Shown in pieces: positions 1-64,000 of a stretch of 64,000 nt of DNA. Position 1 is the first letter of the stretch; each line of letters opens with the position of its first letter. Source of the DNA: Muribaculaceae bacterium (lineage in GTDB: Bacteria > Bacteroidota > Bacteroidia > Bacteroidales > Muribaculaceae). Made by a program: the position numbers and the translations under genes. The DNA lies in the NCBI GenBank assembly GCA_017391675.1, contig JAFOXR010000029.1:1-64000 (forward strand), given 5' to 3'. Below the pieces are notes generated by a model that worked only from the letters and a program-made list of their open reading frames with translations, did no database searches and was not told where the DNA came from.

Positions 1-1
1 A

Positions 2-226
2 CGCCAATCGCTTACTAATATGAAGAATATCCTGGCAGAAGCAGGCTTGGGAATGGAGAATGTTGTGAAAACAACAGTGTTCCTTGCCGATATGGCCGAC
101 TTCGCAGCAATGAACGAAGTGTATGCATCATTCTTTGAGGGCGTAGCTCCTGCCCGTTCGGCAGTGGCAGTAAAGACTTTGCCGAAGAATGCTTTGGTGG
201 AAATAGAGTGTATTGCCGTAAGGTAA
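2..226 (+). CDS. RidA/YjgF family deaminase, C-terminal part
   Basis: The reading frame is open from the left edge, so the start lies outside the window and about 74 residues are visible. The pattern is that of the RidA (YjgF/YER057c/UK114) family: a NMKNILAEAGLGMENVVKT-like helix, an FLADMADFAAMNEVY segment, then P-ARSAVAVKTLPKNALVEIE, where the Arg and Glu match conserved active-site positions of the family. RidA hydrolyses reactive enamine/imine intermediates released by PLP enzymes in the cytoplasm. A strong terminator follows within 30 bases, so it ends its transcription unit. The family call is firm; the exact substrate is not known from sequence. Confidence 0.85.
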   Translation, partial: RQSLTNMKNILAEAGLGMENVVKTTVFLADMADFAAMNEVYASFFEGVAPARSAVAVKTLPKNALVEIECIAVR

Positions 227-250
227 AAAGCTGGATTTTGCGATAGAGTA

Positions 251-284
251 ATGCTGCAAGGAATTTCTTGCAGCATTTTTTTTG
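251..284 (+). terminator. Rho-independent terminator after ridA
   Basis: A perfect 10-bp stem (251-260 pairing with 267-276) closes a 6-base loop and is followed by a run of eight T. It lies 25 bases after the RidA stop codon. Confidence 0.9.
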
Positions 285-499
285 TTTTTGGCGAAAGAAA
301 CAGATTTTTTTTGGAGCACTTAGGAGCTTGATTGGCGTTCTGAGGATTCTCCGTCGGCAGATAGCCGAAAATATGTTGAAAAACGGGCTACGGTGCCTTA
401 AAATGCGTCTGGTGGCATGCGGGTGTCCGATGAGACCTGTTTCAGAAAAATACTTGAAAAAACGGTGGTTTTTTATTTCATAAATACGGGATTTTTTTG
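285..499 (+). other. Intergenic stretch with no supported gene
   Basis: The 339-bp gap between the RidA stop and the gyrB start holds the terminator at 251-284 and the promoter element at 500-507. Between them I see only T-rich DNA. An open frame at 268-483 starts inside the terminator, is rich in Trp/Arg/Lys and has no family resemblance. Confidence 0.5.
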
Positions 500-507
500 T
501 ATTTTTG
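500..507 (+). promoter_or_regulatory. gyrB promoter, -7 element
   Basis: TATTTTTG matches the Bacteroidetes -7 consensus TAnnTTTG. No TTG is present at the usual -33 spacing. The untranslated leader would be about 50 bases. Confidence 0.5.
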
Positions 508-565
508 TTAATTGAAAATTAGTTATTTAAGATATAAAAACAGCGAAAATAAATCACATCATAAT

Positions 566-2515
566 ATGAGCGAAGAATTAGAAGAAAAACAGTATACGGC
601 CGATAATATTCAGGTCTTGGAAGGTCTTGAAGCGGTGCGTAAACGCCCTTCAATGTACATCGGTGACACAAGCAGCAAGGGATTGCACCACTTGGTGTAT
701 GAAGTAGTGGACAACTCTATCGATGAGGCTTTGGCAGGATATGCTAGCCACATCAATGTTACAATTACCGAGGACAACTCTATCAAGGTAGAGGATAATG
801 GTCGTGGTATTCCAGTGGATATGCATGAGAAACTGCACAAACCAGCTCTAGAAGTTGTGTTGACAGTGCTGCATGCCGGAGGTAAGTTTGACAAGGGATC
901 TTATAAGGTATCCGGAGGTCTTCACGGCGTGGGTGTATCTTGTGTAAACGCATTGTCTACATATTTGCGTGCTGAGGTTCGCCGCAACGGAAAGGTGTAT
1001 ATGCAGGAATACAGCTGCGGTCACCCAACTTGTGAAATGAAAGTGATGGGCGATACCGAAGAGCATGGTACAACCATTTATTTCCACCCAGATGACACTA
1101 TCTTCTCGGAAACAGTATACGATTACAATACGCTAGCAACAAGATTGCGTGACTTGGCATTCCTTAATGCCGGCATCACATTGACTCTTACCGACTTGCG
1201 TGTGAAAGACGAAGAAGGCAATCCTAAGGAAGAAGTGTTCTTCTCGGAAACAGGTCTTGACGATTTCGTTCAGTATATCGATTCCAACAAGGAACACCTT
1301 ATCAATGACATTATACACATAAGCATTGAAAAGCAAGGCATACCAGTAGAGGTTGCAATGACTTATAATACAACATTCAACGAGAATGTTTATTCCTATG
1401 TTAATAACATCAATACAATAGAAGGCGGTACTCACTTGACCGGATTCCGTCGCGGATTGACAAGCACACTGAAGAAATATGCCGAAGATTCAAAGATTCT
1501 TGAAAAGGAAAAGGTGGAAGTGGCAAGTGATGACTTCCGTGAAGGCTTGACTGCGGTAGTTTCGGTAAAAGTGCTTGAGCCTCAATTTGAAGGACAGACA
1601 AAGACTAAGCTGGGAAATACCGAAGTGATAGGTGCAGTGCAGACTGCTGTAGCCGAAGCCCTAGGCAACTATCTGGAAGAACACCCTAACCAGGCTAAGG
1701 CTATTGTAGAAAAGGTGGTGCTAGCAGCTAAGGCTCGCCATGCAGCTTACAATGCCCGCATGAAGGTGCAGAGAAAATCGCCATTGACAGGCGGTGGACT
1801 ACCTGGTAAACTTGCCGACTGCTCATCTCGTGTTCCAGACGAATGTGAATTGTTCCTTGTCGAGGGAGATTCTGCGGGTGGTACTGCAAAGCAAGGCCGC
1901 GACCGTATGTTCCAGGCAATCCTTCCATTGCGCGGTAAGATTCTTAATGTAGAGAAAGCAATGGAGCACAAGGTGCTTGACAGCGAGGAAATCGTAAACT
2001 TGTTCCGTGCATTAGGCGTGACCATAGGTACTGAAGAAGATCCTAAGGCAGCAAACTTGAGCAAGTTGCGTTATCACAAGATTATAATCATGACCGATGC
2101 CGATGTTGACGGTGCCCACATTGCCACATTGCTTATGACATTCTTCTTCCGCCGTATGCGTCCGATAATCGAGAACGGATACTTGTATTTGGCTACTCCT
2201 CCATTGTACAAGTGCAGCAAGGGCTCGCATGAAGAATACTGCTGGGACGAACAGCAGCGTGAACAGTTCATCATGAGATATGCAAATGGTGAAGAAAAGC
2301 AGGTGAAAGTGCAACGCTATAAGGGTCTTGGTGAAATGAACGCAGAACAGCTATGGGATACAACAATGGACCCGGAAAACCGCATCTTGAAGCAAGTTCA
2401 TATCTCGGACGCAGCCGAAAGTGACCGCATCTTCTCAATGCTTATGGGTGAAGATGTAGCTCCTCGTCGCGAGTTCATAGAGCAGAATGCAACTTATGCT
2501 AATATTGACAGCTGA
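566..2515 (+). CDS. gyrB: DNA gyrase subunit B
   Basis: This is the ATPase subunit of DNA gyrase (type IIA topoisomerase), which with GyrA introduces negative supercoils. The 649-residue product shows the GHKL ATPase region (LVYEVVDNSIDEALAGY, VEDNGRGIPVD, GGLHGVGVSCVNALS), the transducer domain, and a Toprim domain with EGDSAGG near residue 432, the IMTDADVDGAHI metal-binding motif, and the C-terminal QRYKGLGEMNAEQLW motif. The phrase QAILPLRGKILNVEKA favours GyrB over ParE. An in-frame ATG at 512 would add 18 residues; I chose 566 because MSEELEEKQYTADNIQ resembles known Bacteroidetes starts. A single-gene unit with its own terminator. Confidence 0.95.
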   Translation: MSEELEEKQYTADNIQVLEGLEAVRKRPSMYIGDTSSKGLHHLVYEVVDNSIDEALAGYASHINVTITEDNSIKVEDNGRGIPVDMHEKLHKPALEVVLTVLHAGGKFDKGSYKVSGGLHGVGVSCVNALSTYLRAEVRRNGKVYMQEYSCGHPTCEMKVMGDTEEHGTTIYFHPDDTIFSETVYDYNTLATRLRDLAFLNAGITLTLTDLRVKDEEGNPKEEVFFSETGLDDFVQYIDSNKEHLINDIIHISIEKQGIPVEVAMTYNTTFNENVYSYVNNINTIEGGTHLTGFRRGLTSTLKKYAEDSKILEKEKVEVASDDFREGLTAVVSVKVLEPQFEGQTKTKLGNTEVIGAVQTAVAEALGNYLEEHPNQAKAIVEKVVLAAKARHAAYNARMKVQRKSPLTGGGLPGKLADCSSRVPDECELFLVEGDSAGGTAKQGRDRMFQAILPLRGKILNVEKAMEHKVLDSEEIVNLFRALGVTIGTEEDPKAANLSKLRYHKIIIMTDADVDGAHIATLLMTFFFRRMRPIIENGYLYLATPPLYKCSKGSHEEYCWDEQQREQFIMRYANGEEKQVKVQRYKGLGEMNAEQLWDTTMDPENRILKQVHISDAAESDRIFSMLMGEDVAPRREFIEQNATYANIDS

Positions 2516-2538
2516 TAAGGCTGGATATCAAATACTTG

Positions 2539-2573
2539 AGCGATATGTCAATTAATGGCATATCGCTTTTTTA
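2539..2573 (+). terminator. gyrB terminator
   Basis: A 9-bp perfect stem (2539-2547 with 2559-2567) is followed by a T-rich tract, 23 bases after the gyrB stop. Confidence 0.9.
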
Positions 2574-2665
2574 TTTTTTGACATGAGCATATTTAAACTT
2601 TTGTCAAAGGAGTGTATCAAAGAATTGAAAGCAAAAAGTTAATGGACTGTTATTGATAGACAAGA

Positions 2666-3226
2666 ATGAGAAGCAAGGCGACAGAAATAGAGATACTGGA
2701 AATGCTTCGGAATCCCCAGGAAAGAGATAGGGGATTCAGGCTGCTGCTGTCGACCTATGGCGACAAACTCTACTGGCATATACGCCGTATGGTAGTGAGC
2801 CGTGAAGATGCCGAAGATGCTATGCAGGAAATGTCAATAAAAGTTTACAGCAAGCTTGATAGCTTCAAGGGCGATAGTTCTTTGTTTACATGGATGTATA
2901 CTATAGCGACCAATGAGGCGCTTCAAGTGCTGCGTAAGCAAGCAGGATTGTTCCGCTCGCTTGACGACAGTGATTTGGCAAACTCGCTAGTTGATACTCT
3001 GTATGCCGAGAATGCGGTGGAATGCAGCGCGGCAGAGATTATCTTTCAGGAAGCATTGCTCCAGTTGCCTACACAGCAGAGATTGGCTTTCAATATGCGG
3101 TATTACGACGAGCTGACTTACGAGGAAATGGCGGCAGTGACAGGCAAGAATGTGAGCACGCTGAAGTCCAATTACCATTTTGCAGTGGAAAAAGTGAAGA
3201 AATTTATAAAAGAAAACGCTATATGA
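2666..3226 (+). CDS. ECF-type RNA polymerase sigma factor
   Basis: A 186-residue sigma-70 family protein of the extracytoplasmic-function type. Region 2 spans about residues 30-92 (DAEDAMQEMSIKVYSKLDSFKGDSSLFTWMYTIA), and region 4 about 130-180 (LPTQQRLAFNMRYYDELTYEEMA followed by a helix-turn-helix). Regions 1 and 3 are absent, as expected for the class. Its stop overlaps the start of the next gene (ATGA at 3223-3226), which encodes a small single-span membrane protein that is probably its anti-sigma partner. It would direct core polymerase to a small regulon, which I infer may include the linked periplasmic protein gene. Confidence 0.9.
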   Translation: MRSKATEIEILEMLRNPQERDRGFRLLLSTYGDKLYWHIRRMVVSREDAEDAMQEMSIKVYSKLDSFKGDSSLFTWMYTIATNEALQVLRKQAGLFRSLDDSDLANSLVDTLYAENAVECSAAEIIFQEALLQLPTQQRLAFNMRYYDELTYEEMAAVTGKNVSTLKSNYHFAVEKVKKFIKENAI

Positions 3227-3558
3227 AAGAGTTGGAAAAATTTGCAGGCAAGAATATGCCGTATAAGGAGAGCGAAGACTATGTAGCTCAACTTATAGAG
3301 CGTAGCGCAAATAGAGCCATTAAAACAGCTGCATCGGCACCAAAGCGGGGCAAGGTGTTGAGATGGACACTAGAAGCCATATCGGCTGCGGCAGTTCTTT
3401 TGATAGGGGTTCTTTCGTTTGTGGACTTGAACAGGGAAAGCGATTTTGAAAAGATTCAGAACAGCATGACACTGAGTGAAGTCCTCAACTCAATGAGCGA
3501 AGAGGAACTCATGAGCGTGAACTGCTATGTGATAGAAGATATTCCGGAATATGAATAA
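3223..3558 (+). CDS. Putative single-pass membrane anti-sigma factor
   Basis: The start ATG overlaps the stop of the upstream sigma factor gene by four bases, which decides the start and implies translational coupling. The 111-residue product has a basic cytoplasmic N-terminal part of about 45 residues, one hydrophobic segment (about residues 51-68, LEAISAAAVLLIGVLSFV) and an acidic C-terminal part likely in the periplasm, with two MSxxE-type repeats (SMTLSEVLNSMSEEELM). No zinc-binding HxxxCxxC motif is visible, so it is not a ZAS-type anti-sigma. I infer anti-sigma function from size, topology and coupling only; no family was recognised. Confidence 0.6.
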   Translation: MKELEKFAGKNMPYKESEDYVAQLIERSANRAIKTAASAPKRGKVLRWTLEAISAAAVLLIGVLSFVDLNRESDFEKIQNSMTLSEVLNSMSEEELMSVNCYVIEDIPEYE

Positions 3559-3577
3559 TAAAACAATTTAGAAAACA

Positions 3578-4129
3578 ATGATGATGAAAAGGATAGCATT
3601 AATGATTGCACTTATAGCTGCATTTGCAGTGGGTGCTGTTGCTCAGCCAAAACCGTTGAGCAAGGAAGACAAAGAAAAGATCTTCTGCGGTAAAGCTCAA
3701 ATGATGCAGAAAAAGCTTGACCTTAAAGAGTCGCAAATGGAAGAGTTCCTGGCTGTGTATAAGCAGTATCAGGAGGCTGTGTCGAAGATTGTTCCACCCA
3801 AAAGGCTGAAAGCAAAAGATGGAGAAATCACAAGCGACCAGGCTTATGAAAATGTGATGGCTCAACTTAAGTTCAAAAAAGAAATACTTGCGGTACAAGA
3901 GGAATATGTGGGAAAGATGAAAAACATTCTTACCCCAAAGCAGCTGATGCGTTTCTTGCAAGCAGAATATGCTGTGCAAAAGAGCATTTTTGATCACAAG
4001 AAAGCTCGTGGAGAAGGTAAATCCCGTAAGGGCTTCAAGCGTGACCGAAAGTCTGGCAAAATATCGCATCAAAGTGAGATCCGGCCAGATAGCGTTTGCT
4101 GTCCATCGGCTTCTGTACCAACGGTATGA
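3578..4129 (+). CDS. Periplasmic LTxxQ/Spy-like helical protein
   Basis: This encodes 183 residues with an N-terminal signal peptide (MMMKRIALMIALIAAFAVGAV, cleavage before QPKP). The mature part is helical and charged and contains ILTPKQLMRFLQAEY (about residues 120-135), which resembles the LTxxQ motif of the Spy/CpxP/ZraP group of periplasmic chaperones and metal or stress sensors. It follows the sigma/anti-sigma pair by 19 bases and is probably co-transcribed. The last 30 residues (Arg/Lys-rich, then PDSVCCPSASVPTV) look unlike the rest and could be a lineage-specific tail or the result of a 3' frameshift. The start could be any of the ATG codons at 3578, 3581 or 3584. Confidence 0.7.
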   Translation: MMMKRIALMIALIAAFAVGAVAQPKPLSKEDKEKIFCGKAQMMQKKLDLKESQMEEFLAVYKQYQEAVSKIVPPKRLKAKDGEITSDQAYENVMAQLKFKKEILAVQEEYVGKMKNILTPKQLMRFLQAEYAVQKSIFDHKKARGEGKSRKGFKRDRKSGKISHQSEIRPDSVCCPSASVPTV

Positions 4130-4220
4130 CAGTTATTATAGCGCAGTTGGAGAAGGCTTCTTGGGAAAGGGGTCTTCTTCGTTTTTTAAGAAGTAACGCC
4201 TGTTCAAAAGTCAAGGCAGG

Positions 4221-4266
4221 TGTTGATAACCTCGGAGTTATTAACAAAAAAGCCCACTTATCAACA
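4221..4266. promoter_or_regulatory. Cluster of DnaA-box-like 9-mers upstream of parA
   Basis: TGTTGATAA at 4221-4229 and TTATCAACA at 4258-4266 are exact inverted copies, and TTATTAACA at 4238-4246 is a closely related 9-mer. TTATCAACA differs by one base from the DnaA box TTATNCACA. They sit in an AT-rich gap of about 210 bp between the LTxxQ-like gene and parA. They could be DnaA sites (origin or datA-like), or an operator for parAB. This is a sequence resemblance only. Confidence 0.4.
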
Positions 4267-4342
4267 ATTTTGACATTTTTAGGGCTGAAAATTAGGACTA
4301 TATGCGTAAAAAATAATTCCTTTGCATAGTAAAAACTATAAT

Positions 4343-5119
4343 ATGGGAAAGATAATTGCGATAGCTAATCAGAAAGGTGGAGTGGGAAAGACAACTACTT
4401 CCATCAATTTGTCGGCATCACTTGCCGTGCAAGGGAAAAAAGTGCTGATTATAGATGCAGATCCGCAGGCGAACGCTACATCGGGACTTGGTATAGACCC
4501 TAAGCAGATGTCGTCCTCAATATATGAATGTCTAGTAGATGATTATCCGCTAGAAGGCACTCAAGTGAAAACTTGTGTAGAAAACCTGGAACTTGTGGGG
4601 TCTAGAATAGACCTTGTGGGTGCCGAACTGGAACTTATTAACAAGCCAAACCGTGAGCGAGTGCTGCGTAACCTGCTGGAACAGGTGAAGCAGTCCTATG
4701 ACTTTATCTTGATAGACTGCAGTCCTTCGCTAGGACTTATTACTGTTAATGCTCTCACTGCAGCCGACTCTGTGATAATACCGGTACAAGCCGAATATTT
4801 TGCTCTTGAAGGTATAAGCAAGTTGCTTAATACAATAAGAATCATTAAGTCAAAGCTTAATCCAGCATTGCAGATTGAAGGCTTCCTGCTAACAATGTAT
4901 GATGCAAGATTGCGCTTGGCCAATCAGATTTATGAAGAATTGAAGGGACACTTTGCCGATATGGTGTTTGATACTGTAATCCCTCGCAATATACGCCTTA
5001 GCGAAGCTCCTAGTCATGGACTTCCGGCAATCCTTTATGACCCAACTAGCCGTGGAGCAACGAGCCACATGCAGCTAGCAAAGGAAGTGATCTCAAAGAA
5101 TCGCAGAAAAAACAAATGA
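4343..5119 (+). CDS. parA: Chromosome partitioning ATPase ParA (Soj)
   Basis: A 258-residue deviant Walker-A ATPase that drives origin segregation with ParB. The N-terminus is MGKIIAIANQKGGVGKTT, with the P-loop Lys signature at residues 11-18. Walker A' (IIDADPQANAT) and Walker B (FILIDCSPSLGLIT) follow, and the C-terminal part carries IPRNIRLSEAPSHG typical of chromosomal Soj proteins. The start at 4343 was chosen over an in-frame upstream codon at 4322 because the P-loop belongs at the extreme N-terminus and no extra N-terminal DNA-binding domain is present. parB follows after 21 bases. Confidence 0.95.
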   Translation: MGKIIAIANQKGGVGKTTTSINLSASLAVQGKKVLIIDADPQANATSGLGIDPKQMSSSIYECLVDDYPLEGTQVKTCVENLELVGSRIDLVGAELELINKPNRERVLRNLLEQVKQSYDFILIDCSPSLGLITVNALTAADSVIIPVQAEYFALEGISKLLNTIRIIKSKLNPALQIEGFLLTMYDARLRLANQIYEELKGHFADMVFDTVIPRNIRLSEAPSHGLPAILYDPTSRGATSHMQLAKEVISKNRRKNK

Positions 5120-5140
5120 TAATTGTAAAAAATAACAGAT

Positions 5141-6043
5141 ATGGCTATTAAGAGAAATGCATTAGGCAGAGGACTGGATTCACTCATTTCAATGGATGAT
5201 GTGCAAACGGGAGGTTCGTCGGCAATCAACGAAATTCCTATAAGCCAGATTTCGCCTAATCCCGACCAGCCTCGTAATTTCTTTGATGAAACGGCGTTGG
5301 AAGAACTTGCGACATCTATCCGCGAGCTAGGAATTATACAGCCGCTTACATTAAGAAAGGTTTCGTCGGAAAACTATCAGATAATCTCGGGTGAACGCCG
5401 TTATCGTGCAGCAAAACTGGCAGGTCTTGACTCAGTGCCGGCCTATATACGCACTGCTACCGATACCGAGCTTACCGAAATGGCTCTTATTGAAAATATC
5501 CAGCGTGAAGACTTGAATGCAATAGAAATTGCACTTACATTCAAGAAACTGATAGAGCAGTATAATCTCACTCAAGAACGCTTGAGCGAACGCATAGGCA
5601 AGAAGCGTACAACGATAGCAAACTTCCTTCGCTTGCTCAAATTGCCTGCCGAGATACAGCTTGGCTTGCGTGATCATCTGCTTGAAATGGGACATGCTCG
5701 TGCCATTCTTATGGTAGAAAAGCCCTCGCTGCAGTTAAAACTTTATAATGAAACTATTAAAAAAAGTTTATCTGTGCGCCAGGTGGAATCACTTGCCAAG
5801 CAGTACCAAGAGGCTGCCGATAAGGGACAAGAAACAGATGCGGTATCTCCTAAGCGCCTGAATAACAATGATTACCGCATTCTGCAAAAACATCTTTCCA
5901 CAGCGTTTTCTACCGAAGTCAAGTTCACATGTGATGTGAATGGTAAAGGAAAAATAACATTCCCTTTCAAAAATGAGGTGGAACTAGAAAGATTAATTAG
6001 TATCTTTGACAAATTAAAAAGTGAGGATTCGCCCAAATCGTGA
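5141..6043 (+). CDS. parB: Chromosome partitioning protein ParB (Spo0J, CTPase)
   Basis: A 300-residue ParB that binds parS, spreads as a CTP-gated clamp and stimulates ParA. The N-terminal domain has the CTP-binding motifs GERRYRA (residues 84-90) and ENIQRE (119-124). A helix-turn-helix for parS recognition follows at about 140-175 (LTQERLSERIGKKRTTIANFLRLL). The C-terminal dimerisation domain is about 245-300. It is the second gene of parA-parB-DUF5683-mltD. I did not find a canonical parS palindrome in the neighbourhood by eye. Confidence 0.95.
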   Translation: MAIKRNALGRGLDSLISMDDVQTGGSSAINEIPISQISPNPDQPRNFFDETALEELATSIRELGIIQPLTLRKVSSENYQIISGERRYRAAKLAGLDSVPAYIRTATDTELTEMALIENIQREDLNAIEIALTFKKLIEQYNLTQERLSERIGKKRTTIANFLRLLKLPAEIQLGLRDHLLEMGHARAILMVEKPSLQLKLYNETIKKSLSVRQVESLAKQYQEAADKGQETDAVSPKRLNNNDYRILQKHLSTAFSTEVKFTCDVNGKGKITFPFKNEVELERLISIFDKLKSEDSPKS

Positions 6044-6102
6044 TATTCGAGGGTGAGCGAATCGCTAAAACTTGTGTGCTTGTGAAAGGAACGAAAGAGA
6101 TA

Positions 6103-6978
6103 ATGAAACTATTTTTTGCCGGTTTAGCAATATTGCTGAGCTGCATAGCTCCATTGCCTGCAAATGCGCAATCAACCGACTCGGTAGATGTTAAGGAACC
6201 TGTGCTTTCCGACCTCAAGCAATCTATCATTAACAAGGGCCGCCGCCCGCATCGCCCTATCGTGAACCGTAATTTTGAAACAGCAAATGATTCATTGCCC
6301 ACAGATACGGTGACAGGACGCAGTGCTGTAGCGGTTAGCGATACGGTGGCAGTGACCGATTCGCTGATACAAAAGACCGATTCGGTGGAAGCCGCAATTA
6401 GACAGGATTTGCTAAAGCGCATGCAGGACTCACTTCGTAACGATTCGCTGATGCTTGCCGATTTCGGGGAAATGCGCGTGTTTAATCCCGATCCTAATAG
6501 AGCGTTGTGGATGTCGTTGCTATTCCCCGGATTAGGACAGGTATACAACCGTCGCTACTGGAAGCTTCCTATTGTTGTGGGAGGCTTTGTTGGCTTAGTA
6601 TACGCAACATCGTGGAACAACCGAATGCATGCCGACTATACTAAGGGTTACCGCGATGCGATGGATAGTGACCCTTCGACCAAAAGCTACATGGATTTTT
6701 ATCCTCCAACGACTAAAGAGGAGAACATAAACATGGATTGGCTCAAGAAAGCGTTGAAGTCCAAGAAGGATTATTTCAGACGAAATAAAGAACTCTGCGT
6801 GATAAGTATGGTGGGATTGTATCTGCTATGTGCAGTAGATGCCTATGTAGATGCCTCGCTGATGCATTTTGATGTGTCGGACGACCTGTCGATGAAAGTG
6901 AAGCCCGCTGTAATTGAACCGAGGTACACCGATAAGAAACTGCCGTCGCTAGGCGTGCAGTGTGCAGTTAATTTTTAG
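6103..6978 (+). CDS. DUF5683 membrane protein
   Basis: The 291-residue product starts with a signal peptide (MKLFFAGLAILLSCIAPLPANA) that decides the start; an in-frame GTG at 6040 overlapping the parB stop would only put 21 polar residues in front of it. A Thr/Ser/Asp-rich linker of about 90 residues precedes the conserved DUF5683 core (about 135-175, RALWMSLLFPGLGQVYNRRYW) with a membrane segment, and a second hydrophobic segment follows near 245-262. The function is unknown. The order parA-parB-DUF5683-MltD is, from memory, conserved in Bacteroidetes, which suggests a link between segregation and the envelope. Confidence 0.85.
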   Translation: MKLFFAGLAILLSCIAPLPANAQSTDSVDVKEPVLSDLKQSIINKGRRPHRPIVNRNFETANDSLPTDTVTGRSAVAVSDTVAVTDSLIQKTDSVEAAIRQDLLKRMQDSLRNDSLMLADFGEMRVFNPDPNRALWMSLLFPGLGQVYNRRYWKLPIVVGGFVGLVYATSWNNRMHADYTKGYRDAMDSDPSTKSYMDFYPPTTKEENINMDWLKKALKSKKDYFRRNKELCVISMVGLYLLCAVDAYVDASLMHFDVSDDLSMKVKPAVIEPRYTDKKLPSLGVQCAVNF

Positions 6979-7016
6979 CGAAATATAAGAAAAGTACATA
7001 CACATATAAATTTTAC

Positions 7017-8723
7017 ATGAAGAAGAGATTTTCAATATTGATATTGTCGGGAATGGTAGCTGTGGGTACAGCCTTTTCAGCCACCAAGCAAAATATATTG
7101 ACCGTTAGGGAATCGTTCCCTGACAGCACAACCGTTTATCCTGAAAGTTTTGAAACTGATACTGAGAAACTGCTGCAGAACTGGTATGTGCAGAACTATA
7201 CTATTCTTGACGAAGAAGTAGAGAGCAAGTCAAGCAATGAAGTTTCGGAAGAGGAATACATAAAGCGATTAAGCCGGATTCCTGCAACGATAGAGATGCC
7301 TTACAATCAAGAAGTGCGCAAATACATTGATATGTATGTGAACCGTCGCCGTACAATGGTGGAGGCCATGTTGGGAATGAGCTTGTACTATATGCCTATC
7401 TTTGAACAGGCACTTGAACAGGAAGGTATGCCACTTGAACTCAAGTATTTGCCTATTGTGGAATCGGCACTGGATCCAGTTGCTAAATCGCGTGTAGGCG
7501 CTGCAGGATTGTGGCAGTTCATGATAAAGACAGGTAAGGGCTTGGGACTTGAGATAAATTCTTTGGTAGATGAACGCCTTGACCCATACAAATCATCGGT
7601 AAAAGCAGCTAAGTATCTTAAGCAACTCTATAATATTTACAAGGACTGGTCGCTTGCAATCGCAGCTTATAACTGCGGACCGGGAAAGGTGAACCAGGCA
7701 CTGCGCCGTGCAGGAGGTTCAGGAAAGGATTACTGGCAGATATATGCGTTCCTGCCTAAGGAAACGCGTGGTTATGTGCCTGCGTTTATCGCGGCGAATT
7801 ATGTGATGACATATTTCAAGAAGCACAATATAAGTCCTGCATTGGCAAAGAAGCCTATACTTGTTGATACCGTGCAGGTGACCCGACGCATACATTTCAA
7901 CCAGATATCAAGTGTGCTGGATATCCCGGTAGAAGCATTGCGTGTTCTTAACCCTCAATATCGTAAAGATGTGATACCAGGCAATGTGCGTCCTTATACA
8001 CTTGCATTGCCATCGCAGCAGATTTACAGTTTCTTGATGAGTGAGGACAGCATTGTTAGCAAGAACGCCTCTAAATATCAGCCTCGTTTGGTTGTTGAGC
8101 CGCAGATGACACAAGTTGCATCAGATGAAGGTGGCGAGTATGAATGGGAAACAAAGACTGTGACTAAGATTCACAAGGTGCGCAGAGGTGAAACTCTAGG
8201 AGGCATTGCAGCTAAGTATAAAACAACCGTTAGCGCAATAAAGAAAGCTAATGGAATGCGTAATAATAATATTGGCGTAGGCAAACGGCTGAAAATCAAG
8301 ACAACAGAGCGTGTGAAGGTTTATAAGCCGGCTGCTGAAGAAACTCCCGAAGAATTGGCTGCAGCCGACAGCCTTGCTCTTGAGGCTGCAATTGCGGGAG
8401 CTAACGAAGAGGAAGTGAAGAAGGAAACACCAGCTCCTAAGAAAAAGCCTGAGCCTAAAAAGCGAGAAGAAAAGAAGAAGGCTGAAACCAAGAGCAAGAC
8501 TAAGTCAAAGAAGCAATCGGCTTCATCGGGCACTCATGTCGTGAAATCGGGCGAATCGTTATATGTGATTGCCGAGCGTCATGGTATCACAGTGAATGAA
8601 CTTAAACGCGCTAATTCACTTTCAAATAATAAAATTAAGCCTGGTCAGAAACTGACAATACCTAAGAAGAAAAAGTCGGGTAACACTTCTAGATCTAAAG
8701 CGAAATCAAGCCGTAAAAGATAA
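7017..8723 (+). CDS. Membrane-bound lytic transglycosylase MltD-like, two LysM domains
   Basis: A 568-residue murein-cleaving enzyme of the periplasm. It has a signal peptide (about 1-21), an SLT lysozyme-like domain (about 130-300) with the catalytic Glu149 in LPIVESALDP, and the GAAGLWQFM and IAAYNCGPGKV motifs of family 1 transglycosylases. A first LysM repeat lies at about 384-428 and a second at about 506-551, separated by a low-complexity Lys/Glu/Pro linker. It would release 1,6-anhydro-muropeptides during wall remodelling. It is the last gene of the parAB unit and ends at a strong terminator. Confidence 0.92.
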   Translation: MKKRFSILILSGMVAVGTAFSATKQNILTVRESFPDSTTVYPESFETDTEKLLQNWYVQNYTILDEEVESKSSNEVSEEEYIKRLSRIPATIEMPYNQEVRKYIDMYVNRRRTMVEAMLGMSLYYMPIFEQALEQEGMPLELKYLPIVESALDPVAKSRVGAAGLWQFMIKTGKGLGLEINSLVDERLDPYKSSVKAAKYLKQLYNIYKDWSLAIAAYNCGPGKVNQALRRAGGSGKDYWQIYAFLPKETRGYVPAFIAANYVMTYFKKHNISPALAKKPILVDTVQVTRRIHFNQISSVLDIPVEALRVLNPQYRKDVIPGNVRPYTLALPSQQIYSFLMSEDSIVSKNASKYQPRLVVEPQMTQVASDEGGEYEWETKTVTKIHKVRRGETLGGIAAKYKTTVSAIKKANGMRNNNIGVGKRLKIKTTERVKVYKPAAEETPEELAAADSLALEAAIAGANEEEVKKETPAPKKKPEPKKREEKKKAETKSKTKSKKQSASSGTHVVKSGESLYVIAERHGITVNELKRANSLSNNKIKPGQKLTIPKKKKSGNTSRSKAKSSRKR

Positions 8724-8729
8724 TATGAT

Positions 8730-8763
8730 AACGGAGCAGCATTTAATTGTTGCTCCGTTTTTG
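8730..8763 (+). terminator. Terminator of the parAB-mltD unit
   Basis: A 9-bp stem (8730-8738 with 8751-8759) is followed by T5, seven bases after the mltD-like stop. Confidence 0.85.
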
Positions 8764-8861
8764 ATTTCTTAATAAAAAATAATGAGGTAGAGGGTTTTGT
8801 GCTTTATTTGTAAATAAAATCAAAACATTATTAATCAATACCAAATATTTGCCGTTACGAA

Positions 8862-8892
8862 TTGATTCTTCGGGAAATGAAATATATATTTG
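8862..8892 (+). promoter_or_regulatory. Promoter of the TonB-C protein / helicase unit
   Basis: TTG at 8862-8864, then a 20-base spacer, then TATATTTG at 8885-8892: a full match to the Bacteroidetes TTG-N19-21-TAnnTTTG promoter. Confidence 0.65.
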
Positions 8893-8949
8893 TGGCGGAA
8901 ATGATTGTAATGCCTCAAGAATAGGGGTATTATGATGAAATGAAACACA

Positions 8950-9393
8950 ATGTTGAATACGCTTTATAGGTACATATTTGTGGCAATGGTAGGAATGCTT
9001 GCTTTATCGGCTACTGGTCAAGTGCGCCGGATAAAGTTATGTAATCCTTCTAATCGTGCGCAGGCAGCTTATGTTGATGTGTATGATTATGATTTTGTTG
9101 ATGAGCAACCGCAGTTCCCTGGAGGAGAACGCGGACTTGTGAATTTCATCAATAAGACACGAGAATATCCATACAAGGCTTATGAAGCAGGTATTGAAGG
9201 CCGAGTGCTTTGCGGGTTCATTATCAACATAGATGGCTCGGTGAGCAATATTATGGTACTGAAAGGCTGTAGTCCGGAACTGAACCGTGAGGCTGTGAGA
9301 GTAATAAGCGAGATGCCTAAGTGGAAAGCTGGTAAAATGGATAACAAGCATGTGCCAGTGCTGTATGTTCTTCCTGTAGTGTTCCGTCTGTAA
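8950..9393 (+). CDS. Secreted TonB C-terminal domain protein
   Basis: A 147-residue protein with an N-terminal signal sequence (about 1-23, ending SATGQ) and a TonB C-terminal fold (about 50-147). The motifs PQFPGGERGLVNFI, EGRVLCGFIINIDGSVSNIMVLKGCSPELNREAVRVI and a final PVVFRL strand are typical of the short TonB-C proteins common in Bacteroidetes. It lacks the transmembrane anchor plus Pro-rich periplasmic region of a true TonB, so energy transduction is doubtful. A helicase gene follows after seven bases, apparently in the same transcript though unrelated in function. Confidence 0.85.
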   Translation: MLNTLYRYIFVAMVGMLALSATGQVRRIKLCNPSNRAQAAYVDVYDYDFVDEQPQFPGGERGLVNFINKTREYPYKAYEAGIEGRVLCGFIINIDGSVSNIMVLKGCSPELNREAVRVISEMPKWKAGKMDNKHVPVLYVLPVVFRL

Positions 9394-9400
9394 ATGTAGT

Positions 9401-10822
9401 ATGAACGAAAAGGAAGACCGAATGAGGGCTTTCGGCAAAATGATTCTATCCCATTTGCCGTATACGCCTAATAAGGAGCAGAATCTGTTGATTGCCGCTC
9501 TTTCTTTTTTTTGTACCGCTTCCGAGGACGATTCTGTTATGCTGATAAATGGATATGCCGGTACAGGAAAAACATCACTCACAGGAGCCTTGGTGAAAGC
9601 CCTGGCCGATGAACGCAGAAAGGCTGTACTGCTAGCACCTACTGGTCGTGCTGCAAAAGTATTTTCGGAATACTCGGGGCATTCGGCATATACAATTCAT
9701 AGAAAAATCTATCGTCAAAAGAGCTACTCGCCAGAGTATGGCAATTTCCAACTGGCTGAAAACAAACACACCGATACATTCTTTATCGTTGATGAAGCAT
9801 CAATGATTCCAAACAGCTCTACTGAAGGAGCCGCATTTGGTACTGGTTGTCTGCTTGATGACCTTATTCATTATGTATATAGTGGCGTTAGATGCCGATT
9901 GATTCTGCTTGGTGATAATGCACAGCTCCCTCCTGTGGGATTTGCCGATAGCCCGGCGCTGAGTATAGAACAGCTGCGCAGTTATGGATTGAAAGTATAT
10001 GTGCAGTATCTTACCCAGACTGCTCGCCAGGCTGAAGAGTCAGGAATATTGCATAATGCAACAATACTGAGGTGCAATATGGAACAAAAGGTGCTTGCAA
10101 AACCTATACTGCATCTGGCCGGTTGTGAAGATGTTGAAGTGCTGTCAAGTGAATATCTCATCGAAAAGATAAGCGATTGCTACGACCATGACGGACTGAA
10201 TGAAACAATCGTTATTACTCGTTCCAATAAACGGGCTACAATGTTCAATGCGGGAATCCGTAATCAGATTCTTTATCGTGAAGACGAACTGGTGAGCGGT
10301 GACATGCTGCTGGTGGCAAAGAATAATTACTACTGGAGTGAAGCCTATGAGGAACTTGATTTCATCGCAAATGGAGATGTTGCCAGGGTGAGTCGTGTGA
10401 GAGGGGAAACCAAGGCGTATGGATTCAGGTTTGCCGATGTAACATTGGAATTTCCCGACCATAATGTTGAAGTTGATGCAAAAGTGATATTAGATGGGTT
10501 GTTCAGTGATTCTCCTGCCCTTAATAGGGAACAGAATGAACGGCTCTTCACTGAGATTTATATGGAACTTGAGGGGGATAAGCGCACACGATACAAGGCT
10601 TTGAAGCAGAATCCGTTCTATAATGCCCTACAAGTGAAGTATGCCTACACCGTTACTTGCCATAAGGCGCAAGGCGGTCAATGGAGCAATGTGTTTATAG
10701 ATATGGGTTATATCCCTGAAGAAGCATTTACTTCACTTGATTTTTACCGGTGGCTATATACAGCCATTACTCGAGCACGCAAGCGAGTGTACCTTATTAA
10801 TTATCCCTTGCGTTACGAATGA
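9401..10822 (+). CDS. RecD/PIF1-like superfamily 1 DNA helicase
   Basis: A 473-residue SF1B helicase. Walker A is GYAGTGKTS (residues 51-59), Walker B is FFIVDEASM (about 126-134), and motif III (LILLGDNAQLPPVG) follows. The C-terminal UvrD_C_2 region has YTVTCHKAQGGQW near 413-425 and WLYTAITRARKRVYLIN near 451-467. It lacks the N-terminal extension of RecD2 and no recB/recC homologue is adjacent, so it is a stand-alone repair or replication helicase. It ends two bases from the convergent gene on the other strand. Confidence 0.9.
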   Translation: MNEKEDRMRAFGKMILSHLPYTPNKEQNLLIAALSFFCTASEDDSVMLINGYAGTGKTSLTGALVKALADERRKAVLLAPTGRAAKVFSEYSGHSAYTIHRKIYRQKSYSPEYGNFQLAENKHTDTFFIVDEASMIPNSSTEGAAFGTGCLLDDLIHYVYSGVRCRLILLGDNAQLPPVGFADSPALSIEQLRSYGLKVYVQYLTQTARQAEESGILHNATILRCNMEQKVLAKPILHLAGCEDVEVLSSEYLIEKISDCYDHDGLNETIVITRSNKRATMFNAGIRNQILYREDELVSGDMLLVAKNNYYWSEAYEELDFIANGDVARVSRVRGETKAYGFRFADVTLEFPDHNVEVDAKVILDGLFSDSPALNREQNERLFTEIYMELEGDKRTRYKALKQNPFYNALQVKYAYTVTCHKAQGGQWSNVFIDMGYIPEEAFTSLDFYRWLYTAITRARKRVYLINYPLRYE

Positions 10823-10824
10823 AA

Positions 10825-11262
10825 TCATTTTTTAGGCTTGCGCAGGTGCAAGCCGTTGAAAGAGAATGGAAGAATTGATACTGCTGTAGAGGCTAAAGCT
10901 GCAATGAGCAATCCGTAACCTATGTTGAATCCGTAGCCCAATCCTGTGATGCTGAAGATTTGAGGGTTCTCAGCGCATGTGAAATCGTATGCTATATGAT
11001 AGAAATAAAGCCCTGATATAATGCATAGGGCAGTAGCAATGCCCCAAACTCTGCTTTTCAGACAATTGAATAGGATTCCTCCAAAGCATGCCAGGAAAGG
11101 AAGTGTGGCAAATGACTTGCTGTATATTGCCTCAATATTGGAAATTACTTCAGAAGTATATTTTAAGCCAGTCCATTCTCCCTCAAAAGATAATTCGTAG
11201 AATGGGAAGAACGAGTAGCAAATTATAGATGCTACAAGAAGAGCGTTTGTTATGGGTTTCAT
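10825..11262 (-). CDS. Small four-helix membrane protein, unknown
   Basis: I do not recognise the family. The 145-residue product has about four hydrophobic segments: near residues 5-24, 52-68, 72-90 and 108-132, with a short basic C-terminus (LHLRKPKK). A polar loop with Glu/Trp lies between helices 1 and 2. It converges on the helicase gene with a two-base gap and no terminator between them, and no other gene shares its strand nearby. Inner-membrane location is inferred. Regular codon use supports a real gene. Confidence 0.6.
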   Translation of the reverse strand: MKPITNALLVASIICYSFFPFYELSFEGEWTGLKYTSEVISNIEAIYSKSFATLPFLACFGGILFNCLKSRVWGIATALCIISGLYFYHIAYDFTCAENPQIFSITGLGYGFNIGYGLLIAALASTAVSILPFSFNGLHLRKPKK

Positions 11263-11396
11263 CGATATCCAGTTTTATGCGAAATTACGAATTATATGCC
11301 GACGAATGCATGTTATTAAGTTTTTTTATGTCAATTCATGTGCTTTTTGTGCGTTTTTTTGTCCTATATTGATTAAAATATGCTGCAAAGAGTGAT

Positions 11397-11427
11397 TTGC
11401 TTTTTAGGCCTAGTTATTGTAACTTTG
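11397..11427 (+). promoter_or_regulatory. Promoter of DUF3822-rsmD
   Basis: TTG at 11397-11399, a 20-base spacer and TAACTTTG at 11420-11427, about 20 bases before the start codon. Confidence 0.7.
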
Positions 11428-11446
11428 CGTTAAATTCCATATTAAC

Positions 11447-12283
11447 ATGAGCAGTTTGTCCAATAGTACCCAAGATATAGATATCCGGAATCCAGAACTC
11501 TGGACACTGGTGATTCGTCTTGACGAGACTTCCTTGAAATTCATTTTGTACTGTGAGGAGGAAGAGAACTCCTTGATAAGCAGAGAACTCCATCTTGATG
11601 ATAAGGCAGGAGATTATCTGAAGGCTTTGGAGAACTGTGTGTATGACAATCCAGTTCTTATTCAGGATTATAAGCAGGTAGCAGTGTCAGTACATTCAAG
11701 CCGTTTTGTGATACTTCCAGCCGAAGCCGGAGATGAAGATACAATGCTGGATATAATGGATTATATGTATGCCGATGATAATTGCGACTCTGTGCAATGT
11801 GATTTGGAAGGAGGTAAAACCTCGGTAGCGTTTTCAGTGCCTAGAGGCGTGGTAGCATTTCTTCAGCGTACATTCAATATGCCTAAAATTGTTCACAGCC
11901 TGGTACCTTTATGCTTGTATTCCGCCAAGAAAAGTGAAAAAAGCGGAATCACGAAGATGTATGCCCATGTGTGCAATGATTGCCTTGATGTGTGCGTGTT
12001 CCGTAAAGGAGAGCTCATGTTAGCTAATACATTCAAGCTGCGTGATGTTGAGGAAGCGTCGTTTTATCTGCTGAATGTTTGGCAGAGTCTGGGATTAGAT
12101 GTGATGACCGATGAATTGCAGCTTAGTGCCGATAAGTCGGTAAGAGATGTGCTTACGCCACAGCTGCGCAAATATATCACTTATGTAATGCCTATTATAT
12201 TCCCGGCTTCGGCCGTGAAAATAGGTCAAGATGCAATGAAAGCACCTTTTGATTTAATATTATTATCACAATGCGTATTATAA
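11447..12283 (+). CDS. DUF3822 family protein
   Basis: A 278-residue protein matching the Bacteroidetes DUF3822 family, recognised by the N-terminal LWTLVIRLDETSLKFILY segment and by its position directly before rsmD. It resembles an actin-like/ASKHA fold of pilus-assembly ATPase relatives, but no catalytic residues can be named. No signal peptide or membrane span, so probably cytoplasmic. Its last 13 bases overlap the start of rsmD, which implies translational coupling. Function unknown. Confidence 0.8.
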   Translation: MSSLSNSTQDIDIRNPELWTLVIRLDETSLKFILYCEEEENSLISRELHLDDKAGDYLKALENCVYDNPVLIQDYKQVAVSVHSSRFVILPAEAGDEDTMLDIMDYMYADDNCDSVQCDLEGGKTSVAFSVPRGVVAFLQRTFNMPKIVHSLVPLCLYSAKKSEKSGITKMYAHVCNDCLDVCVFRKGELMLANTFKLRDVEEASFYLLNVWQSLGLDVMTDELQLSADKSVRDVLTPQLRKYITYVMPIIFPASAVKIGQDAMKAPFDLILLSQCVL

Positions 12284-12825
12284 GAGGTAAATATGGCAGA
12301 AGACGGTTTGATGTTCCAAGTAATATCACAGCCCGTCCTACTACCGATTTTGCGAGAGAGAACATTTTCAATGTACTTGAAAATCTTATTGATTTTGAAG
12401 GAGCAGAAGCATTGGATCTTTTTGCCGGCACTGGAGCTATAAGTTTTGAGTTCCTGTCGCGAGGCTGTGCTCATGTGACATGTGTTGAAAAGGCAGCAAC
12501 GCAGTTCAACTTTATCAAGAAAGTGAAAGAACGGCTGCGTGACGATAATCTGATAATGGTGAGAGGCGATGTGTTCCGCTTTGTGGAAACTTCGGCGCGG
12601 AAATATGACATTATATTTGCCGATCCGCCATATGATCTTCCCGATTTCTCCGAGGTGCCCGAACGCATATTGTCATCAAAGATGCTGAAGGAGGATACTA
12701 TTATAGTAATAGAACACTCCAAGAAATACGATTTTTCTCACTTGCCGCATTTCTATGAGCATAGAGAGTATGGTAGCGTAAACTTTTCTATCTTCAGAAT
12801 GGATAGTGATGCCGATGAGGAATGA
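12271..12825 (+). CDS. rsmD: 16S rRNA (guanine966-N2)-methyltransferase RsmD
   Basis: A 184-residue SAM-dependent methyltransferase. The N-terminal MRIIRGKYGRRRFDVP resembles RsmD, the SAM-binding loop is ALDLFAGTGAISFEFLSRG (about 48-66), and the catalytic N6/N2-type motif is FADPPYD (about 115-121). It methylates G966 of 16S rRNA late in 30S assembly. Its start lies inside the end of the DUF3822 gene. The length matches the family. Confidence 0.92.
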   Translation: MRIIRGKYGRRRFDVPSNITARPTTDFARENIFNVLENLIDFEGAEALDLFAGTGAISFEFLSRGCAHVTCVEKAATQFNFIKKVKERLRDDNLIMVRGDVFRFVETSARKYDIIFADPPYDLPDFSEVPERILSSKMLKEDTIIVIEHSKKYDFSHLPHFYEHREYGSVNFSIFRMDSDADEE

Positions 12826-12877
12826 AAAGAAGTCTCCGAACAAGTAAACCTAATTGCTAACCAAAATATCATAACTT

Positions 12878-13792
12878 ATGAAGGGTATAAGTGTTCAGTC
12901 TCCATCGGCTGTATCAAGGTGGAAAGGGATAATAGCCGGTATACTTGGAGCCGGATTTTTCGGATTCATACCAGTGTTCAGTAAACCGGTGTTGGAGGCA
13001 GGTTTGTCTCCCACATGCTTGCTATTCTATCGTTTTGCTATAGCTTCGCTAATAATAGCCTTGATGCTTGGGGTAAAACGCCAGCCGATAAGTTTGCCGC
13101 GTGACTGCTGGAAGTGCATGGGGCTTATAGCCATATTCTATTGCTTTTCAGGCGGATTGCTGGTGCTGGGTTTCAAGTATATGAGTGGAGGCGTGACCGA
13201 AGTGCTTCATTTTACTTATCCTATATGGGTGATGCTCATTCTGCTCTGTTTCTTTAAGGAGAAAATAAGAGTGTCGAGCGCTATCGCTATTATAATTGCC
13301 ATAGTGGGCATTTATTGTCTGGGAGTGCTTGGCGGAACCGAGGCATTCATGCCTGGAGCTAACCGTGTGGCAGGAGTTGTGATAGTTGTCGCTTCGGGGT
13401 TGGCTTGCGGCTCGTATATAGTGGCTATTAATAAAAGCAATGCTCGAAAACTTTCGTCAATGACACTTACATTCTGGATGCTTTCGCTCAGTGCGTTGAT
13501 TTTTCTGGTAGTGAGCGTAGCAGGAGGAAGCTTTGAGGTGGTGACCGATGGAACTATGATTGCCAATCTTGCCGGACTGGCTCTTGTGGCAACTGTCCTT
13601 AGCAATTTCTTCCAAGTATATTCGATAAAATATATAGGATCCACTCAAGCTGCTATACTTGGAGCTGTTGAACCAGCGACAGGAGTAGTGATGTGCATAA
13701 TTCTTTTTGATGAAACGCTGAATGTGCCTATAGTAGCAGGTATCGCCCTTATATTCGCTGCGGTGATGATAGTGGTGACGAGAAATAAATGA
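12878..13792 (+). CDS. EamA/DMT-superfamily transporter
   Basis: A 304-residue inner-membrane protein with about ten hydrophobic segments arranged as two EamA repeats. The first begins at GIIAGILGAGFFGFIPVFSKP, the second near ANRVAGVVIVVASGLACG, and the C-terminal GAVEPATGVVMCIILFDETL motif is typical of the drug/metabolite transporter superfamily. Substrate cannot be inferred. It follows rsmD by 52 bases and may be read through from that transcript. No terminator was seen after it. Confidence 0.88.
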   Translation: MKGISVQSPSAVSRWKGIIAGILGAGFFGFIPVFSKPVLEAGLSPTCLLFYRFAIASLIIALMLGVKRQPISLPRDCWKCMGLIAIFYCFSGGLLVLGFKYMSGGVTEVLHFTYPIWVMLILLCFFKEKIRVSSAIAIIIAIVGIYCLGVLGGTEAFMPGANRVAGVVIVVASGLACGSYIVAINKSNARKLSSMTLTFWMLSLSALIFLVVSVAGGSFEVVTDGTMIANLAGLALVATVLSNFFQVYSIKYIGSTQAAILGAVEPATGVVMCIILFDETLNVPIVAGIALIFAAVMIVVTRNK

Positions 13793-13817
13793 TTTTCAGA
13801 ATGTTAATTATGCCTAA

Positions 13818-13851
13818 TTGTAGGTAGTTTAGTAAATATTTACTAAATTTG
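13818..13851 (+). promoter_or_regulatory. Amylase promoter with overlapping 20-bp palindrome
   Basis: A perfect 20-bp palindrome occupies 13828-13847 (half-site TTTAGTAAAT). Its right end overlaps the -7 element TAAATTTG at 13844-13851. A TTG lies at 13818-13820, but the 23-base spacer is longer than usual. The start codon is 45 bases downstream of the -7 element. A dimeric repressor bound here would occlude the polymerase; the regulator is unknown. Confidence 0.6.
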
Positions 13852-13896
13852 CACGCATGAACCTATGACGGACTAAACTATTAAAACTATATTTAT

Positions 13897-16719
13897 ATGG
13901 AAAAATTAAAAACAATGTTGTTGGCTGTGCTTGCGCTATGTGCATTCGCAATGAGCGCGCAAGTGGTGTATACCGAGCCTCCTATGATTCAACGATCTAC
14001 AAAGAATTTCACAATTTATTATGATGCGACTAAGGGTACTGCAGGGTTGAAGGACTATACAGGCGATGTTTATGCTCATATAGGTCTTATTACCGACAAA
14101 AGTGCTACTGCTACCGATTGGAAGTATGCTCCAGATTGGGCAACTGATGACGCTAAGTACAAGATGACAAAGGTGTCAGCTAATCTTTACTCATTGAAGA
14201 TTAACAGCATTGACGAGTTCTTCGGAGTTCCTGCTGCTGAAGTGGCAAAGCAAATCGCTATGGTGTTCCGTTCAACTTCTCTTACTGGAGATGATGGCGG
14301 TAAGTACAATTTGGAAGGTAAGGCGACTGGTGGCAAGGATATATATGTTGATGTCTTTGAAGAAGGTCTAGAAGCTTCTGTTGTAGTGCCTAATACTATT
14401 TTTGGCGAAAAGAATAACAAGATGGAAGTGAAGGCTTATAGTACGGTGTCGGCAGATATCGCTATCTATTTGAATTCAACATCTTCTACTCCAGTTGCTA
14501 AAGGAACAGGAACTAAACTTACTTATGCTCACACATTTGCAACAGGTACAACAAAGGTGATTGTAACTGCAACAGCTGGTGGCGTGACAAAGACCGATGA
14601 AGTTGAAGTATTCTGCCATAAGCCTTCTGCTGCAGCTACATATAATGGTACTATGCCTGACGGAGCTGTAGTTAATAAAGATGGTAGTGTGACATTCACA
14701 TTGTATGCTCCTAAGAAAACAGATGTTCTTCTAGTGGGAGAATGGAACGATTTCGAGTATACTAATGACCAGATGATGAATTATCAAGGTGATAAGTACT
14801 TCTGGGTTACAATTCCTGCAGGAAAGATAGATTTGAACAAGGAATATGCTTACTATTTCTTCGTTGATGATGCAATAGAAGTAGCTGACCCTTGGGCAAA
14901 ATTGATTCTAGACCCATGGAATGATAAGTATATCAACCAGTATGCTGAAGTGTATCCTGGCTTGAAGGAATTCCCTGCAAAGATGAGCGGAAATACTTAT
15001 GCTTCTATATTCAAAGGCACTCCTGATACATATAATTGGGAAGTGAAGGATTTCAAGGGTCCGGACAAGAATAACTTGATGATTTATGAACTTTTATTCC
15101 GTGACTTCACAAATACTGTAGTAGATGGAAAGGAAGTGCTAGGAACAGGTACAATTGAGTTGGCTCTAGAAAAACTAGACTATTTGAAGGAACTAGGCGT
15201 GAATGCGATTGAATTGATGCCTATCCAGGAATTTGACGGAAATATATCTTGGGGTTATAACACTAACTTCTATTTTGCTCCTGATAAGGCTTATGGTACT
15301 CCTGCGATGTACAAGAAGTTCATCGATGAGTGTCACAAGCGTGGTATGGCTGTAATCCTTGATATTGTGTTCAACCAAACTCAAAACCACCCATATTATA
15401 CACTTTATGGCGGAACTGCAAATAATCCTTTCTTGAATGAATCGGCACCTCATAACTGGAGTGTACTTAACGACTGGAATCAAGGAAATGCATGGCTTCA
15501 AGACCATTTCTGCAAAATGCTACAATATTGGATAAAAGAATACAATATTGACGGATACCGTTTTGACTTGGCGAAAGGTTTGGGTACTAACGAAAGTTAT
15601 GCCAATGACTACGATGGCGGTAAGTACAATGAATCTCGTATAGCAATCATGAAGAAGTATACCGATGCAGTGTGGAAAGCTAAAAAAGATGCATATGCAA
15701 TCTATGAGTATTTCGTAGACGAAGCAGAAGAAAAGGTTATGGCCGATTATGGCGGTCTTTCTTGGAGAGCATTTACTGATAACTTTGCCCAGGCAGTAAA
15801 GGGTACCGCTTCAGGAAGTTCGTTTGAAGGCATGAATACTTATGGTTATGTGACCTACATTGAAAGCCACGATGAACAACGCGTTTCTTATACAGCAAGT
15901 AAAGAAGCTGCGGCAACTGTTAAGGCTAAGAAGTACAGAATGCCTCGTCTTGCTTCGGCTGCAGCATTTATGATTATGAGTCCTGGCTCAAAGATGATTT
16001 GGCAATTTGGCGAGCTTGGTAATGAAACAAATACCAAGAAAGCAGATGGTGGCAACAATACCGATCCTAAGCCAACTTCATGGGCTGACTTGGAAAACGA
16101 GTACTGTAAGGGCGTTCACGATTCTTATAAGGAATTGTTGAATATCCGTAAGAGCAATCCAGACTTGTTTGATCCAGCAAATAGATTCAATACTAATTAT
16201 TTCAGCTGGAGCGTAAAGGACAGCAATTGGGATAATGGCCGTTTCATTACTTTGAGAAATGCTGCAAAAACTAAAGAGCTTATTGTAGCAATGAACCCTA
16301 AGACTAACAGCAAGGGTACTTTCTCATACAAATTTGACAATCCTAACGGAACATACTACATCAATAGCAAAACTGCCGGTTCAAACCCAACATTTGATGC
16401 TAAAGCCGGAACTATTACAATAGAAAAGAACTCTTATGTTGTGATTTCAAATATGGCATCAGCAGTGAGTGGAGTTGAAGATGTAGAAGACGGATTGGCT
16501 GAAACAAAGATTTCTATCTATCCAAATCCTGCAACCGACTATGTTAATGTAGAAGGCGAAGGCGTTAAGGGAATAGAAGTTTATTCACTATCTGGAGCGT
16601 TGGTAGCAACTGAGTATGCAGGCACAACAGTAGATGTTAGCGGTTTGGCAAAGGGTGCTTACCTAGTGAAAGTAGCTACAGCCGATGGCGTGAAAGTAGA
16701 AAAGCTTGTGAAGAAATAA
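13897..16719 (+). CDS. Secreted GH13 alpha-amylase with type IX secretion sorting domain
   Basis: A 940-residue glycoside hydrolase family 13 enzyme, probably attacking starch or related alpha-glucans outside the cell. A signal peptide (1-21) precedes an N-terminal region of about 230 residues that may bind starch, then an E-set/CBM48-like domain (about 260-345, VTFTLYAPKKTDVLLVGEWND). The catalytic barrel follows: ELLFRDFT start, nucleophile Asp557 in DGYRFDLAKG, general acid Glu604 in AIYEYF, and Asp659 in ESHDEQR. After a C-terminal beta domain comes a type A sorting domain (about 870-940: ISIYPNPATDYVNVEG, GAYLVKVATADG, final KLVKK), the substrate signal of the type IX system whose gldKLMN genes lie at 59-64 kb. 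Monocistronic. Confidence 0.93.
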   Translation: MEKLKTMLLAVLALCAFAMSAQVVYTEPPMIQRSTKNFTIYYDATKGTAGLKDYTGDVYAHIGLITDKSATATDWKYAPDWATDDAKYKMTKVSANLYSLKINSIDEFFGVPAAEVAKQIAMVFRSTSLTGDDGGKYNLEGKATGGKDIYVDVFEEGLEASVVVPNTIFGEKNNKMEVKAYSTVSADIAIYLNSTSSTPVAKGTGTKLTYAHTFATGTTKVIVTATAGGVTKTDEVEVFCHKPSAAATYNGTMPDGAVVNKDGSVTFTLYAPKKTDVLLVGEWNDFEYTNDQMMNYQGDKYFWVTIPAGKIDLNKEYAYYFFVDDAIEVADPWAKLILDPWNDKYINQYAEVYPGLKEFPAKMSGNTYASIFKGTPDTYNWEVKDFKGPDKNNLMIYELLFRDFTNTVVDGKEVLGTGTIELALEKLDYLKELGVNAIELMPIQEFDGNISWGYNTNFYFAPDKAYGTPAMYKKFIDECHKRGMAVILDIVFNQTQNHPYYTLYGGTANNPFLNESAPHNWSVLNDWNQGNAWLQDHFCKMLQYWIKEYNIDGYRFDLAKGLGTNESYANDYDGGKYNESRIAIMKKYTDAVWKAKKDAYAIYEYFVDEAEEKVMADYGGLSWRAFTDNFAQAVKGTASGSSFEGMNTYGYVTYIESHDEQRVSYTASKEAAATVKAKKYRMPRLASAAAFMIMSPGSKMIWQFGELGNETNTKKADGGNNTDPKPTSWADLENEYCKGVHDSYKELLNIRKSNPDLFDPANRFNTNYFSWSVKDSNWDNGRFITLRNAAKTKELIVAMNPKTNSKGTFSYKFDNPNGTYYINSKTAGSNPTFDAKAGTITIEKNSYVVISNMASAVSGVEDVEDGLAETKISIYPNPATDYVNVEGEGVKGIEVYSLSGALVATEYAGTTVDVSGLAKGAYLVKVATADGVKVEKLVKK

Positions 16720-16745
16720 TAGAGCTGAATTTTAAATACCTAAGG

Positions 16746-16779
16746 TGTGGAGAAATCGTGTATTTCTCCACATTTTTTT
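16746..16779 (+). terminator. Amylase terminator
   Basis: An 11-bp perfect stem (16746-16756 with 16762-16772) is followed by T7, 26 bases after the amylase stop. Confidence 0.9.
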
Positions 16780-16816
16780 GTTTTAGTCGGGTTTATAAGG
16801 CAATTTGATTGAAAAA

Positions 16817-16843
16817 TGCGTATAAAAATACATTTTTATCGCA
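16817..16843. promoter_or_regulatory. Candidate ArgR operator (ARG box)
   Basis: An inverted repeat, left arm TGCG(T)ATAAAAA at 16817-16828 and right arm TTTTTATCGCA at 16833-16843, contains ATAAAAATACA. That resembles the ATAAAAATKCA core of Bacillus-type ARG boxes. It lies 30 bases upstream of the argR -7 element, as expected for autoregulation. Confidence 0.5.
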
Positions 16844-16872
16844 AAAAGGTGTCGTGCTAAATTTTTTGTTAC

Positions 16873-16880
16873 TATTTTTG
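16873..16880 (+). promoter_or_regulatory. argR promoter, -7 element
   Basis: TATTTTTG matches TAnnTTTG, 39 bases before the argR start. No clear -33 TTG at the right spacing. Confidence 0.5.
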
Positions 16881-16918
16881 TACTCCGAAAAGAATTGTTC
16901 ATTTCAAAAAGAAGCCTT

Positions 16919-17413
16919 ATGAGGAATAAGAAAACCAGGTTGCAGCTTATAGTGAAGCTGATAAAGAATAACTGTGTGGGCAGTCAAGATGAACTGGCAC
17001 ATTTATTGGCGACTAATGGATATGTAGTGACTCAAGCTACATTGTCAAGAGACTTGAAGACATTGAAAGCGACAAAAGTTGCTACCGACATGGGTAGCTA
17101 TATGTATATCATTGCCGATGGAAATGATTTGCAGGATTCAATGCTGTCAAGAGGATTGTCGGTATCGTCTTACTCTGTTCATGCCAATAGTTTCGTGTCG
17201 TTGCAGTTCTCTGGTCATTTGGCAGTGATAAAGACTCGCAACGGATATGCGAGCGGATTGGCTTATGACATAGATATGAGCAAGACGCCCGAAATACTTG
17301 GAACGGTAGCTGGAGCCGACACTGTACTTGCAGTGATGAGAGAAGATGTTACCAGAGAAGAAGCAAGAAAACTATTTGCAAAATTCTTGCCTTTGATGGA
17401 AGATGAAGATTGA
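16919..17413 (+). CDS. argR: Arginine repressor ArgR
   Basis: A 164-residue ArgR/AhrC regulator. The N-terminal winged helix (about 1-70) shows VGSQDELAHLLATNGYVVTQ followed by TLSRDLKTLKATKV, the typical DNA-recognition stretch. The C-terminal oligomerisation and arginine-binding domain has EILGTVAGADTVLAVMRED. The ATG at 16919 was preferred to an in-frame TTG at 16895 because MRNKKTRLQLIVKLI is a normal ArgR start. It heads a set of arginine biosynthesis genes and has a candidate ARG box in its promoter, so autoregulated control of the cluster is likely. Confidence 0.93.
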   Translation: MRNKKTRLQLIVKLIKNNCVGSQDELAHLLATNGYVVTQATLSRDLKTLKATKVATDMGSYMYIIADGNDLQDSMLSRGLSVSSYSVHANSFVSLQFSGHLAVIKTRNGYASGLAYDIDMSKTPEILGTVAGADTVLAVMREDVTREEARKLFAKFLPLMEDED

Positions 17414-17491
17414 AAAAAGATAAGGCTTTTTAAAAGAGAGATAGGGTTATAAAAATCTATAACTATAAGAAAGGTATTTTACTGATTAAAA

Positions 17492-18043
17492 ATGATTAAA
17501 GCAGAAGAAATCGAAATCGTTGTTGCTAGCGCGGAACATGTCAAGTATGTTGATGAAGTTCTTGACACAATTAACCGTGCGGCTAAGGTGCGTGGCACAG
17601 GTATCGCAAAGCGTTCGCCTGAGTATGTCAAGCAGAAAATGATAGAAGGCAAGGCTGTACTTGCGTTGTATCATGGGCAATTTGCCGGCTTCAGCTATAT
17701 CGAGTGCTGGAGTAATAAGACTTTTGTAGCAAATTCAGGTTTGATTGTTAATCCTGAATTCCGTAATTTGGGATTGGCAAAGCGTATTAAACGACGAATT
17801 TTTGATTTATCGCGAGAAATGTTTCCGGAAGCAAAGATTTTCAGCTTGACAACCGGAGAAGCGGTAATGAAAATCAATAATGAGTTGGGATTCCGTCCAG
17901 TGACATTCCCGTCTTTGACCGATGATGAGGCTTTCTGGCGTGGTTGCGAAAGTTGCGTTAACTATGACATTCTGCAACGCAATGGCCGTCATTTGTGCTT
18001 GTGTACAGGATTGCTGTATGACCCGGCAGAACATAAGGAATAA
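17492..18043 (+). CDS. GNAT acyltransferase in the arginine cluster (ArgA-like role)
   Basis: A 183-residue GNAT-fold acyltransferase. The acyl-CoA pyrophosphate-binding motif A appears as NPEFRNLGLAKRIKRR (about 87-102), and motif B as KINNELGFRPV (about 127-137). Its place between argR and argG points to the first step of arginine synthesis, acylation of glutamate. Bacteroides use N-succinyl rather than N-acetyl intermediates (ArgF' is an N-succinylornithine transcarbamylase), and I recall a proposal that the equivalent B. thetaiotaomicron gene makes N-succinylglutamate; I cannot check this. So the acyl donor could be succinyl-CoA. Confidence 0.8.
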   Translation: MIKAEEIEIVVASAEHVKYVDEVLDTINRAAKVRGTGIAKRSPEYVKQKMIEGKAVLALYHGQFAGFSYIECWSNKTFVANSGLIVNPEFRNLGLAKRIKRRIFDLSREMFPEAKIFSLTTGEAVMKINNELGFRPVTFPSLTDDEAFWRGCESCVNYDILQRNGRHLCLCTGLLYDPAEHKE

Positions 18044-18105
18044 TTGCAATGCCTCAAGCATTTACAGATAAAACAGATAATTAAAACAAAACAATATATA
18101 GAAAA

Positions 18106-19317
18106 ATGGAAAAGAAGAAAGTCGTATTGGCGTTTAGTGGAGGTCTTGACACATCTTACTGTGTTAAGTATCTAAGCGAGGAATGTGGCTATGAAGTGTA
18201 TACAGCCATTGCTAATACAGGTGGTTTTAATGAACAGGAGTTGAAGAGTATTGAAGAGCGTGCGCTTGCTTTGGGAGCAAAAGAACACGCTACACTAGAT
18301 GTAACACAGGAATACTACGAAAAGAGTATCAAGTACATGGTATTCGGTAATGTGTTGCGTAACGGTACTTATCCTATCTCGGTGAGCTCTGAGCGTGTGT
18401 TCCAGGCTCTAGCTATCATCAATTATGCTAAGAGTATCGGTGCTAAGTATGTAGCCCATGGTAGTACTAGTGCAGGTAACGACCAGATTCGTTTTGACCT
18501 TACTTTCCAAATTCTTGCTCCAGAAATTGAAATTATCACTCCTACTCGCGATAAAAACCTTACTCGTGAGTATGAAATCAATTATTTGAAGGAGCATGGT
18601 TATGAAGCAGACTTCACTAAACTGGAATACAGTATCAATAAGGGCTTGTGGGGAACAAGTATCGGTGGTAAAGAAACCCTAAAGAGCAATCTTACTTTGC
18701 CAGAAGAAGCATATCCTACACAAATGACTGCAACCGAAAACACTCAGATTACTCTTGACTTTGAAAAAGGTGAAATCGCTGGTGTTAACGGATTGAAGTT
18801 TGACGACAAGGTGTCGGCTATTCAATATCTTGAAGAAGTGGTCGCTCCTTATGCAATCGGTCGCGATATGCATATCGGTGACACTATTATCGGTATTAAG
18901 GGCCGTGTAGGATTTGAAGCTGGTGCTCCATTGCTGATTATTGCTGCTCACAAGATGCTTGAAAAGCACACTTTGACAAAGTGGCAACAATACTGGAAGG
19001 ACCAAATCGGTACATGGTACGGCATGTTCCTTCACGAATCACAATACCTAGAACCAGTTATGCGTGATATGGAAGCATTCCTTGAATCTTCACAAGACAA
19101 TGTGACTGGTCGTGTAATCGTTGATTTGAAACCTTATCACTATGTTCTAGTAGGAGTGGAAACTCCATTTGACTTGATGAAGAGCGACTTTGGTGAATAT
19201 GGCGAGTTGAGCAAGGGCTGGACTGCTGATGATATCAAGGGATTCACTCGCATCATGGGTAATCAGATGAAGATTTTCCATAATGTACAAAAGCGTAACG
19301 GTAAAGTAGAAGAATAA
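18106..19317 (+). CDS. argG: Argininosuccinate synthase
   Basis: A 403-residue enzyme joining citrulline and aspartate with ATP to give argininosuccinate in the cytoplasm. The N-terminal PP-loop is VVLAFSGGLDTSYCVKYL. Later motifs are YVAHGSTSAGNDQIRFDLTF and the substrate-binding GLWGTSIGGKETL. The length matches the family. The stop codon overlaps the argC start by one base (TAATG), which suggests translational coupling. Frequent use of CTA leucine codons resembles that of the frd operon. Confidence 0.96.
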   Translation: MEKKKVVLAFSGGLDTSYCVKYLSEECGYEVYTAIANTGGFNEQELKSIEERALALGAKEHATLDVTQEYYEKSIKYMVFGNVLRNGTYPISVSSERVFQALAIINYAKSIGAKYVAHGSTSAGNDQIRFDLTFQILAPEIEIITPTRDKNLTREYEINYLKEHGYEADFTKLEYSINKGLWGTSIGGKETLKSNLTLPEEAYPTQMTATENTQITLDFEKGEIAGVNGLKFDDKVSAIQYLEEVVAPYAIGRDMHIGDTIIGIKGRVGFEAGAPLLIIAAHKMLEKHTLTKWQQYWKDQIGTWYGMFLHESQYLEPVMRDMEAFLESSQDNVTGRVIVDLKPYHYVLVGVETPFDLMKSDFGEYGELSKGWTADDIKGFTRIMGNQMKIFHNVQKRNGKVEE

Positions 19318-20291
19318 TGATAAAGGCCGGAATTATAGGTGGTGCCGGATATACGGCAGGCGAGTTGATAAGATTGCTTCTTATTCATCCCGATGTGGAA
19401 CTTAAATGGGTGAATAGTACAAGTAATGCAGGTAATCCTATTACATCTATACATCAGGGATTGATAGGCGAGCTTGATATGCTTTTCACATCAGAAACTC
19501 CATTTGAGGAGATTGATGTGCTGTTCTTCTGTACGCCACATGGCGAAACCCGTAAATTCATGGAATCCCATGAGGTACCAGCCGATTTGCGTATTATAGA
19601 CTTGTCCCAAGACTATCGTATACAAGATGGTAACCACGATTTCTATTACGGACTTCCTGAATTGAACCGTCGCCGCATTGTAAAGGAAGGCGCTATTCAT
19701 ATTGCAAATCCAGGCTGTTTTGCAACATGTATCCAGTTGGCATTGTTGCCATTGGCTAAGAATCTGTTGCTTAATAGCGATATTCATGTGAATGCCATAA
19801 CCGGTAGCACTGGTGCAGGTGTGAAGCCTAGCGCAACATCTCATTTCTCATGGAGAAACGATAATGTGAGCATATACAAGCCATTCAAGCATCAGCATTT
19901 GGCGGAGATACGCCAGTCGCTGTCGCAGTTGCAGAATAGCTTCAAGGCAAGCGTGGACTTTATTCCGGTGAGAGGCTGTTTCTCAAGAGGTATCTTCACT
20001 ACAGCATATCTTGATTGCCCTGTAGAACTTAGCGAAATACGCAAGATTTATGATGAGTATTATGCCGACCATAATTTTACATTTGTGGTAGACAAAATGC
20101 CCGACTTGAAAGATGTGGTAAACACCAATAAATGCCTTATCCATTTGATAAAAGAAGATGGAAAGCTGTTGGTGGTAAGTGTGATAGACAACCTTTTGAA
20201 GGGCGCATCGGGACAAGCTGTTCATAATATGAACCTGCTGTTCGGCTTGCATGAATGTACAGGCTTGAAGCTCAAGCCATCGGCATTCTAA
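19317..20291 (+). CDS. argC: N-acyl-gamma-glutamyl-phosphate reductase
   Basis: A 324-residue NADPH-dependent reductase making N-acyl-glutamate semialdehyde. The N-terminal nucleotide-binding motif is GIIGGAGYTAGELIRLL, the catalytic cysteine is Cys134 in IANPGCFATC, and GASGQAVHNMNLLFGL is the C-terminal signature. The start overlaps the argG stop. In Bacteroidales the acyl group may be succinyl rather than acetyl (family knowledge, not visible here). A hairpin with a T-tract follows before argD. Confidence 0.95.
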   Translation: MIKAGIIGGAGYTAGELIRLLLIHPDVELKWVNSTSNAGNPITSIHQGLIGELDMLFTSETPFEEIDVLFFCTPHGETRKFMESHEVPADLRIIDLSQDYRIQDGNHDFYYGLPELNRRRIVKEGAIHIANPGCFATCIQLALLPLAKNLLLNSDIHVNAITGSTGAGVKPSATSHFSWRNDNVSIYKPFKHQHLAEIRQSLSQLQNSFKASVDFIPVRGCFSRGIFTTAYLDCPVELSEIRKIYDEYYADHNFTFVVDKMPDLKDVVNTNKCLIHLIKEDGKLLVVSVIDNLLKGASGQAVHNMNLLFGLHECTGLKLKPSAF

Positions 20292-20330
20292 GGGAGGATT
20301 ATCTCGTCCGCAAGGCGATATCGTAATATA

Positions 20331-20371
20331 GCCGGTGGTTTGGGATATAGGCTCATACCACTGGCTTTTTT
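20331..20371 (+). terminator. Hairpin and T-tract between argC and argD
   Basis: A 9-bp stem with one G-U pair (20331-20339 with 20357-20365) precedes a T-rich tract. It could terminate part of the argR-argC transcript and set lower expression of argD-proC-ssb, or act as a processing site. Confidence 0.65.
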
Positions 20372-20424
20372 ATTTATACTGAGTGTGCAGAGCACATGAA
20401 ACTTACTTTTAAATTATTTTGAAA

Positions 20425-21546
20425 ATGAAATTGTTTGATGTTTATCCGTTATTTGATATAGAGATAGTAAAAGGTCGTGGGGTACATACCTACGATGCCC
20501 AAGGAACCGAGTATCTTGACTTGTATGGAGGTCATGCTGTGATTTCGGTGGGCCACTCTCATCCTCATTATGTTGAGGCTTTGAAAAAACAAGCCGAAAA
20601 TCTAGTGTTCTATTCCAATTCTGTTATTAACTCATTACAGCAGAAGATGGCCGACAAATTGGGTAAATTGTCGGGATATGACGACTATCAGCTATTCTTG
20701 GTAAATTCGGGAGCTGAAGCCAATGAGAATGCACTTAAACTGGCTTCATTCCACACAGGCAAGAAGCGTGTGATAGCTTTCAAAAAAGCATTCCATGGCC
20801 GTACTTCGTTGGCTGTAGAAGCTACTGACAACCCTAAGATTGTTGCACCAGTGAATGCTAGCGGAAATATCACATTCGTTCCATTCAACGACCTTGAAGC
20901 AGTGCGTGCCGAGATTGCCAAAGGAGATGTGTGTGCTGTAATTATAGAAGGCATTCAGGGTGTAGGTGGCGTGCAGATACCATGTGATGACTTTATGAAG
21001 CAGTTGCGAGCTCTGTGCGACGAGACTGGAACCGTACTTATTCTAGATGAAATACAGAGCGGATATGGTCGTTCCGGTAAATTCTTTGCGCACCAATATG
21101 CAGGCATTCGTCCGGATATCATTACTATGGCAAAGGGTATAGGCAACGGATTCCCGCTGAGCGGTGTGCTTATTAGCCCGAAATTCGCTCCGGTTTATGG
21201 TATGCTAGGTACTACATTCGGCGGCAATCACCTTGCGTGTGCTGCAGGTATCGCAGTGCTTGAAATTTTCGAGGAAGAGAACCTTGTTGAAAATGCGAGA
21301 GAAGTAGGAGAGTACTTGATGGCTCAATTGAAGGAGATTCCACAAATCAAGGAAGTGCGTGGCCGCGGTTTGATGATTGGTATGGAATTTGAAGAACCAG
21401 TGAAAGAACTTCGCAAGAAGTTGCTTTTTGAGCAGAAAGTGTTTACGGGAGCATCGGGAACAAATGTGATTCGTCTTCTGCCTCCATTGGTTATCACAAA
21501 GGCCGATGCCGATGAATTTATAACAAGACTTAAAAGAGCATTATAA
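20425..21546 (+). CDS. argD: Acylornithine aminotransferase
   Basis: A 373-residue class III PLP aminotransferase converting N-acyl-glutamate semialdehyde to N-acylornithine. Motifs: YLDLYGGHAVISVGHSHP near the N-terminus, NSGAEANENALKLA, VIIEGIQGVGGV, LILDEIQSGYGRSG, and the PLP lysine Lys237 in ITMAKGIGNGFPLS. The ATG at 20425 was preferred to an in-frame TTG two codons earlier. Its stop overlaps the proC start by one base. The acyl group may be succinyl in this lineage. Confidence 0.93.
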   Translation: MKLFDVYPLFDIEIVKGRGVHTYDAQGTEYLDLYGGHAVISVGHSHPHYVEALKKQAENLVFYSNSVINSLQQKMADKLGKLSGYDDYQLFLVNSGAEANENALKLASFHTGKKRVIAFKKAFHGRTSLAVEATDNPKIVAPVNASGNITFVPFNDLEAVRAEIAKGDVCAVIIEGIQGVGGVQIPCDDFMKQLRALCDETGTVLILDEIQSGYGRSGKFFAHQYAGIRPDIITMAKGIGNGFPLSGVLISPKFAPVYGMLGTTFGGNHLACAAGIAVLEIFEEENLVENAREVGEYLMAQLKEIPQIKEVRGRGLMIGMEFEEPVKELRKKLLFEQKVFTGASGTNVIRLLPPLVITKADADEFITRLKRAL

Positions 21547-22340
21547 TGAAAGTAGGAATTATAGGCGCCGGTAATATGGGAGGAGCCATAGCTCGTGGCT
21601 TGGCAACTCGTGGCATTGATAAAGGTCTGCTTCCAGCAGATATAACAGTGTGTTGCCCAGTCCAAAAAGAGCTAGATGCGCTTAAGAGCTACTGCGTGAA
21701 GTCGTCAATAGACAATGCCGATGCAGTGGTAGGTAAAGATGTTACCATTGTAGTGGTGAAACCATGGTTGCTTGATGCTGTGCTCGCTCCGTTGCTGGAT
21801 AAGATTGACTATAGCCGTCAGGTGATTGTAACAGTCGTTGCAGGAGCTACAACCGATCATCTTATTGAACTTGCAAAACCATATTGCGAATCTCCTGCTG
21901 TGATGTGCGCAATGCCAAATACGGCTGCAAGCGTAGGCGAAAGCATGACTTTCTTATGCGCTAAAAATGCTGGAGCTGAACAGATTGATGCAGTGAAGAA
22001 TCTGTTTGACATGCTTGGCGAAACGATGGTTATAGAAGAACGCTTGATGGGAGCTGGTATGGCATTGGCATCGTGCGGAATAGCTTATGCAATGCGCTAT
22101 ATTCGTGCCGCAGTGGAAGGTGGTGTGGAAATGGGAATGTATCCCGAAGATGCCAAGCGCATTGTGATGCAGACGATGAAGGGAGCTGTGGCTTTGCTTG
22201 AAGCTAACGGCACTCACCCTGAAGTCGAAATTGACAAGGTTACGACGCCAGGTGGAGTCACTATCAAGGGACTGAATGCTATGGAAGCTCATGGCTTCAC
22301 AACATCGGTAATAGAAGGGCTGAAAGCAAGCCGGAAATAA
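21546..22340 (+). CDS. proC: Pyrroline-5-carboxylate reductase
   Basis: A 264-residue reductase for the last step of proline synthesis. The Rossmann start is MKVGIIGAGNMGGAIARGL, followed by VVVKPWLLDAVL and, near residue 120, the family motif CAMPNTAASVGESM. The C-terminal signature is KVTTPGGVTIKGLNAMEAHGF. Coupled to argD by a TAATG overlap, which groups arginine and proline synthesis from glutamate on one transcript. Confidence 0.93.
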   Translation: MKVGIIGAGNMGGAIARGLATRGIDKGLLPADITVCCPVQKELDALKSYCVKSSIDNADAVVGKDVTIVVVKPWLLDAVLAPLLDKIDYSRQVIVTVVAGATTDHLIELAKPYCESPAVMCAMPNTAASVGESMTFLCAKNAGAEQIDAVKNLFDMLGETMVIEERLMGAGMALASCGIAYAMRYIRAAVEGGVEMGMYPEDAKRIVMQTMKGAVALLEANGTHPEVEIDKVTTPGGVTIKGLNAMEAHGFTTSVIEGLKASRK

Positions 22341-22357
22341 TTAATTGTGGAGAAAAT

Positions 22358-22699
22358 ATGTCGGTAAATAAAGTAATATTGATAGGCAATGTGGGAAAGG
22401 ATCCCGATGTGCGCTACCCTGGAACAGAGCAGGTCGTAGCGACATTCTCACTTGCGACCACCGAGAGGGGATATACAACAGCTTCGGGAACGCAAGTGCC
22501 AGATAAGACCGAATGGCACAACATAGTGATGTGGGGGCGCAATGCTCAGGTTGCCGAGAAGTATGTACGCAAGGGTAGCCAATTGTATATAGAAGGCAAG
22601 CTCCGCACCAGAGTTTGGGAAGACCGCAATCAAATAAAGCGTTATGTGACCGAAATTTATGTGGACACATTTGAATTCCTTGGAGGGAAAAAGGAGTAA
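22358..22699 (+). CDS. ssb: Short single-stranded DNA-binding protein
   Basis: A 113-residue OB-fold SSB: MSVNKVILIGNVGKDPDVRY, then FSLATTERGYT, TEWHNIVMWGRNAQVAEKYVRKGSQLYIEGKLRTR. The protein ends right after the OB fold (FEFLGGKKE) and lacks the flexible linker and acidic DDDIPF-like tip that recruits partner proteins in most bacterial SSBs. It is therefore probably an accessory paralogue. It follows proC by 17 bases, an unusual place for a replication gene, and ends the operon before a terminator. Confidence 0.9.
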   Translation: MSVNKVILIGNVGKDPDVRYPGTEQVVATFSLATTERGYTTASGTQVPDKTEWHNIVMWGRNAQVAEKYVRKGSQLYIEGKLRTRVWEDRNQIKRYVTEIYVDTFEFLGGKKE

Positions 22700-22733
22700 G
22701 CCATTTCTCGCAGAAAGTGATTATGTGATATAT

Positions 22734-22767
22734 AAAACCGATAAGTAAAAATCTTGTCGGTTTTTTT
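22734..22767 (+). terminator. Terminator of the arginine/proline operon
   Basis: A 12-bp stem with one G-U pair (22734-22745 with 22753-22764) is followed by a T-tract, 34 bases after the ssb stop. Confidence 0.9.
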
Positions 22768-22859
22768 GTTGCAAATGATGATAAAAGACGGTTGTTAAAT
22801 GTTTAGATAGGGCTTTGAGCATGAATTTGAAGAGAATTGCAGAAATTTTTAGTTAATAG

Positions 22860-22890
22860 TTGCATAAGACGTGAATAAAGGTTATTTTTG
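22860..22890 (+). promoter_or_regulatory. frdCAB promoter
   Basis: TTG at 22860-22862, a 20-base spacer and TATTTTTG at 22883-22890, giving a leader of about 55 bases before the cytochrome b gene. Confidence 0.7.
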
Positions 22891-22952
22891 TAGAAGAAAT
22901 AGAAAATAAAATCTAATAACAAATCAAATTAATAACTAAATTTCCAACTACT

Positions 22953-23636
22953 ATGTGGTTAACCAAATCATCTGTAGGAAGAAAAGTGGTAATGTCAGTT
23001 ACCGGTCTTTTCTTAATTTTATTTATTACCTTCCACGCAGTTATGAATGCAGTGGCTCTAGTGTCAATGGACGCTTATGAGGCAATCTGTCATTTCTTGG
23101 GTGCGAATTGGTATGCTTTGGCCGGAACAGCAGTTATTGCTGCCGGTGTAGTGCTTCACATTGTTTATGCGTTGTGGCTTACAATCCAGAACCGTAAGGC
23201 TCGTGGTAACGACCGCTATGCAGTGAACAAGCGTCCAAAATCAGTAGAATGGGCATCTCAAAACATGCTTGCTCTAGGTATCTTCGTATTGTGCTTCATG
23301 GCATTGCACTTGGTGCAATTCTGGGCAAAAATGCAGCTTCCAGAGATTCAAGAACGCTACTTGGGCGATTACTCAGTGACTGTTATGGGAGGTCAAGAAG
23401 CAATTCTTGCAGCATTCAGCTGTCCATGGACTTTGCCAATCTACCTAGTAGGATTCGCTGCTCTATGGTTCCACTTGACTCATGGTATCTGGAGTGCATT
23501 CCAATCAGTAGGTACTAGCAACAATGTGTGGCTACCTCGCTGGAAAGCAATCTCTTGTTGGTGGGCAACTATCGTGTGCGCACTATTTGCAATTGAAGCA
23601 ATCGTGTTTACTATTATGGCTTGTGGCTGTTGCTAA
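22953..23636 (+). CDS. frdC: Fumarate reductase/succinate dehydrogenase cytochrome b subunit
   Basis: A 227-residue inner-membrane subunit with five hydrophobic helices, matching the type B single-subunit anchor of Bacteroides and Wolinella-type complexes. The N-terminus SVGRKVVMSVTGLFLILF is typical. Histidines in the membrane segments (such as FHAVMNA, LHIVYAL, ALHLVQF and FHLTHGIWSAF) are candidate ligands for the two b hemes. It anchors FrdA/FrdB and passes electrons from menaquinol to fumarate. The frdA gene follows after 29 bases. Confidence 0.92.
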   Translation: MWLTKSSVGRKVVMSVTGLFLILFITFHAVMNAVALVSMDAYEAICHFLGANWYALAGTAVIAAGVVLHIVYALWLTIQNRKARGNDRYAVNKRPKSVEWASQNMLALGIFVLCFMALHLVQFWAKMQLPEIQERYLGDYSVTVMGGQEAILAAFSCPWTLPIYLVGFAALWFHLTHGIWSAFQSVGTSNNVWLPRWKAISCWWATIVCALFAIEAIVFTIMACGCC

Positions 23637-23665
23637 TTGTCAAACTCTAAAATTTTAAATCAATT

Positions 23666-25639
23666 ATGGAAGAAACAAAAAAAGCTGCTCAGCCTGTAAT
23701 CGATTCAAAGATTCCTGAAGGTCCAGTTGCTGAGAAGTGGACAAACTATAAGGCTCATCAGAAACTAGTGAATCCTGCTAATAAGCGCCGCCTTGATGTT
23801 ATCGTTGTGGGTACCGGTCTTGCCGGAGCTTCTGCTGCATCAACTCTAGCTGAAATGGGATTCAATGTATTGAATTTCTGTATTCAAGACTCTCCACGCC
23901 GTGCTCACTCTATCGCTGCTCAAGGTGGTATCAACGCGGCTAAGAACTATAAGAATGACGGTGACTCTGTATACCGCTTGTTCTATGACACTGTAAAGGG
24001 TGGTGACTATCGCGCTCGTGAAGCTAATGTTTACCGTCTAGCTGAAGTGTCAAACGATATCATTGACCAATGTGTGGCTCAAGGTGTACCTTTCGCTCGC
24101 GAATATGGAGGTCTTCTTGACAACCGTTCTTTCGGTGGTGCTCAAGTGAGCCGTACTTTCTACGCTAAGGGTCAAACTGGTCAACAGCTTCTTCTTGGAG
24201 CATATTCATCACTTAACCGCCAAATCCAACTTGGCAAGGTGAAGAGTTACAATCGTTACGAAATGCACGATGTAGTGCTTGTTGACGGTCGCGCTCGCGG
24301 TATCATCGCTAAGAACCTTGTTACTGGTAAGTTTGAGCGTTTCGCTGCTCATGCAGTAGTAATCGCTACTGGTGGTTATGGAAATGCATATTTCCTATCA
24401 ACTAACGCTATGGCTTGTAACTGTAGTGCTGCTGTGGCTTGTTACCGCAAGGGCGCTTACTTCGCTAACCCTGCATATGTGCAAATTCACCCAACTTGTA
24501 TCCCAGTGAAGGGTGGAGGTAACCAGTCTAAGCTTACTCTTATGAGTGAATCATTGCGTAACGATGGTCGTATCTGGGTACCAAAATCTCTAGAAACAGC
24601 TCAAAAGCTACAAAAGGGCGAAATTAAGGGTTCTCAAGTACCTGAAGAAGATCGCGACTACTATCTAGAACGCCGTTATCCTGCATTCGGTAACTTGGTG
24701 CCTCGTGATGTTGCATCTCGTGCTGCTAAGGAACGCTGCGACAAGGGATTCGGTGTTAACGATTCTGGTAAGGCTGTATTCCTAGACTTCAGCGATGCTA
24801 TCAACCGCCTAGGTAAAGATGTAGTAGCTCAACGCTACGGCAACCTATTCGATATGTACGAAGAAATTACCGATGTATCTCCATACGAAGAACCAATGAT
24901 GATTTATCCTGCTATCCACTACACAATGGGTGGTATCTGGGTAGACTATGAATTGCAAACTTCGGTTAAGGGCCTATTCGCAATCGGTGAATGTAACTTC
25001 TCTGACCACGGTGCTAACCGCCTAGGTGCTTCTGCTCTTATGCAAGGTCTTGCTGATGGTTACTTCGTACTTCCTTACACTATCCAAAACTACTTGAGTG
25101 ACCAGATTACTGTTCCTCGCTTCTCAACTGATCTACCTGAATTCGTAGAAGCTGAAAAGAAGTGTGTTGAAGCTCACAAGGCACTGCTTAACATCAAGGG
25201 TAAGCGCTCTGTAGATTCAATCCACAAGGAACTTGGTAACATCATGTGGGATAATGTTGGTATGGCTCGTACTAAGGCATCTCTTGAAGAAGCTCTAGTG
25301 AAGATGAAGGCTCTTCGCAAGGAATTTGAAACAAACTTGTTTGTTCCAGGTGAATTGGAAGGCATGAATATTGAGCTTGATAAGGCATTCCGTTTGAAGG
25401 ATTTCATCACAATGGGTGAACTTGTTGCTTATGATGCACTTAACCGTAACGAAAGTTGTGGTGGTCACTTCCGTGAAGAATATCAAACAGAAGAAGGTGA
25501 AGCTAAGCGTGACGACGAAAACTACTTCTATGTAGCTTGCTGGAACTATGCTGGCGACGACAACGCTGCTCCTACTCTAATCAAGGAACCTCTTGAATAT
25601 GAAGCAATCAAGGTTCAAACTCGTAACTATAAGTCATAA
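23666..25639 (+). CDS. frdA: Fumarate reductase/succinate dehydrogenase flavoprotein subunit
   Basis: A 657-residue catalytic subunit. The FAD-binding start is [21 protein letters not shown], the covalent-FAD motif is [15 protein letters not shown], and the active-site regions include [20 protein letters not shown] and [33 protein letters not shown] closes the FAD site. The size and the single cytochrome b neighbour mark the type B complex used by Bacteroidales for anaerobic fumarate respiration and succinate production. Codon use is strongly biased and rich in CTA for leucine, suggesting very high expression. Confidence 0.95.
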
Positions 25640-25664
25640 CATTTAAGGAAAGAAAGGATTAAAA

Positions 25665-26408
25665 ATGGCAAAATATATTTTGAAAGTTTGGCGTCAAGCA
25701 AATCCTAAGGCTTCAGGAAAGTTTGTTGAATACAATGTAGAATCAACTCCGGATACTTCTTTCCTTGAAACATTGGATATTCTTAACGAGACGCTTGTAG
25801 AAAAGGGTGAAGAACCAGTAGCGTTCGACCACGATTGTCGTGAAGGTATCTGCGGTATGTGTTCTCTATATGTAAATGGACATCCTCATGGTCCTGCTAC
25901 AGGAGCAACTACTTGTCAGCTTTATATGCGTCGCTTCAAAGAAGGCGAAGTGATTACAGTTGAACCATGGCGTTCTGCTGCATTCCCTGTAATCAAGGAC
26001 TTGATTGTAGACCGTAACGCATTTGATAAGATCCAACAAGCCGGTGGTTATGTGTCATTCAACTGTGGTGGTGCTCAAGATGCTAACGCGCTTCCTATCT
26101 CTAAGGTTGCTGCTGATGAAGCTATGGACTCTGCTTCTTGTATCGGTTGTGGTGCTTGTGTAGCTGCTTGTAAGAATGGTTCTGCGATGTTGTTCGTTTC
26201 TGCTAAGGTGAGCCAATTCGCTCTACTTCCACAAGGTCAAGTAGAAGCTAAGGCTCGCGTTAAGGCTATGGTGGCTAAGATGGACGAACTAGGCTTCGGT
26301 AACTGTACCAACACTGGTGCTTGTGCTGCTGAATGTCCTAAGAACATCAAGCTAAGCAATATCGCTCGCTTGAATCGCGAATTCCTTTGCGCAAAGGTTT
26401 CTGACTAA
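25665..26408 (+). CDS. frdB: Fumarate reductase/succinate dehydrogenase iron-sulfur subunit
   Basis: A 247-residue electron-transfer subunit linking FrdA to FrdC. The [2Fe-2S] ligands are in [15 protein letters not shown] with a distal Cys in [12 protein letters not shown]. The C-terminal ferredoxin-like domain has [15 protein letters not shown] for one cluster and [15 protein letters not shown] for the second. The length matches type B subunits. It ends the frdCAB operon before a perfect 11-bp terminator stem. Confidence 0.95.
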
Positions 26409-26430
26409 TTAGGTAATTGTTTCATAATGT

Positions 26431-26467
26431 GAGGACGAGCCAAATAATGGCTCGTCCTCTTTGTTTT
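26431..26467 (+). terminator. frdCAB terminator
   Basis: A perfect 11-bp stem (26431-26441 with 26449-26459) with a 7-base loop is followed by TTTGTTTT. Confidence 0.92.
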
Positions 26468-26506
26468 GTGTACATAATAATTCGTAGCCTTTTTATGGAT
26501 TATTCT

Positions 26507-26536
26507 TTGTTTTCAACTACGGGTTTATTAATTTTG
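26507..26536 (+). promoter_or_regulatory. ZIP transporter promoter
   Basis: TTG at 26507-26509, a 19-base spacer and TAATTTTG at 26529-26536, 27 bases before the start codon. Confidence 0.65.
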
Positions 26537-26563
26537 TTGCATATATAAAAAAGAACTGTAACT

Positions 26564-27343
26564 ATGAGTGAATTAGTTTTAGGGCTGCTTCTGCCTGTGA
26601 TTGGCACAACTGTAGGTGCTGGTTTCGTGTTTTTTATTAAGGATAAGATACCGGGATATGTAGAGAAAGCATTGCTTGGTTTTGCCTCGGGTGTGATGAT
26701 TGCGGCATCGGTGTGGTCATTGCTTATCCCTAGCATGAATATGGTGGGAGATGAAGGAGTTATGACAGTGGTTCCTGCTGCGGTCGGATTCCTGCTTGGC
26801 ATGGGATTCCTGTTGCTCCTTGATATGGTTACTCCTCACTTGCATTTGGGCAGCAAGTCTCCTGAAGGTATAAGGGCTAAACTGTCGCGCACGACAATGC
26901 TCACCTTTGCCGTCGCTCTTCACAATTTGCCGGAAGGTATGGCTGTGGGTGTTGTGTATGCTGGGGCGATTGCAACAGGCGGTGATGTGGCTGTCTCAAG
27001 CGCATTGGCATTGTCGGTGGGTATTGCTATACAGAATATACCCGAAGGTGCAATAGTGTCAATGCCTTTGTATGCCGAGAATAAAAGCAAATTGAAATCA
27101 TTCGGTATAGGAGCTTTGACTGGACTTGTCGAGCCAGTAGGGGCAGTGATGGTGATATTGCTGGCATCGCTAGTAACATGGATACTTCCATATCTGCTTG
27201 CTTTTGCTGCAGGAGCAATGATATATGTGGTAATAGAAGAGCTTATACCAGAGGCTTCGCAAGGAGAACATTCCAATGTGAGCACGGTGGGTTTCGCCTT
27301 GGGATTTACTCTGATGATGGTTCTTGATGTAGTCCTTGGATAA
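26564..27343 (+). CDS. ZIP family divalent metal transporter
   Basis: A 259-residue inner-membrane protein with about eight hydrophobic helices. The metal-binding motif of helix 4 is HNLPEGMAVGVVYAG (about residues 119-133) and that of helix 5 is IQNIPEGAIVSMPLYAE (about 156-172), both diagnostic of ZIP (ZupT-like) importers of zinc, iron or manganese. A His/Glu-rich loop appears late (EEASQGEHSN region). Monocistronic with its own promoter and a shared convergent terminator. Which metal is carried cannot be told. Confidence 0.92.
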   Translation: MSELVLGLLLPVIGTTVGAGFVFFIKDKIPGYVEKALLGFASGVMIAASVWSLLIPSMNMVGDEGVMTVVPAAVGFLLGMGFLLLLDMVTPHLHLGSKSPEGIRAKLSRTTMLTFAVALHNLPEGMAVGVVYAGAIATGGDVAVSSALALSVGIAIQNIPEGAIVSMPLYAENKSKLKSFGIGALTGLVEPVGAVMVILLASLVTWILPYLLAFAAGAMIYVVIEELIPEASQGEHSNVSTVGFALGFTLMMVLDVVLG

Positions 27344-27392
27344 TGACTTGAGATACTAATGCATGCATAATGTAATGGCACGCTATAAAATG

Positions 27393-27426
27393 AAGATGGA
27401 GGGTTAAATGTTTAACCCTCCATCTT
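27393..27426. terminator. Bidirectional terminator between ZIP and SulP genes
   Basis: A near-perfect 16-bp inverted repeat (27393-27408 with 27411-27426) lies between the convergent genes. The + strand continues in T-rich DNA. Confidence 0.85.
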
Positions 27427-27448
27427 TATTGTTCTATATGCGATATTA

Positions 27449-29161
27449 TTACCAGTTAATCTCTTGCATCTCTTCCTTGTTTTTTGCAAGTCCGTTGGCA
27501 AGTTCAACGGCTTTAGTAATATTATCGCAAATGTGATCTTCTCCGATAATCTTGTCTATCTTGGCGTGAAGCAGTACATCTTTTACACTAGGAACAACGC
27601 CCGATAGCACCACATGAATGCCTTCGCTCTTAGACGATGAAATGAGGGTTTCCAGGTTGTGGATACCAGTAGAGTCGATGAATGGCACGCGTCTCATGCG
27701 AATGATTCTCACATGTGGCTTTTCTCCCATTGCACGCATAAGGTCCTCAAACTTGTTGGCAACGCCAAAGAAGAATGGACCGTCAATTTCATATATTTCT
27801 ACACCATGATTTACATGAAGTATTTCGTGTGTAGAGTTCTCTGTTCCCTCTGCGATGTCGATCTGGTCGCTGAATACCTTGATTTGAGTATTTTCCATAA
27901 CACGGCGCAAGAATAGAAGCAATGCAAGAAGCAAGCCTATTTCAATAGCTATAGTCAAGTCGAATACCACGGTAAGAACAAATGTAACGATAAGAACAGC
28001 GATGTCCGATTTAGGGTTCTTGAATATGCTTACGACTGTACGCCATCCGCTCATGTTATATGATACCATTACTAGAACACCGGCAAGGCAAGCCATAGGT
28101 ACATAGTTGATAAGCGGCATAAGGAACAGGAATATAAGCAGTAGAACTATCGCATGCACGATACCTGCTACCGGTGTACGGCCGCCATTGGTGATATTGG
28201 TCATTGTGCGTGCTATCGCTCCTGTTACAGGTATACCGCCAAAGAAAGGAACTACAACATTGGCAATGCCTTGACCTATAAGCTCAGTGTTATTGCGTGT
28301 GCGGTTACCGGTAGCACCATCGGCTACTGTTGCCGATAGCAACGATTCGATAGCGCCGAGGATCGCGATAGTGAATGCCGATGGCAACAACACATTTATG
28401 GTTGTCATGTTTAGACCTAGCCAGTGTGGCGTAGGAATTTCGGCTGGGAGGCGTCCGAATCGGTCACCGATAGTCTCGATTCCTGTGAGTCCGAAGAATT
28501 CGCGTGCAGCATAGACAGCCACTGTCATTACAATAATGGCTATGAGCGCTCCAGGCAATTTCTTTGAGATATAAGGAGTTGCTGCGATAACAGCTATTGT
28601 CAGTAAGCCTACGATTAGTGTCGGTGTGCTGATAGTATCCATGTTCTGGAAATAGACAGCCCATTTGCCGATAAAATCGCCTGGCACTTTGTCAATCTGC
28701 AATCCGAAAAGATCTACAATCTGGGTTGAGAAAATTGTGAGTGCAATACCGCTAGTGAATCCCACTACGATAGGGTATGGAATGAACTTGATAATAGTTC
28801 CTAGCTTGAACACGCCTAGCAGTATGAGTATGAGTCCGGCAAGGAATGTGGCGATTGCTAGACCTTGAAGGCCGTAAAGCTGGATAATGTTATAAACGAT
28901 TACGATGAATGCACCTGTTGGACCACCAATCTGAACACTGTTACCTCCTAGTGCCGATACTAGAAATCCACCGATAATGGCAGTTATAAGACCGACCGAA
29001 GGAGTTACACCACTAGCAATACCGAAAGCAATGGCAAGGGGTAATGCAACAATTCCTACAACAACACCTGCGATTAAATCGCTACGGAACTTTGCCCATG
29101 AATAATTCCTTAATTCGCTGAATGCTTTGGGCTTGAATTCTACTTTTCCGTTGAAATGCAT
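27449..29161 (-). CDS. SulP family anion transporter with STAS domain
   Basis: A 570-residue inner-membrane transporter. The N-terminal part has the SulP core: SDLIAGVVVGIVALPLAIAFGIASGVTP, then GGNSVQIGGPTGAFIV and about ten to twelve further helices. A cytoplasmic STAS domain occupies about 440-550 (VRIIRMRRVPFIDSTGIHNLETL), with the Ser/Thr site resembling anti-sigma antagonists. Family members move sulfate, bicarbonate, chloride or dicarboxylates; the substrate here is unknown. Its own promoter gives an untranslated leader of about 105 bases. Confidence 0.92.
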   Translation of the reverse strand: MHFNGKVEFKPKAFSELRNYSWAKFRSDLIAGVVVGIVALPLAIAFGIASGVTPSVGLITAIIGGFLVSALGGNSVQIGGPTGAFIVIVYNIIQLYGLQGLAIATFLAGLILILLGVFKLGTIIKFIPYPIVVGFTSGIALTIFSTQIVDLFGLQIDKVPGDFIGKWAVYFQNMDTISTPTLIVGLLTIAVIAATPYISKKLPGALIAIIVMTVAVYAAREFFGLTGIETIGDRFGRLPAEIPTPHWLGLNMTTINVLLPSAFTIAILGAIESLLSATVADGATGNRTRNNTELIGQGIANVVVPFFGGIPVTGAIARTMTNITNGGRTPVAGIVHAIVLLLIFLFLMPLINYVPMACLAGVLVMVSYNMSGWRTVVSIFKNPKSDIAVLIVTFVLTVVFDLTIAIEIGLLLALLLFLRRVMENTQIKVFSDQIDIAEGTENSTHEILHVNHGVEIYEIDGPFFFGVANKFEDLMRAMGEKPHVRIIRMRRVPFIDSTGIHNLETLISSSKSEGIHVVLSGVVPSVKDVLLHAKIDKIIGEDHICDNITKAVELANGLAKNKEEMQEINW

Positions 29162-29272
29162 AATATATCTTTTTTACCTTAAACCTATTTTCTAGTTGTA
29201 GTGGTCAATAAACTCAATTTGCACAATCGGGTAGGTTGACCATGGAAATATCCCACCTTGAAAATGAGGGTG

Positions 29273-29303
29273 CAAAGTTAAGGATTATTTACAAGTTTTC
29301 CAA
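29273..29303 (-). promoter_or_regulatory. SulP gene promoter
   Basis: On the minus strand, TTG (29303-29301), a 20-base spacer and TAACTTTG (29280-29273) fit the Bacteroidetes promoter. Confidence 0.65.
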
Positions 29304-29364
29304 GATTTTTACGACTTTAGATTTGGTGTTCTAGTGCTTGTTCATATTCTGTATATCTGGTGAC

Positions 29365-29397
29365 AAAAAAAGAGTGTACCGGTAAGTGATACACTCT
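29365..29397 (-). terminator. RNase R terminator
   Basis: A perfect 8-bp stem (29371-29378 with 29390-29397) is followed on the minus strand by T7, just after the RNase R stop. Confidence 0.88.
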
Positions 29398-29404
29398 AAG
29401 TTTC

Positions 29405-31744
29405 TTATTTCTTTCGTTTCTTTGAAGATTTTTCTTTCTTTTCCTTATGCTTGCCTTTCTTGCTGGATTTCTCCTTGCGCTTACAGTTCTTTTCGTTGGC
29501 CTTGTTTCTGGAGGTTTGCTTCTTCTCCTGCAATTGCATGAGCTTTGAGCGAGATTCAGTAATAGGTGCCTTGTCAATGCGGTGAGTGCCTGCAGGATTG
29601 TTCTCGTCTACTAGAACGAAGTCAAGCTGTTTCTTGGTGAGGTCGGCTCGAGCAATTTGAATGGTGACTTTGTCGCCCAATTGATAACGCTGATGAGTGC
29701 TCCTTCCAACCAGGCAGTAGTTCTTTTCGTCAAATTCATAGTAGTCGTCGGCAAGGTCACGAATAGGAACTAGACCTTCGCACTTGTTTTCGTCAAGTTC
29801 TACATAGATACCCCATTCGGTCACCCCTGAGATTACGCCATCGTAAACATTGCCCAATCTTTCTCCCAGATATTCCACTTGCTTGTACTTGATAGACGCT
29901 CGTTCGGCATTGGCTGCAAGCTGTTCCATGCTGCTGCAGTGCTCGCATTCGTCTTCAAGTTTAGCTTCGTTCACTGCGCGTCCGCCGTCAATGTACCTGT
30001 CGAGCAATCGGTGTACCATCATGTCGGGATAGCGTCGTATAGGTGATGTGAAGTGTGTATAGTAGTCGAAAGCCAGTCCGTAGTGACCAATGTTCATTGT
30101 AGTGTACACGGCTTTAGCCATGGAGCGTATGGCTAGCGTAGACAGCAAGTTCTCTTCAGGACGGTTCTTGATGTTTGCAAGCATCTTGTTCAGTGACTGG
30201 TTTGCCTCACTGGCTTTGCTGGAAATTTTCAGTTTGTGCCCGAATCGGCGAGCTATTTCGGCCAGGTTACCCATCTTGTCCTGGTCGGGATTGTCGTGTA
30301 TACGGTATACAAATGGCTTTGGTTTCTTCTTGCCATTTGGTTTGCCAATGAATTCGGCTACTTTCTTGTTGGCAAGCAGCATGAATTCCTCGATTAGCTT
30401 GTTGGCATCTTGTGAACGCTTGAAATATACATTAACCGGGCGGCCTGTCTCGTCGATTTCAAAACGCACCTCAGTGCGGTCAAAGTCTACCGAACCATTG
30501 TCGTAGCGTGCTTTGCGCAATGCTTTTGCCAACTTGTCAAGTTGTAGTATTTCTTCTTTGTAGTCGCCTTCCCCTGTCTCGATAACCTGTTGTGCTTCTT
30601 CATAGGTGAATCGGCGGTCGCTCTTGATTACGGTGTGGCAAATGTCGTATTTAATGACATTGGCATCTTCGTCCATTTCAAGAATGCACGAGTAGGCAAG
30701 CTTTTCTTCGTTAGGGCGCAAAGAACATATTTCGTTGCATAGCCTTTCGGGCAGCATAGGTATAGTGCGGTCTACCAGATAGATAGATGTAGCTCGCTGT
30801 TCTGCTTCTTTTTCAATTATAGAGCCTGGCCGTACATAGTGTGTTACATCGGCAATGTGAATGCCTACTTCCCAATGACCGTTGTCGAGTTTTCTTATAG
30901 ATAGCGCGTCGTCAAAGTCCTTGGCATCTTTAGGGTCGATCGTGAATGTTGTTATGTTGCGGAAGTCCTTGCGTTGAGCAATGATTTCGGGCGTAATTGT
31001 TGCATCGATTTCGTTGGCAGCCTTTTCCACTTCTTCGGGGTACTTGTAAGGCAATCCGTATTCAGCCAGAATCGCATGAATCTCGGCGTTGTTTTCGCCT
31101 GCCGACCCAAGTACATCTACGATTTCTCCAATTGGAGTGTTGGTGTCGTCGTGCCATTCTACAATGCGTGCTGTAACCTTGTCGCCGGCTTTGGCGTTCT
31201 TGATCATGTCCATAGGAATGACTATGTCGGAAGCCAGGAACTTGCTGTCGGTGATAAGGTGAGCAAAATAGCGGTCTATTTTCAGAGTGCCTACGAATAC
31301 CTGTTCTTTCCGTTCAATGATGCGGGTGACGATGGCTTCGGGTTCGCAGCCTCTGCGGTTTGCGCTTATGTGCACTTCAACCTTGTCGCCATTCAGCGCA
31401 TGCATAGAATTTCTTTCGGCCACGAAGATTCCGTCGCGTTCTCCGTCTTCAAGAATTACCGAGTTCTTTCCGTTGCTGCGTCGGCAGAATGTGCCTATTG
31501 CATTATTGTGTGGCTTTTTCTTCGCCTTGAATTTTCCAGGAGTAGTCTCGGTGAGAACACCCGATAGCGCCATTTCTTCCAGAATCTCTACTACGGTAGC
31601 GAAATCCTTTGGTGCTTCCACATTGATTGCAGCCGATATTTGCTTGTAATTGTATGGAGTGCTGCATTCCTGTTCAAAGAATGCGCTTATTCGTTTCTGC
31701 AGCTCTTCTTTAGATAAAGCCTTATTGTAATTCTTTTTTGCCAT
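29405..31744 (-). CDS. rnr: Ribonuclease R
   Basis: A 779-residue 3'-5' exoribonuclease of the RNB family that degrades structured RNA. An N-terminal winged-helix/OB part (about 1-240) includes the cold-shock-like GTFCRRSNGKNSVILEDG. The RNB catalytic centre has DPKDAKDFDDALSI (metal-binding Asp cluster, near residues 270-285) and HFTSPIRRYPDMMVHRLL. A C-terminal S1 domain (about 640-720, YDGVISGVTEWGIYVELDE) precedes a Lys-rich tail of about 45 residues, as in other RNase R proteins. Monocistronic. Confidence 0.95.
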   Translation of the reverse strand: MAKKNYNKALSKEELQKRISAFFEQECSTPYNYKQISAAINVEAPKDFATVVEILEEMALSGVLTETTPGKFKAKKKPHNNAIGTFCRRSNGKNSVILEDGERDGIFVAERNSMHALNGDKVEVHISANRRGCEPEAIVTRIIERKEQVFVGTLKIDRYFAHLITDSKFLASDIVIPMDMIKNAKAGDKVTARIVEWHDDTNTPIGEIVDVLGSAGENNAEIHAILAEYGLPYKYPEEVEKAANEIDATITPEIIAQRKDFRNITTFTIDPKDAKDFDDALSIRKLDNGHWEVGIHIADVTHYVRPGSIIEKEAEQRATSIYLVDRTIPMLPERLCNEICSLRPNEEKLAYSCILEMDEDANVIKYDICHTVIKSDRRFTYEEAQQVIETGEGDYKEEILQLDKLAKALRKARYDNGSVDFDRTEVRFEIDETGRPVNVYFKRSQDANKLIEEFMLLANKKVAEFIGKPNGKKKPKPFVYRIHDNPDQDKMGNLAEIARRFGHKLKISSKASEANQSLNKMLANIKNRPEENLLSTLAIRSMAKAVYTTMNIGHYGLAFDYYTHFTSPIRRYPDMMVHRLLDRYIDGGRAVNEAKLEDECEHCSSMEQLAANAERASIKYKQVEYLGERLGNVYDGVISGVTEWGIYVELDENKCEGLVPIRDLADDYYEFDEKNYCLVGRSTHQRYQLGDKVTIQIARADLTKKQLDFVLVDENNPAGTHRIDKAPITESRSKLMQLQEKKQTSRNKANEKNCKRKEKSSKKGKHKEKKEKSSKKRKK

Positions 31745-31772
31745 AAACTGATATGTTATGTTGTTGTATTTA

Positions 31773-31780
31773 CAAATATA
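31773..31780 (-). promoter_or_regulatory. RNase R promoter, -7 element
   Basis: TATATTTG on the minus strand matches TAnnTTTG, about 30 bases before the rnr start. No -33 TTG seen. Confidence 0.55.
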
Positions 31781-31812
31781 ACACTAAAAAAATAATTCGT
31801 TATTAAATATGT

Positions 31813-31940
31813 GTAAAAAAAACAAATCCGGCTACACATCTCGTGCCACCGGATTCCTAACCTATGATTCACTTATTTGTTGTTGCTTTTTAATCCAATC
31901 TTGTAAGCCGTTATTTTAAAAATACCGACTATTAATAAAT
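31813..31940 (-). ncRNA. Candidate intergenic small RNA with intrinsic terminator
   Basis: This describes the 333-bp gap between rnr and the unknown gene at 32078. On the minus strand a TATCTTTG -7 element (31954-31947) could start a transcript near 31940. It would end at a hairpin with a perfect 7-bp stem (31825-31831 with 31849-31855) followed by T8. The predicted RNA is about 125 nt. No recognised RNA family. Alternatives are a distal terminator for the unknown gene upstream, or a short hydrophobic ORF of about 42 codons from a TTG start, ending near 31873. No -33 TTG at the right spacing. Confidence 0.4.
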
Positions 31941-31946
31941 TTTTAG

Positions 31947-31954
31947 CAAAGATA
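31947..31954 (-). promoter_or_regulatory. -7 element of the candidate small RNA
   Basis: TATCTTTG on the minus strand, with nothing coding between it and the hairpin terminator about 100 bases downstream. Confidence 0.4.
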
Positions 31955-32077
31955 GTGCTTATTTCTAGAATAACGGATATAATAGGTGTGTATATTAACA
32001 ATTATTATATGTTAATGTCTAAAATTAGCAAAATATTGAATGGATTACCTCATTAAGACATTCTCAAAGCTGGGAAT

Positions 32078-32659
32078 CTACTTCAGAAATGATTTCTCGT
32101 ATTTGTATCCCATTGAGTATAGAGCAAGTGAAACGCCTAGCAAGAAAAACTGTCGGGCAACCTTCGCGAAGATGATGTAAGCATGTTTTGTGCCTGGCTC
32201 GATGCCTTGATGAGTTACTGCATTAAGGGCGTATTCGGCGCATTCCTGAATAGTAGAAATCCACTTCTTGGCCTCTTTTGCTTCTTTCTCCTTGGGGGAT
32301 TCTTGGTTAAGTCCCATCATGTTTTCAAGGACATAGTCGTCCATATAGTCGAAGCCGCGTTTGTCGCGTATCTCCACATAAAGGTCGGGGATATCCTTTA
32401 CATTATCCCAGCACGCGTCCCAGTATACGGCAGCGCCAATTCCGTAATAGCATGCCCACGCGATAGACACCATGGGGTAACGCGCAAATTCGGGAACGAC
32501 ATCGGCCATGTATTGAGGTGCGCTCTCGTGCCATTTTTCCATTAGTTCCTCAATGTCGTAAAGCTGCTTGTTGAGCAGGTTATGGTCGGTGCATATTTTC
32601 ACCAGTGTCTTTTGCAGGTTGGAAATGAAAAGTTCGTCTCCGAAATTATTGTTAAGCAT
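32078..32659 (-). CDS. Conserved-looking protein of unknown function
   Basis: I do not recognise this 193-residue protein. It is rich in aromatic residues in the middle (about 60-85, YPMVSIAWACYYGIGAAVYWDACW) and at the C-terminus (QFFLLGVSLALYSMGYKYEK), which may be buried helices or weak membrane segments. The N-terminal half looks helical and acidic, with LYDIEELMEKWHESAPQYM. No signal peptide. It has its own -7 element (TAACTTTG, 32692-32685). Regular codon use argues for a genuine gene, cytoplasmic or membrane-associated. Confidence 0.65.
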   Translation of the reverse strand: MLNNNFGDELFISNLQKTLVKICTDHNLLNKQLYDIEELMEKWHESAPQYMADVVPEFARYPMVSIAWACYYGIGAAVYWDACWDNVKDIPDLYVEIRDKRGFDYMDDYVLENMMGLNQESPKEKEAKEAKKWISTIQECAEYALNAVTHQGIEPGTKHAYIIFAKVARQFFLLGVSLALYSMGYKYEKSFLK

Positions 32660-32684
32660 AATCTATAGAATCATTATTATAGTG

Positions 32685-32692
32685 CAAAGTTA
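32685..32692 (-). promoter_or_regulatory. -7 element before the unknown 193-residue gene
   Basis: TAACTTTG on the minus strand, about 26 bases upstream of the start codon. Confidence 0.5.
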
Positions 32693-32772
32693 AGCAATAT
32701 TCCTTTGAGAAGAAAAGTTTATTGGAGTTTTGAGGTGAATGCCACAACTTTTTAGAATACCTCTTCTTCAGT

Positions 32773-34407
32773 TCAGAATGGGCAAGGTGCGGTGATTTCA
32801 ATTGGTTTTCCGGTGATTGGGTGAGTGAATGTGATAGACTCGGCATGAAGGTATAGCCGGTCGGAATGTGTGCCGTAGAGAGTATCTCCCACTATTGGGG
32901 CATTAAGCCCCTCTGGGTGTGCCGAGTGTACTCGCAACTGGTGTGTGCGGCCAGTGAGCGGATAGAATGCTATGCGGGTTTTGCCATTTTTGCACTCTAT
33001 AGTTTCGTATTTTGTGATAGCTGGTTTACCGTGCGAGAAACTCACAATCTGGAAAGGCCGTTCATTAGGGTTAAGCGTGAGAGGTAGGCTGATAGTTCCT
33101 TGTGATGCGTTTATATCTCCGTCAACAAGAGCAATGTACCGCTTTTGTATATTACGGTTCTTGAATATACTCTGCATAGCCTTGTGAGTATCTTTGTCCT
33201 TAGCAAAAAGCAGTACCCCCGATGTGTCCATGTCAAGACGATGGACAATCATCGGCTTTTCTCCCTCAGGGAAAAGTCTCTCGATATGCTCTTGCAGAGA
33301 GTATGTGGACAATTTGCCAGGAACGGAAAGCACGCCAGCAGGCTTGTTTACTGCTAGAATCCATTGGTCTTCATACAGAATGTCAATCTCAGCGCAAGTG
33401 GCGGTTCTTTCCAAAGGATTTGGCTCAACATCAAGCCCTTGCAGCATCCAGTTTAGGATAGGTTCGCATTTGGCTTTGCATGAGGGGTAGAATTGTCCAT
33501 GCTTGCGTATGGTCTCTTTCGGAGAATCGCCTACCCAGAACTCAGCCATGGCAATAGGCTTAAGGCTATGGGAAAAAGCATACTGCAATAATTTAGGGGC
33601 AGCGCATTCTCCTGCTCCCGCTGGAGGGGTTCCTTGCGGAGTACAGGCGAAGATGTCGCACAGGTCACGGCTTTCGCCATAGGCATTTAGCATAACGAAG
33701 TGCCTGAAAATCTTTTCTTGGAGTTGGGCACTGCGGATTTGCCGTTCGGTTTTCAGCTCATTGATATGCTTGTCTAGAGTGGATAGTTTGTCCCTAAGGA
33801 AGTCCAGGTTCTTGTTCCATCTGTTTTGGATTCGTTTAAGCTCGGCCTTTTGGAACTGGCTCTCGGCAATGAGGATTGAGTCGTCAATGCCTTGTCTGCG
33901 AGCTTCGTCGCGTTTAGCTTTTGCTTCTTTCATGAAGCCCTTGTAGCTGTCAATAGCATTTTTTGCGTCGATTTGCATTACGGACAGATGCTCCATGATG
34001 GCTTTGCCTTCGCCGCTGTTCAATTCATCATTGATTTTATTGTTGATTGCCGAAATGGCGTCTTCTTCAGGGCGAAAGAACCCCTTTTCAGACAATAAAT
34101 CATAAACGGCAGGCACGAAATAGGGGTAGTTGTTGCTGTGTGCAAGGTTGCCCGAAAATGCAGCTAGAAAACCAGTTTCTGTTTTTCCGTCGGTCGTCAG
34201 CCGATTCACCACCAGAATCCCCATCATCTTGCCTTTCTGCAGTTCGCTGCACCAATGACTTTGTGACTTCAGGTGGTCTTGAATATGTCTGGCTGCAATA
34301 ACGCAAAGAGGGTGAGGGGTATAATAAAACGGGAATGTAAATTGCCTAGGCAATTCCATCCCGTTCAGTTCTTCTTGAGAAAATTTATGGAATTTGTCGT
34401 ATTCCAC
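32773..34407 (-). CDS. RluA family pseudouridine synthase with long N-terminal extension
   Basis: A 544-residue RNA pseudouridine synthase. The catalytic domain is the C-terminal part (about 345-540): DQWILAVNKPAGVLSVPG, then MIVHRLDMDTSGVLLFAKD with the catalytic Asp of HRLDMDTSG, and RTHQLRVHSAH. The N-terminal 330 residues include a coiled coil (about 140-230, rich in Lys/Arg/Glu/Gln) and an APKLLQYAFSHSLKPIAMAEFW segment. This architecture is, from memory, common in Bacteroidales and often annotated as a tRNA U32/23S U746 synthase. It follows the DUF1846 gene by 26 bases and is probably co-transcribed. Confidence 0.88.
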   Translation of the reverse strand: MEYDKFHKFSQEELNGMELPRQFTFPFYYTPHPLCVIAARHIQDHLKSQSHWCSELQKGKMMGILVVNRLTTDGKTETGFLAAFSGNLAHSNNYPYFVPAVYDLLSEKGFFRPEEDAISAINNKINDELNSGEGKAIMEHLSVMQIDAKNAIDSYKGFMKEAKAKRDEARRQGIDDSILIAESQFQKAELKRIQNRWNKNLDFLRDKLSTLDKHINELKTERQIRSAQLQEKIFRHFVMLNAYGESRDLCDIFACTPQGTPPAGAGECAAPKLLQYAFSHSLKPIAMAEFWVGDSPKETIRKHGQFYPSCKAKCEPILNWMLQGLDVEPNPLERTATCAEIDILYEDQWILAVNKPAGVLSVPGKLSTYSLQEHIERLFPEGEKPMIVHRLDMDTSGVLLFAKDKDTHKAMQSIFKNRNIQKRYIALVDGDINASQGTISLPLTLNPNERPFQIVSFSHGKPAITKYETIECKNGKTRIAFYPLTGRTHQLRVHSAHPEGLNAPIVGDTLYGTHSDRLYLHAESITFTHPITGKPIEITAPCPF

Positions 34408-34433
34408 TTGGTAGCTGTATTAAGTGTAATGCG

Positions 34434-35897
34434 TTACCCTTTCTTGACAGGGTCACAAGTGAGTCCTACTCCTAATTTCTTGAAAATCTTGCGGTCTACT
34501 TCGCTGAGCATCACTGTGCAGTGCACTTGGCAGCCTTTTAGCTTTGGCAGTTGTTCAAGAGCCATGCGGCATTTATCGTCGCTGTTGCTTAGTATTGACA
34601 ATGCAACCAGTACCTCATCTGTGTGAAGACGAGGGTTGTTGCCATGCAGGAATTCCACTTTGGTCTTTTGAATAGGTTCAATCATCACTTCTGGTATGAG
34701 CTTTACTTCATCGGCAATACCTGCAAGATGCTTAGTAGCATTCAGGATAAGGGCTGCGCTAGGACCAAGAAGCCCGCTGGTGCGAGATGTGATGATTGTA
34801 CCGTCATGCAGCTCTATTGCAGCTGCGTGTACTCCTGATAACTCTCTTTTCTTTTGGGCTGCAACGGTAGTTTTTCGGTACTCGGTAGAGAGTTTTGCCT
34901 GTTTCATTATAAGTGCAATCTTGTTTACCTCGTTTTCATTATTGCCCTTGTTGGCAAGATTGCACAATGCATAGTAGTGGCGTCTTACGATTTCATCTCT
35001 TGCCGCATCGCAGCACACTCCCTCGTCGCTCATGCAGTATCCAATCATGTTTACGCCCATGTCGGTAGGAGACTTGTATGGGCTTTCACCGTATATGCTT
35101 TCAAACAGGGTGTTCAGTACTGGGAATATTTCAAGGTCACGATTATATGTGACAGCCACTTCGCCATGAGCTTCAAGGTGCAACGGGTCAATCATATTCA
35201 CATCGTTAAGGTCGGCAGTGGCTGCTTCATAGGCAATATTTACCGGATGCTTAAGAGGCAGGTTCCACACTGGGAATGTCTCGAACTTTGCATATCCGGC
35301 TTTGATGCCTCGCTTGTTTTCGTGATAAAGCTGGCTCAAGCATACGGCCATTTTGCCGCTTCCAGGACCAGGGGCAGTGACAACAATAAGAGGGCGTTGC
35401 GTTTCTACATAATCGTTCTTTCCGAAACCATCGTCGGAGTCGATGAGTGCAACATTATGAGGGTATCCGTCGATTGTGTAGTGGTAGTATACCTTGATGC
35501 CTAGCCGTTCAAGTCTGTTGCGGTAGGCGTCGGCACTTGACTGGCCATTGTAGTGGGTGATAACCACCCCTCCCACATAAAGTCCAACATTTTCAAACTC
35601 GGCGCGCAGGCGAAGTACATCTTCGTCGTAGGTGATACCTAAATCGCTACGCGTCTTGTTCTTTTCAATGTCTATTGCACTGATGACCATGACCACTTCG
35701 GCATATTCGCTTAGTTGCATAAGCATTTGCAGCTTGCTGTCGGGCATAAAGCCTGGCAACACGCGGCTAGCATGATGGTCGTCAAATAACTTGCCTCCGA
35801 ATTCGAGGTATAACTTGTCTCCGAACTGAGCAATACGCTCCTTGATGCGCTCAGATTGTATCTTCAGATACTTGTCGTTGTCAAACCCTATTTTCAT
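34434..35897 (-). CDS. DUF1846 family protein
   Basis: A 487-residue protein of the DUF1846 family, recognised by its N-terminal MKIGFDNDKYLKIQSERIKERI, the LYLEFGGKLFDDHHASRVLPGF segment and the APGPGSGKMAVCLSQLYHE motif near residue 175, which resembles a nucleotide-binding loop (GPGSGK). The function is unknown. No signal peptide. The start at 35897 was preferred to an upstream in-frame codon at 35942 because a promoter (35906-35936) lies between them. First gene of a pair with the RluA-family synthase. Confidence 0.9.
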   Translation of the reverse strand: MKIGFDNDKYLKIQSERIKERIAQFGDKLYLEFGGKLFDDHHASRVLPGFMPDSKLQMLMQLSEYAEVVMVISAIDIEKNKTRSDLGITYDEDVLRLRAEFENVGLYVGGVVITHYNGQSSADAYRNRLERLGIKVYYHYTIDGYPHNVALIDSDDGFGKNDYVETQRPLIVVTAPGPGSGKMAVCLSQLYHENKRGIKAGYAKFETFPVWNLPLKHPVNIAYEAATADLNDVNMIDPLHLEAHGEVAVTYNRDLEIFPVLNTLFESIYGESPYKSPTDMGVNMIGYCMSDEGVCCDAARDEIVRRHYYALCNLANKGNNENEVNKIALIMKQAKLSTEYRKTTVAAQKKRELSGVHAAAIELHDGTIITSRTSGLLGPSAALILNATKHLAGIADEVKLIPEVMIEPIQKTKVEFLHGNNPRLHTDEVLVALSILSNSDDKCRMALEQLPKLKGCQVHCTVMLSEVDRKIFKKLGVGLTCDPVKKG

Positions 35898-35905
35898 AAT
35901 GTATG

Positions 35906-35936
35906 CAAAGATAGTGCAACATTCCAATTCTCGCAA
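35906..35936 (-). promoter_or_regulatory. DUF1846 gene promoter
   Basis: On the minus strand, TTG (35936-35934), a 20-base spacer and TATCTTTG (35913-35906). The start codon follows within nine bases, so the leader is very short. Confidence 0.65.
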
Positions 35937-35978
35937 AAACAAAAAGCGGAAAAATTTAAAAAAATGAGAGCCATGTTG

Positions 35979-35986
35979 TATCTTTG
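35979..35986 (+). promoter_or_regulatory. FKBP gene promoter, -7 element
   Basis: TATCTTTG, 26 bases before the FKBP start and 66 bases from the divergent DUF1846 -7 element with the same sequence. Confidence 0.55.
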
Positions 35987-36011
35987 CATAAGTGTAAAAA
36001 TGATGTTAATT

Positions 36012-36419
36012 ATGGCAAAGAAACCTGATTCTAAATATGTGGCTGAATGTCGTCAATTTCTGGAAGAAATGGCGGCACAACCCGATGTGAGAAATGTGAG
36101 CAAGGGAGTGTTGATGAAGTACATTGAGCGGGGTACAGGCGAGGTGAGTCCACGCGCAAATAATGTGGTATCGGTGAAGTATAAGGGCATGCTTATAGAC
36201 GGTACCGTGTTTGACTCGAATATGGAAGACGGATACCCTGCGGCATTCCGTTTGCGTGATTTGATTGTAGGCTGGCAAATAGTTCTTACTCAAATGGTTG
36301 CAGGCGATAAAGTGATGGTGTATATTCCGTCAGAATTTGGCTATGGCGATCGTCGTGAAGGGGATATCCCAGGAGGATCAACGCTTGTGTATGAAATACA
36401 CTTGGTAGAAGTGCATTAA
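36012..36419 (+). CDS. FKBP-type peptidyl-prolyl cis-trans isomerase
   Basis: A 135-residue protein with one FKBP domain (about 40-135): VVSVKYKGMLIDGTVFDSN, LIVGWQIVLTQMVAGDKVMVYIPSEFGYGDR, and the closing IPGGSTLVYEIHLVEV. These cover the usual Tyr/Asp/Trp active-site positions. The N-terminal 35 residues are helical and there is no signal peptide or lipobox, so it is probably cytoplasmic, unlike many secreted Bacteroidetes FKBPs. The start was placed at MAKKPDSK because the promoter lies just upstream and further in-frame codons would extend into it. Confidence 0.9.
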   Translation: MAKKPDSKYVAECRQFLEEMAAQPDVRNVSKGVLMKYIERGTGEVSPRANNVVSVKYKGMLIDGTVFDSNMEDGYPAAFRLRDLIVGWQIVLTQMVAGDKVMVYIPSEFGYGDRREGDIPGGSTLVYEIHLVEVH

Positions 36420-36448
36420 TACTCTTCTATTTAGTATTTAACTCAAAA

Positions 36449-36484
36449 GATGGCGAACCTGAATTTTCATTTGGGCTCGCCATC
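36449..36484. terminator. Terminator between FKBP and DUF2007 genes
   Basis: An 8-bp stem (36449-36456 with 36477-36484). The minus strand continues into TTTTG, so it serves DUF2007 best; the + side lacks a strong T-tract. Confidence 0.65.
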
Positions 36485-36488
36485 ATAA

Positions 36489-36719
36489 TTATTCTATCGC
36501 TTGAGAATTAAGGATTTCTTGTGCCAGAGGCAGGTCGCTTTTGAATACTAGAACCTTTACCATACCATAGTTGATAGGGGCAAGGCTTAATACATTGGAC
36601 ATAATCTCATTGGTGAGCATAGCTTGAACGCCGTTGGTTTCGAGTACGCCTTTAACCATACTGGCTTCTATCGTGTTCTCGTATTCGCCCAAAGTTACAA
36701 GTTCTTCATTATCTTTCAT
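36489..36719 (-). CDS. DUF2007 small protein
   Basis: A 76-residue protein matching the DUF2007 (putative signal-transducing, PII-like ferredoxin-fold) family: VTLGEYENTIEASMVKGVLETNGVQAML, then a variable loop, and KVLVFKSDLPLAQEIL at the end. Function unknown; members are short cytoplasmic proteins. Monocistronic, with a -7 element (36753-36746) and a hairpin after the stop. Confidence 0.85.
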   Translation of the reverse strand: MKDNEELVTLGEYENTIEASMVKGVLETNGVQAMLTNEIMSNVLSLAPINYGMVKVLVFKSDLPLAQEILNSQAIE

Positions 36720-36745
36720 AATTGTAAAATTTGATTGATACTATA

Positions 36746-36753
36746 CAAATATA
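36746..36753 (-). promoter_or_regulatory. DUF2007 promoter, -7 element
   Basis: TATATTTG on the minus strand, 27 bases before the start. Confidence 0.5.
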
Positions 36754-36826
36754 ACGATTTTAGCCCGGTAAAAGTTATAAAAGTTGGCAAAAAATCCTTT
36801 TTTCTGAAAAAAGAAGTGAAATATTA

Positions 36827-36857
36827 TTGACAAACGCTTTTTGAGGTTGTATTTTTG
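36827..36857 (+). promoter_or_regulatory. ftsX-queA operon promoter
   Basis: TTG at 36827-36829, a 20-base spacer and TATTTTTG at 36850-36857, giving a leader of about 65 bases. Confidence 0.65.
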
Positions 36858-36928
36858 CAGTAAAATAGGTTTGGTGTGCATTTGTGTTGATGCATGCCGT
36901 GTCTTGTTTTTGAAAGCATATATTTGCA

Positions 36929-37801
36929 ATGGAAGAGAAAAAGTCAAAAATATCATATTTCAGTACAAACATCACTCCGATAATAAGTGTGTCGCTAGTG
37001 CTTCTCCTGCTAGGTCTTGTGGCCCTTGTAGGTCTGGCTGCAAACAGCTTGACAACCTATGTGAAGGAAAATATCGGCTTTGATGTGGTGGTTGACAGCA
37101 ATGCTTCTCAGCAGGAAATAGATGGGCTTAAGCGCTTATGGACAAAAGCTCCGTATGTGAGCAGTGTAAAGTATATCTCAAAAGAAGATGCGCTTAAGGC
37201 CTGGGAAAAGGATACGGGTGAAGACCTGATGGAAGTTATAGGAGTTAATCCGTTGAATGCAGAATTTGAAATAAGGGTTAAAGCCCAGTATGTGAGTGTG
37301 GACAGCCTTAACAGGATAGAGCATTCGATTAAAGATGTTGCTGGTGTAGAAAGCGTAAAGATGCACAAAGATGTTGTGGAGCAAATCAATAACAATGTGA
37401 AGAGTGTAATGCTTGTTCTAGGTGTGGTGCTGATTATGCTTGTGATAATCTCGTTTGTGCTAATAAACAATACGGTGAGATTGGCTGTGTATTCAAAGCG
37501 TTTCTTGATACATACGATGAAACTGGTGGGAGCAACCCCTGGATTCATTCGTAGACCGTTTGTGCTCACCAATCTGCTTAATGGCGTTATTGCTTCAATT
37601 ATTGCGATTGTGATACTTTTCGGGCTGATTTGTTATGTTATGGAAGTGAACCCCGATTATGCCAGTCTTGTTGACATGACTCAAGTGGGAATGGTATTCT
37701 GCGGTATAGTTGTAGCCGGAGTGCTTATGTGCTCGGTTGCCGCATCGCTAGCAGCCAATCGTTTCATAGGATTGAATTATGATGAATTATATACAAAATA
37801 A
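36929..37801 (+). CDS. ftsX: Cell division protein FtsX
   Basis: A 290-residue permease-like protein that, with the ATPase FtsE, regulates septal murein hydrolases. Topology: first helix at about 14-38 (ITPIISVSLVLLLLGLVALVGLAANSL), a periplasmic domain of about 130 residues (VKYISKEDALKAWEKDTGEDLMEV, GVNPLNAEFEIRVK), then three helices in the FtsX domain. RLAVYSKRFLIHTMKLVGATPGFIRRPF is the conserved coupling segment. ftsE is not adjacent in this window. First gene of ftsX-DUF3098-uppP-truB-queA. Confidence 0.93.
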   Translation: MEEKKSKISYFSTNITPIISVSLVLLLLGLVALVGLAANSLTTYVKENIGFDVVVDSNASQQEIDGLKRLWTKAPYVSSVKYISKEDALKAWEKDTGEDLMEVIGVNPLNAEFEIRVKAQYVSVDSLNRIEHSIKDVAGVESVKMHKDVVEQINNNVKSVMLVLGVVLIMLVIISFVLINNTVRLAVYSKRFLIHTMKLVGATPGFIRRPFVLTNLLNGVIASIIAIVILFGLICYVMEVNPDYASLVDMTQVGMVFCGIVVAGVLMCSVAASLAANRFIGLNYDELYTK

Positions 37802-37812
37802 AAATTAAGAAT

Positions 37813-38103
37813 ATGGCAGTTGTAAAGTCTAATAGTAAGGAAAAGAAGACAAAAATACAATACAATGAGTTTCCTCTAGCTCCGGCTAATTTTATACGCA
37901 TGGCAATAGCAGGAATACTTATAGTAGTAGGATTTGTGCTAATGGCTGGAGGGTCAAATGATTCGGAGGTGTTCAATATGGATATATTCAGCACACGCCG
38001 CGTAATAGTGGGTCCTGCCATTTCATTTATTGGCTTTGTGTATATGGCATTCGCTATTATCTATAAAAGCAGAAAGACTAAGAATAACGAAACAGAAGAA
38101 TAA
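37813..38103 (+). CDS. DUF3098 membrane protein
   Basis: A 96-residue protein with a basic N-terminus, two hydrophobic helices (about 30-48, MAIAGILIVVGFVLMAGG, and about 65-85, IVGPAISFIGFVYMAFAII) joined by a short acidic loop (NDSEVFNMDIFSTRR), and a charged tail. The pattern and its place between ftsX and uppP identify DUF3098, a Bacteroidetes-specific family of unknown function. Operon location suggests an envelope or division role. Confidence 0.88.
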   Translation: MAVVKSNSKEKKTKIQYNEFPLAPANFIRMAIAGILIVVGFVLMAGGSNDSEVFNMDIFSTRRVIVGPAISFIGFVYMAFAIIYKSRKTKNNETEE

Positions 38104-38109
38104 CGAACG

Positions 38110-38955
38110 ATGAGTATTTTTGAGACGATTGTCATTGCGATAGTAGAAGGACTTACCGAGTTCTTGCCAGTGTCCTCAACAGGACATATGATTATTGCAC
38201 AGAACCTGCTCGGTGTGGAAAGTACCGAATTTGTGAAAGCATTTACATTCATTATACAGTTTGGCGCTATACTTTCGGTAGTAGTCCTATATTGGAAAAG
38301 ATTTTTCAAACTGAACCAGGCTCCAGCTCCCGAAGGTGCTTCGGCGTTGAAACGGTTCCTTCATAAATATGATTTTTACTGGAAACTATTTGTCGCATTC
38401 ATACCGGCTGCTGTCTTTGGACTATTGTTCAGTGATGCAATAGATGCAATGCTTGAAAAAGTGGAAGTAGTGGCTGTGACGCTTATCCTGGGAGGTGTGT
38501 TCATGCTGTTCTGTGATAAGATTTTCAACAAGGGTAGCGATGAAACAGAGCTTACTGAGAAGCGTGCTTTAATGGTGGGATTGTTCCAGTGCATATCCAT
38601 GATACCGGGAGTGTCGCGTTCAATGGCGACAATTGTGGGAGGTATGTCACAACGCATGACACGAAAGGCCGCAGCCGAATTCTCTTTCTTCCTGGCTGTT
38701 CCTACAATGTTTGCGGCTACATTGTATAAAGTGTATAAGCTCTTCAGTGAAGGCGGAATGGAGATGATAACAGGCAATATGACAACATTGGTTGTGGGAA
38801 ATCTTGTAGCGTTCATTGTTGCGCTGCTGGCTATAAAATTCTTCATAAGTTTTGTAACTAAGTACGGCTTTAAGGCATTTGGCTGGTATCGTATTATCGT
38901 GGGAGGTATAATCCTTATTATGCTGCTTACTGGTCATAACTTAACTATAATGTAA
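38110..38955 (+). CDS. uppP: Undecaprenyl-diphosphatase (BacA)
   Basis: A 281-residue polytopic enzyme that recycles undecaprenyl pyrophosphate to the carrier phosphate for wall and glycan synthesis. The two signatures are [18 protein letters not shown] (about 15-32) and the Arg motif [14 protein letters not shown] (about 160-173). About eight hydrophobic segments. The stop overlaps the truB start by one base. Its presence fits the nearby polysaccharide genes, which need the same lipid carrier, although it belongs to the division/tRNA operon. Confidence 0.95.
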
Positions 38956-39665
38956 TGGATTTCCTTAAAGGCGAAATATTTCATATAGACAAACCTTATG
39001 GCTGGACCTCGTTTGCTGTCGTGGGTAAGCTGCGATATCACATAAGCAAGCGTTTGGGAGTGAAGAAAATAAAGGTAGGTCATGCAGGAACGCTCGATCC
39101 TCTTGCATCGGGAGTGCTTGTGGTATGTACCGGCAAGGCAACCAAGCGTATAGACGAACTTCAAGCAGGCGTTAAAGAATATGTTGCCGAAATAAAATTG
39201 GGTGCGACTACACCGTCATTCGATTTGGAAACCGAAGAAGATGCAACATATCCTTGGGAGCATATTACTCGCGAACAGATTGACAATGTGCTGCAGACCC
39301 AGTTTGTGGGAAGCATAGAGCAAGTACCGCCGTCATATTCGGCTTGCAAGATAAATGGAAAGAGAGCCTATAAGATTGCTCGTACTGGTAACGAGGTAGA
39401 ACTGAAGGCCAAAACGCTTGTAATCAATGAGATTGAATTGCTTGAGTTTGAAGGTCAAAGACTTGCGATACGAGTCGTGTGCGGAAAGGGTACATATATT
39501 AGAGCCTTGGCGCGTGATATCGGTCTGGCATTAGGAAGTGGCGCACACTTGACAGGGCTTCGTCGCACTCGTGTGGGAGATGTGCTTGTGCAGGAGTGCC
39601 TGTCGGTAGACGAGGCTGTTGATGTAATTAATACGACCGATATTGTTGAGCCGGAGACTGCTTGA
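38955..39665 (+). CDS. truB: tRNA pseudouridine55 synthase TruB
   Basis: A 236-residue enzyme making pseudouridine 55 in the T-arm of tRNAs. The start reads FHIDKPYGWTSFAVV, the catalytic Asp is in KVGHAGTLDPLASGVLVVCTG, and later motifs are PPSYSACKINGKRAYKIAR and CGKGTYIRALARDIG. It lacks the C-terminal PUA domain found in longer homologues, as is usual in Bacteroidetes. Coupled to uppP by a one-base overlap. Confidence 0.95.
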   Translation: MDFLKGEIFHIDKPYGWTSFAVVGKLRYHISKRLGVKKIKVGHAGTLDPLASGVLVVCTGKATKRIDELQAGVKEYVAEIKLGATTPSFDLETEEDATYPWEHITREQIDNVLQTQFVGSIEQVPPSYSACKINGKRAYKIARTGNEVELKAKTLVINEIELLEFEGQRLAIRVVCGKGTYIRALARDIGLALGSGAHLTGLRRTRVGDVLVQECLSVDEAVDVINTTDIVEPETA

Positions 39666-39712
39666 TGTTACTTGATTGGAAAAAGAAAAATATAAAGATA
39701 TAAGATAAGAAG

Positions 39713-40765
39713 ATGAAATTATCGGAATTTAAATTTAAACTGCCGGAAGAACTTATTGCAACGCATCCTGCTCCGGTGAGAGATGAATCCAGACTGCTTG
39801 TGCTTCACAGGAAAGATGGAAGTATAGAACACAAAGTGTTTAAGGATATCCTTGAATACTTTGATGAAAATGATTTGTTTGTATTCAATGATACTCGAGT
39901 GTTCCCTGCAAAACTATATGGAAACAAGGAGAAGACTGGTGCTAAGATTGAAGTGTTCATGCTTCGTGAGCTTAATAGCGAACATAAGTTGTGGGATGTG
40001 CTTGTAGAGCCGGCTCGAAAGATAAGAATCGGTAACAAGCTGTATTTCGGACTTGATGATTCTATGGTGGCCGAAGTTATTGACAACACTACATCAAGAG
40101 GCCGTACACTTCGTTTCTTGTATGACGGAGAACATGACGAATTCAAGGAAAATCTTTTTGCATTGGGTAATACTCCTCTGCCTTACTATATAAAGCGCGA
40201 ACCAGAAGAGGACGATGTAGAACGCTATCAGTGCATATTTGCAAAAAATGAAGGTGCTGTGGTTGCTCCTGCAGCAGGTTTGCACTTCAGTCGTGAGTTG
40301 ATGAAGAAAATGGAAATTCGTGGCGTGAATGCAGGATTCTTGACATTGCATTCGGGATTGGGTAATTATCGTGAAATTGATGTTGAGGATTTGACAAAGC
40401 ACCGCATGGACTCTGAGCAAATGGAAGTGAACGAGGAGCTTGTTAAACTCGTAAATGACACAAAAGATGCTGAGAAACGCGTGTGTGCGATAGGTACATC
40501 AACTATGCGCGCGATAGAAAGTACAGTGGCGATGAATGGACACATCAAGCCTTATTCCGGCTGGACCAACAAGTTCATTTTCCCACCTTATGACTTTACT
40601 GTGTGCAACGCTATGGTGAGCAATTTCCATATGCCATATTCGGTAATGCTTATGATGGTGGCTGCGTTTGGCGGTTACGAAATGGTTATGAATGCTTACA
40701 ATGTGGCAGTGAAAGAAGGTTACCGTTTCGGTGCTTATGGTGATGCAATGCTTATAATAGACTGA
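39713..40765 (+). CDS. queA: SAM:tRNA ribosyltransferase-isomerase QueA
   Basis: A 350-residue enzyme that transfers the ribosyl part of S-adenosylmethionine to preQ1-modified tRNA to form epoxyqueuosine. Motifs: [55 protein letters not shown], and [13 protein letters not shown] and later [13 protein letters not shown] and [16 protein letters not shown]. Last gene of the ftsX operon before a long perfect palindrome terminator. Confidence 0.95.
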
Positions 40766-40796
40766 TGCCAGGATAAAACTGGAATATGAATATAGG

Positions 40797-40830
40797 AAAA
40801 AGTAAAGCCGGAATTCCGGCTTTACTTTTT
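40797..40830. terminator. Bidirectional terminator between queA and GT2
   Basis: A 34-bp perfect palindrome with A5 at the left and T5 at the right ends, centred on GGAATTCC. It can terminate the convergent transcripts from both sides. Confidence 0.9.
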
Positions 40831-40845
40831 TGTATCTTAGGAGTC

Positions 40846-42042
40846 TTATCCTTTAAGGCGTTGCCATGTGTAGTTGTAGTCGGTGTGACGCTTGCTTTTC
40901 AGCTTGTAGTAAAAGTTTATAAAAGGCTGGGCTAAAGTGAAAAGCGGAATGGACATCATTAGCTTAGCCGATTGCAGCAAAGCGGCTATTTTACGGTAAA
41001 TTGCTATTTGTGGAATAATAGTCAATGCGATTATAAGCAAAGCGGTGGCAATAATGATAATGTTGGAATACCCTAAGGCTATCATAGCAGCCGACCCGAT
41101 AAAAATTGCATAATAGAAGGCTGTAAGTAAAGATGCCATGAAAAAGGCAGGTGAACTGATTTTGCTTTCGGTAAAGCTATGGCGCAATTTGTCGTTCTTG
41201 AAAGCTCTGTCAGGATTATTGTACCATACTGAAACCATGCTTTCTTCGGAAATTTCCACTCTTGTGTTTTCTTTTGTTGTAATCTCGTTCACGAAAATAT
41301 CGTCGTCTCCATAGTGAAGATGCATGGAGTGTGAGAATCCTTTATGCTTGAAAAACAATGTTTTGCGATAAGCAATATTGTCGCTTGTTCCGCGATATGG
41401 TTTGTGCCGTATCGCTTGTATTAAGTATTTTACGGTGTTCTGTAGTCTCATGAACGCTCTTAAGAATCTTCCCTTAGTCACATCGATGCCGTCTTCAGTT
41501 TTTGAAATGCCTATTACTACGCCTGTAGTGTTGTCGAAATGGGCGGCCATAGCCGAAATCCATTGCTCCGACATAGGACGGCATTTGGCGCTTGTTGTGA
41601 GAATGATGTCGTATTTTGCCGCTTTGATACCAACCATTAATGCAAGTTTCTTGCGAGACAGGTTTCTTGCATCATTTGGTGTGCAAGTGTAGTGAATATT
41701 GTCGTAATTCAAGGCTAGACGGTCAATGTGATCTTGGACAGCTTCGTTTTCGCCGTCGTTAACCACAATGATTTCATATAGCGGGTAGTCCTGTTCAAGC
41801 AGTGAGGGTAGATTGCGGACAAGTTTAGATGTGTCATTGTCGGAGTATACTATTACTGAAACTCCTTGACTCTCGTCGCAGATGTCGCCCTTATGTAAAC
41901 GGTTAGTCTTATGCGATAGAATGGACGCTTTCTTTAGAGAACGGTAAGAGAAGAAATACCATAGAGTGTAGAAGATAGAAAAACAAGCCGAAATGCCTGC
42001 TATCGCTAAAATAATAGGGTCTATGTCAAAAGAAATATGCAT
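40846..42042 (-). CDS. Family 2 glycosyltransferase, membrane-bound
   Basis: A 398-residue GT-A enzyme with an N-terminal helix (about 5-30), a catalytic domain (about 55-270) and three C-terminal hydrophobic helices. Seen: GVSVIVYSDNDTSKLVRNLPSLLEQDYPLYEIIVVNDG (nucleotide-binding strand and acidic residues), HYGDDDIFVNEIT (general-base acidic motif) and YNNPDRAFKNDKLRH. At the usual DxD place the sequence is ILTTSAKCRP, so the canonical aspartates are not obvious. The start at 42042 was chosen because the first membrane helix follows at once. It is divergent to the export operon and probably part of the polysaccharide locus. Confidence 0.85.
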   Translation of the reverse strand: MHISFDIDPIILAIAGISACFSIFYTLWYFFSYRSLKKASILSHKTNRLHKGDICDESQGVSVIVYSDNDTSKLVRNLPSLLEQDYPLYEIIVVNDGENEAVQDHIDRLALNYDNIHYTCTPNDARNLSRKKLALMVGIKAAKYDIILTTSAKCRPMSEQWISAMAAHFDNTTGVVIGISKTEDGIDVTKGRFLRAFMRLQNTVKYLIQAIRHKPYRGTSDNIAYRKTLFFKHKGFSHSMHLHYGDDDIFVNEITTKENTRVEISEESMVSVWYNNPDRAFKNDKLRHSFTESKISSPAFFMASLLTAFYYAIFIGSAAMIALGYSNIIIIATALLIIALTIIPQIAIYRKIAALLQSAKLMMSIPLFTLAQPFINFYYKLKSKRHTDYNYTWQRLKG

Positions 42043-42117
42043 AAAAGTCTTAACTTTGCAAAAGTGTCGTAAATTCATAAAAAGTGCCTATGCGAAAGCG
42101 TAGGCTAATCATCACTG

Positions 42118-42125
42118 CAAATTTA
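42118..42125 (-). promoter_or_regulatory. GT2 promoter, -7 element
   Basis: TAAATTTG on the minus strand, 75 bases before the GT2 start. The intervening leader contains a hairpin at 42086-42105 (8-bp stem, 4-base loop). Confidence 0.5.
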
Positions 42126-42133
42126 CAAAAAAG

Positions 42134-42193
42134 ATAGTGTAATGCAGTATAAAGTCAAGCGCTTTTTTGATGCATTATGAGGTGCTGCACTAT
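42134..42193 (+). repeat. Nested inverted repeats upstream of the polysaccharide operon
   Basis: TAATGCA (42140-42146) pairs with TGCATTA (42171-42177), and the outer ATAGTG (42134-42139) pairs with CACTAT (42188-42193). They lie 45 bases upstream of the export gene start and could form a leader hairpin or an operator. No TAnnTTTG element was found for this operon. Confidence 0.4.
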
Positions 42194-42238
42194 AATAAAA
42201 AACAGAAAATTCCGTTTAAATAAAAAATAATAATGTGT

Positions 42239-43051
42239 ATGAGAAAAAAAGCAATATATACAATAGCCATAATAGCAATGTCATGGCTTTTTATGGTGTC
42301 ATGTTCATCGTCAAAAGAGAGTCTTACTTATTTTGAAAATGCCGACAGTCTTTCGGCTGAAGGAATAGGAAGCAATAAGTACGGCATCAAAATTGTGCCT
42401 GATGACGAATTGAAGATTGTTGTGACATCACAAGTGCCAGAAGCAACAGCTGCTTATAATCTGCCGCTAGCTAATTATGCCGACAGGACTAAGCTGGAGT
42501 CTACATCGACACAATCATTGCAAACCTATGTGGTAGATAAGAAAGGATATATTATGATGCCAGTGTTGGGAAAAGTGCATGTGGCAGGAAAAACTAACGA
42601 CGAAATAACTGACTATCTTACAGAACAGATTGCAAAAGATGTAACCGATCCATATGTTAGCGTGAGATTGCATACATTCAAGGTGAATGTGCTGGGTGAG
42701 GTAGAGAATCCAGGTGTTGTGGCGGTTAAGACCGAGAGATTCTCGGTACTTGATGCCTTGGCTGCTGCCAATGATATGACTGAATATGGTAAGCGTGATA
42801 ATGTGTTGATTATCCGTGAGGAAAATGGCGTGAAGAAATATGTGAGACTTAACCTGAATGATGTGAAGGTTCTTGAATCTCCATATTTTTATCTGCAGCA
42901 GAATGATGTGGTTTATGTAGAGCCTAATAAAATCAGAAAAGCAAATTCTAAGTTTAATCAGAATAATTCATATAAGTTGAGTGTTGTGTCAACAATTGTG
43001 AGTGCATGTTCTGTAATAGCGTCACTTATAATAGCGCTTCTCGTAAAATGA
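42239..43051 (+). CDS. Wza-like polysaccharide export lipoprotein
   Basis: A 270-residue outer-membrane polysaccharide export protein. The N-terminus is a lipoprotein signal ending in MVSC (lipobox Cys near 23). A polysaccharide export domain follows (about 45-150, YGIKIVPDDELKIVVTSQV, VDKKGYIMMPVLGKVHVAG), then an SLBB-type domain (about 155-235, FKVNVLGEVENPGVVAV). The C-terminus ends with a hydrophobic helix (VVSTIVSACSVIASLIIALLV). The start could instead be the ATG two codons upstream at 42233. It would form the outer-membrane channel working with the Wzz-like protein two genes on. Confidence 0.88.
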   Translation: MRKKAIYTIAIIAMSWLFMVSCSSSKESLTYFENADSLSAEGIGSNKYGIKIVPDDELKIVVTSQVPEATAAYNLPLANYADRTKLESTSTQSLQTYVVDKKGYIMMPVLGKVHVAGKTNDEITDYLTEQIAKDVTDPYVSVRLHTFKVNVLGEVENPGVVAVKTERFSVLDALAAANDMTEYGKRDNVLIIREENGVKKYVRLNLNDVKVLESPYFYLQQNDVVYVEPNKIRKANSKFNQNNSYKLSVVSTIVSACSVIASLIIALLVK

Positions 43052-43069
43052 TAATTGTAGGCTTATCGC

Positions 43070-44350
43070 GTGTTAAGTATAAATAAGACATATTGCTGGC
43101 TATTTGTAATAGCGATATTGATACAGATTCCAAATGTTCATTTCGTCAAGTTTGCCGATGAATTGCTGGTTGCCTTGATGACGTGTCTTGTAGGGCTTGA
43201 CATGCTGATAAATCATCAACTTAAGAAGTATAAGCTGCTATGGATAATAGCTGGCATAATGGCAATTTATGCGTTGTATTCGGTGGTGTTCATGTCCTAT
43301 AACACTCCAGTTGCTGTCGTTCATGACTATATAGCTCAGATGAAGCCTTTCTGTTATTTCTGCATAAGCTATGCAATCGTGCCCAAGTTTGATGCTTCAA
43401 TGAGAAATATAGCTAAAGGTGCATGTATACTTAATTCAGCTATTGCATTGGTGTGTGTGATCACAGGAACCGTACAGACGGTGTTTTTTCATGTTTCTTA
43501 TATGGGACTGGTGTCAATGATTTCATTTCTTGTTTACCTGTTCTGTTCGACCGATGAGAATGGGAAAGTTGAAAAGACCGATTTGATGATATCAGTGGCA
43601 ATGCTTACGATTGGGCTTGCCAGTACACGCTCAAAGTTCTATGGGGAATATGTGATGGCGTTATATATGCTATTTATGTATACTCCTGGATTTGCAAAGA
43701 ATATAAAACTAAAGCACGTTCTGGCTTTTGTTTTTGCTGCTGCAATGGTAGTTGTCGTGGCTTGGGGCAAAATAGAGTATTATTTCTTGGCTGAAGCGGC
43801 GGATATGGAGTTTGATGAGGAGGCGATGCAAACGATAGCGCGCCCTATGCTCTATGCAGGAATGGCTATGCTTCTTGCCTTGCACCCTCTTTTGGGTAGT
43901 GGATTGGCTTCATTTGCAACCAATGCATCATCAACAGCTGTAAATTATTCCGAGGCGTATAGAACCATAGGTTTAGATAGCGTATGGGGCTTGTCACCAT
44001 CATTTGATTCATTTATTTGTGATGCATTTTATCCTAGTTTGGCTCAATTTGGCCTGGTTGGGATAGGCTTGTTTGTGTATTTTTTCGTGTGGATATATAA
44101 GAGGCTTAGTCTTGTCCTACGATTACAAGGCAAAGTCTATTATTTGATAGGAGTCATGTCTATTGTTGTAGTGCTTATAGAGAGTGTTGCAGCAACGACA
44201 TTTAATCAAGGAGCAGGAGCTATGTGCATGATGATATTAGGCTGCATAGTTTCTTCATTTAGGGCAAGAACCAAGAAAGAACGGGAAGATATATTAATGA
44301 TGCCGTATAAAGATACTGCAGCATTGCTATACATTAGAAATGAAAAATAA
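43070..44350 (+). CDS. Wzy-like polysaccharide polymerase / O-antigen ligase family membrane protein
   Basis: A 426-residue protein with about ten to eleven hydrophobic helices and a large loop (about 240-325) between late helices, with PLLGSGLASFATNAS and an Arg/Asp-containing stretch. The architecture is that of Wzy polymerases and WaaL ligases. No ATG lies near the beginning; the start is a GTG at 43070, 19 bases after the export gene stop. The context (export protein before, chain-length protein after) favours a polymerase. Specific residues cannot be assigned. Confidence 0.75.
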   Translation: MLSINKTYCWLFVIAILIQIPNVHFVKFADELLVALMTCLVGLDMLINHQLKKYKLLWIIAGIMAIYALYSVVFMSYNTPVAVVHDYIAQMKPFCYFCISYAIVPKFDASMRNIAKGACILNSAIALVCVITGTVQTVFFHVSYMGLVSMISFLVYLFCSTDENGKVEKTDLMISVAMLTIGLASTRSKFYGEYVMALYMLFMYTPGFAKNIKLKHVLAFVFAAAMVVVVAWGKIEYYFLAEAADMEFDEEAMQTIARPMLYAGMAMLLALHPLLGSGLASFATNASSTAVNYSEAYRTIGLDSVWGLSPSFDSFICDAFYPSLAQFGLVGIGLFVYFFVWIYKRLSLVLRLQGKVYYLIGVMSIVVVLIESVAATTFNQGAGAMCMMILGCIVSSFRARTKKEREDILMMPYKDTAALLYIRNEK

Positions 44351-44358
44351 TATTAGAT

Positions 44359-45933
44359 ATGGAAAATGATAAAATCGACTTGAGGAAATATATCAATGCA
44401 GTAAAGCGCAAATGGTATTGGGGCGTAGCTGTATTTGTATTGGTAATGGGTATGGCTATTACTTATTGTGTCGTGAAAATGCCGCAATACATGTCATATT
44501 CAATGATGCTAATAGAAGCCGATTCTGACGATGGCGCAAAATCCATGGGAGGAATGCTTGGACTTATGAAATCATTCTCAATAGGTGGTTTCGGAAGTGC
44601 ATCTATTGATAACGAGTTGCTTATCCTTCAGTCTCATGCAGTAAAGAAAGAAATGATAAACAGATTGGGACTGAATAGGGTATATGTAGAACGGAATGGA
44701 TTGCAAAAGACACTTCTGTATAAGAATTCACCAGTGCTGCTAGAAGCACCAAGCGAACTGTTTGATACATTGCAGTATGGTTTTAAGGTTCGTGTGAAAT
44801 TAAAGAAAGGAGTTGCCGACATAAAAGCTACTAAAGGTCTTTTAGGAACTGTAATAGCTTCAAAGCAGGGCGCAACATTGCCTTGTACATTGAATACGCC
44901 TTATGGAGATTTCCAGGTACTGAAAACAAGTGAATATAACGCAGAAGATGAGCGTACTATAGATGTTGTAGTTCAAGGCAACGATATGGCGGTAGACGGA
45001 TTTGGTAAGAAAGTCCTTGAAATAGCTTATGCCAATAAGAAATCGGACGGTATTGTGCTTGAGATTCTTGACCCAAGCAAGGAGCGTGGACGGGATATTC
45101 TTAATACATTGATGTCTCTATATAATGAACGCCGTAGAGATCGCCGAAACGAGCGGGCTATTGCTGATGCTCAGTTCCTTGAAGAAAGAATTGCTTCATT
45201 GGGAGCAGAATTGGCTGAGTCGGAAAAGGAAATAGAAAAATTCAAGAAAGATGCTAATATCATAAGCGTAGAACCTGAAGCAACGCTATTGTTCACTCAA
45301 GATGTTGAAACTGATAATATGCTGCTTGCGTTACAGGTAGAGGAAATGACTCTTAATTCTATGCTTGAACAGCTGAATGATCCTCAAAAGCGCTATTCTC
45401 TTATACCTATGTCCGAAAGTTTAGGTGATGCAAATGCTGCTGCAGTGATTGAAAATTATAACGATTTGCTTCTTAGCAGAATGGCGATGAAGTCATCGGC
45501 AAAAGAAGGTAATATAGCATTGAAACAACTTACCGAACAGATCGATGCGGTGCGTGAAAGTGCCATTGAGAATGTGAAGAGACTTCAGAATCAATGGGAA
45601 ATAAAGTACAATAGATTCAAGAAGGAAAGCGGCAAGTATAAAAACCGTATAGGCTCTTTGCCACAATATGAACGAGAACTGGTAGACTTGACAAGAGATA
45701 GAGAACTGAAGAATACTTTGTATATGTTTTTGCTTGAAAAACGCGAAAGTGCGTTGTTGAAGCAGAACAATTCACAGGAACTCGGTTTCGTGTTTGAACC
45801 GGCATATTCAGCTATAAAGTCAAGCAAGACAAAACTTTACCTAATCTTGGGGTTGGGATTTGCTGCAGCTGTTGTATCTGGAATTGTCTTGTCTATGATA
45901 ATTGGTTTAAGAAAGAAAAGTGACACCAATTAA
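44359..45933 (+). CDS. Wzz/GumC-like chain-length determinant
   Basis: A 524-residue inner-membrane protein of the polysaccharide co-polymerase class. An N-terminal cytoplasmic segment (DKIDLRKYINAVKRKWYW) leads into helix 1 (about 20-42). A long periplasmic coiled coil covers about 270-440 (ADAQFLEERIASLGAELAESEKEIEKF). The last helix is at about 495-517 (LYLILGLGFAAAVVSGIVLSMIIG). No fused tyrosine kinase domain, so phosphorylation control is not encoded here. It would set chain length and span to the Wza-like pore. Confidence 0.88.
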   Translation: MENDKIDLRKYINAVKRKWYWGVAVFVLVMGMAITYCVVKMPQYMSYSMMLIEADSDDGAKSMGGMLGLMKSFSIGGFGSASIDNELLILQSHAVKKEMINRLGLNRVYVERNGLQKTLLYKNSPVLLEAPSELFDTLQYGFKVRVKLKKGVADIKATKGLLGTVIASKQGATLPCTLNTPYGDFQVLKTSEYNAEDERTIDVVVQGNDMAVDGFGKKVLEIAYANKKSDGIVLEILDPSKERGRDILNTLMSLYNERRRDRRNERAIADAQFLEERIASLGAELAESEKEIEKFKKDANIISVEPEATLLFTQDVETDNMLLALQVEEMTLNSMLEQLNDPQKRYSLIPMSESLGDANAAAVIENYNDLLLSRMAMKSSAKEGNIALKQLTEQIDAVRESAIENVKRLQNQWEIKYNRFKKESGKYKNRIGSLPQYERELVDLTRDRELKNTLYMFLLEKRESALLKQNNSQELGFVFEPAYSAIKSSKTKLYLILGLGFAAAVVSGIVLSMIIGLRKKSDTN

Positions 45934-45935
45934 GT

Positions 45936-47153
45936 ATGGTTATGAGTAAGAGGGTATTGATAGTAAATAAGTTCTATTATGCGCGTGGTGGTGACTGCGT
46001 GTGTACTCTTAATCTTGAGAAACTTTTAAAGGCTCAAGGTTGGGAAGTGGCTGTATATGCTATGAAATATCCTGAGAATCTCTCAAGCGAGTGGTCAAGC
46101 TATTTTGCCGAGGAAATTTCTTTCTCGGGTGGTGTTGGCGAAAAGGTGAGGGCTGCTAAGCGATTGCTTGGCTATGGGGACATAAAGGCTTCATTCAAGA
46201 AGATTCTGGAAGACTTCAAGCCTTCTATTGTACATTTGCAGAACATTCATAGCTACTTGTCTCCAATAATAGCTAAAATGGCAAAAGACTGCGGTTGCCG
46301 TGTGGTGTGGACTTTGCATGACTATAAGCTGTTGTGCCCATCATACTCCTGCTTGAGAGATGGCAAGCCATGCGAGTTGTGCTTTACTGATAAAAGTAAT
46401 GTGATAAAGTACCGTTGCATGAAAAATAGCATGGTCGCAAGTGTCTTGGGGTACATGGAAGCTGTGAAATGGAATAAAGACTGGCTAGAGCGCTATGTAG
46501 ATGCTTTTGTGTGTCCTAGTGCATTCATGGCGCAGAAGATGGCGCAAGGAGGCTTTGATAAGACTAAACTTCATGTGATATGTAATTTCTTGGATCCGAT
46601 AAAACTGCAAGTCCTTAAAGAACAGCAGGCTCAGAGAGAAAAGACATATTTGTATATAGGACGCTTGTCGCATGAAAAAGGAGTAGGAACATTGCTTGAA
46701 GTAGCAAAGACTTTGCCGTTCAAGTTAAAGATTGCAGGTGGAGGTCCTTTATCGGAACAGTTCAAAGAAGAATATAAGGGCTATGGTCAAATAGAGTTCC
46801 TCGGTCATCAGAATGCAGAACAGGTGAGCAAATTGCTGTCGCAGGCAACTTTTGCTGTAGTCCCTTCTGAATGGTATGAGAATAATCCGTTAAGCGTGAT
46901 TGAGTCGCTATGTGCCGGTACGCCGGTAGTGGGCGCTAATATAGGAGGTATCCCAGAATTGATAGATAATGGCGATACTGGTTACATTTTCGAGTCGGGA
47001 AATTCCGCTCAGTTGCGAGAATGCATTGAGAACGCATTTTCTCAGCAATGGGATTATGATAAAATAAAAATGCTATCTTTGTGCAGATTTTCTCAAGAAA
47101 AGCATTATGCTTTGCTTGAGAAGGTGTATGGACAACAACTTATTGTTGAATGA
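45936..47153 (+). CDS. Family 4 glycosyltransferase (GT-B fold)
   Basis: A 405-residue cytoplasmic retaining glycosyltransferase. The N-terminal half has VLIVNKFYYARGGDCVCTLNLEKLL, HLQNIHSYLSPIIA and the DYKLLCPSYSCLRDGKPCELC cysteine cluster often seen in GT4 enzymes. The C-terminal half has YIGRLSHEKGVGTLLEVAK and the donor-binding EX7E region EWYENNPLSVIESLCAGTPVV. The start may be the second ATG at 45942. It begins two bases after the Wzz-like stop. Sugar donor unknown. Confidence 0.88.
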   Translation: MVMSKRVLIVNKFYYARGGDCVCTLNLEKLLKAQGWEVAVYAMKYPENLSSEWSSYFAEEISFSGGVGEKVRAAKRLLGYGDIKASFKKILEDFKPSIVHLQNIHSYLSPIIAKMAKDCGCRVVWTLHDYKLLCPSYSCLRDGKPCELCFTDKSNVIKYRCMKNSMVASVLGYMEAVKWNKDWLERYVDAFVCPSAFMAQKMAQGGFDKTKLHVICNFLDPIKLQVLKEQQAQREKTYLYIGRLSHEKGVGTLLEVAKTLPFKLKIAGGGPLSEQFKEEYKGYGQIEFLGHQNAEQVSKLLSQATFAVVPSEWYENNPLSVIESLCAGTPVVGANIGGIPELIDNGDTGYIFESGNSAQLRECIENAFSQQWDYDKIKMLSLCRFSQEKHYALLEKVYGQQLIVE

Positions 47154-47165
47154 AAAAATTAAGAA

Positions 47166-48227
47166 ATGGCAAGTAGAATACCAACAGATGCTTCAATAAT
47201 ATTGACTTACCGCTGCCCTATGCAGTGCAAGATGTGCAATATATGGAAGTATCCAACCGATATCAAGAAAGAGATTCAGGCAGAGGAGCTAAAGTGTCTG
47301 CCTAAACTTAAATTCATAAATCTTACAGGCGGCGAACCATTTATAAGAGAGGACCTGGAAGAAATTGTGAAGGTCTGTTATACTAAGTCCCCTCGAATCG
47401 TGATATCAACATCGGGTTGGTTTGAAGATAGGGTAATAGACCTGGCTAAGAAGTTCCCTAATATAGGTATCCGTATTTCTATAGAGGGCTTATCGGAAAA
47501 GAATGATGAGCTTAGAGGCCGTCAAGGAGGCTTTGACAAAGGTTTGCGCACATTGTTGAAGTTAAAGGAAATGGGCGTTAAGGACATAGGCTTCGGTTGT
47601 ACTGTGAGCAATAATAATAGCAAGGACATGCTGTCGTTATATCAATTGTCTAAGTCGCTTGGGCTAGAGTTTGCTACAGCGTCGTTCCATAACTCATATT
47701 ATTTCCACAAAGACGATAATGTGATAACCAATCAAGCCGAAGTGTGTGATGACTTTAAGACCTTGATAGAATGGCAATTGAAAGAAAATCATCCTAAATC
47801 ATGGTTCAGAGCTTATTTTAATATGGGCTTGATAAACTATATAGAAGGAAATAGGAGAATGCTGCCATGCGAAGCCGGTTCTATTAATTTCTTCATCGAT
47901 CCTTATGGTGATGTGTATCCTTGCAATGGTATGGAAGAAAAGTACTGGAAGGGTACGATGGGCAACATTCGTGAAACAAAGGATTTCATGGAACTGTGGA
48001 ACAGCGAACAGGCAGAGCGCGTGCGTGCAAATGTGCGCAAGTGCCCAAAGAATTGCTGGATGGTAGGTACGGCTTCTCCTGTGATGTATAAGTATATTAT
48101 TCACCCTGCAAAATGGGTTTTGAAGAATAAATTGCGTTCAATGATGGGCAAACCCATCTGCTTGGATAAAAAATGGTGCGATGTAGGACAGGATCCGAGT
48201 CAAGGCGATATGCGGGAGGTATTCTGA
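47166..48227 (+). CDS. Radical SAM/SPASM protein in polysaccharide locus
   Basis: A 353-residue radical SAM enzyme. The cluster motif is CPMQCKMC with Cys17, Cys21 and Cys24 (CxxxCxxC), followed by FINLTGGEPFIRED, the SAM-binding GGEP motif. A C-terminal SPASM-like region has CEAGSINFFIDPYGDVYPCNG (about 237-257) and CPKNCW (about 297-302) for auxiliary iron-sulfur ligands. It sits between two glycosyltransferase genes with 12- and 19-base gaps, so it is surely co-transcribed. Likely roles are radical chemistry on a nucleotide sugar or lipid-linked glycan, or modification of a peptide encoded elsewhere. No precursor peptide is visible next to it. Confidence 0.85.
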   Translation: MASRIPTDASIILTYRCPMQCKMCNIWKYPTDIKKEIQAEELKCLPKLKFINLTGGEPFIREDLEEIVKVCYTKSPRIVISTSGWFEDRVIDLAKKFPNIGIRISIEGLSEKNDELRGRQGGFDKGLRTLLKLKEMGVKDIGFGCTVSNNNSKDMLSLYQLSKSLGLEFATASFHNSYYFHKDDNVITNQAEVCDDFKTLIEWQLKENHPKSWFRAYFNMGLINYIEGNRRMLPCEAGSINFFIDPYGDVYPCNGMEEKYWKGTMGNIRETKDFMELWNSEQAERVRANVRKCPKNCWMVGTASPVMYKYIIHPAKWVLKNKLRSMMGKPICLDKKWCDVGQDPSQGDMREVF

Positions 48228-48246
48228 AACTGAAATAAAGGCGTTT

Positions 48247-49341
48247 ATGAAGGTAGTAGTAATCGGGACAAGAGGAATTCCTAACATACAAGGAGGAGTG
48301 GAAACCCATTGCGAGGAACTGTATCCGCGCTTGGCGAAAATGGGTTGCGATATTACTATTATGCGCCGTTCCTGCTATATTGCAGAAAATAATAAGATAA
48401 ACGATTATAAAGGTGTGCACTTGAAAGATGTGTACGCTCCTCATAAGAAATCACTTGAAGCAATCGTGCATTCGATGCTTTGTGTGATAAAAGCCCGCAT
48501 GCTTAACCCCGATGTTGTCCATGTTCATGCCATAGGCCCCGGACTTTGTATCCCATTTGCGCGACTGTTAGGGCTGAGAGTGGTTAGTACCAATCACGGA
48601 CCTGATTATGACAGGAAAAAGTGGGGCAAACTGGCGAAGTCAATGCTTAAGCTAGGCGAGTGGTGCCAAGCAAAATTCAGCAATGAAGTGATTGTGATTT
48701 CAAAGGTAATTGCCAATATTCTGGAAACGAATTATGGCCGTGCAAATACCCAGCTCGTTTTTAATGGAGTGACACCGCCTGTAAAGGCCACAACTCAGGA
48801 TTATATAAACTCGCTTGGTCTAGAACCGAAGAAATATGTTTTGGGATTAGGCCGTTTTGTGGAAGAGAAGAATTTTCATCAATTGATAGAAGCGTGGAAT
48901 AAACTCAGCGATAAGCATGGCTTTAAACTGGTAATTGCTGGTGATGCCGACCATGAAGATGATTATTCTCGTCGATTGAAACAGCTTGCTAAAGAAAGTG
49001 GCGTTGTCTTGACAGGATTTATAAAAGGTGAGAAACTAAATGAAATACTCACTCATGCGGGATTGTTCATTTTGCCGTCATCGCATGAAGGCTTGCCTAT
49101 CTCATTGCTTGAGGCTATGAGTTATAATCTTGATTCGCTAGTGAGTGATATACCTGCCAATAAGATACCAAGTTTAAGTGAAGATGATTTCTTCCACTGC
49201 GGTGATATAGATGATTTGTGCTTGAAGATAAAGCAGAAACTGGACAACTTGAAACTGGGAAGAGAGTATGACTTGTCTTTGTATAACTGGGACAATATAG
49301 CACTCCAAACGCTAGAAGTTTACAATACAGCTTGTAAGTAA
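48247..49341 (+). CDS. Family 4 glycosyltransferase, DUF1972-type
   Basis: A 364-residue GT-B enzyme. The start KVVVIGTRGIPNIQGGVETHCEEL is the DUF1972/rhamnosyltransferase-type N-terminus. Then VHVHAIGPGLCIPFARLLG, a donor domain with VLGLGRFVEEKNFHQLIEAW, and the EX7E-type motif PSSHEGLPISLLEAMSYN. Last gene of the polysaccharide operon before a convergent terminator. Similar proteins transfer rhamnose or other hexoses; the donor here is not known. Confidence 0.88.
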   Translation: MKVVVIGTRGIPNIQGGVETHCEELYPRLAKMGCDITIMRRSCYIAENNKINDYKGVHLKDVYAPHKKSLEAIVHSMLCVIKARMLNPDVVHVHAIGPGLCIPFARLLGLRVVSTNHGPDYDRKKWGKLAKSMLKLGEWCQAKFSNEVIVISKVIANILETNYGRANTQLVFNGVTPPVKATTQDYINSLGLEPKKYVLGLGRFVEEKNFHQLIEAWNKLSDKHGFKLVIAGDADHEDDYSRRLKQLAKESGVVLTGFIKGEKLNEILTHAGLFILPSSHEGLPISLLEAMSYNLDSLVSDIPANKIPSLSEDDFFHCGDIDDLCLKIKQKLDNLKLGREYDLSLYNWDNIALQTLEVYNTACK

Positions 49342-49362
49342 TATAAAGCTGGATAGATATAC

Positions 49363-49394
49363 AAAAAGGTGAGGCCCATGGACCTCACCTTTTT
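49363..49394. terminator. Bidirectional terminator after the polysaccharide operon
   Basis: A 12-bp stem (49363-49374 with 49383-49394) with A5 on the left and T5 on the right, between convergent genes. Confidence 0.9.
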
Positions 49395-49419
49395 CTGCGT
49401 TTGAACTATCGAGAACTGA

Positions 49420-51108
49420 TTATAGTACATTAGATAGATTGAACTTAGAGAATTCCTTGTCGTTCAATGCTCTTTTTGCTAGACTCTTGTCCATCTTTAC
49501 TGCTTGGCGAAGGTTTGAAGTAACCATTTGGTCGTTGTTTGTTCTTGCGCCAAGGATAGCCATTAGATAGTATGTAGTAGCGTCAGGATTAGTTATAGAA
49601 GCAAGAGTTGTCTTAGCTGAATTGTAGTCCTTAGAAAGGATGTGTGCAAGAGCTGCATTATTAGAAGCTGAATCTCCGATTGAATTCTTTGCAGCATTCA
49701 CATCACCTTGATTGATGTAGTAAACCGCAAGAGCATCGTCAAGCTCTTCTACGCCTGCAGCATTACCGAATTTTACATTTGCCTTGTCATAATCTTTGTC
49801 GATAAGAGAGATTAGACCTTGGTTCATTTGCACTTCCTTGCTGTCGGGGTTTAGGCTTGCTGCCTTATTGAAGTTCTTCTCGGCTGCATCGTAATCCTGG
49901 TTGATAAACTGGCACATACCAAGGTTGTTGAAACCACGGTAGTCGTTTGGATAAATCTTTGCTGCAGTAGAATAAATTTCTGCCTTCTTATCGTTGTTGT
50001 CGGTAAGAGTTGCAGCATATAGGATTTCTTCAATTGACAAGCTGCTAGGATCGCTTGCATAAGCAGTTTCGATTTCCTTGTCGCTTTTACCTATCACTTC
50101 AATAGTAGCCGATAGGCGAGAGTAGCGAAGTTGTGGAAGAATCTGTTGTGCTAGCTGGTCGAATACTGAAGAAAGGTTGCGGATTTCGCGTTCGCGTTCT
50201 TCTGGGTCCTTATACATTGAAAGTACGCTCAAGATAAGGTCCTTGTCCTGAATGTTACTTTCAGCAACAAGTTTTTGGAAACCTTCCCAGTCTTCTGCAG
50301 TGAAGTCGGAAGTGTATTCGCCGAAATCACTCACCTTGTTGTCTTTAAGAGCCTTATCAAGATATTTCTTAGTGTTCTGCTCGCGTCCTTCAGCAATGCG
50401 GGTGTTAAGTTTTACGCCACCTTCAGGAGAAGCATAAGAAGAAATGTTGATTTCCTTAATTTCACGGCGAGCGTCCTCGTTAGCTTCCTTAACAGCTCCG
50501 TTGAATTCTTTCATAGCGGCAGTGTTGATTTGGTCGGCACGCACATTTGTTTGGTTGATAAGGAACATGATGTCGGCTTCTACCTTCTCGTTGATGATTC
50601 TTTGGAAATTGTCGGTAGTAACAGCAGGCTTCACAGTAGTTGCGCTTGCAAGTGTTGCAGTAGCAATTACGCCTTCGGCAACCATAACACGAGGCAATGC
50701 ATAAGTCTTGTTGCCTTGTTTTACGCTGAAATCAAGCCATAGGTTACTTTTCATCATTTCAGGAACATAATCATAGCTTACTGGTAGTGCTACAGTTGCT
50801 CCTGTTTCGTAGGGAACTACTTGGTGATTGCCTCTCACCTTTTCGCCTTGAAGTACTAGAGAAGCGCTTGCAGTTTCTTTATCTCCGTATACTAGATATG
50901 GAGTGATAGTAACTTCTGCGTTCTTTTGGAAATACTTTGCAGGGATTTGTCCTGTGATAGTAGCAGGCACTTTTTCACCTTCCACTTCAAGTGGAGAAGG
51001 GTTTACATTGAAGTTGTCGCTTGACAATTGTGTTAATTGCTTGCTGCAGCTAGTGCCTAGCAATAGTGTTGCACAAAATGATAATGTGATAAAAATCTTT
51101 TTGTTCAT
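49420..51108 (-). CDS. Lipoprotein with OmpA-like region and TPR repeats
   Basis: A 562-residue probable outer-membrane lipoprotein: the signal peptide ends LLLGTSC with the lipobox Cys near 21. The N-terminal part (about 30-165) is beta-rich. An OmpA-like peptidoglycan-binding stretch follows (about 215-255, IKEINISSYASPEGGVKLNTRIAEGREQNT). TPR repeats cover about 380-500 (YRGFNNLGMCQFINQDYDAAEKNF, then KEVQMNQGLISLIDKDYDKA). Strong codon bias suggests abundance. Possibly an envelope scaffold; a role in type IX secretion (as for PorE-like lipoproteins) is only speculation. A -7 element lies at 51158-51151. Confidence 0.8.
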   Translation of the reverse strand: MNKKIFITLSFCATLLLGTSCSKQLTQLSSDNFNVNPSPLEVEGEKVPATITGQIPAKYFQKNAEVTITPYLVYGDKETASASLVLQGEKVRGNHQVVPYETGATVALPVSYDYVPEMMKSNLWLDFSVKQGNKTYALPRVMVAEGVIATATLASATTVKPAVTTDNFQRIINEKVEADIMFLINQTNVRADQINTAAMKEFNGAVKEANEDARREIKEINISSYASPEGGVKLNTRIAEGREQNTKKYLDKALKDNKVSDFGEYTSDFTAEDWEGFQKLVAESNIQDKDLILSVLSMYKDPEEREREIRNLSSVFDQLAQQILPQLRYSRLSATIEVIGKSDKEIETAYASDPSSLSIEEILYAATLTDNNDKKAEIYSTAAKIYPNDYRGFNNLGMCQFINQDYDAAEKNFNKAASLNPDSKEVQMNQGLISLIDKDYDKANVKFGNAAGVEELDDALAVYYINQGDVNAAKNSIGDSASNNAALAHILSKDYNSAKTTLASITNPDATTYYLMAILGARTNNDQMVTSNLRQAVKMDKSLAKRALNDKEFSKFNLSNVL

Positions 51109-51150
51109 CTTGGAATATTTAATTTATGATTGTTTCTACAATATTAAATA

Positions 51151-51158
51151 CAAATTTA
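51151..51158 (-). promoter_or_regulatory. -7 element of the OmpA/TPR lipoprotein gene
   Basis: TAAATTTG on the minus strand, 42 bases before the start codon; no -33 TTG in place. Confidence 0.5.
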
Positions 51159-51271
51159 AAAGTTAATAATTGAATAGCATTAATACTTAATATTTTTTAA
51201 TACACTTTCTGTCACTTTTTTTGATAAATGGTGCTTTGTAGGCATAAATAGCTCTGCTGAGGTGCTAAATG

Positions 51272-51302
51272 TTGGATAATCTCGCATTTTGTAGTACCTT
51301 TG
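51272..51302 (+). promoter_or_regulatory. ychF promoter
   Basis: TTG at 51272-51274, a 20-base spacer and TACCTTTG at 51295-51302; leader about 40 bases. Confidence 0.7.
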
Positions 51303-51350
51303 CATGGTTAATTCAATAAGTTTAAAAACAGATAAAAAGAAGATAAAAAT

Positions 51351-52454
51351 ATGGCACTTCAATGTGGTATCGTAGGACTTCCTAATGTGGGTAAATCCAC
51401 TCTATTTAACTGCTTGTCAAATGCAAAGGCTCAGTCGGCAAACTTCCCGTTCTGTACAATTGAACCTAATGTGGGTGTGATTACCGTTCCTGATGAACGC
51501 CTAAACAAATTGGCGGAACTTGTGAACCCTCAGAAGATTGTTCCTACAACAGTTGAAATTGTAGACATAGCCGGACTTGTTAAAGGCGCCTCAAAAGGTG
51601 AAGGACTAGGAAACAAGTTCCTCGCAAATATTCGTGAAACAGATGCTATTATTCATGTTTTGCGTTGCTTTGATGATGATAATATCACGCATGTTGACGG
51701 TTCGGTTGATCCTGTCCGTGATAAGGAAATCATTGACTACGAACTTCAGCTTAAGGACCTTGAAACAGTGGAGAGCCGCATCAGCAAGGTGCAGAAGCAG
51801 GCACAAACTGGGGGCGATAAGAATGCAAAGCTGGCATACGGAGTGCTTGTTAAGGTGAAAGAGGCACTTGATCAGGGAAAATCGGCCCGTACAGTGGAAT
51901 TTGAGTCAAAAGATGAGCAGAAGTGCTTCAGAGAACTTTTCTTGCTTACAGCAAAACCTGTGCTATATGTGTGCAATGTTGACGAAGGCAGTGCAGTGAA
52001 CGGCAATAAATATGTAGAGCAGGTGCGTGAGGCTGTTAAGGAGGAAGGTGCAGAAATTCTTATTCTTGCAGCTAAGACCGAGAGCGAAATTGCTGAGTTT
52101 GACTCATATGAGGAACGCCAGATGTTCCTTGATGAAATGGGCTTGGAAGAATCGGGCGTGAACCGCTTGATTCGTGCGGCATACAAGCTTCTTGACCTGG
52201 AGACATTCTTGACAGCCGGTCCTCAAGAAGTGCGTGCCTGGACTTATCGTAAAGGAAGCAAGGCTCCTCAATGTGCAGGAGTTATCCATACCGATTTTGA
52301 AAAGGGCTTTATTCGTGCCGAAGTAATTAAGTACGACGACTATGTAGTGCTAGGTAGTGAAGCTGCAGTGAAAGAAGCAGGCAAGATGAGTGTGGAAGGA
52401 AAAGAGTATATCGTGCAAGATGGCGATATCATGCACTTCCGCTTTAATGTGTAA
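51351..52454 (+). CDS. ychF: Redox-regulated ATPase YchF (Obg family)
   Basis: A 367-residue P-loop protein of the Obg/YchF group that prefers ATP and binds ribosomes. G1 is [15 protein letters not shown] (about 8-22), G3 is [20 protein letters not shown], and the G4 position reads NVDE rather than NKxD, as expected for the ATP-using YchF clade. A coiled-coil insertion (about 130-160) and a C-terminal TGS domain (about 280-365, [28 protein letters not shown]) complete it. Probably co-transcribed with the MscS channel gene 19 bases on. Confidence 0.95.
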
Positions 52455-52473
52455 TGATAAATAGTTAGCCAAG

Positions 52474-53670
52474 ATGTTGTCCCTAGATGAATGGATTGCA
52501 CTTCTTGAAACCGGGAAAGCAACGGTTGAAGCACAGGTGATAGTAACAAGTTGTGTTGTCGCTGTCGCTTTGATCGTTACTTTCGTTTATGAGAACTGGT
52601 TGAGGAAAGTGATAGAAAAGATAATATGGCGTTCGCGTAACACATGGGACGATTATGTATTCAGCGATAAGCTGATGCGCTCACTTGGCTATTTTATACC
52701 TCTTGTAATTATTTATGAAGCATTGCCGTATAGCCTGGTAAAGGGCACATTTGTATATGTGGTGTGCTATAGGGTGCTGCTGGCATCGCTCATAGCTATG
52801 GTAGCCCATTGTTTGGGATTGATCATAAGCGGTGTGAATGATAAGATACAGGCTTCTGATGCGACAAACAGACCTACATCTGGCGTGTTCCAGATGATTA
52901 AGATTATCGTGTGGTGTTTTGCCGCTATTCTTATAATTGCCGCCTTGGCCGATAAGGATCCCCGTACATTGCTCACTGGACTGACTGCGTTTGCCGCAGT
53001 CTTGTCATTGGTCTTCAAGGACACGATAATGGGGCTTGTTGCGGGCGTACAGCTTGCGGCTTACGATATGATTCATGTTGGTGACTGGATTGCAGTAGAT
53101 AAATACGGTATTGATGGAGTAGTGGAGGAAGTCACGCTGAATATTGTGAAAGTGCGTAACTGGGACAATACAGTGGGAACTATTCCGCCGCATCTGCTCA
53201 TGTCGGAATCTTTCAGAAATTATAGCAGAATCTTTCAGGATAAGGCTCGTCGCATTTCATTGGAGTTCTATATTGACTTCAACTCGGTGCGTTTGTGCTC
53301 TTCTGAGTTGGAGGAATCGCTCAAAGAAAAAGGCCTTTATGCCTCAAAAGATGATGTGGAATGCGATGTGGAGGAAAGCCGTAAAGTGAATCTAACACTT
53401 TTTTCAAGATATATTGAAAAGTTCTTGAATGAACAGTCTTTTGTGAGAAAAGACAAATTTTTCCTTGCGCGAGTAAAGCAACCTACTCCTACTGGTTTGC
53501 CACTGGAAATCTATTGCTATGTGGACAATGTGGCATGGAAACATTTTGAGCACACGCAATCTCGTGTAGTAGAACATCTGATTGCAGTTATGCCCGAATT
53601 TGAATTGCGCATATTCCAGAGCCCTGCAGGCATGGATTTCAATGCGATTGGCGTTAAGAAAGGTCAGTAA
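52474..53670 (+). CDS. Mechanosensitive channel, MscS family
   Basis: A 398-residue inner-membrane channel. Hydrophobic helices lie at about 22-42, 68-88, 90-118 and 140-160. The pore helix and beta domain follow: LLTGLTAFAAVLSLVFKDTIMGLVAGVQLAAYDMIHVGDWI (about 168-210), then VVEEVTLNIVKVRNWDNTVGTIPPHLL. The C-terminal region is longer than minimal MscS and resembles the YbdG (MscM) group. It would release osmolytes on hypo-osmotic shock. Follows ychF closely and converges with a GT2 gene. Confidence 0.9.
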   Translation: MLSLDEWIALLETGKATVEAQVIVTSCVVAVALIVTFVYENWLRKVIEKIIWRSRNTWDDYVFSDKLMRSLGYFIPLVIIYEALPYSLVKGTFVYVVCYRVLLASLIAMVAHCLGLIISGVNDKIQASDATNRPTSGVFQMIKIIVWCFAAILIIAALADKDPRTLLTGLTAFAAVLSLVFKDTIMGLVAGVQLAAYDMIHVGDWIAVDKYGIDGVVEEVTLNIVKVRNWDNTVGTIPPHLLMSESFRNYSRIFQDKARRISLEFYIDFNSVRLCSSELEESLKEKGLYASKDDVECDVEESRKVNLTLFSRYIEKFLNEQSFVRKDKFFLARVKQPTPTGLPLEIYCYVDNVAWKHFEHTQSRVVEHLIAVMPEFELRIFQSPAGMDFNAIGVKKGQ

Positions 53671-53680
53671 TACCTATCAC

Positions 53681-54421
53681 TTATTTTTTGAATTTCCTCA
53701 ATATATATCGTGGAATGAATGACAGGTGAAGGAAGAATGTGGTGATGCTGCCATAATTCTTGCACATAATGTCATACCGCTCTTTTAGCGACTTTTTGTG
53801 GTATTTGTTAGTTATTCCCGCCGTGAGAAAACTTATGATAGGAGAATCTCCTGCATAGGCGTTCTTGCGCGAGACCTTCAGGCATTTTATACACCAGTCA
53901 TAGTCGGCAGAAAAACGGTAGGTCATATCGTATAGCGGAACTATCGAACGGCGCGCTACAAATGCTTGGTGGCACACTAGCATGCCTCGCTTGAAACTGC
54001 CTGCAGTTAATGTGCTTGGTGCTGTGAGATGCCGCTTGCCTATTACCTCTCTTGCAGAATTCACGATTTGAGTTTGTCCGTAAATGATATCAGTGTCGTC
54101 TGTTGCTAATTCAGCCAGTCGTTTAAGTGAGTCTGAATCGGCAAAGCTGTCACCTGCATTCAAGAAAATAAGGAAATCACCTTTGGCTAAGCCGATGCCT
54201 TTGTTCATTGCGTCATATAGCCCCTTGTCGGGTTCAGAAACTATCGACATTTGAGAGATTGCAGCCTGTTCGGCAATTCTTATGGTGTTGTCTTTTGAAG
54301 CTCCGTCAATGATAAGGTGCTCGAAGTTGCCGAAACTCTGTTCCTTTACACTGGCAAGCGTGGGGCTAATTTCGTTTTCGGCATTGAATGTAACTGTTAT
54401 GATACTGAATAAAGGAGTCAT
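53681..54421 (-). CDS. Family 2 glycosyltransferase (WcaA/WcaE-like)
   Basis: A 246-residue soluble or peripheral GT-A enzyme: FSIITVTFNAENEISPTLASVKEQSFGNFEHLIIDGASKDNT, SEPDKGLYDAMNKGIGLAKGDFLIFLNAGDSF (the N-A-G-D here stands for the DxD region), and FSADYDWCIKCLK. This pattern is typical of colanic-acid WcaE-like transferases. Monocistronic, with a TACTTTTG -7 element at 54444-54437. It may act on the nearby polysaccharide or the GT39 operon's product. Confidence 0.85.
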   Translation of the reverse strand: MTPLFSIITVTFNAENEISPTLASVKEQSFGNFEHLIIDGASKDNTIRIAEQAAISQMSIVSEPDKGLYDAMNKGIGLAKGDFLIFLNAGDSFADSDSLKRLAELATDDTDIIYGQTQIVNSAREVIGKRHLTAPSTLTAGSFKRGMLVCHQAFVARRSIVPLYDMTYRFSADYDWCIKCLKVSRKNAYAGDSPIISFLTAGITNKYHKKSLKERYDIMCKNYGSITTFFLHLSFIPRYILRKFKK

Positions 54422-54436
54422 CGTATAAAATTTTTA

Positions 54437-54444
54437 CAAAAGTA
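54437..54444 (-). promoter_or_regulatory. -7 element of the GT2 gene at 53681
   Basis: TACTTTTG on the minus strand matches TAnnTTTG, 15 bases before the start codon. Confidence 0.45.
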
Positions 54445-54551
54445 ATTAAAAATAGGGTTAAGTCATAATCGGGAACAAGAAACCGTCCCGTTAGAATATG
54501 TGAAAAACTGAGTTTTTTATAAGAATCCCGAAAAATTATTGGCTAGATAGG

Positions 54552-54581
54552 TTGTTATATAGTGGAAAAGCATTAAATTTG
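54552..54581 (+). promoter_or_regulatory. Ferredoxin promoter
   Basis: TTG at 54552-54554, a 19-base spacer and TAAATTTG at 54574-54581. Confidence 0.7.
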
Positions 54582-54616
54582 CATCAATTTGTTTAATCTT
54601 TATAAATATTACTACT

Positions 54617-54784
54617 ATGGCATACGTAATCACAGACAATTGTGTAGCATGTGGAACATGTATTTCAAACTGCCCAGTTGAGGCTATTTCTGAAGGCGAT
54701 ATCTATGTAATCGACGCAGATACTTGTATCGACTGCGGTACTTGTGCAGGTGTTTGTCCAAGCGAAGCAATTATCCAAGGCTAA
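54617..54784 (+). CDS. 2x[4Fe-4S] ferredoxin
   Basis: A 55-residue clostridial-type ferredoxin. The two cluster motifs are CVACGTCISNCPVEAI (first CxxCxxCxxxCP) and CIDCGTCAGVCPSEAI (second), with the near two-fold repeat usual for the family. It carries low-potential electrons in anaerobic metabolism, for example with pyruvate:ferredoxin oxidoreductase. The gene stands alone with a full promoter (54552-54581) and its own terminator, and has strongly biased codons, consistent with high expression. Confidence 0.95.
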   Translation: MAYVITDNCVACGTCISNCPVEAISEGDIYVIDADTCIDCGTCAGVCPSEAIIQG

Positions 54785-54808
54785 GACGCGGAAAAATAGC
54801 GTTATATG

Positions 54809-54841
54809 AGGCGGAATTCCATTAGGATTTCCGCCTTTTTT
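54809..54841 (+). terminator. Ferredoxin terminator
   Basis: An 8-bp stem (54809-54816 with 54829-54836) followed by a T-tract. Confidence 0.88.
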
Positions 54842-54927
54842 CATGTAAATATCATTACTGAAAGAGCACAGAATGGTTGTGAATGATGAAAACAGTCATA
54901 GAAAAGGAATATTTCATTGTTTTTTCG

Positions 54928-54935
54928 TAACTTTG
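54928..54935 (+). promoter_or_regulatory. Promoter -7 element of the GT39 operon
   Basis: TAACTTTG, 14 bases before the GT39 start; no -33 TTG at the right distance. Confidence 0.5.
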
Positions 54936-54949
54936 TAATTTCAATTAAT

Positions 54950-56521
54950 ATGAAGATATTGAGACAAATGATAAAGCTGAAGAACGATAACCTGTATTAT
55001 TTCCTGATAGTGCTTGTAGCTCTTCTTCCAGTAATGATATTCAGGGATTTCACTCCGTCCAATGAGTTGAGATATTTGAGTATTGCCGATGAAGCGATAA
55101 GGAATAATACATTCTTTACATTTTATAATCATGGTCTGGCCTATGCCGATAAACCTCCCTTGTATATTTGGGTGGTCATGTTAGGCAAGTGGCTTTTCGG
55201 TACTCATCACATGTGGTTCCTGTCATTGTTTTCTCTGATTCCGGCATTTGTAATCATTAAAGTTATGGATAGCTGGGTGGCAGGCGAGATGTCGGCAGAA
55301 CTGCGTAATGCTTCGCGATGGATGATGATTACATGTGGCTTATTCCTAGGTTTGGCAATTACATTGCGCATGGATATGCTCATGTGTATGTTCATAGTTC
55401 TTGCGTTGCGAGTGTTTTATCGCATGAAGGAGAATCAGGGCAATGCCAGAACAAATGCAATACTGTTTCCGGTGTATGTTTTTCTTGCCTTGTTCAGTAA
55501 GGGGCCTATAGGAATACTTGTGCCGCTGCTCTCTATAACGGTTTATTTGTTTGCAGTAGGGCGTATTAAGGAATTTGGCCGTTATTGGGGCTGGACAACA
55601 TGGGGTATCTTGCTAGTGTGCTGTGCTGTGTGGTTTGGTGCTGTGTATGCCGAGGGCGGGGAGGCTTATCTTAACAACCTTCTGTTCCACCAGACGATTG
55701 ACCGTGCAGTAGATGCATTCCATCACAAGGCTCCGTTTTATTACTATCTTGTTTCTGTGTGGTATTCAATTGCGCCATGGTCGCTATTTGCTATAAGTGT
55801 AATAATTCTTGCTCTAGTGCGCAAAAAGGGAATCAGCGATTTGCAGAAGCTGTTCTTGTCGGTAATAGTTACAACATTTGTAATGCTGTCATGCATTAGC
55901 TCTAAATTGCAGGTGTATCTTCTTCCTGCATTTCCGTTTATAGTGTATTGTGCAGCTCTTTATATTCCAAAACTTCAGGTTAACGCATGGCTTAAGGCTA
56001 TGATAGCGGTTCCTTCAGCAATATTTATCCTGGTACTGCCGCTAATGGTTGCTGCTACTGTTTTCAGCGAAGAACTGAGCCAGTATGGCGAACCGTTGTT
56101 TTATGTGGCGGCTGCTGTATTGACAATAAGCGGAATTGTAACAGTGTATTTCTTGTATAAGAGTGAAAATGGCGTCTTGAAAGCTGTGCGTTCACTTTCC
56201 GTAGGACTCCTTTTGGCTGTTTTTGCAGGAGGAATGGCGTTGCCAAGCATCAATCATGAGTTAGGTTACGGTGAATTATGCAAGAAAGCCAAGTCTGTAG
56301 CGCAAGAGCATAATGTGAAAACGATAAGTACTTGGGGCGTTTCTCGTGCCGAAAACATAGATGTTTACCTAGGCCAGCAGGTGAATGTTATTGATAAGAG
56401 CGATGATCCGTCAAAGCATGTGTCGGAAGGAGATCTGCTGCTGATACGCAACCGGGATATAGACAAGTTCGGCAACAAGGAATCCTGGACTGTTGGCAAG
56501 TATGCCATTGTCCTGCTGTGA
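54950..56521 (+). CDS. GT39/ArnT-like membrane glycosyltransferase
   Basis: A 523-residue GT-C enzyme with about eleven to twelve hydrophobic helices. The catalytic first periplasmic loop has RDFTPSNELRYLSIADEAI (Asp and Glu near residues 33-42), followed by YADKPPLYIW, both hallmarks of the ArnT/PMT (GT39/GT83) group using polyprenyl-phosphate sugars. The C-terminal 110 residues form a soluble periplasmic domain. The ATG at 54950 was preferred to a TTG at 54917 because the promoter lies between. In the operon with an ArnC-like GT2 it would move a sugar from lipid carrier to an envelope acceptor, such as lipid A. Confidence 0.88.
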   Translation: MKILRQMIKLKNDNLYYFLIVLVALLPVMIFRDFTPSNELRYLSIADEAIRNNTFFTFYNHGLAYADKPPLYIWVVMLGKWLFGTHHMWFLSLFSLIPAFVIIKVMDSWVAGEMSAELRNASRWMMITCGLFLGLAITLRMDMLMCMFIVLALRVFYRMKENQGNARTNAILFPVYVFLALFSKGPIGILVPLLSITVYLFAVGRIKEFGRYWGWTTWGILLVCCAVWFGAVYAEGGEAYLNNLLFHQTIDRAVDAFHHKAPFYYYLVSVWYSIAPWSLFAISVIILALVRKKGISDLQKLFLSVIVTTFVMLSCISSKLQVYLLPAFPFIVYCAALYIPKLQVNAWLKAMIAVPSAIFILVLPLMVAATVFSEELSQYGEPLFYVAAAVLTISGIVTVYFLYKSENGVLKAVRSLSVGLLLAVFAGGMALPSINHELGYGELCKKAKSVAQEHNVKTISTWGVSRAENIDVYLGQQVNVIDKSDDPSKHVSEGDLLLIRNRDIDKFGNKESWTVGKYAIVLL

Positions 56522-56567
56522 TTCAGTGCTTGGCAGAAATAATAATGAATAATATAGAATAAGAAAT

Positions 56568-57296
56568 ATGAACAAGACTTCGAACTATAAGTTAACATTA
56601 GTAATACCTATATATAACGAGGAAGATAATATGGCAGCGCTTGAGAAGGTGTTGTGCGATTATCTGCCTAATGCACTTGTTCCTACATGTGTGCTTTTTG
56701 TGAATGACGGTTCTCGTGACAATAGCTTGAAATGCATGGAAGACATTTGCAAGAAGCATGAAGCGATGTATTACATTTCGCTAGAAAAGAACGGAGGTCT
56801 GAGTGCAGCCATGAAGGCAGGAATTGATTCAGCTTATTCCCCTTATGTGGGATATATGGATGCCGATATGCAGACAACTCCCGAGGATTTGAACCTGCTT
56901 CTTAAGGATATAGAGGACTATGAGCTGGTAATGGGTATACGGGCAAATAGAAAAGATACATTCTTCAAGAAAATTCAGTCGCGTATTGCTAATGGTTTCC
57001 GCCGAATGATGACTAACGATGGCGTTCAGGATACAGGATGCCCGTTGAAGATCATGCACACCGAGTATGCCAAGCGCATTCCATTCTTTACAGGTATGCA
57101 CCGATTCCTTCCAGCTTTGATTCTGCTGCAGAATGGTAAGGTGAAACAGGTGCCTGTGAGACATTTCCCACGCACAGCAGGAGTCTCTAAGTATCATTTG
57201 TGGAATCGTCTTGTTTCTCCATTTATGGATTGCTTCGCTTATAGGTGGATGAAGAAACGCTATATCAATTACAAGGTTGCAGAAAGTAATATATAG
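56568..57296 (+). CDS. Polyprenyl-phosphate glycosyltransferase, DPM/ArnC-like GT2
   Basis: A 242-residue GT2 enzyme: KLTLVIPIYNEEDNMAALEKVL, FVNDGSRDNSLKCMEDI, GGLSAAMKAGIDSAYSPYVGYMDADMQTTPEDL with the DAD motif, and QDTGCPLKIMHTEYAKRIPF. It has no C-terminal membrane helices, unlike ArnC itself, and resembles dolichol-phosphate mannosyltransferase-type enzymes. It probably loads a sugar on undecaprenyl phosphate for the GT39 enzyme encoded upstream. Confidence 0.9.
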   Translation: MNKTSNYKLTLVIPIYNEEDNMAALEKVLCDYLPNALVPTCVLFVNDGSRDNSLKCMEDICKKHEAMYYISLEKNGGLSAAMKAGIDSAYSPYVGYMDADMQTTPEDLNLLLKDIEDYELVMGIRANRKDTFFKKIQSRIANGFRRMMTNDGVQDTGCPLKIMHTEYAKRIPFFTGMHRFLPALILLQNGKVKQVPVRHFPRTAGVSKYHLWNRLVSPFMDCFAYRWMKKRYINYKVAESNI

Positions 57297-57309
57297 GAGA
57301 GGCTTGTAG

Positions 57310-57936
57310 ATGGAGAATCACTTTATAGTATTGGCAATAGGCTTTTTAGCTCAAGGTTTTTTCTCGGCGCGAATTCTGGTTCAGTGGATAATGTCGGAGC
57401 GGGCAAAGCATGTCCTTTCACCTTCTCTATTCTGGATATTCAGTATAGCTGGAGCCTATCTGTTGTGCTTGTACGGGTGGTTGCGTCATGATTTTGCGAT
57501 AGTATTCGGGCAGTGCATATCATATTATATTTATCTGTATAATCTGAAACTTAAGGGAATCTGGACTCATGTTCCATGGCTATTGCGTAGTGTCCTGCTG
57601 CTCACTCCAGTAGTTGCATTGTGCTTTGTTATGGGCAATGCTGCCGAATTTATTGACAACTTCTTGCACAATAAAGATGTGCCGATGTGGCTGCTTGTAT
57701 ATGGCTCGGCGGGGCAGGTGCTGTTTACATTGCGTTTTGTTTATCAGTGGCTGTATTCCAATAGGGAGGGGGAATCCCGATTACCTGTGGGCTTTTGGAT
57801 AATTAGCCTTATGGGCTCATTGCTAATAGTGTCCTATGGAATTATACGCCTTGATATCGTTCTTATAGTGGGACAGTCGTTTGGACTGTTTGCCTATATA
57901 AGGAACTTGTTTATAGCAAGAAAGGACAAGCGTTGA
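57310..57936 (+). CDS. Tandem LAB_N (lipid-A-disaccharide synthase N-terminal-like) membrane protein
   Basis: A 208-residue protein with about six to seven hydrophobic helices and two copies of the LAB_N module. Copy 1 (about 12-75) has FSARILVQWIMSERAKHVLSP, FWIFSIAGAYLLCLYG and IVFGQCISYYIYLYNL. Copy 2 (about 138-200) has FTLRFVYQWLYSNREGESRLP, FWIISLMGSLLIVSYG and LIVGQSFGLFAYIRNL. LAB_N-only proteins occur in lipid-A or glycan modification operons; function unproven. It starts 13 bases after the GT2 stop and precedes an epimerase gene. Confidence 0.85.
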   Translation: MENHFIVLAIGFLAQGFFSARILVQWIMSERAKHVLSPSLFWIFSIAGAYLLCLYGWLRHDFAIVFGQCISYYIYLYNLKLKGIWTHVPWLLRSVLLLTPVVALCFVMGNAAEFIDNFLHNKDVPMWLLVYGSAGQVLFTLRFVYQWLYSNREGESRLPVGFWIISLMGSLLIVSYGIIRLDIVLIVGQSFGLFAYIRNLFIARKDKR

Positions 57937-57972
57937 GTTAAGAATTTCTAAGATAAGAATTGATGTGTTGAT

Positions 57973-58986
57973 ATGAAAATATTGGTTACAGGAACAGCTG
58001 GATTTATCGGAGCTGCCGTAGTAAAAGCTCTATTGAAGCGTGGTTGTGAAGTGGTAGGTATGGACAATATTAATACCTATTATGACACTAACCTTAAGTA
58101 TGCTCGACTTGCCGATGCTGGAATAGATAAGGACTCGGTGTGTGATGGAGTGTTGACAGCAAGCAGCAAGAATGCTAGCTATCGTTTCATAAAGATGGAT
58201 TTAACCGATAGGGCTGGAATGGAGAAACTGTTCAGTACCGAAGGATTTGATGTAGTGATTAATCTTGCAGGACAGGCAGGAGTGAGATATTCTATAGAAA
58301 ACCCCTATGCTTATGTTGAATCCAATGTGCTTGGCTTCCTCAATATTCTGGAATGCTGCCGCAATTATCCTGTAAAGCATCTTATCTATGCTAGTTCGAG
58401 CAGCGTTTATGGCATGAACAACAATGTGCCGTATTCAGAGAATGACAAGACCGACTCGCCTGTGAGCCTTTATGCGGCTACGAAGAAGTCCAATGAACTT
58501 ATGGCATACTCTTATAGCAAACTTTATGGCATACCTGCCACAGGAGTGCGCTTCTTTACTGTTTACGGTCCATGGGGACGCCCTGATATGGCTCCTTTCC
58601 TATTCCTGAAGGCGGCTTTGGAAGAACAGCCAATAAAAGTGTTCAATCATGGTAAATTGAGCCGTGATTTCACTTATATCGATGATATTGTGAACGGATT
58701 GATGCTGTTGCTTGAATCTCCTTCGAATGATACAGTGAAGCACACTGTATATAATATAGGCCATTCTGAGCCAGTAGAACTGATGGACTTCATAGAAACG
58801 ATAGAACGGGTGACCGGGCGTAAGTTTACAATGGAGATGAAAGATATGCAGCCTGGTGATGTATATTGTACCTACGCTGACACCTCTCGCTTGCAGAATG
58901 ATTTCGGATATCGTCCGTCGGTATCGGTAGAAGAGGGAATCTCAAATTTCTATAATTGGTACAAGGACTTCTACGGGGTTGAGTAG
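57973..58986 (+). CDS. UDP-sugar epimerase (UDP-glucuronate 4-epimerase-like)
   Basis: A 337-residue extended SDR enzyme. NAD-binding start ILVTGTAGFIGAAVVKALL, then INTYYDTNLKYARLADAGI, which is typical of the UDP-glucuronate 4-epimerase (CapI-like) branch, INLAGQAGVRYSIENPYAYVESN, active-site YAASSSVYG and YAATKKSNELMAYSY (YxxxK), and FFTVYGPWGRPDMAPF. It probably makes UDP-galacturonate from UDP-glucuronate. Galacturonate on lipid A or a surface glycan would fit the GT39 operon; this is inference. Confidence 0.88.
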   Translation: MKILVTGTAGFIGAAVVKALLKRGCEVVGMDNINTYYDTNLKYARLADAGIDKDSVCDGVLTASSKNASYRFIKMDLTDRAGMEKLFSTEGFDVVINLAGQAGVRYSIENPYAYVESNVLGFLNILECCRNYPVKHLIYASSSSVYGMNNNVPYSENDKTDSPVSLYAATKKSNELMAYSYSKLYGIPATGVRFFTVYGPWGRPDMAPFLFLKAALEEQPIKVFNHGKLSRDFTYIDDIVNGLMLLLESPSNDTVKHTVYNIGHSEPVELMDFIETIERVTGRKFTMEMKDMQPGDVYCTYADTSRLQNDFGYRPSVSVEEGISNFYNWYKDFYGVE

Positions 58987-59022
58987 GTATCAATACTAGT
59001 TCTTGTGCTTTCGAGCAAATAT

Positions 59023-59057
59023 AATGAGGGCTGTGTCAATTAGACACAGCCCTCATT
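59023..59057. terminator. 15-bp hairpin between the epimerase and gldN genes
   Basis: A perfect 15-bp stem (59023-59037 with 59043-59057) with a 5-base loop separates convergent genes. Neither side has a strong T-tract, so it may act with a factor or as a 3' end stabiliser. Confidence 0.7.
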
Positions 59058-59089
59058 AATCTAACTGTTATTTATGAAAAAAAAGTATG

Positions 59090-60208
59090 TTATTTGCGTC
59101 GTCTTACTGAGCGTGTAGCACTTGAATTACTCTTCTTAACAGTGCTTGATTTCTTTACTTTAGTTTTCTTGGTAGAAGAAGACTTCTCGGCACGCTTGCT
59201 GCGTGTGCTTCTTACGCTTGACTTTTTCTTATTGTCCTTGCTGTCGGCTTCAACTTCTTCCTTGCCTTCTTTCAAAGCATTGATAGAATCCTGACGTGCA
59301 GCTTCAGCTTCGCGGCGTTCTTGCAGCTCTTCGCGAGAAGGAACCCATATATTGGCATCAAAAGAAGCCAGGCGTTTCTCGATACTGTCTTGAGCATGCT
59401 TTAGCTTTGTGCTGTCGGGATACATCTGTATCATGGACAAGTTTCGCATATTCTTGTACTTATAGATTTCGCCCTTATACATATTTCCTAAGAAATAGTC
59501 GTCAAGGCTAGTCTTAAGCAAGTTGTTGTCATTGTCGGTAAATATGAATTGCTGTGTGATGAATGGACGCAAATCCTGCATCTTTACCCAGAACATAGGA
59601 TATTTAATGGCTTCGCCTCCGAAATCGCCGCTACGGTGAAGCACAGGACAGATTGCATCAACTCTGCGTGTAACCTTACTCTTGGTGCGGTCAAACTCAT
59701 ATTTTTCCAAAATATAATAGCTAAGTACTTCATTGGCTGGAATGTCGGAGTTCTCTACAGTATATTTAGGAGCTTTTGTTGAGCTTCCCTTTGCATTGGT
59801 GTAAAGAATATGGAAGCGGTCAAACATATCACTTACTTTTATACGGTATTCTTCGGTGAACATTTCGCGACCGTCAAGGTATTCATAAGCAGCCAGAGAG
59901 TTGTCCGACAAGTGCTTGATGATGATATAGAACAGATTCATGCCCTCATCGTTAGGTTCTTCAGGATAATAAAGAGGCATGTTTTCTGCTACATCAAGAT
60001 TAAGAGAGCGATAAATTATGCGTTGCCATTGAAGGTCGGCAGCCGATGTTTTCTTCTCGCTGAAAAGAGCTTGCATTCTATCGGTTACTTGAGCCGACGA
60101 AGTCTTCTCTTTCTCGTCGCTTTTTCTCTTTCTCACTACTTGTGCTTGGACCGAAACGGCCATACTAACAATAAGCAGTGCTGCTGAAATATATTTGATA
60201 GCTTTCAT
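59090..60208 (-). CDS. gldN: Type IX secretion protein GldN/PorN
   Basis: A 372-residue periplasmic component of the type IX system. Signal peptide MKAIKYISAALLIVSMAVSVQA, then the GldN core (about 45-305): DLQWQRIIYRSLNLDVAENMPLYYPEEP, DRFHILYTNAKGS, CPVLHRSGDFGGEAIKYPMFWV. PorN forms a ring with the lipoprotein PorK under the outer membrane. The last 65 residues are a Lys/Ser/Arg-rich tail that I do not associate with the family. Last gene of gldK-L-M-N on this strand. Confidence 0.92.
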   Translation of the reverse strand: MKAIKYISAALLIVSMAVSVQAQVVRKRKSDEKEKTSSAQVTDRMQALFSEKKTSAADLQWQRIIYRSLNLDVAENMPLYYPEEPNDEGMNLFYIIIKHLSDNSLAAYEYLDGREMFTEEYRIKVSDMFDRFHILYTNAKGSSTKAPKYTVENSDIPANEVLSYYILEKYEFDRTKSKVTRRVDAICPVLHRSGDFGGEAIKYPMFWVKMQDLRPFITQQFIFTDNDNNLLKTSLDDYFLGNMYKGEIYKYKNMRNLSMIQMYPDSTKLKHAQDSIEKRLASFDANIWVPSREELQERREAEAARQDSINALKEGKEEVEADSKDNKKKSSVRSTRSKRAEKSSSTKKTKVKKSSTVKKSNSSATRSVRRRK

Positions 60209-60239
60209 AATAGCGTTAGTTATATTTTCTGTTATAAAA

Positions 60240-61814
60240 TCAGTTTACAATCACTTCCATAGGAGCAAGAATGCGCTCGATACCATCGGGACCTATAGCC
60301 TTCACGCGCGAAATGTAGAATCGCTTGCCGCGTGAAAGACGACGGAAACTTGCGCGTTGGCGTTCAGAAAAATTGCTTCCGCTTGACACTTCAGGGATTG
60401 CGTTACCCATAGAGTCAAAGAATACGGTCTCAAAACTCAATACCTTATAAGCTACATTCAGCATATCGTCATCAATAGCAGCTTCAATGCCGTTGGCTTG
60501 CATAAGTAGCGTTTTAGAGAAAGGACGGCCGCCCTTATAGCGTTCTGGATTGCCCTTTGCATCTTTATAGGAGATGAAAGGAGTTGGATCAGGTAATTTA
60601 CGGACACGGAATTCAGTGCGGGCAACCGTTTGTGAGCGTCCGCTCATGTTAGCAGTTACAGTGATTACGCTATTTGTACCCACTTTGCCAGGGCGGGCAA
60701 TCCATCCGTTGCCGCTACGAGATATAGTTCCGTTAGTCATAGATGCAGAGATTGCTGTGTTCGGAACACCTGGTACAGCAATAGATATAGGGTTGTTAAT
60801 ACCTGCATATAGGACATTGACCATTGTTGCCGAAACCGACGCCATAGGTTCTATTACGGTGTATGAAGAACTGAATGGCAGTTTTTCAATGCTACCGTCG
60901 CCATGAGGAACTTCAATGTATCCTGTGTAGTCGTATGTGCCAGCTCTGCCTGTGCCAAATTCATAAATGCCACGGTCGTTGTCCAATTGCTTGTCACCGA
61001 TGAATACCAATGGTCGTTGAGTTGTGTCGACGGCTGCAAGCACGATATTTGCCTTATAATTGCTTCCGCTCATGACGATTCTTGATTCAGGAATAACGAA
61101 TGCTTCAACTTGGTTCACGCGTATATCGCCGGCATCAACATTGGCAATAAGAGCATTGAGCACTTCACCTTCTACATAACGAATGTCGTTCTGCAGCTTG
61201 GTAAGAATTGTGATAGCAGCTATTGCCGGCATGTTGTCAAACTGGCGTTCTTCCCAAGTCTTGTTACCTCCGATAGTATTCTTGATTTTGTGAGGTGCAG
61301 TGGAAAGAATCTTATTTATGTTACCGAGCTTTACCGAGTCGTTTATTAGCAAGTTGGTATAGTTGCGATAAGAGTCAATGCGTTTTCTCAAGTCGCTACC
61401 TTTACTGTTTACAGGGGCAAGCATAACAGCTGCTGCAGCCTCAAGGTCGTCCTGGCTCTTAAGATTTTTAGGATCTCCGTCTTTACCATCGGCCTTGCGC
61501 GCAATTTCAATTTTCAAAAGAGAGATGTGGTTGAAAAGACTGTCGGTCTTGTCTTTCACTTCTCTTGCTTTCTTTAGCCAAACGCCACCTTTTTCGGGGT
61601 TGGTTTCGTTGAATTCAATCAACTTGCCCAATAGAGAAGCATTACGCTCGGTAGATGTTTCATTGGAGCGTGAAAGCCCGTCTTCCACTTGCTGGAATCC
61701 GTTCAGTACATCTCCCGACACATTAAGGGCAAGCATGGCAGTGAGGACGATATACATCAAGTTTATCATCTTCTGTCTAGGAGACATTCTGCCTATGGTT
61801 TGTGAATTTGCCAT
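60240..61814 (-). CDS. gldM: Type IX secretion motor protein GldM/PorM
   Basis: A 524-residue inner-membrane anchored rod. The single N-terminal helix is in PRQKMINLMYIVLTAMLALNVSGDVLNGF (about 12-40), followed by a long periplasmic part with four domains, including VLAAVDTTQRPLVFIGDK and FRVRKLPDPTPFISYKD. With GldL it forms the proton-driven motor of type IX secretion, and its tip contacts GldK/GldN. Spacing to gldL is ten bases. The length is normal for the family. Confidence 0.94.
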   Translation of the reverse strand: MANSQTIGRMSPRQKMINLMYIVLTAMLALNVSGDVLNGFQQVEDGLSRSNETSTERNASLLGKLIEFNETNPEKGGVWLKKAREVKDKTDSLFNHISLLKIEIARKADGKDGDPKNLKSQDDLEAAAAVMLAPVNSKGSDLRKRIDSYRNYTNLLINDSVKLGNINKILSTAPHKIKNTIGGNKTWEERQFDNMPAIAAITILTKLQNDIRYVEGEVLNALIANVDAGDIRVNQVEAFVIPESRIVMSGSNYKANIVLAAVDTTQRPLVFIGDKQLDNDRGIYEFGTGRAGTYDYTGYIEVPHGDGSIEKLPFSSSYTVIEPMASVSATMVNVLYAGINNPISIAVPGVPNTAISASMTNGTISRSGNGWIARPGKVGTNSVITVTANMSGRSQTVARTEFRVRKLPDPTPFISYKDAKGNPERYKGGRPFSKTLLMQANGIEAAIDDDMLNVAYKVLSFETVFFDSMGNAIPEVSSGSNFSERQRASFRRLSRGKRFYISRVKAIGPDGIERILAPMEVIVN

Positions 61815-61824
61815 GTTCTGTTAA

Positions 61825-62817
61825 TTAAGCGTTATCGTCTTTTTGGGTGCGGCGACGGTATTCTTCCATAGCCGATATTTCCTCATTGCCGTTTACTCCT
61901 CCCATTGGGCGGTAAAGATTTACGGTAAGAGCGTTCACCATTTTTTCATATACGCTGTTAAGCTGCTTCATGTTGTGAGCAAGGCGTTCGGTCTCGTTGC
62001 AGTAGTTAGCGCTTTCCGAAGCCGATTTTTCATACATGTCGCGAATATCCTTAAGACCGCGGTTCACTCGGTCAATGTTTTCAAGTTGAGAAGAAATGCT
62101 CTTAAGCTGGATTTCATAGATGGTGTTCAGGCCGCTGATGTTGCGATTAAGACTTTCCATCTGGTCTACATATCCCATTGAACTTCTTGAGATTGTTTCG
62201 GAGTTGTCGGTGATAGCTCGGTAGCTGTCAAGCAGCAACGACGATACTTCGTTGAGCGACTGAGTATTGTCGCGAAGCTGTGCCATTTGTTCCGAGATAC
62301 CGGCAATTTGATCCAGGTATCGTTGAGTAGCTTCGGTCATTTCGGCCATGCGTGCCAATTGGTCGCTGGCTGCTGCCATTTTAGCAATGCTTTCGCTTAG
62401 GCTGCGAGTGTCGCTTTCAGAAAGGTTAATGTTTTCTGGAATGCCAGCCGAACGCTTTGCCTGTTCGCCAGATATTATAACTTCGCCTGTGCTAGAGCCT
62501 CCATTGATTATGACACCTCCGCCAGAGTTGAAGTTAGGACGGTCTTCAGGGTCTTGTGAAGTGAGAACAGGGAATACATTTTCCCATTTGTAAGGTTTTT
62601 CCGGACGGTCGAAAGCTGTAAGAACGAACATTATTACTTCAGTACCCATACCGATGCAAAGCATCGCGTTACCTCCAGGAAGGTGCAATATCTTGAAGAG
62701 AGCACCTAGGATTACGACTGCAGCTCCTATACTATAGGCGAAATTGAAGAATCGTTGTCCTTCTTCGCCTGAAAGAAATTTCTCGATGATATTCTTATAT
62801 CTTTTGATTTTGCCCAT
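61825..62817 (-). CDS. gldL: Type IX secretion motor protein GldL/PorL
   Basis: A 330-residue inner-membrane protein. Two N-terminal helices form the motor stator: FAYSIGAAVVILGALFKILHL (about 24-44, with Lys) and AMLCIGMGTEVIMFVLTAF (about 51-69, with the conserved Glu thought to carry protons). A cytoplasmic coiled coil covers about 130-310. Partner of GldM, encoded next. The start is 29 bases after the gldK stop. Confidence 0.94.
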   Translation of the reverse strand: MGKIKRYKNIIEKFLSGEEGQRFFNFAYSIGAAVVILGALFKILHLPGGNAMLCIGMGTEVIMFVLTAFDRPEKPYKWENVFPVLTSQDPEDRPNFNSGGGVIINGGSSTGEVIISGEQAKRSAGIPENINLSESDTRSLSESIAKMAAASDQLARMAEMTEATQRYLDQIAGISEQMAQLRDNTQSLNEVSSLLLDSYRAITDNSETISRSSMGYVDQMESLNRNISGLNTIYEIQLKSISSQLENIDRVNRGLKDIRDMYEKSASESANYCNETERLAHNMKQLNSVYEKMVNALTVNLYRPMGGVNGNEEISAMEEYRRRTQKDDNA

Positions 62818-62846
62818 AATAGTGCAATTATAATAGTTACTGGATA

Positions 62847-64000
62847 TTATTTTCTTTTACTCTTAACCATTCCCGATTGAGAACGCACGCATCGGAAACC
62901 TATGTATGAGCGTTGCTCGTTCTGATATTCCCACATGCGGATATCGCTGCGAATGTTGTGGGCTACATCTTTCCATGAACCTCCGCGCACGATTTTGCGA
63001 GTCATTCTGTAAGGATCTTCTTTGGCAGCGTTGTACTGGTATTCTGGATTGATGTCGTTTGTCAGTTTGTTCACACTTTCGGTGTATGCTGTAGATGTCC
63101 ACTCGCTCACATTACCGGCCATGTCATAAAGTCCAAAGTCGTTAGGAGAATAAGTTCCTGCAGCCGAAGTGATGATGTTGCCGTCTTTTACATAATTACC
63201 GTCCATAGGCTTGAAGTTGGCGTAGAAACAGCCGTCCTGTTCGGTAAGCGGTAAGTCTCCCTCCCATGGATACTTGTTCTTGTCAACTCCGGCTCGAGCT
63301 GCATATTCCCATTCAGCTTCGGTAGGAAGACGGTATGGCTCAATCTGGAATCCTTCCTTACCCATAGAGCGGCGAAGGAAATCGGTACGCCATACGCAAT
63401 ATGCATTAGCTTGTTCCCAGCTTACTCCCACAACAGGGAAGTCGCTGTAAGTTCCTTGAGCGAAATAGTTACGCACATAGCGTTCGTTCAATGAATTCTC
63501 GAAGTCGTTTATCCAGCATGTGGTGTCGGGATAAACATTCACTATATAAGTATTAAGGAAGTCATATTCGCTAGACAATGTGCGAGACACAGTCTGTCTT
63601 ATTATGCGTCCTTCATCATCAACATAAGCTGTATCCTTTGAAATGATAGGCATCTCATCACTCACAGGGTTATCGGTGTTGTAGTCGCGTCGAGTAGGGT
63701 CAAGGCGATTCTTTCTCTTGACAGCTTCAGCCATGTTATAGATTTCATAGCGATAGTTCAATTGTGAAGGATCCAGTTCGCGCACGCCTGTTATAGGGTT
63801 GATGCGGTAAACGCTTTCAATAGCTCTGGCTTCGTCTTCGTTAGGATTCTTCCATGGAATAGGCTGACTCCAGTCTAGGCGTGGAGTGATAGGATTACCG
63901 TCTCTGTCTTCTTCAATCTTGAACGCTTCATTACCTCCGTATGCAGGGTCGGCAAGGCGTTCGCGAATGATAGAGTCGCGTACCCAGAACACGAATTGCT
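62847..64000 (-). CDS. gldK: Type IX secretion lipoprotein GldK/PorK, truncated by window end
   Basis: The last 383 residues are visible; the start lies beyond the right edge. The sequence is a formylglycine-generating-enzyme-like (FGE-sulfatase/SUMF1) fold as in GldK: VGVSWEQANAYCVWR, YRLPTEAEWEYAARAG, FGLYDMAGNVSEWTS, and the closing RGGSWKDVAHNIRSDIR and YIGFRCVRS. QFVFWVRDSIIRERLADPAYGG at the visible start is typical of PorK. As an outer-membrane lipoprotein it forms a ring with GldN. First of the gldK-L-M-N genes here; porP may lie outside the window. Confidence 0.93.
   Translation of the reverse strand, partial: QFVFWVRDSIIRERLADPAYGGNEAFKIEEDRDGNPITPRLDWSQPIPWKNPNEDEARAIESVYRINPITGVRELDPSQLNYRYEIYNMAEAVKRKNRLDPTRRDYNTDNPVSDEMPIISKDTAYVDDEGRIIRQTVSRTLSSEYDFLNTYIVNVYPDTTCWINDFENSLNERYVRNYFAQGTYSDFPVVGVSWEQANAYCVWRTDFLRRSMGKEGFQIEPYRLPTEAEWEYAARAGVDKNKYPWEGDLPLTEQDGCFYANFKPMDGNYVKDGNIITSAAGTYSPNDFGLYDMAGNVSEWTSTAYTESVNKLTNDINPEYQYNAAKEDPYRMTRKIVRGGSWKDVAHNIRSDIRMWEYQNEQRSYIGFRCVRSQSGMVKSKRK

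Follow-up and report, generated by a model that had tools for sequence, protein, structure and literature searches.

Among radical SAM (rSAM) enzymes, the SPASM domain is described as carrying seven cysteines for two clusters, in the arrangement CX9-15GX4C-gap-CX2CX5CX3C-gap-C (PMC6231123), and the twitch domain as its truncated, one-cluster version (PMC6231123, PMC9012708). BtrN, the 2-deoxy-scyllo-inosamine dehydrogenase of the butirosin pathway, is described as a twitch enzyme that oxidizes an amino-cyclitol (PMC9012708, PMC6231123); its cluster is reported to be ligated by four cysteines and has been proposed as the electron acceptor in the oxidation of the alcohol (PMC9012708). BlsE, a cytosylglucuronate decarboxylase, is reported to decarboxylate a glucuronosyl nucleoside and hence to act on a nucleoside-attached sugar (PMC3715490), while NeoN, the neomycin C epimerase, is described as working on an assembled oligosaccharide-like molecule with a cysteine as its hydrogen donor (PMC10991966). 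On the peptide side, the sactipeptide maturase SkfB is described as having a twitch-type C-terminal domain and a fused N-terminal peptide-recognition domain. With respect to surface glycans, CjjRM3420_1449 of Campylobacter jejuni HS:19 is listed as an rSAM gene in a methylation/capsule biosynthesis cluster, adjoining a glycosyltransferase gene (PMC8743553); it is known as an annotation only, and we liken it to the gene studied here by context and not by sequence. Thus, sugar-acting twitch enzymes are known, and antibiotic pathways are known to include rSAM enzymes that modify sugars, whereas the literature searched describes none in the assembly of cell-surface polysaccharides. The same search, to which subscription journals were mostly inaccessible, found no description of the rSAM family presented below.

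The gene in question lies at 47166..48227, on the forward strand, in a 64,000-nucleotide stretch of a Muribaculaceae bacterium genome (GCA_017391675.1, contig JAFOXR010000029.1, positions 1 to 64,000; hereafter the window). Its product of 353 aa is predicted, from Pfam matches, 80 relatives and an AlphaFold2 model, to be a twitch-type enzyme with one auxiliary cluster. The surrounding operon, all of it on the same strand, starts with a Wza-type polysaccharide export lipoprotein (42233..43051; Poly_export, PF02563, 62.3 bits and SLBB_2, 37.5 bits, both above cut-off). This is followed by a membrane protein resembling Wzy and O-antigen ligases, which we tentatively regard as a putative polymerase (43070..44350; Wzy_C, PF04932, 20.8 bits, under the cut-off of 31.7, and no NCBIfam match), and by a Wzz-type chain-length determinant (44359..45933; PF02706, 29.6 bits, cut-off 25.5). 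The rSAM gene is flanked by two genes for GT4 glycosyltransferases, GT4A on its 5' side (45936..47153; PF00534, 107.5 bits and PF13439, 59.6 bits) and GT4B on its 3' side (48247..49341; PF00534, 85.9 bits), the latter with a DUF1972-type N-terminal half (39.2 bits); in both, matches to GT4 families exceed their cut-offs. A first-pass annotation of this DNA had placed the rSAM ORF between two GT4 genes with gaps of 12 and 19 bases, which is exact, and had assigned it to an exopolysaccharide operon, which fits the window inasmuch as the Wza and Wzz components of a Wzx/Wzy-type locus both exceed their cut-offs, the Wzy-like protein falling below its own. An initiating glycosyl-phosphotransferase was not among the operon genes scanned with Pfam, but is encoded elsewhere in the genome, which has four PF02397 matches, one of them a short fragment.

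The membership of the protein in the radical SAM superfamily is supported by a Radical_SAM match (PF04055, 60.6 bits, cut-off 29.5), by the fold comparisons given below and by two motifs that the first-pass annotation had also read correctly. One of these is the CxxxCxxC of the radical SAM cluster (C17, C21 and C24; 47214..47237, forward strand), present in all 87 sequences of our cysteine alignment, from which the rows L082, L100 and L103 were left out. The other is GGEP (residues 55-58; 47328..47339, forward strand), whose G55, G56, E57 and P58 do not vary across alignment A2, with its 15 rows (13 distinct). The C-terminal region has a four-cysteine domain, the predicted site of the auxiliary cluster (C235, C253, C293 and C297; 47868..48056, forward strand), which coincides with a PF13186 match; the window's own genome, at 93% completeness, has no other match to this model. 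C235, C253 and C293 are each found in 87/87 sequences and C297 in 86/87, the remaining one being an unread X, and their spacing, C-x17-C-x(35-39)-C-x3-C, holds in 15 rows (13 distinct). Other C-terminal cysteines vary (C332 in 72/87, C338 in 36/87), and so do the non-ligand cysteines generally, the best kept of which, C145 (79/87), is followed by C71 (74/87) and the aforementioned C332, with none invariant. These four conserved cysteines point to a single auxiliary cluster rather than to the seven-cysteine SPASM motif, which the family lacks. The earlier label of SPASM enzyme therefore stands only as far as the Pfam SPASM model goes, which scores 45 bits against a cut-off of 21.5; on cysteine count and similarity the protein looks like a twitch-type enzyme and is better called one. 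No NCBIfam model exceeds its cut-off among the 25 matches listed (of 48), which include those for PTO1314, mycofactocin, NirJ, HpnH, PapB, SkfB and PqqE. The best-scoring curated model among them, TIGR03961 (rSAM_PTO1314), covers residues 5-299 with 84.7 bits, far under its cut-off of 306.05. By these models, the family appears to be an unnamed one.

The AlphaFold2 model of the protein (mean pLDDT 88.7, pTM 0.88, with 68 of 81 sequences used) was compared with solved structures. BlsE is the top match (Z 23.9 over 292 residues, rmsd 3.2), followed by SkfB (22.4), SuiB (21.0) and MoaA (19.4), with BtrN at Z 14.8 (217 residues, rmsd 3.0). We rejected an assignment of function by fold, since BlsE, SkfB, SuiB and MoaA all score high and the fold cannot separate sugar from peptide substrates. 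By sequence, the best match in the PDB is SkfB (E 5.6e-15). In contrast, when the PDB was searched with a profile of the auxiliary domain, BtrN came first, if weakly (E 7e-4, domain i-Evalue 0.004). When that domain was searched as a single sequence instead, BtrN was not listed, and the relationship of the auxiliary domain to that of BtrN is therefore suggestive. The two enzymes have in common a radical SAM core, a domain with four cysteine ligands and a C-x17-C spacing at the first pair. They differ in that BtrN is described as acting in an antibiotic pathway on a free amino-cyclitol, whereas the window's enzyme is encoded in polysaccharide loci and its sequence similarity to BtrN is weak.

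Relatives of the protein are encoded by 204/226 pattern-matching stretches of genome contigs, indicating that the ORF does not arise by chance, and the best 80 of the 204 are 75-87% identical to it. The phyletic distribution is patchy: the gene was detected in 25/295 of the Bacteroidales genomes sampled and in 2/296 genomes of a sample of the phylum, the window's own genome included (E<=1e-30). Within the window's own family it is present in 41/99 genomes, of which 32 have it at 68% identity or more and 9 near 42%. A scan of viral contigs with alignment A1 found no relative. One locus, L113, has in addition to its full-length copy (L113:8681-9811) a 75-aa fragment, similar to the N-terminal part of the enzyme, about 1 kb upstream (L113:7487-7714).

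The most constant companion of the rSAM gene is GT4B, a homologue of which lies within 1.2 kb downstream in 68/78 of the relatives that have a following gene. Across the 295 Bacteroidales genomes, with limits of E<=1e-20 for rSAM and E<=1e-70 for GT4B, 23 have both genes, 2 rSAM only, 3 GT4B only and 267 neither. Fisher's test, treating the genomes as independent, gives p 7e-29, a value that is no more than indicative as the genomes are related. The two genes are at most 300 bases apart in 19/23 of the genomes that have both, and in the two rSAM-only genomes an adjacent but more distant GT4B, of 31-33% identity, is found. GT4A is a looser associate: among the 75 relatives with enough upstream sequence, a homologue is directly upstream in 42, further upstream in 12 and was not found in 21. 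The pairing extends to divergent members of the family, with a 48% relative (L105) showing the order GT4A-rSAM-GT4B and a 41% relative (L110) rSAM-GT4B. Strains of Tannerella forsythia (L054, L061) likewise have the GT4A-rSAM-GT4B unit, at 75% identity. In all 22 other genomes having both genes, the only ones compared in this respect, the rSAM protein is closer to the window's than GT4B is. The median identities to the window's proteins are 79 for rSAM, 58 for GT4B and 52 for GT4A, figures that are biased by the loci having been fetched by rSAM similarity.

The remainder of the window's operon is less constant. Homologues of its Wza, Wzy and Wzz occur in 15, 18 and 22 of 80 loci, respectively, and elsewhere the unit is found either in larger glycan loci or alone amid genes that, judged by eye on the first part of their translations, resemble housekeeping genes (L034, L055 and L112, as well as L058, which has a different GT4 upstream). 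Given that the surroundings vary from locus to locus, the conserved entity is, as judged from gene neighbourhoods, an rSAM-GT4B unit, usually with GT4A upstream, which is not bound to one type of exopolysaccharide operon. Conservation of the GT4-rSAM-GT4 order, at issue in the first-pass annotation, thus holds for GT4B and usually for GT4A, but direct adjacency of GT4A is confined to little over half of the loci and the unit also occurs outside recognizable exopolysaccharide operons. As for the glycosyltransferase itself, no PDB match to GT4B reached E<=1e-10, so that naming it by a solved relative was rejected, as was its identification as the rhamnosyltransferase Cps2T (64.8 bits, cut-off 500); on account of both we claim no donor sugar for it.

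We also found relatives in 2/72,556 plasmid records, one from Segatella copri (55% identity; L118:11983-13194) and one from Pseudobutyrivibrio xylanivorans, a member of the Lachnospiraceae in the phylum Bacillota (53%; L119:11983-13155). The S. copri gene lies in the order GT, rSAM, GT4. Its Pseudobutyrivibrio counterpart is located among acyltransferase, pyruvyltransferase and glycosyltransferase genes with no close GT4B alongside, the best GT4B match being 26% identical. Between the two plasmid genes, identity is 85% at the protein level and 76% at the DNA level over the gene, yet across the 25-kb stretches compared their flanks share only one further DNA match, of 96 bases. Such nearly unrelated flanks around similar genes fit a movement of the rSAM gene between Bacteroidota and Bacillota independently of its neighbours.

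The position of the unit in the pathway is suggested by WcaJ-type genes. We inspected four copies of GT4B that have no rSAM gene next to them, and in 2/4 a WcaJ-type initiating enzyme, a glucose phosphotransferase, directly follows GT4B. Both cases (G438 and G325, the latter with its rSAM gene on another contig) come from one genus, which counts against the placement. The other two genomes have no rSAM match; in one (G514) no WcaJ gene was seen beside GT4B, and in the other (G532) none was seen before the contig ends there. In the locus L079, rSAM and GT4B are followed by the start of a CoA_binding_3-domain (WcaJ-type) protein, cut by the end of the contig. The occurrence of WcaJ-type genes next to GT4B suggests that GT4B acts on Und-PP-glucose, with the rSAM enzyme near that step, and that GT4B, and the rSAM enzyme with it, may work early in repeat-unit assembly. 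The window's genome itself encodes a WcaJ equivalog (L156:7985-9364 on G000:C8; 454.9 bits, cut-off 410.75), which by eye stands apart from polysaccharide genes other than an acyltransferase-like one two genes away.

Taken with the tie to GT4B in both neighbourhood and presence/absence, these observations lead us to propose that the rSAM protein is a twitch-type enzyme that alters one sugar during surface polysaccharide assembly, a reading to which we assign a probability of about 0.68. Radical chemistry on a glycan, as the first-pass annotation had it, is retained in this proposal, although the exopolysaccharide operon has turned out not to be a fixed context. The substrate is probably a sugar of the repeat unit; whether the enzyme would take it on the lipid carrier or as a nucleotide sugar we regard as evenly poised. 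A C-terminal helix (residues 312-326) that had been considered as a membrane-binding element is not strongly amphipathic (moment 0.40, mean hydrophobicity -0.11, charge +4, with other helices scoring higher), and was for this reason dropped as evidence for a lipid-linked substrate. Under the proposed mechanism, a WcaJ-type transferase encoded at another genomic locus would load glucose-1-phosphate onto undecaprenyl phosphate, GT4B would add the next sugar after glucose, and GT4A would usually add another. The 5'-deoxyadenosyl radical of the rSAM enzyme would then abstract a hydrogen atom from a single carbon of a sugar, the four-cysteine auxiliary cluster would accept the second electron to give an oxidized (keto) sugar or a derivative of it, and Wzy, Wzz and Wza would polymerize and export the modified chain. 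By analogy with BtrN, the four-cysteine cluster favours such a two-electron oxidation, which we put forward tentatively, at somewhat less than even odds. Decarboxylation or another cleavage, epimerization, and a chemistry outside all of these are each unlikely. Counting against a keto-sugar product, the conserved unit contains no ketoreductase or aminotransferase; counting against the action on a sugar as such, the peptide-modifying SkfB and SuiB reach Z scores nearly as high as that of BlsE, and SkfB is the best match by sequence.

A radical epimerase, inverting one sugar carbon in the chain to yield an L-type or other rare sugar much as NeoN does on neomycin C, is improbable in our estimation. 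Epimerases of the rSAM type with oligosaccharide-like substrates do exist, as exemplified by NeoN (PMC10991966) and apparently by AviX12, which we know from a reference title in PMC8326336. NeoN, which we compared by description and not by sequence, is nevertheless reported to depend on its cysteine hydrogen donor, whereas the present family has no invariant cysteine beyond the seven predicted cluster ligands, which makes epimerization less likely. Further, no glycan structure is tied to any carrier of the rSAM gene, and Butyrivibrio fibrisolvens belongs to a genus other than Pseudobutyrivibrio.

We give little credence to a RiPP-type peptide maturase with its precursor elsewhere, whose presence in glycan loci would reflect glycosylation of the peptide or its export along with them. 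Such a role would accord with SkfB being the closest PDB relative by sequence, with weak matches to several NCBIfam peptide-maturase models and with a membrane-type micro-ORF of 34-36 aa beside GT4B in 16/81 family loci and on the S. copri plasmid. Against it, we compared 841 small intergenic ORFs (20-90 aa) lying no more than 5 kb from the rSAM gene in 81 loci and found no family-wide precursor among them. The widest family covers 11 of the 81 loci and is the micro-ORF itself, which lies on the other strand and for which tblastn gave no match in the window. Unlike SkfB, moreover, the enzyme has no fused recognition domain, with its first core strand at residues 8-14 of the AlphaFold2 model and just two Pfam domains. 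With neither a shared precursor nearby nor such a domain, a peptide substrate is unlikely. The remark in the first-pass annotation that no precursor ORF is seen nearby is borne out across these loci, and in the neighbourhoods searched the relatives do not occur mainly beside peptide precursors.

The micro-ORF encodes a hydrophobic product with no Pfam match, on the strand opposite the operon and next to where GT4B starts (e.g. L118:13198-13305 and L022:2970-3077, both on the minus strand), and 14 of its 17 matches begin with ATG. Across 13 copies the differences fall 1054/773/1657 by codon position, the third-position excess typical of coding sequence, and upstream of many copies is a TTTGC-like promoter element, as in the Bacteroidales promoter consensus. 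A search of 198 Bacteroidales genomes with the 36-aa query found nothing, the query being too short for this to weigh much.

A BlsE-like removal of a carboxyl group or cleavage of a sugar side chain finds some backing in the top Z score of BlsE and in its reported decarboxylation of a sugar, but is improbable, as BlsE aligns by sequence only in the core (profile positions 15-164), the lead in Z over SkfB is 1.5 and the second-cluster motif proposed by its authors, C317xC319xxC322, does not resemble the four-cysteine pattern of this family. BlsE itself belongs to an antibiotic pathway.

Returning to the alteration of a sugar during polysaccharide assembly, a bolder form of this proposal, which we consider doubtful, would make this the first rSAM family to tailor an undecaprenyl-attached sugar early in assembly, with GT4B and rSAM forming a portable add-then-modify unit that is shuffled among glycan loci and phyla, and makes keto or inverted (L-type) sugars beyond the reach of nucleotide-sugar enzymes. 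The rSAM-GT4B pair offers a clear and testable target. If the proposed role is true, radical chemistry would contribute to the diversity of gut bacterial glycans in commensal Bacteroidales through this pairing of an rSAM enzyme with a glycosyltransferase, and predictions of glycan composition from nucleotide-sugar genes would miss such diversity.
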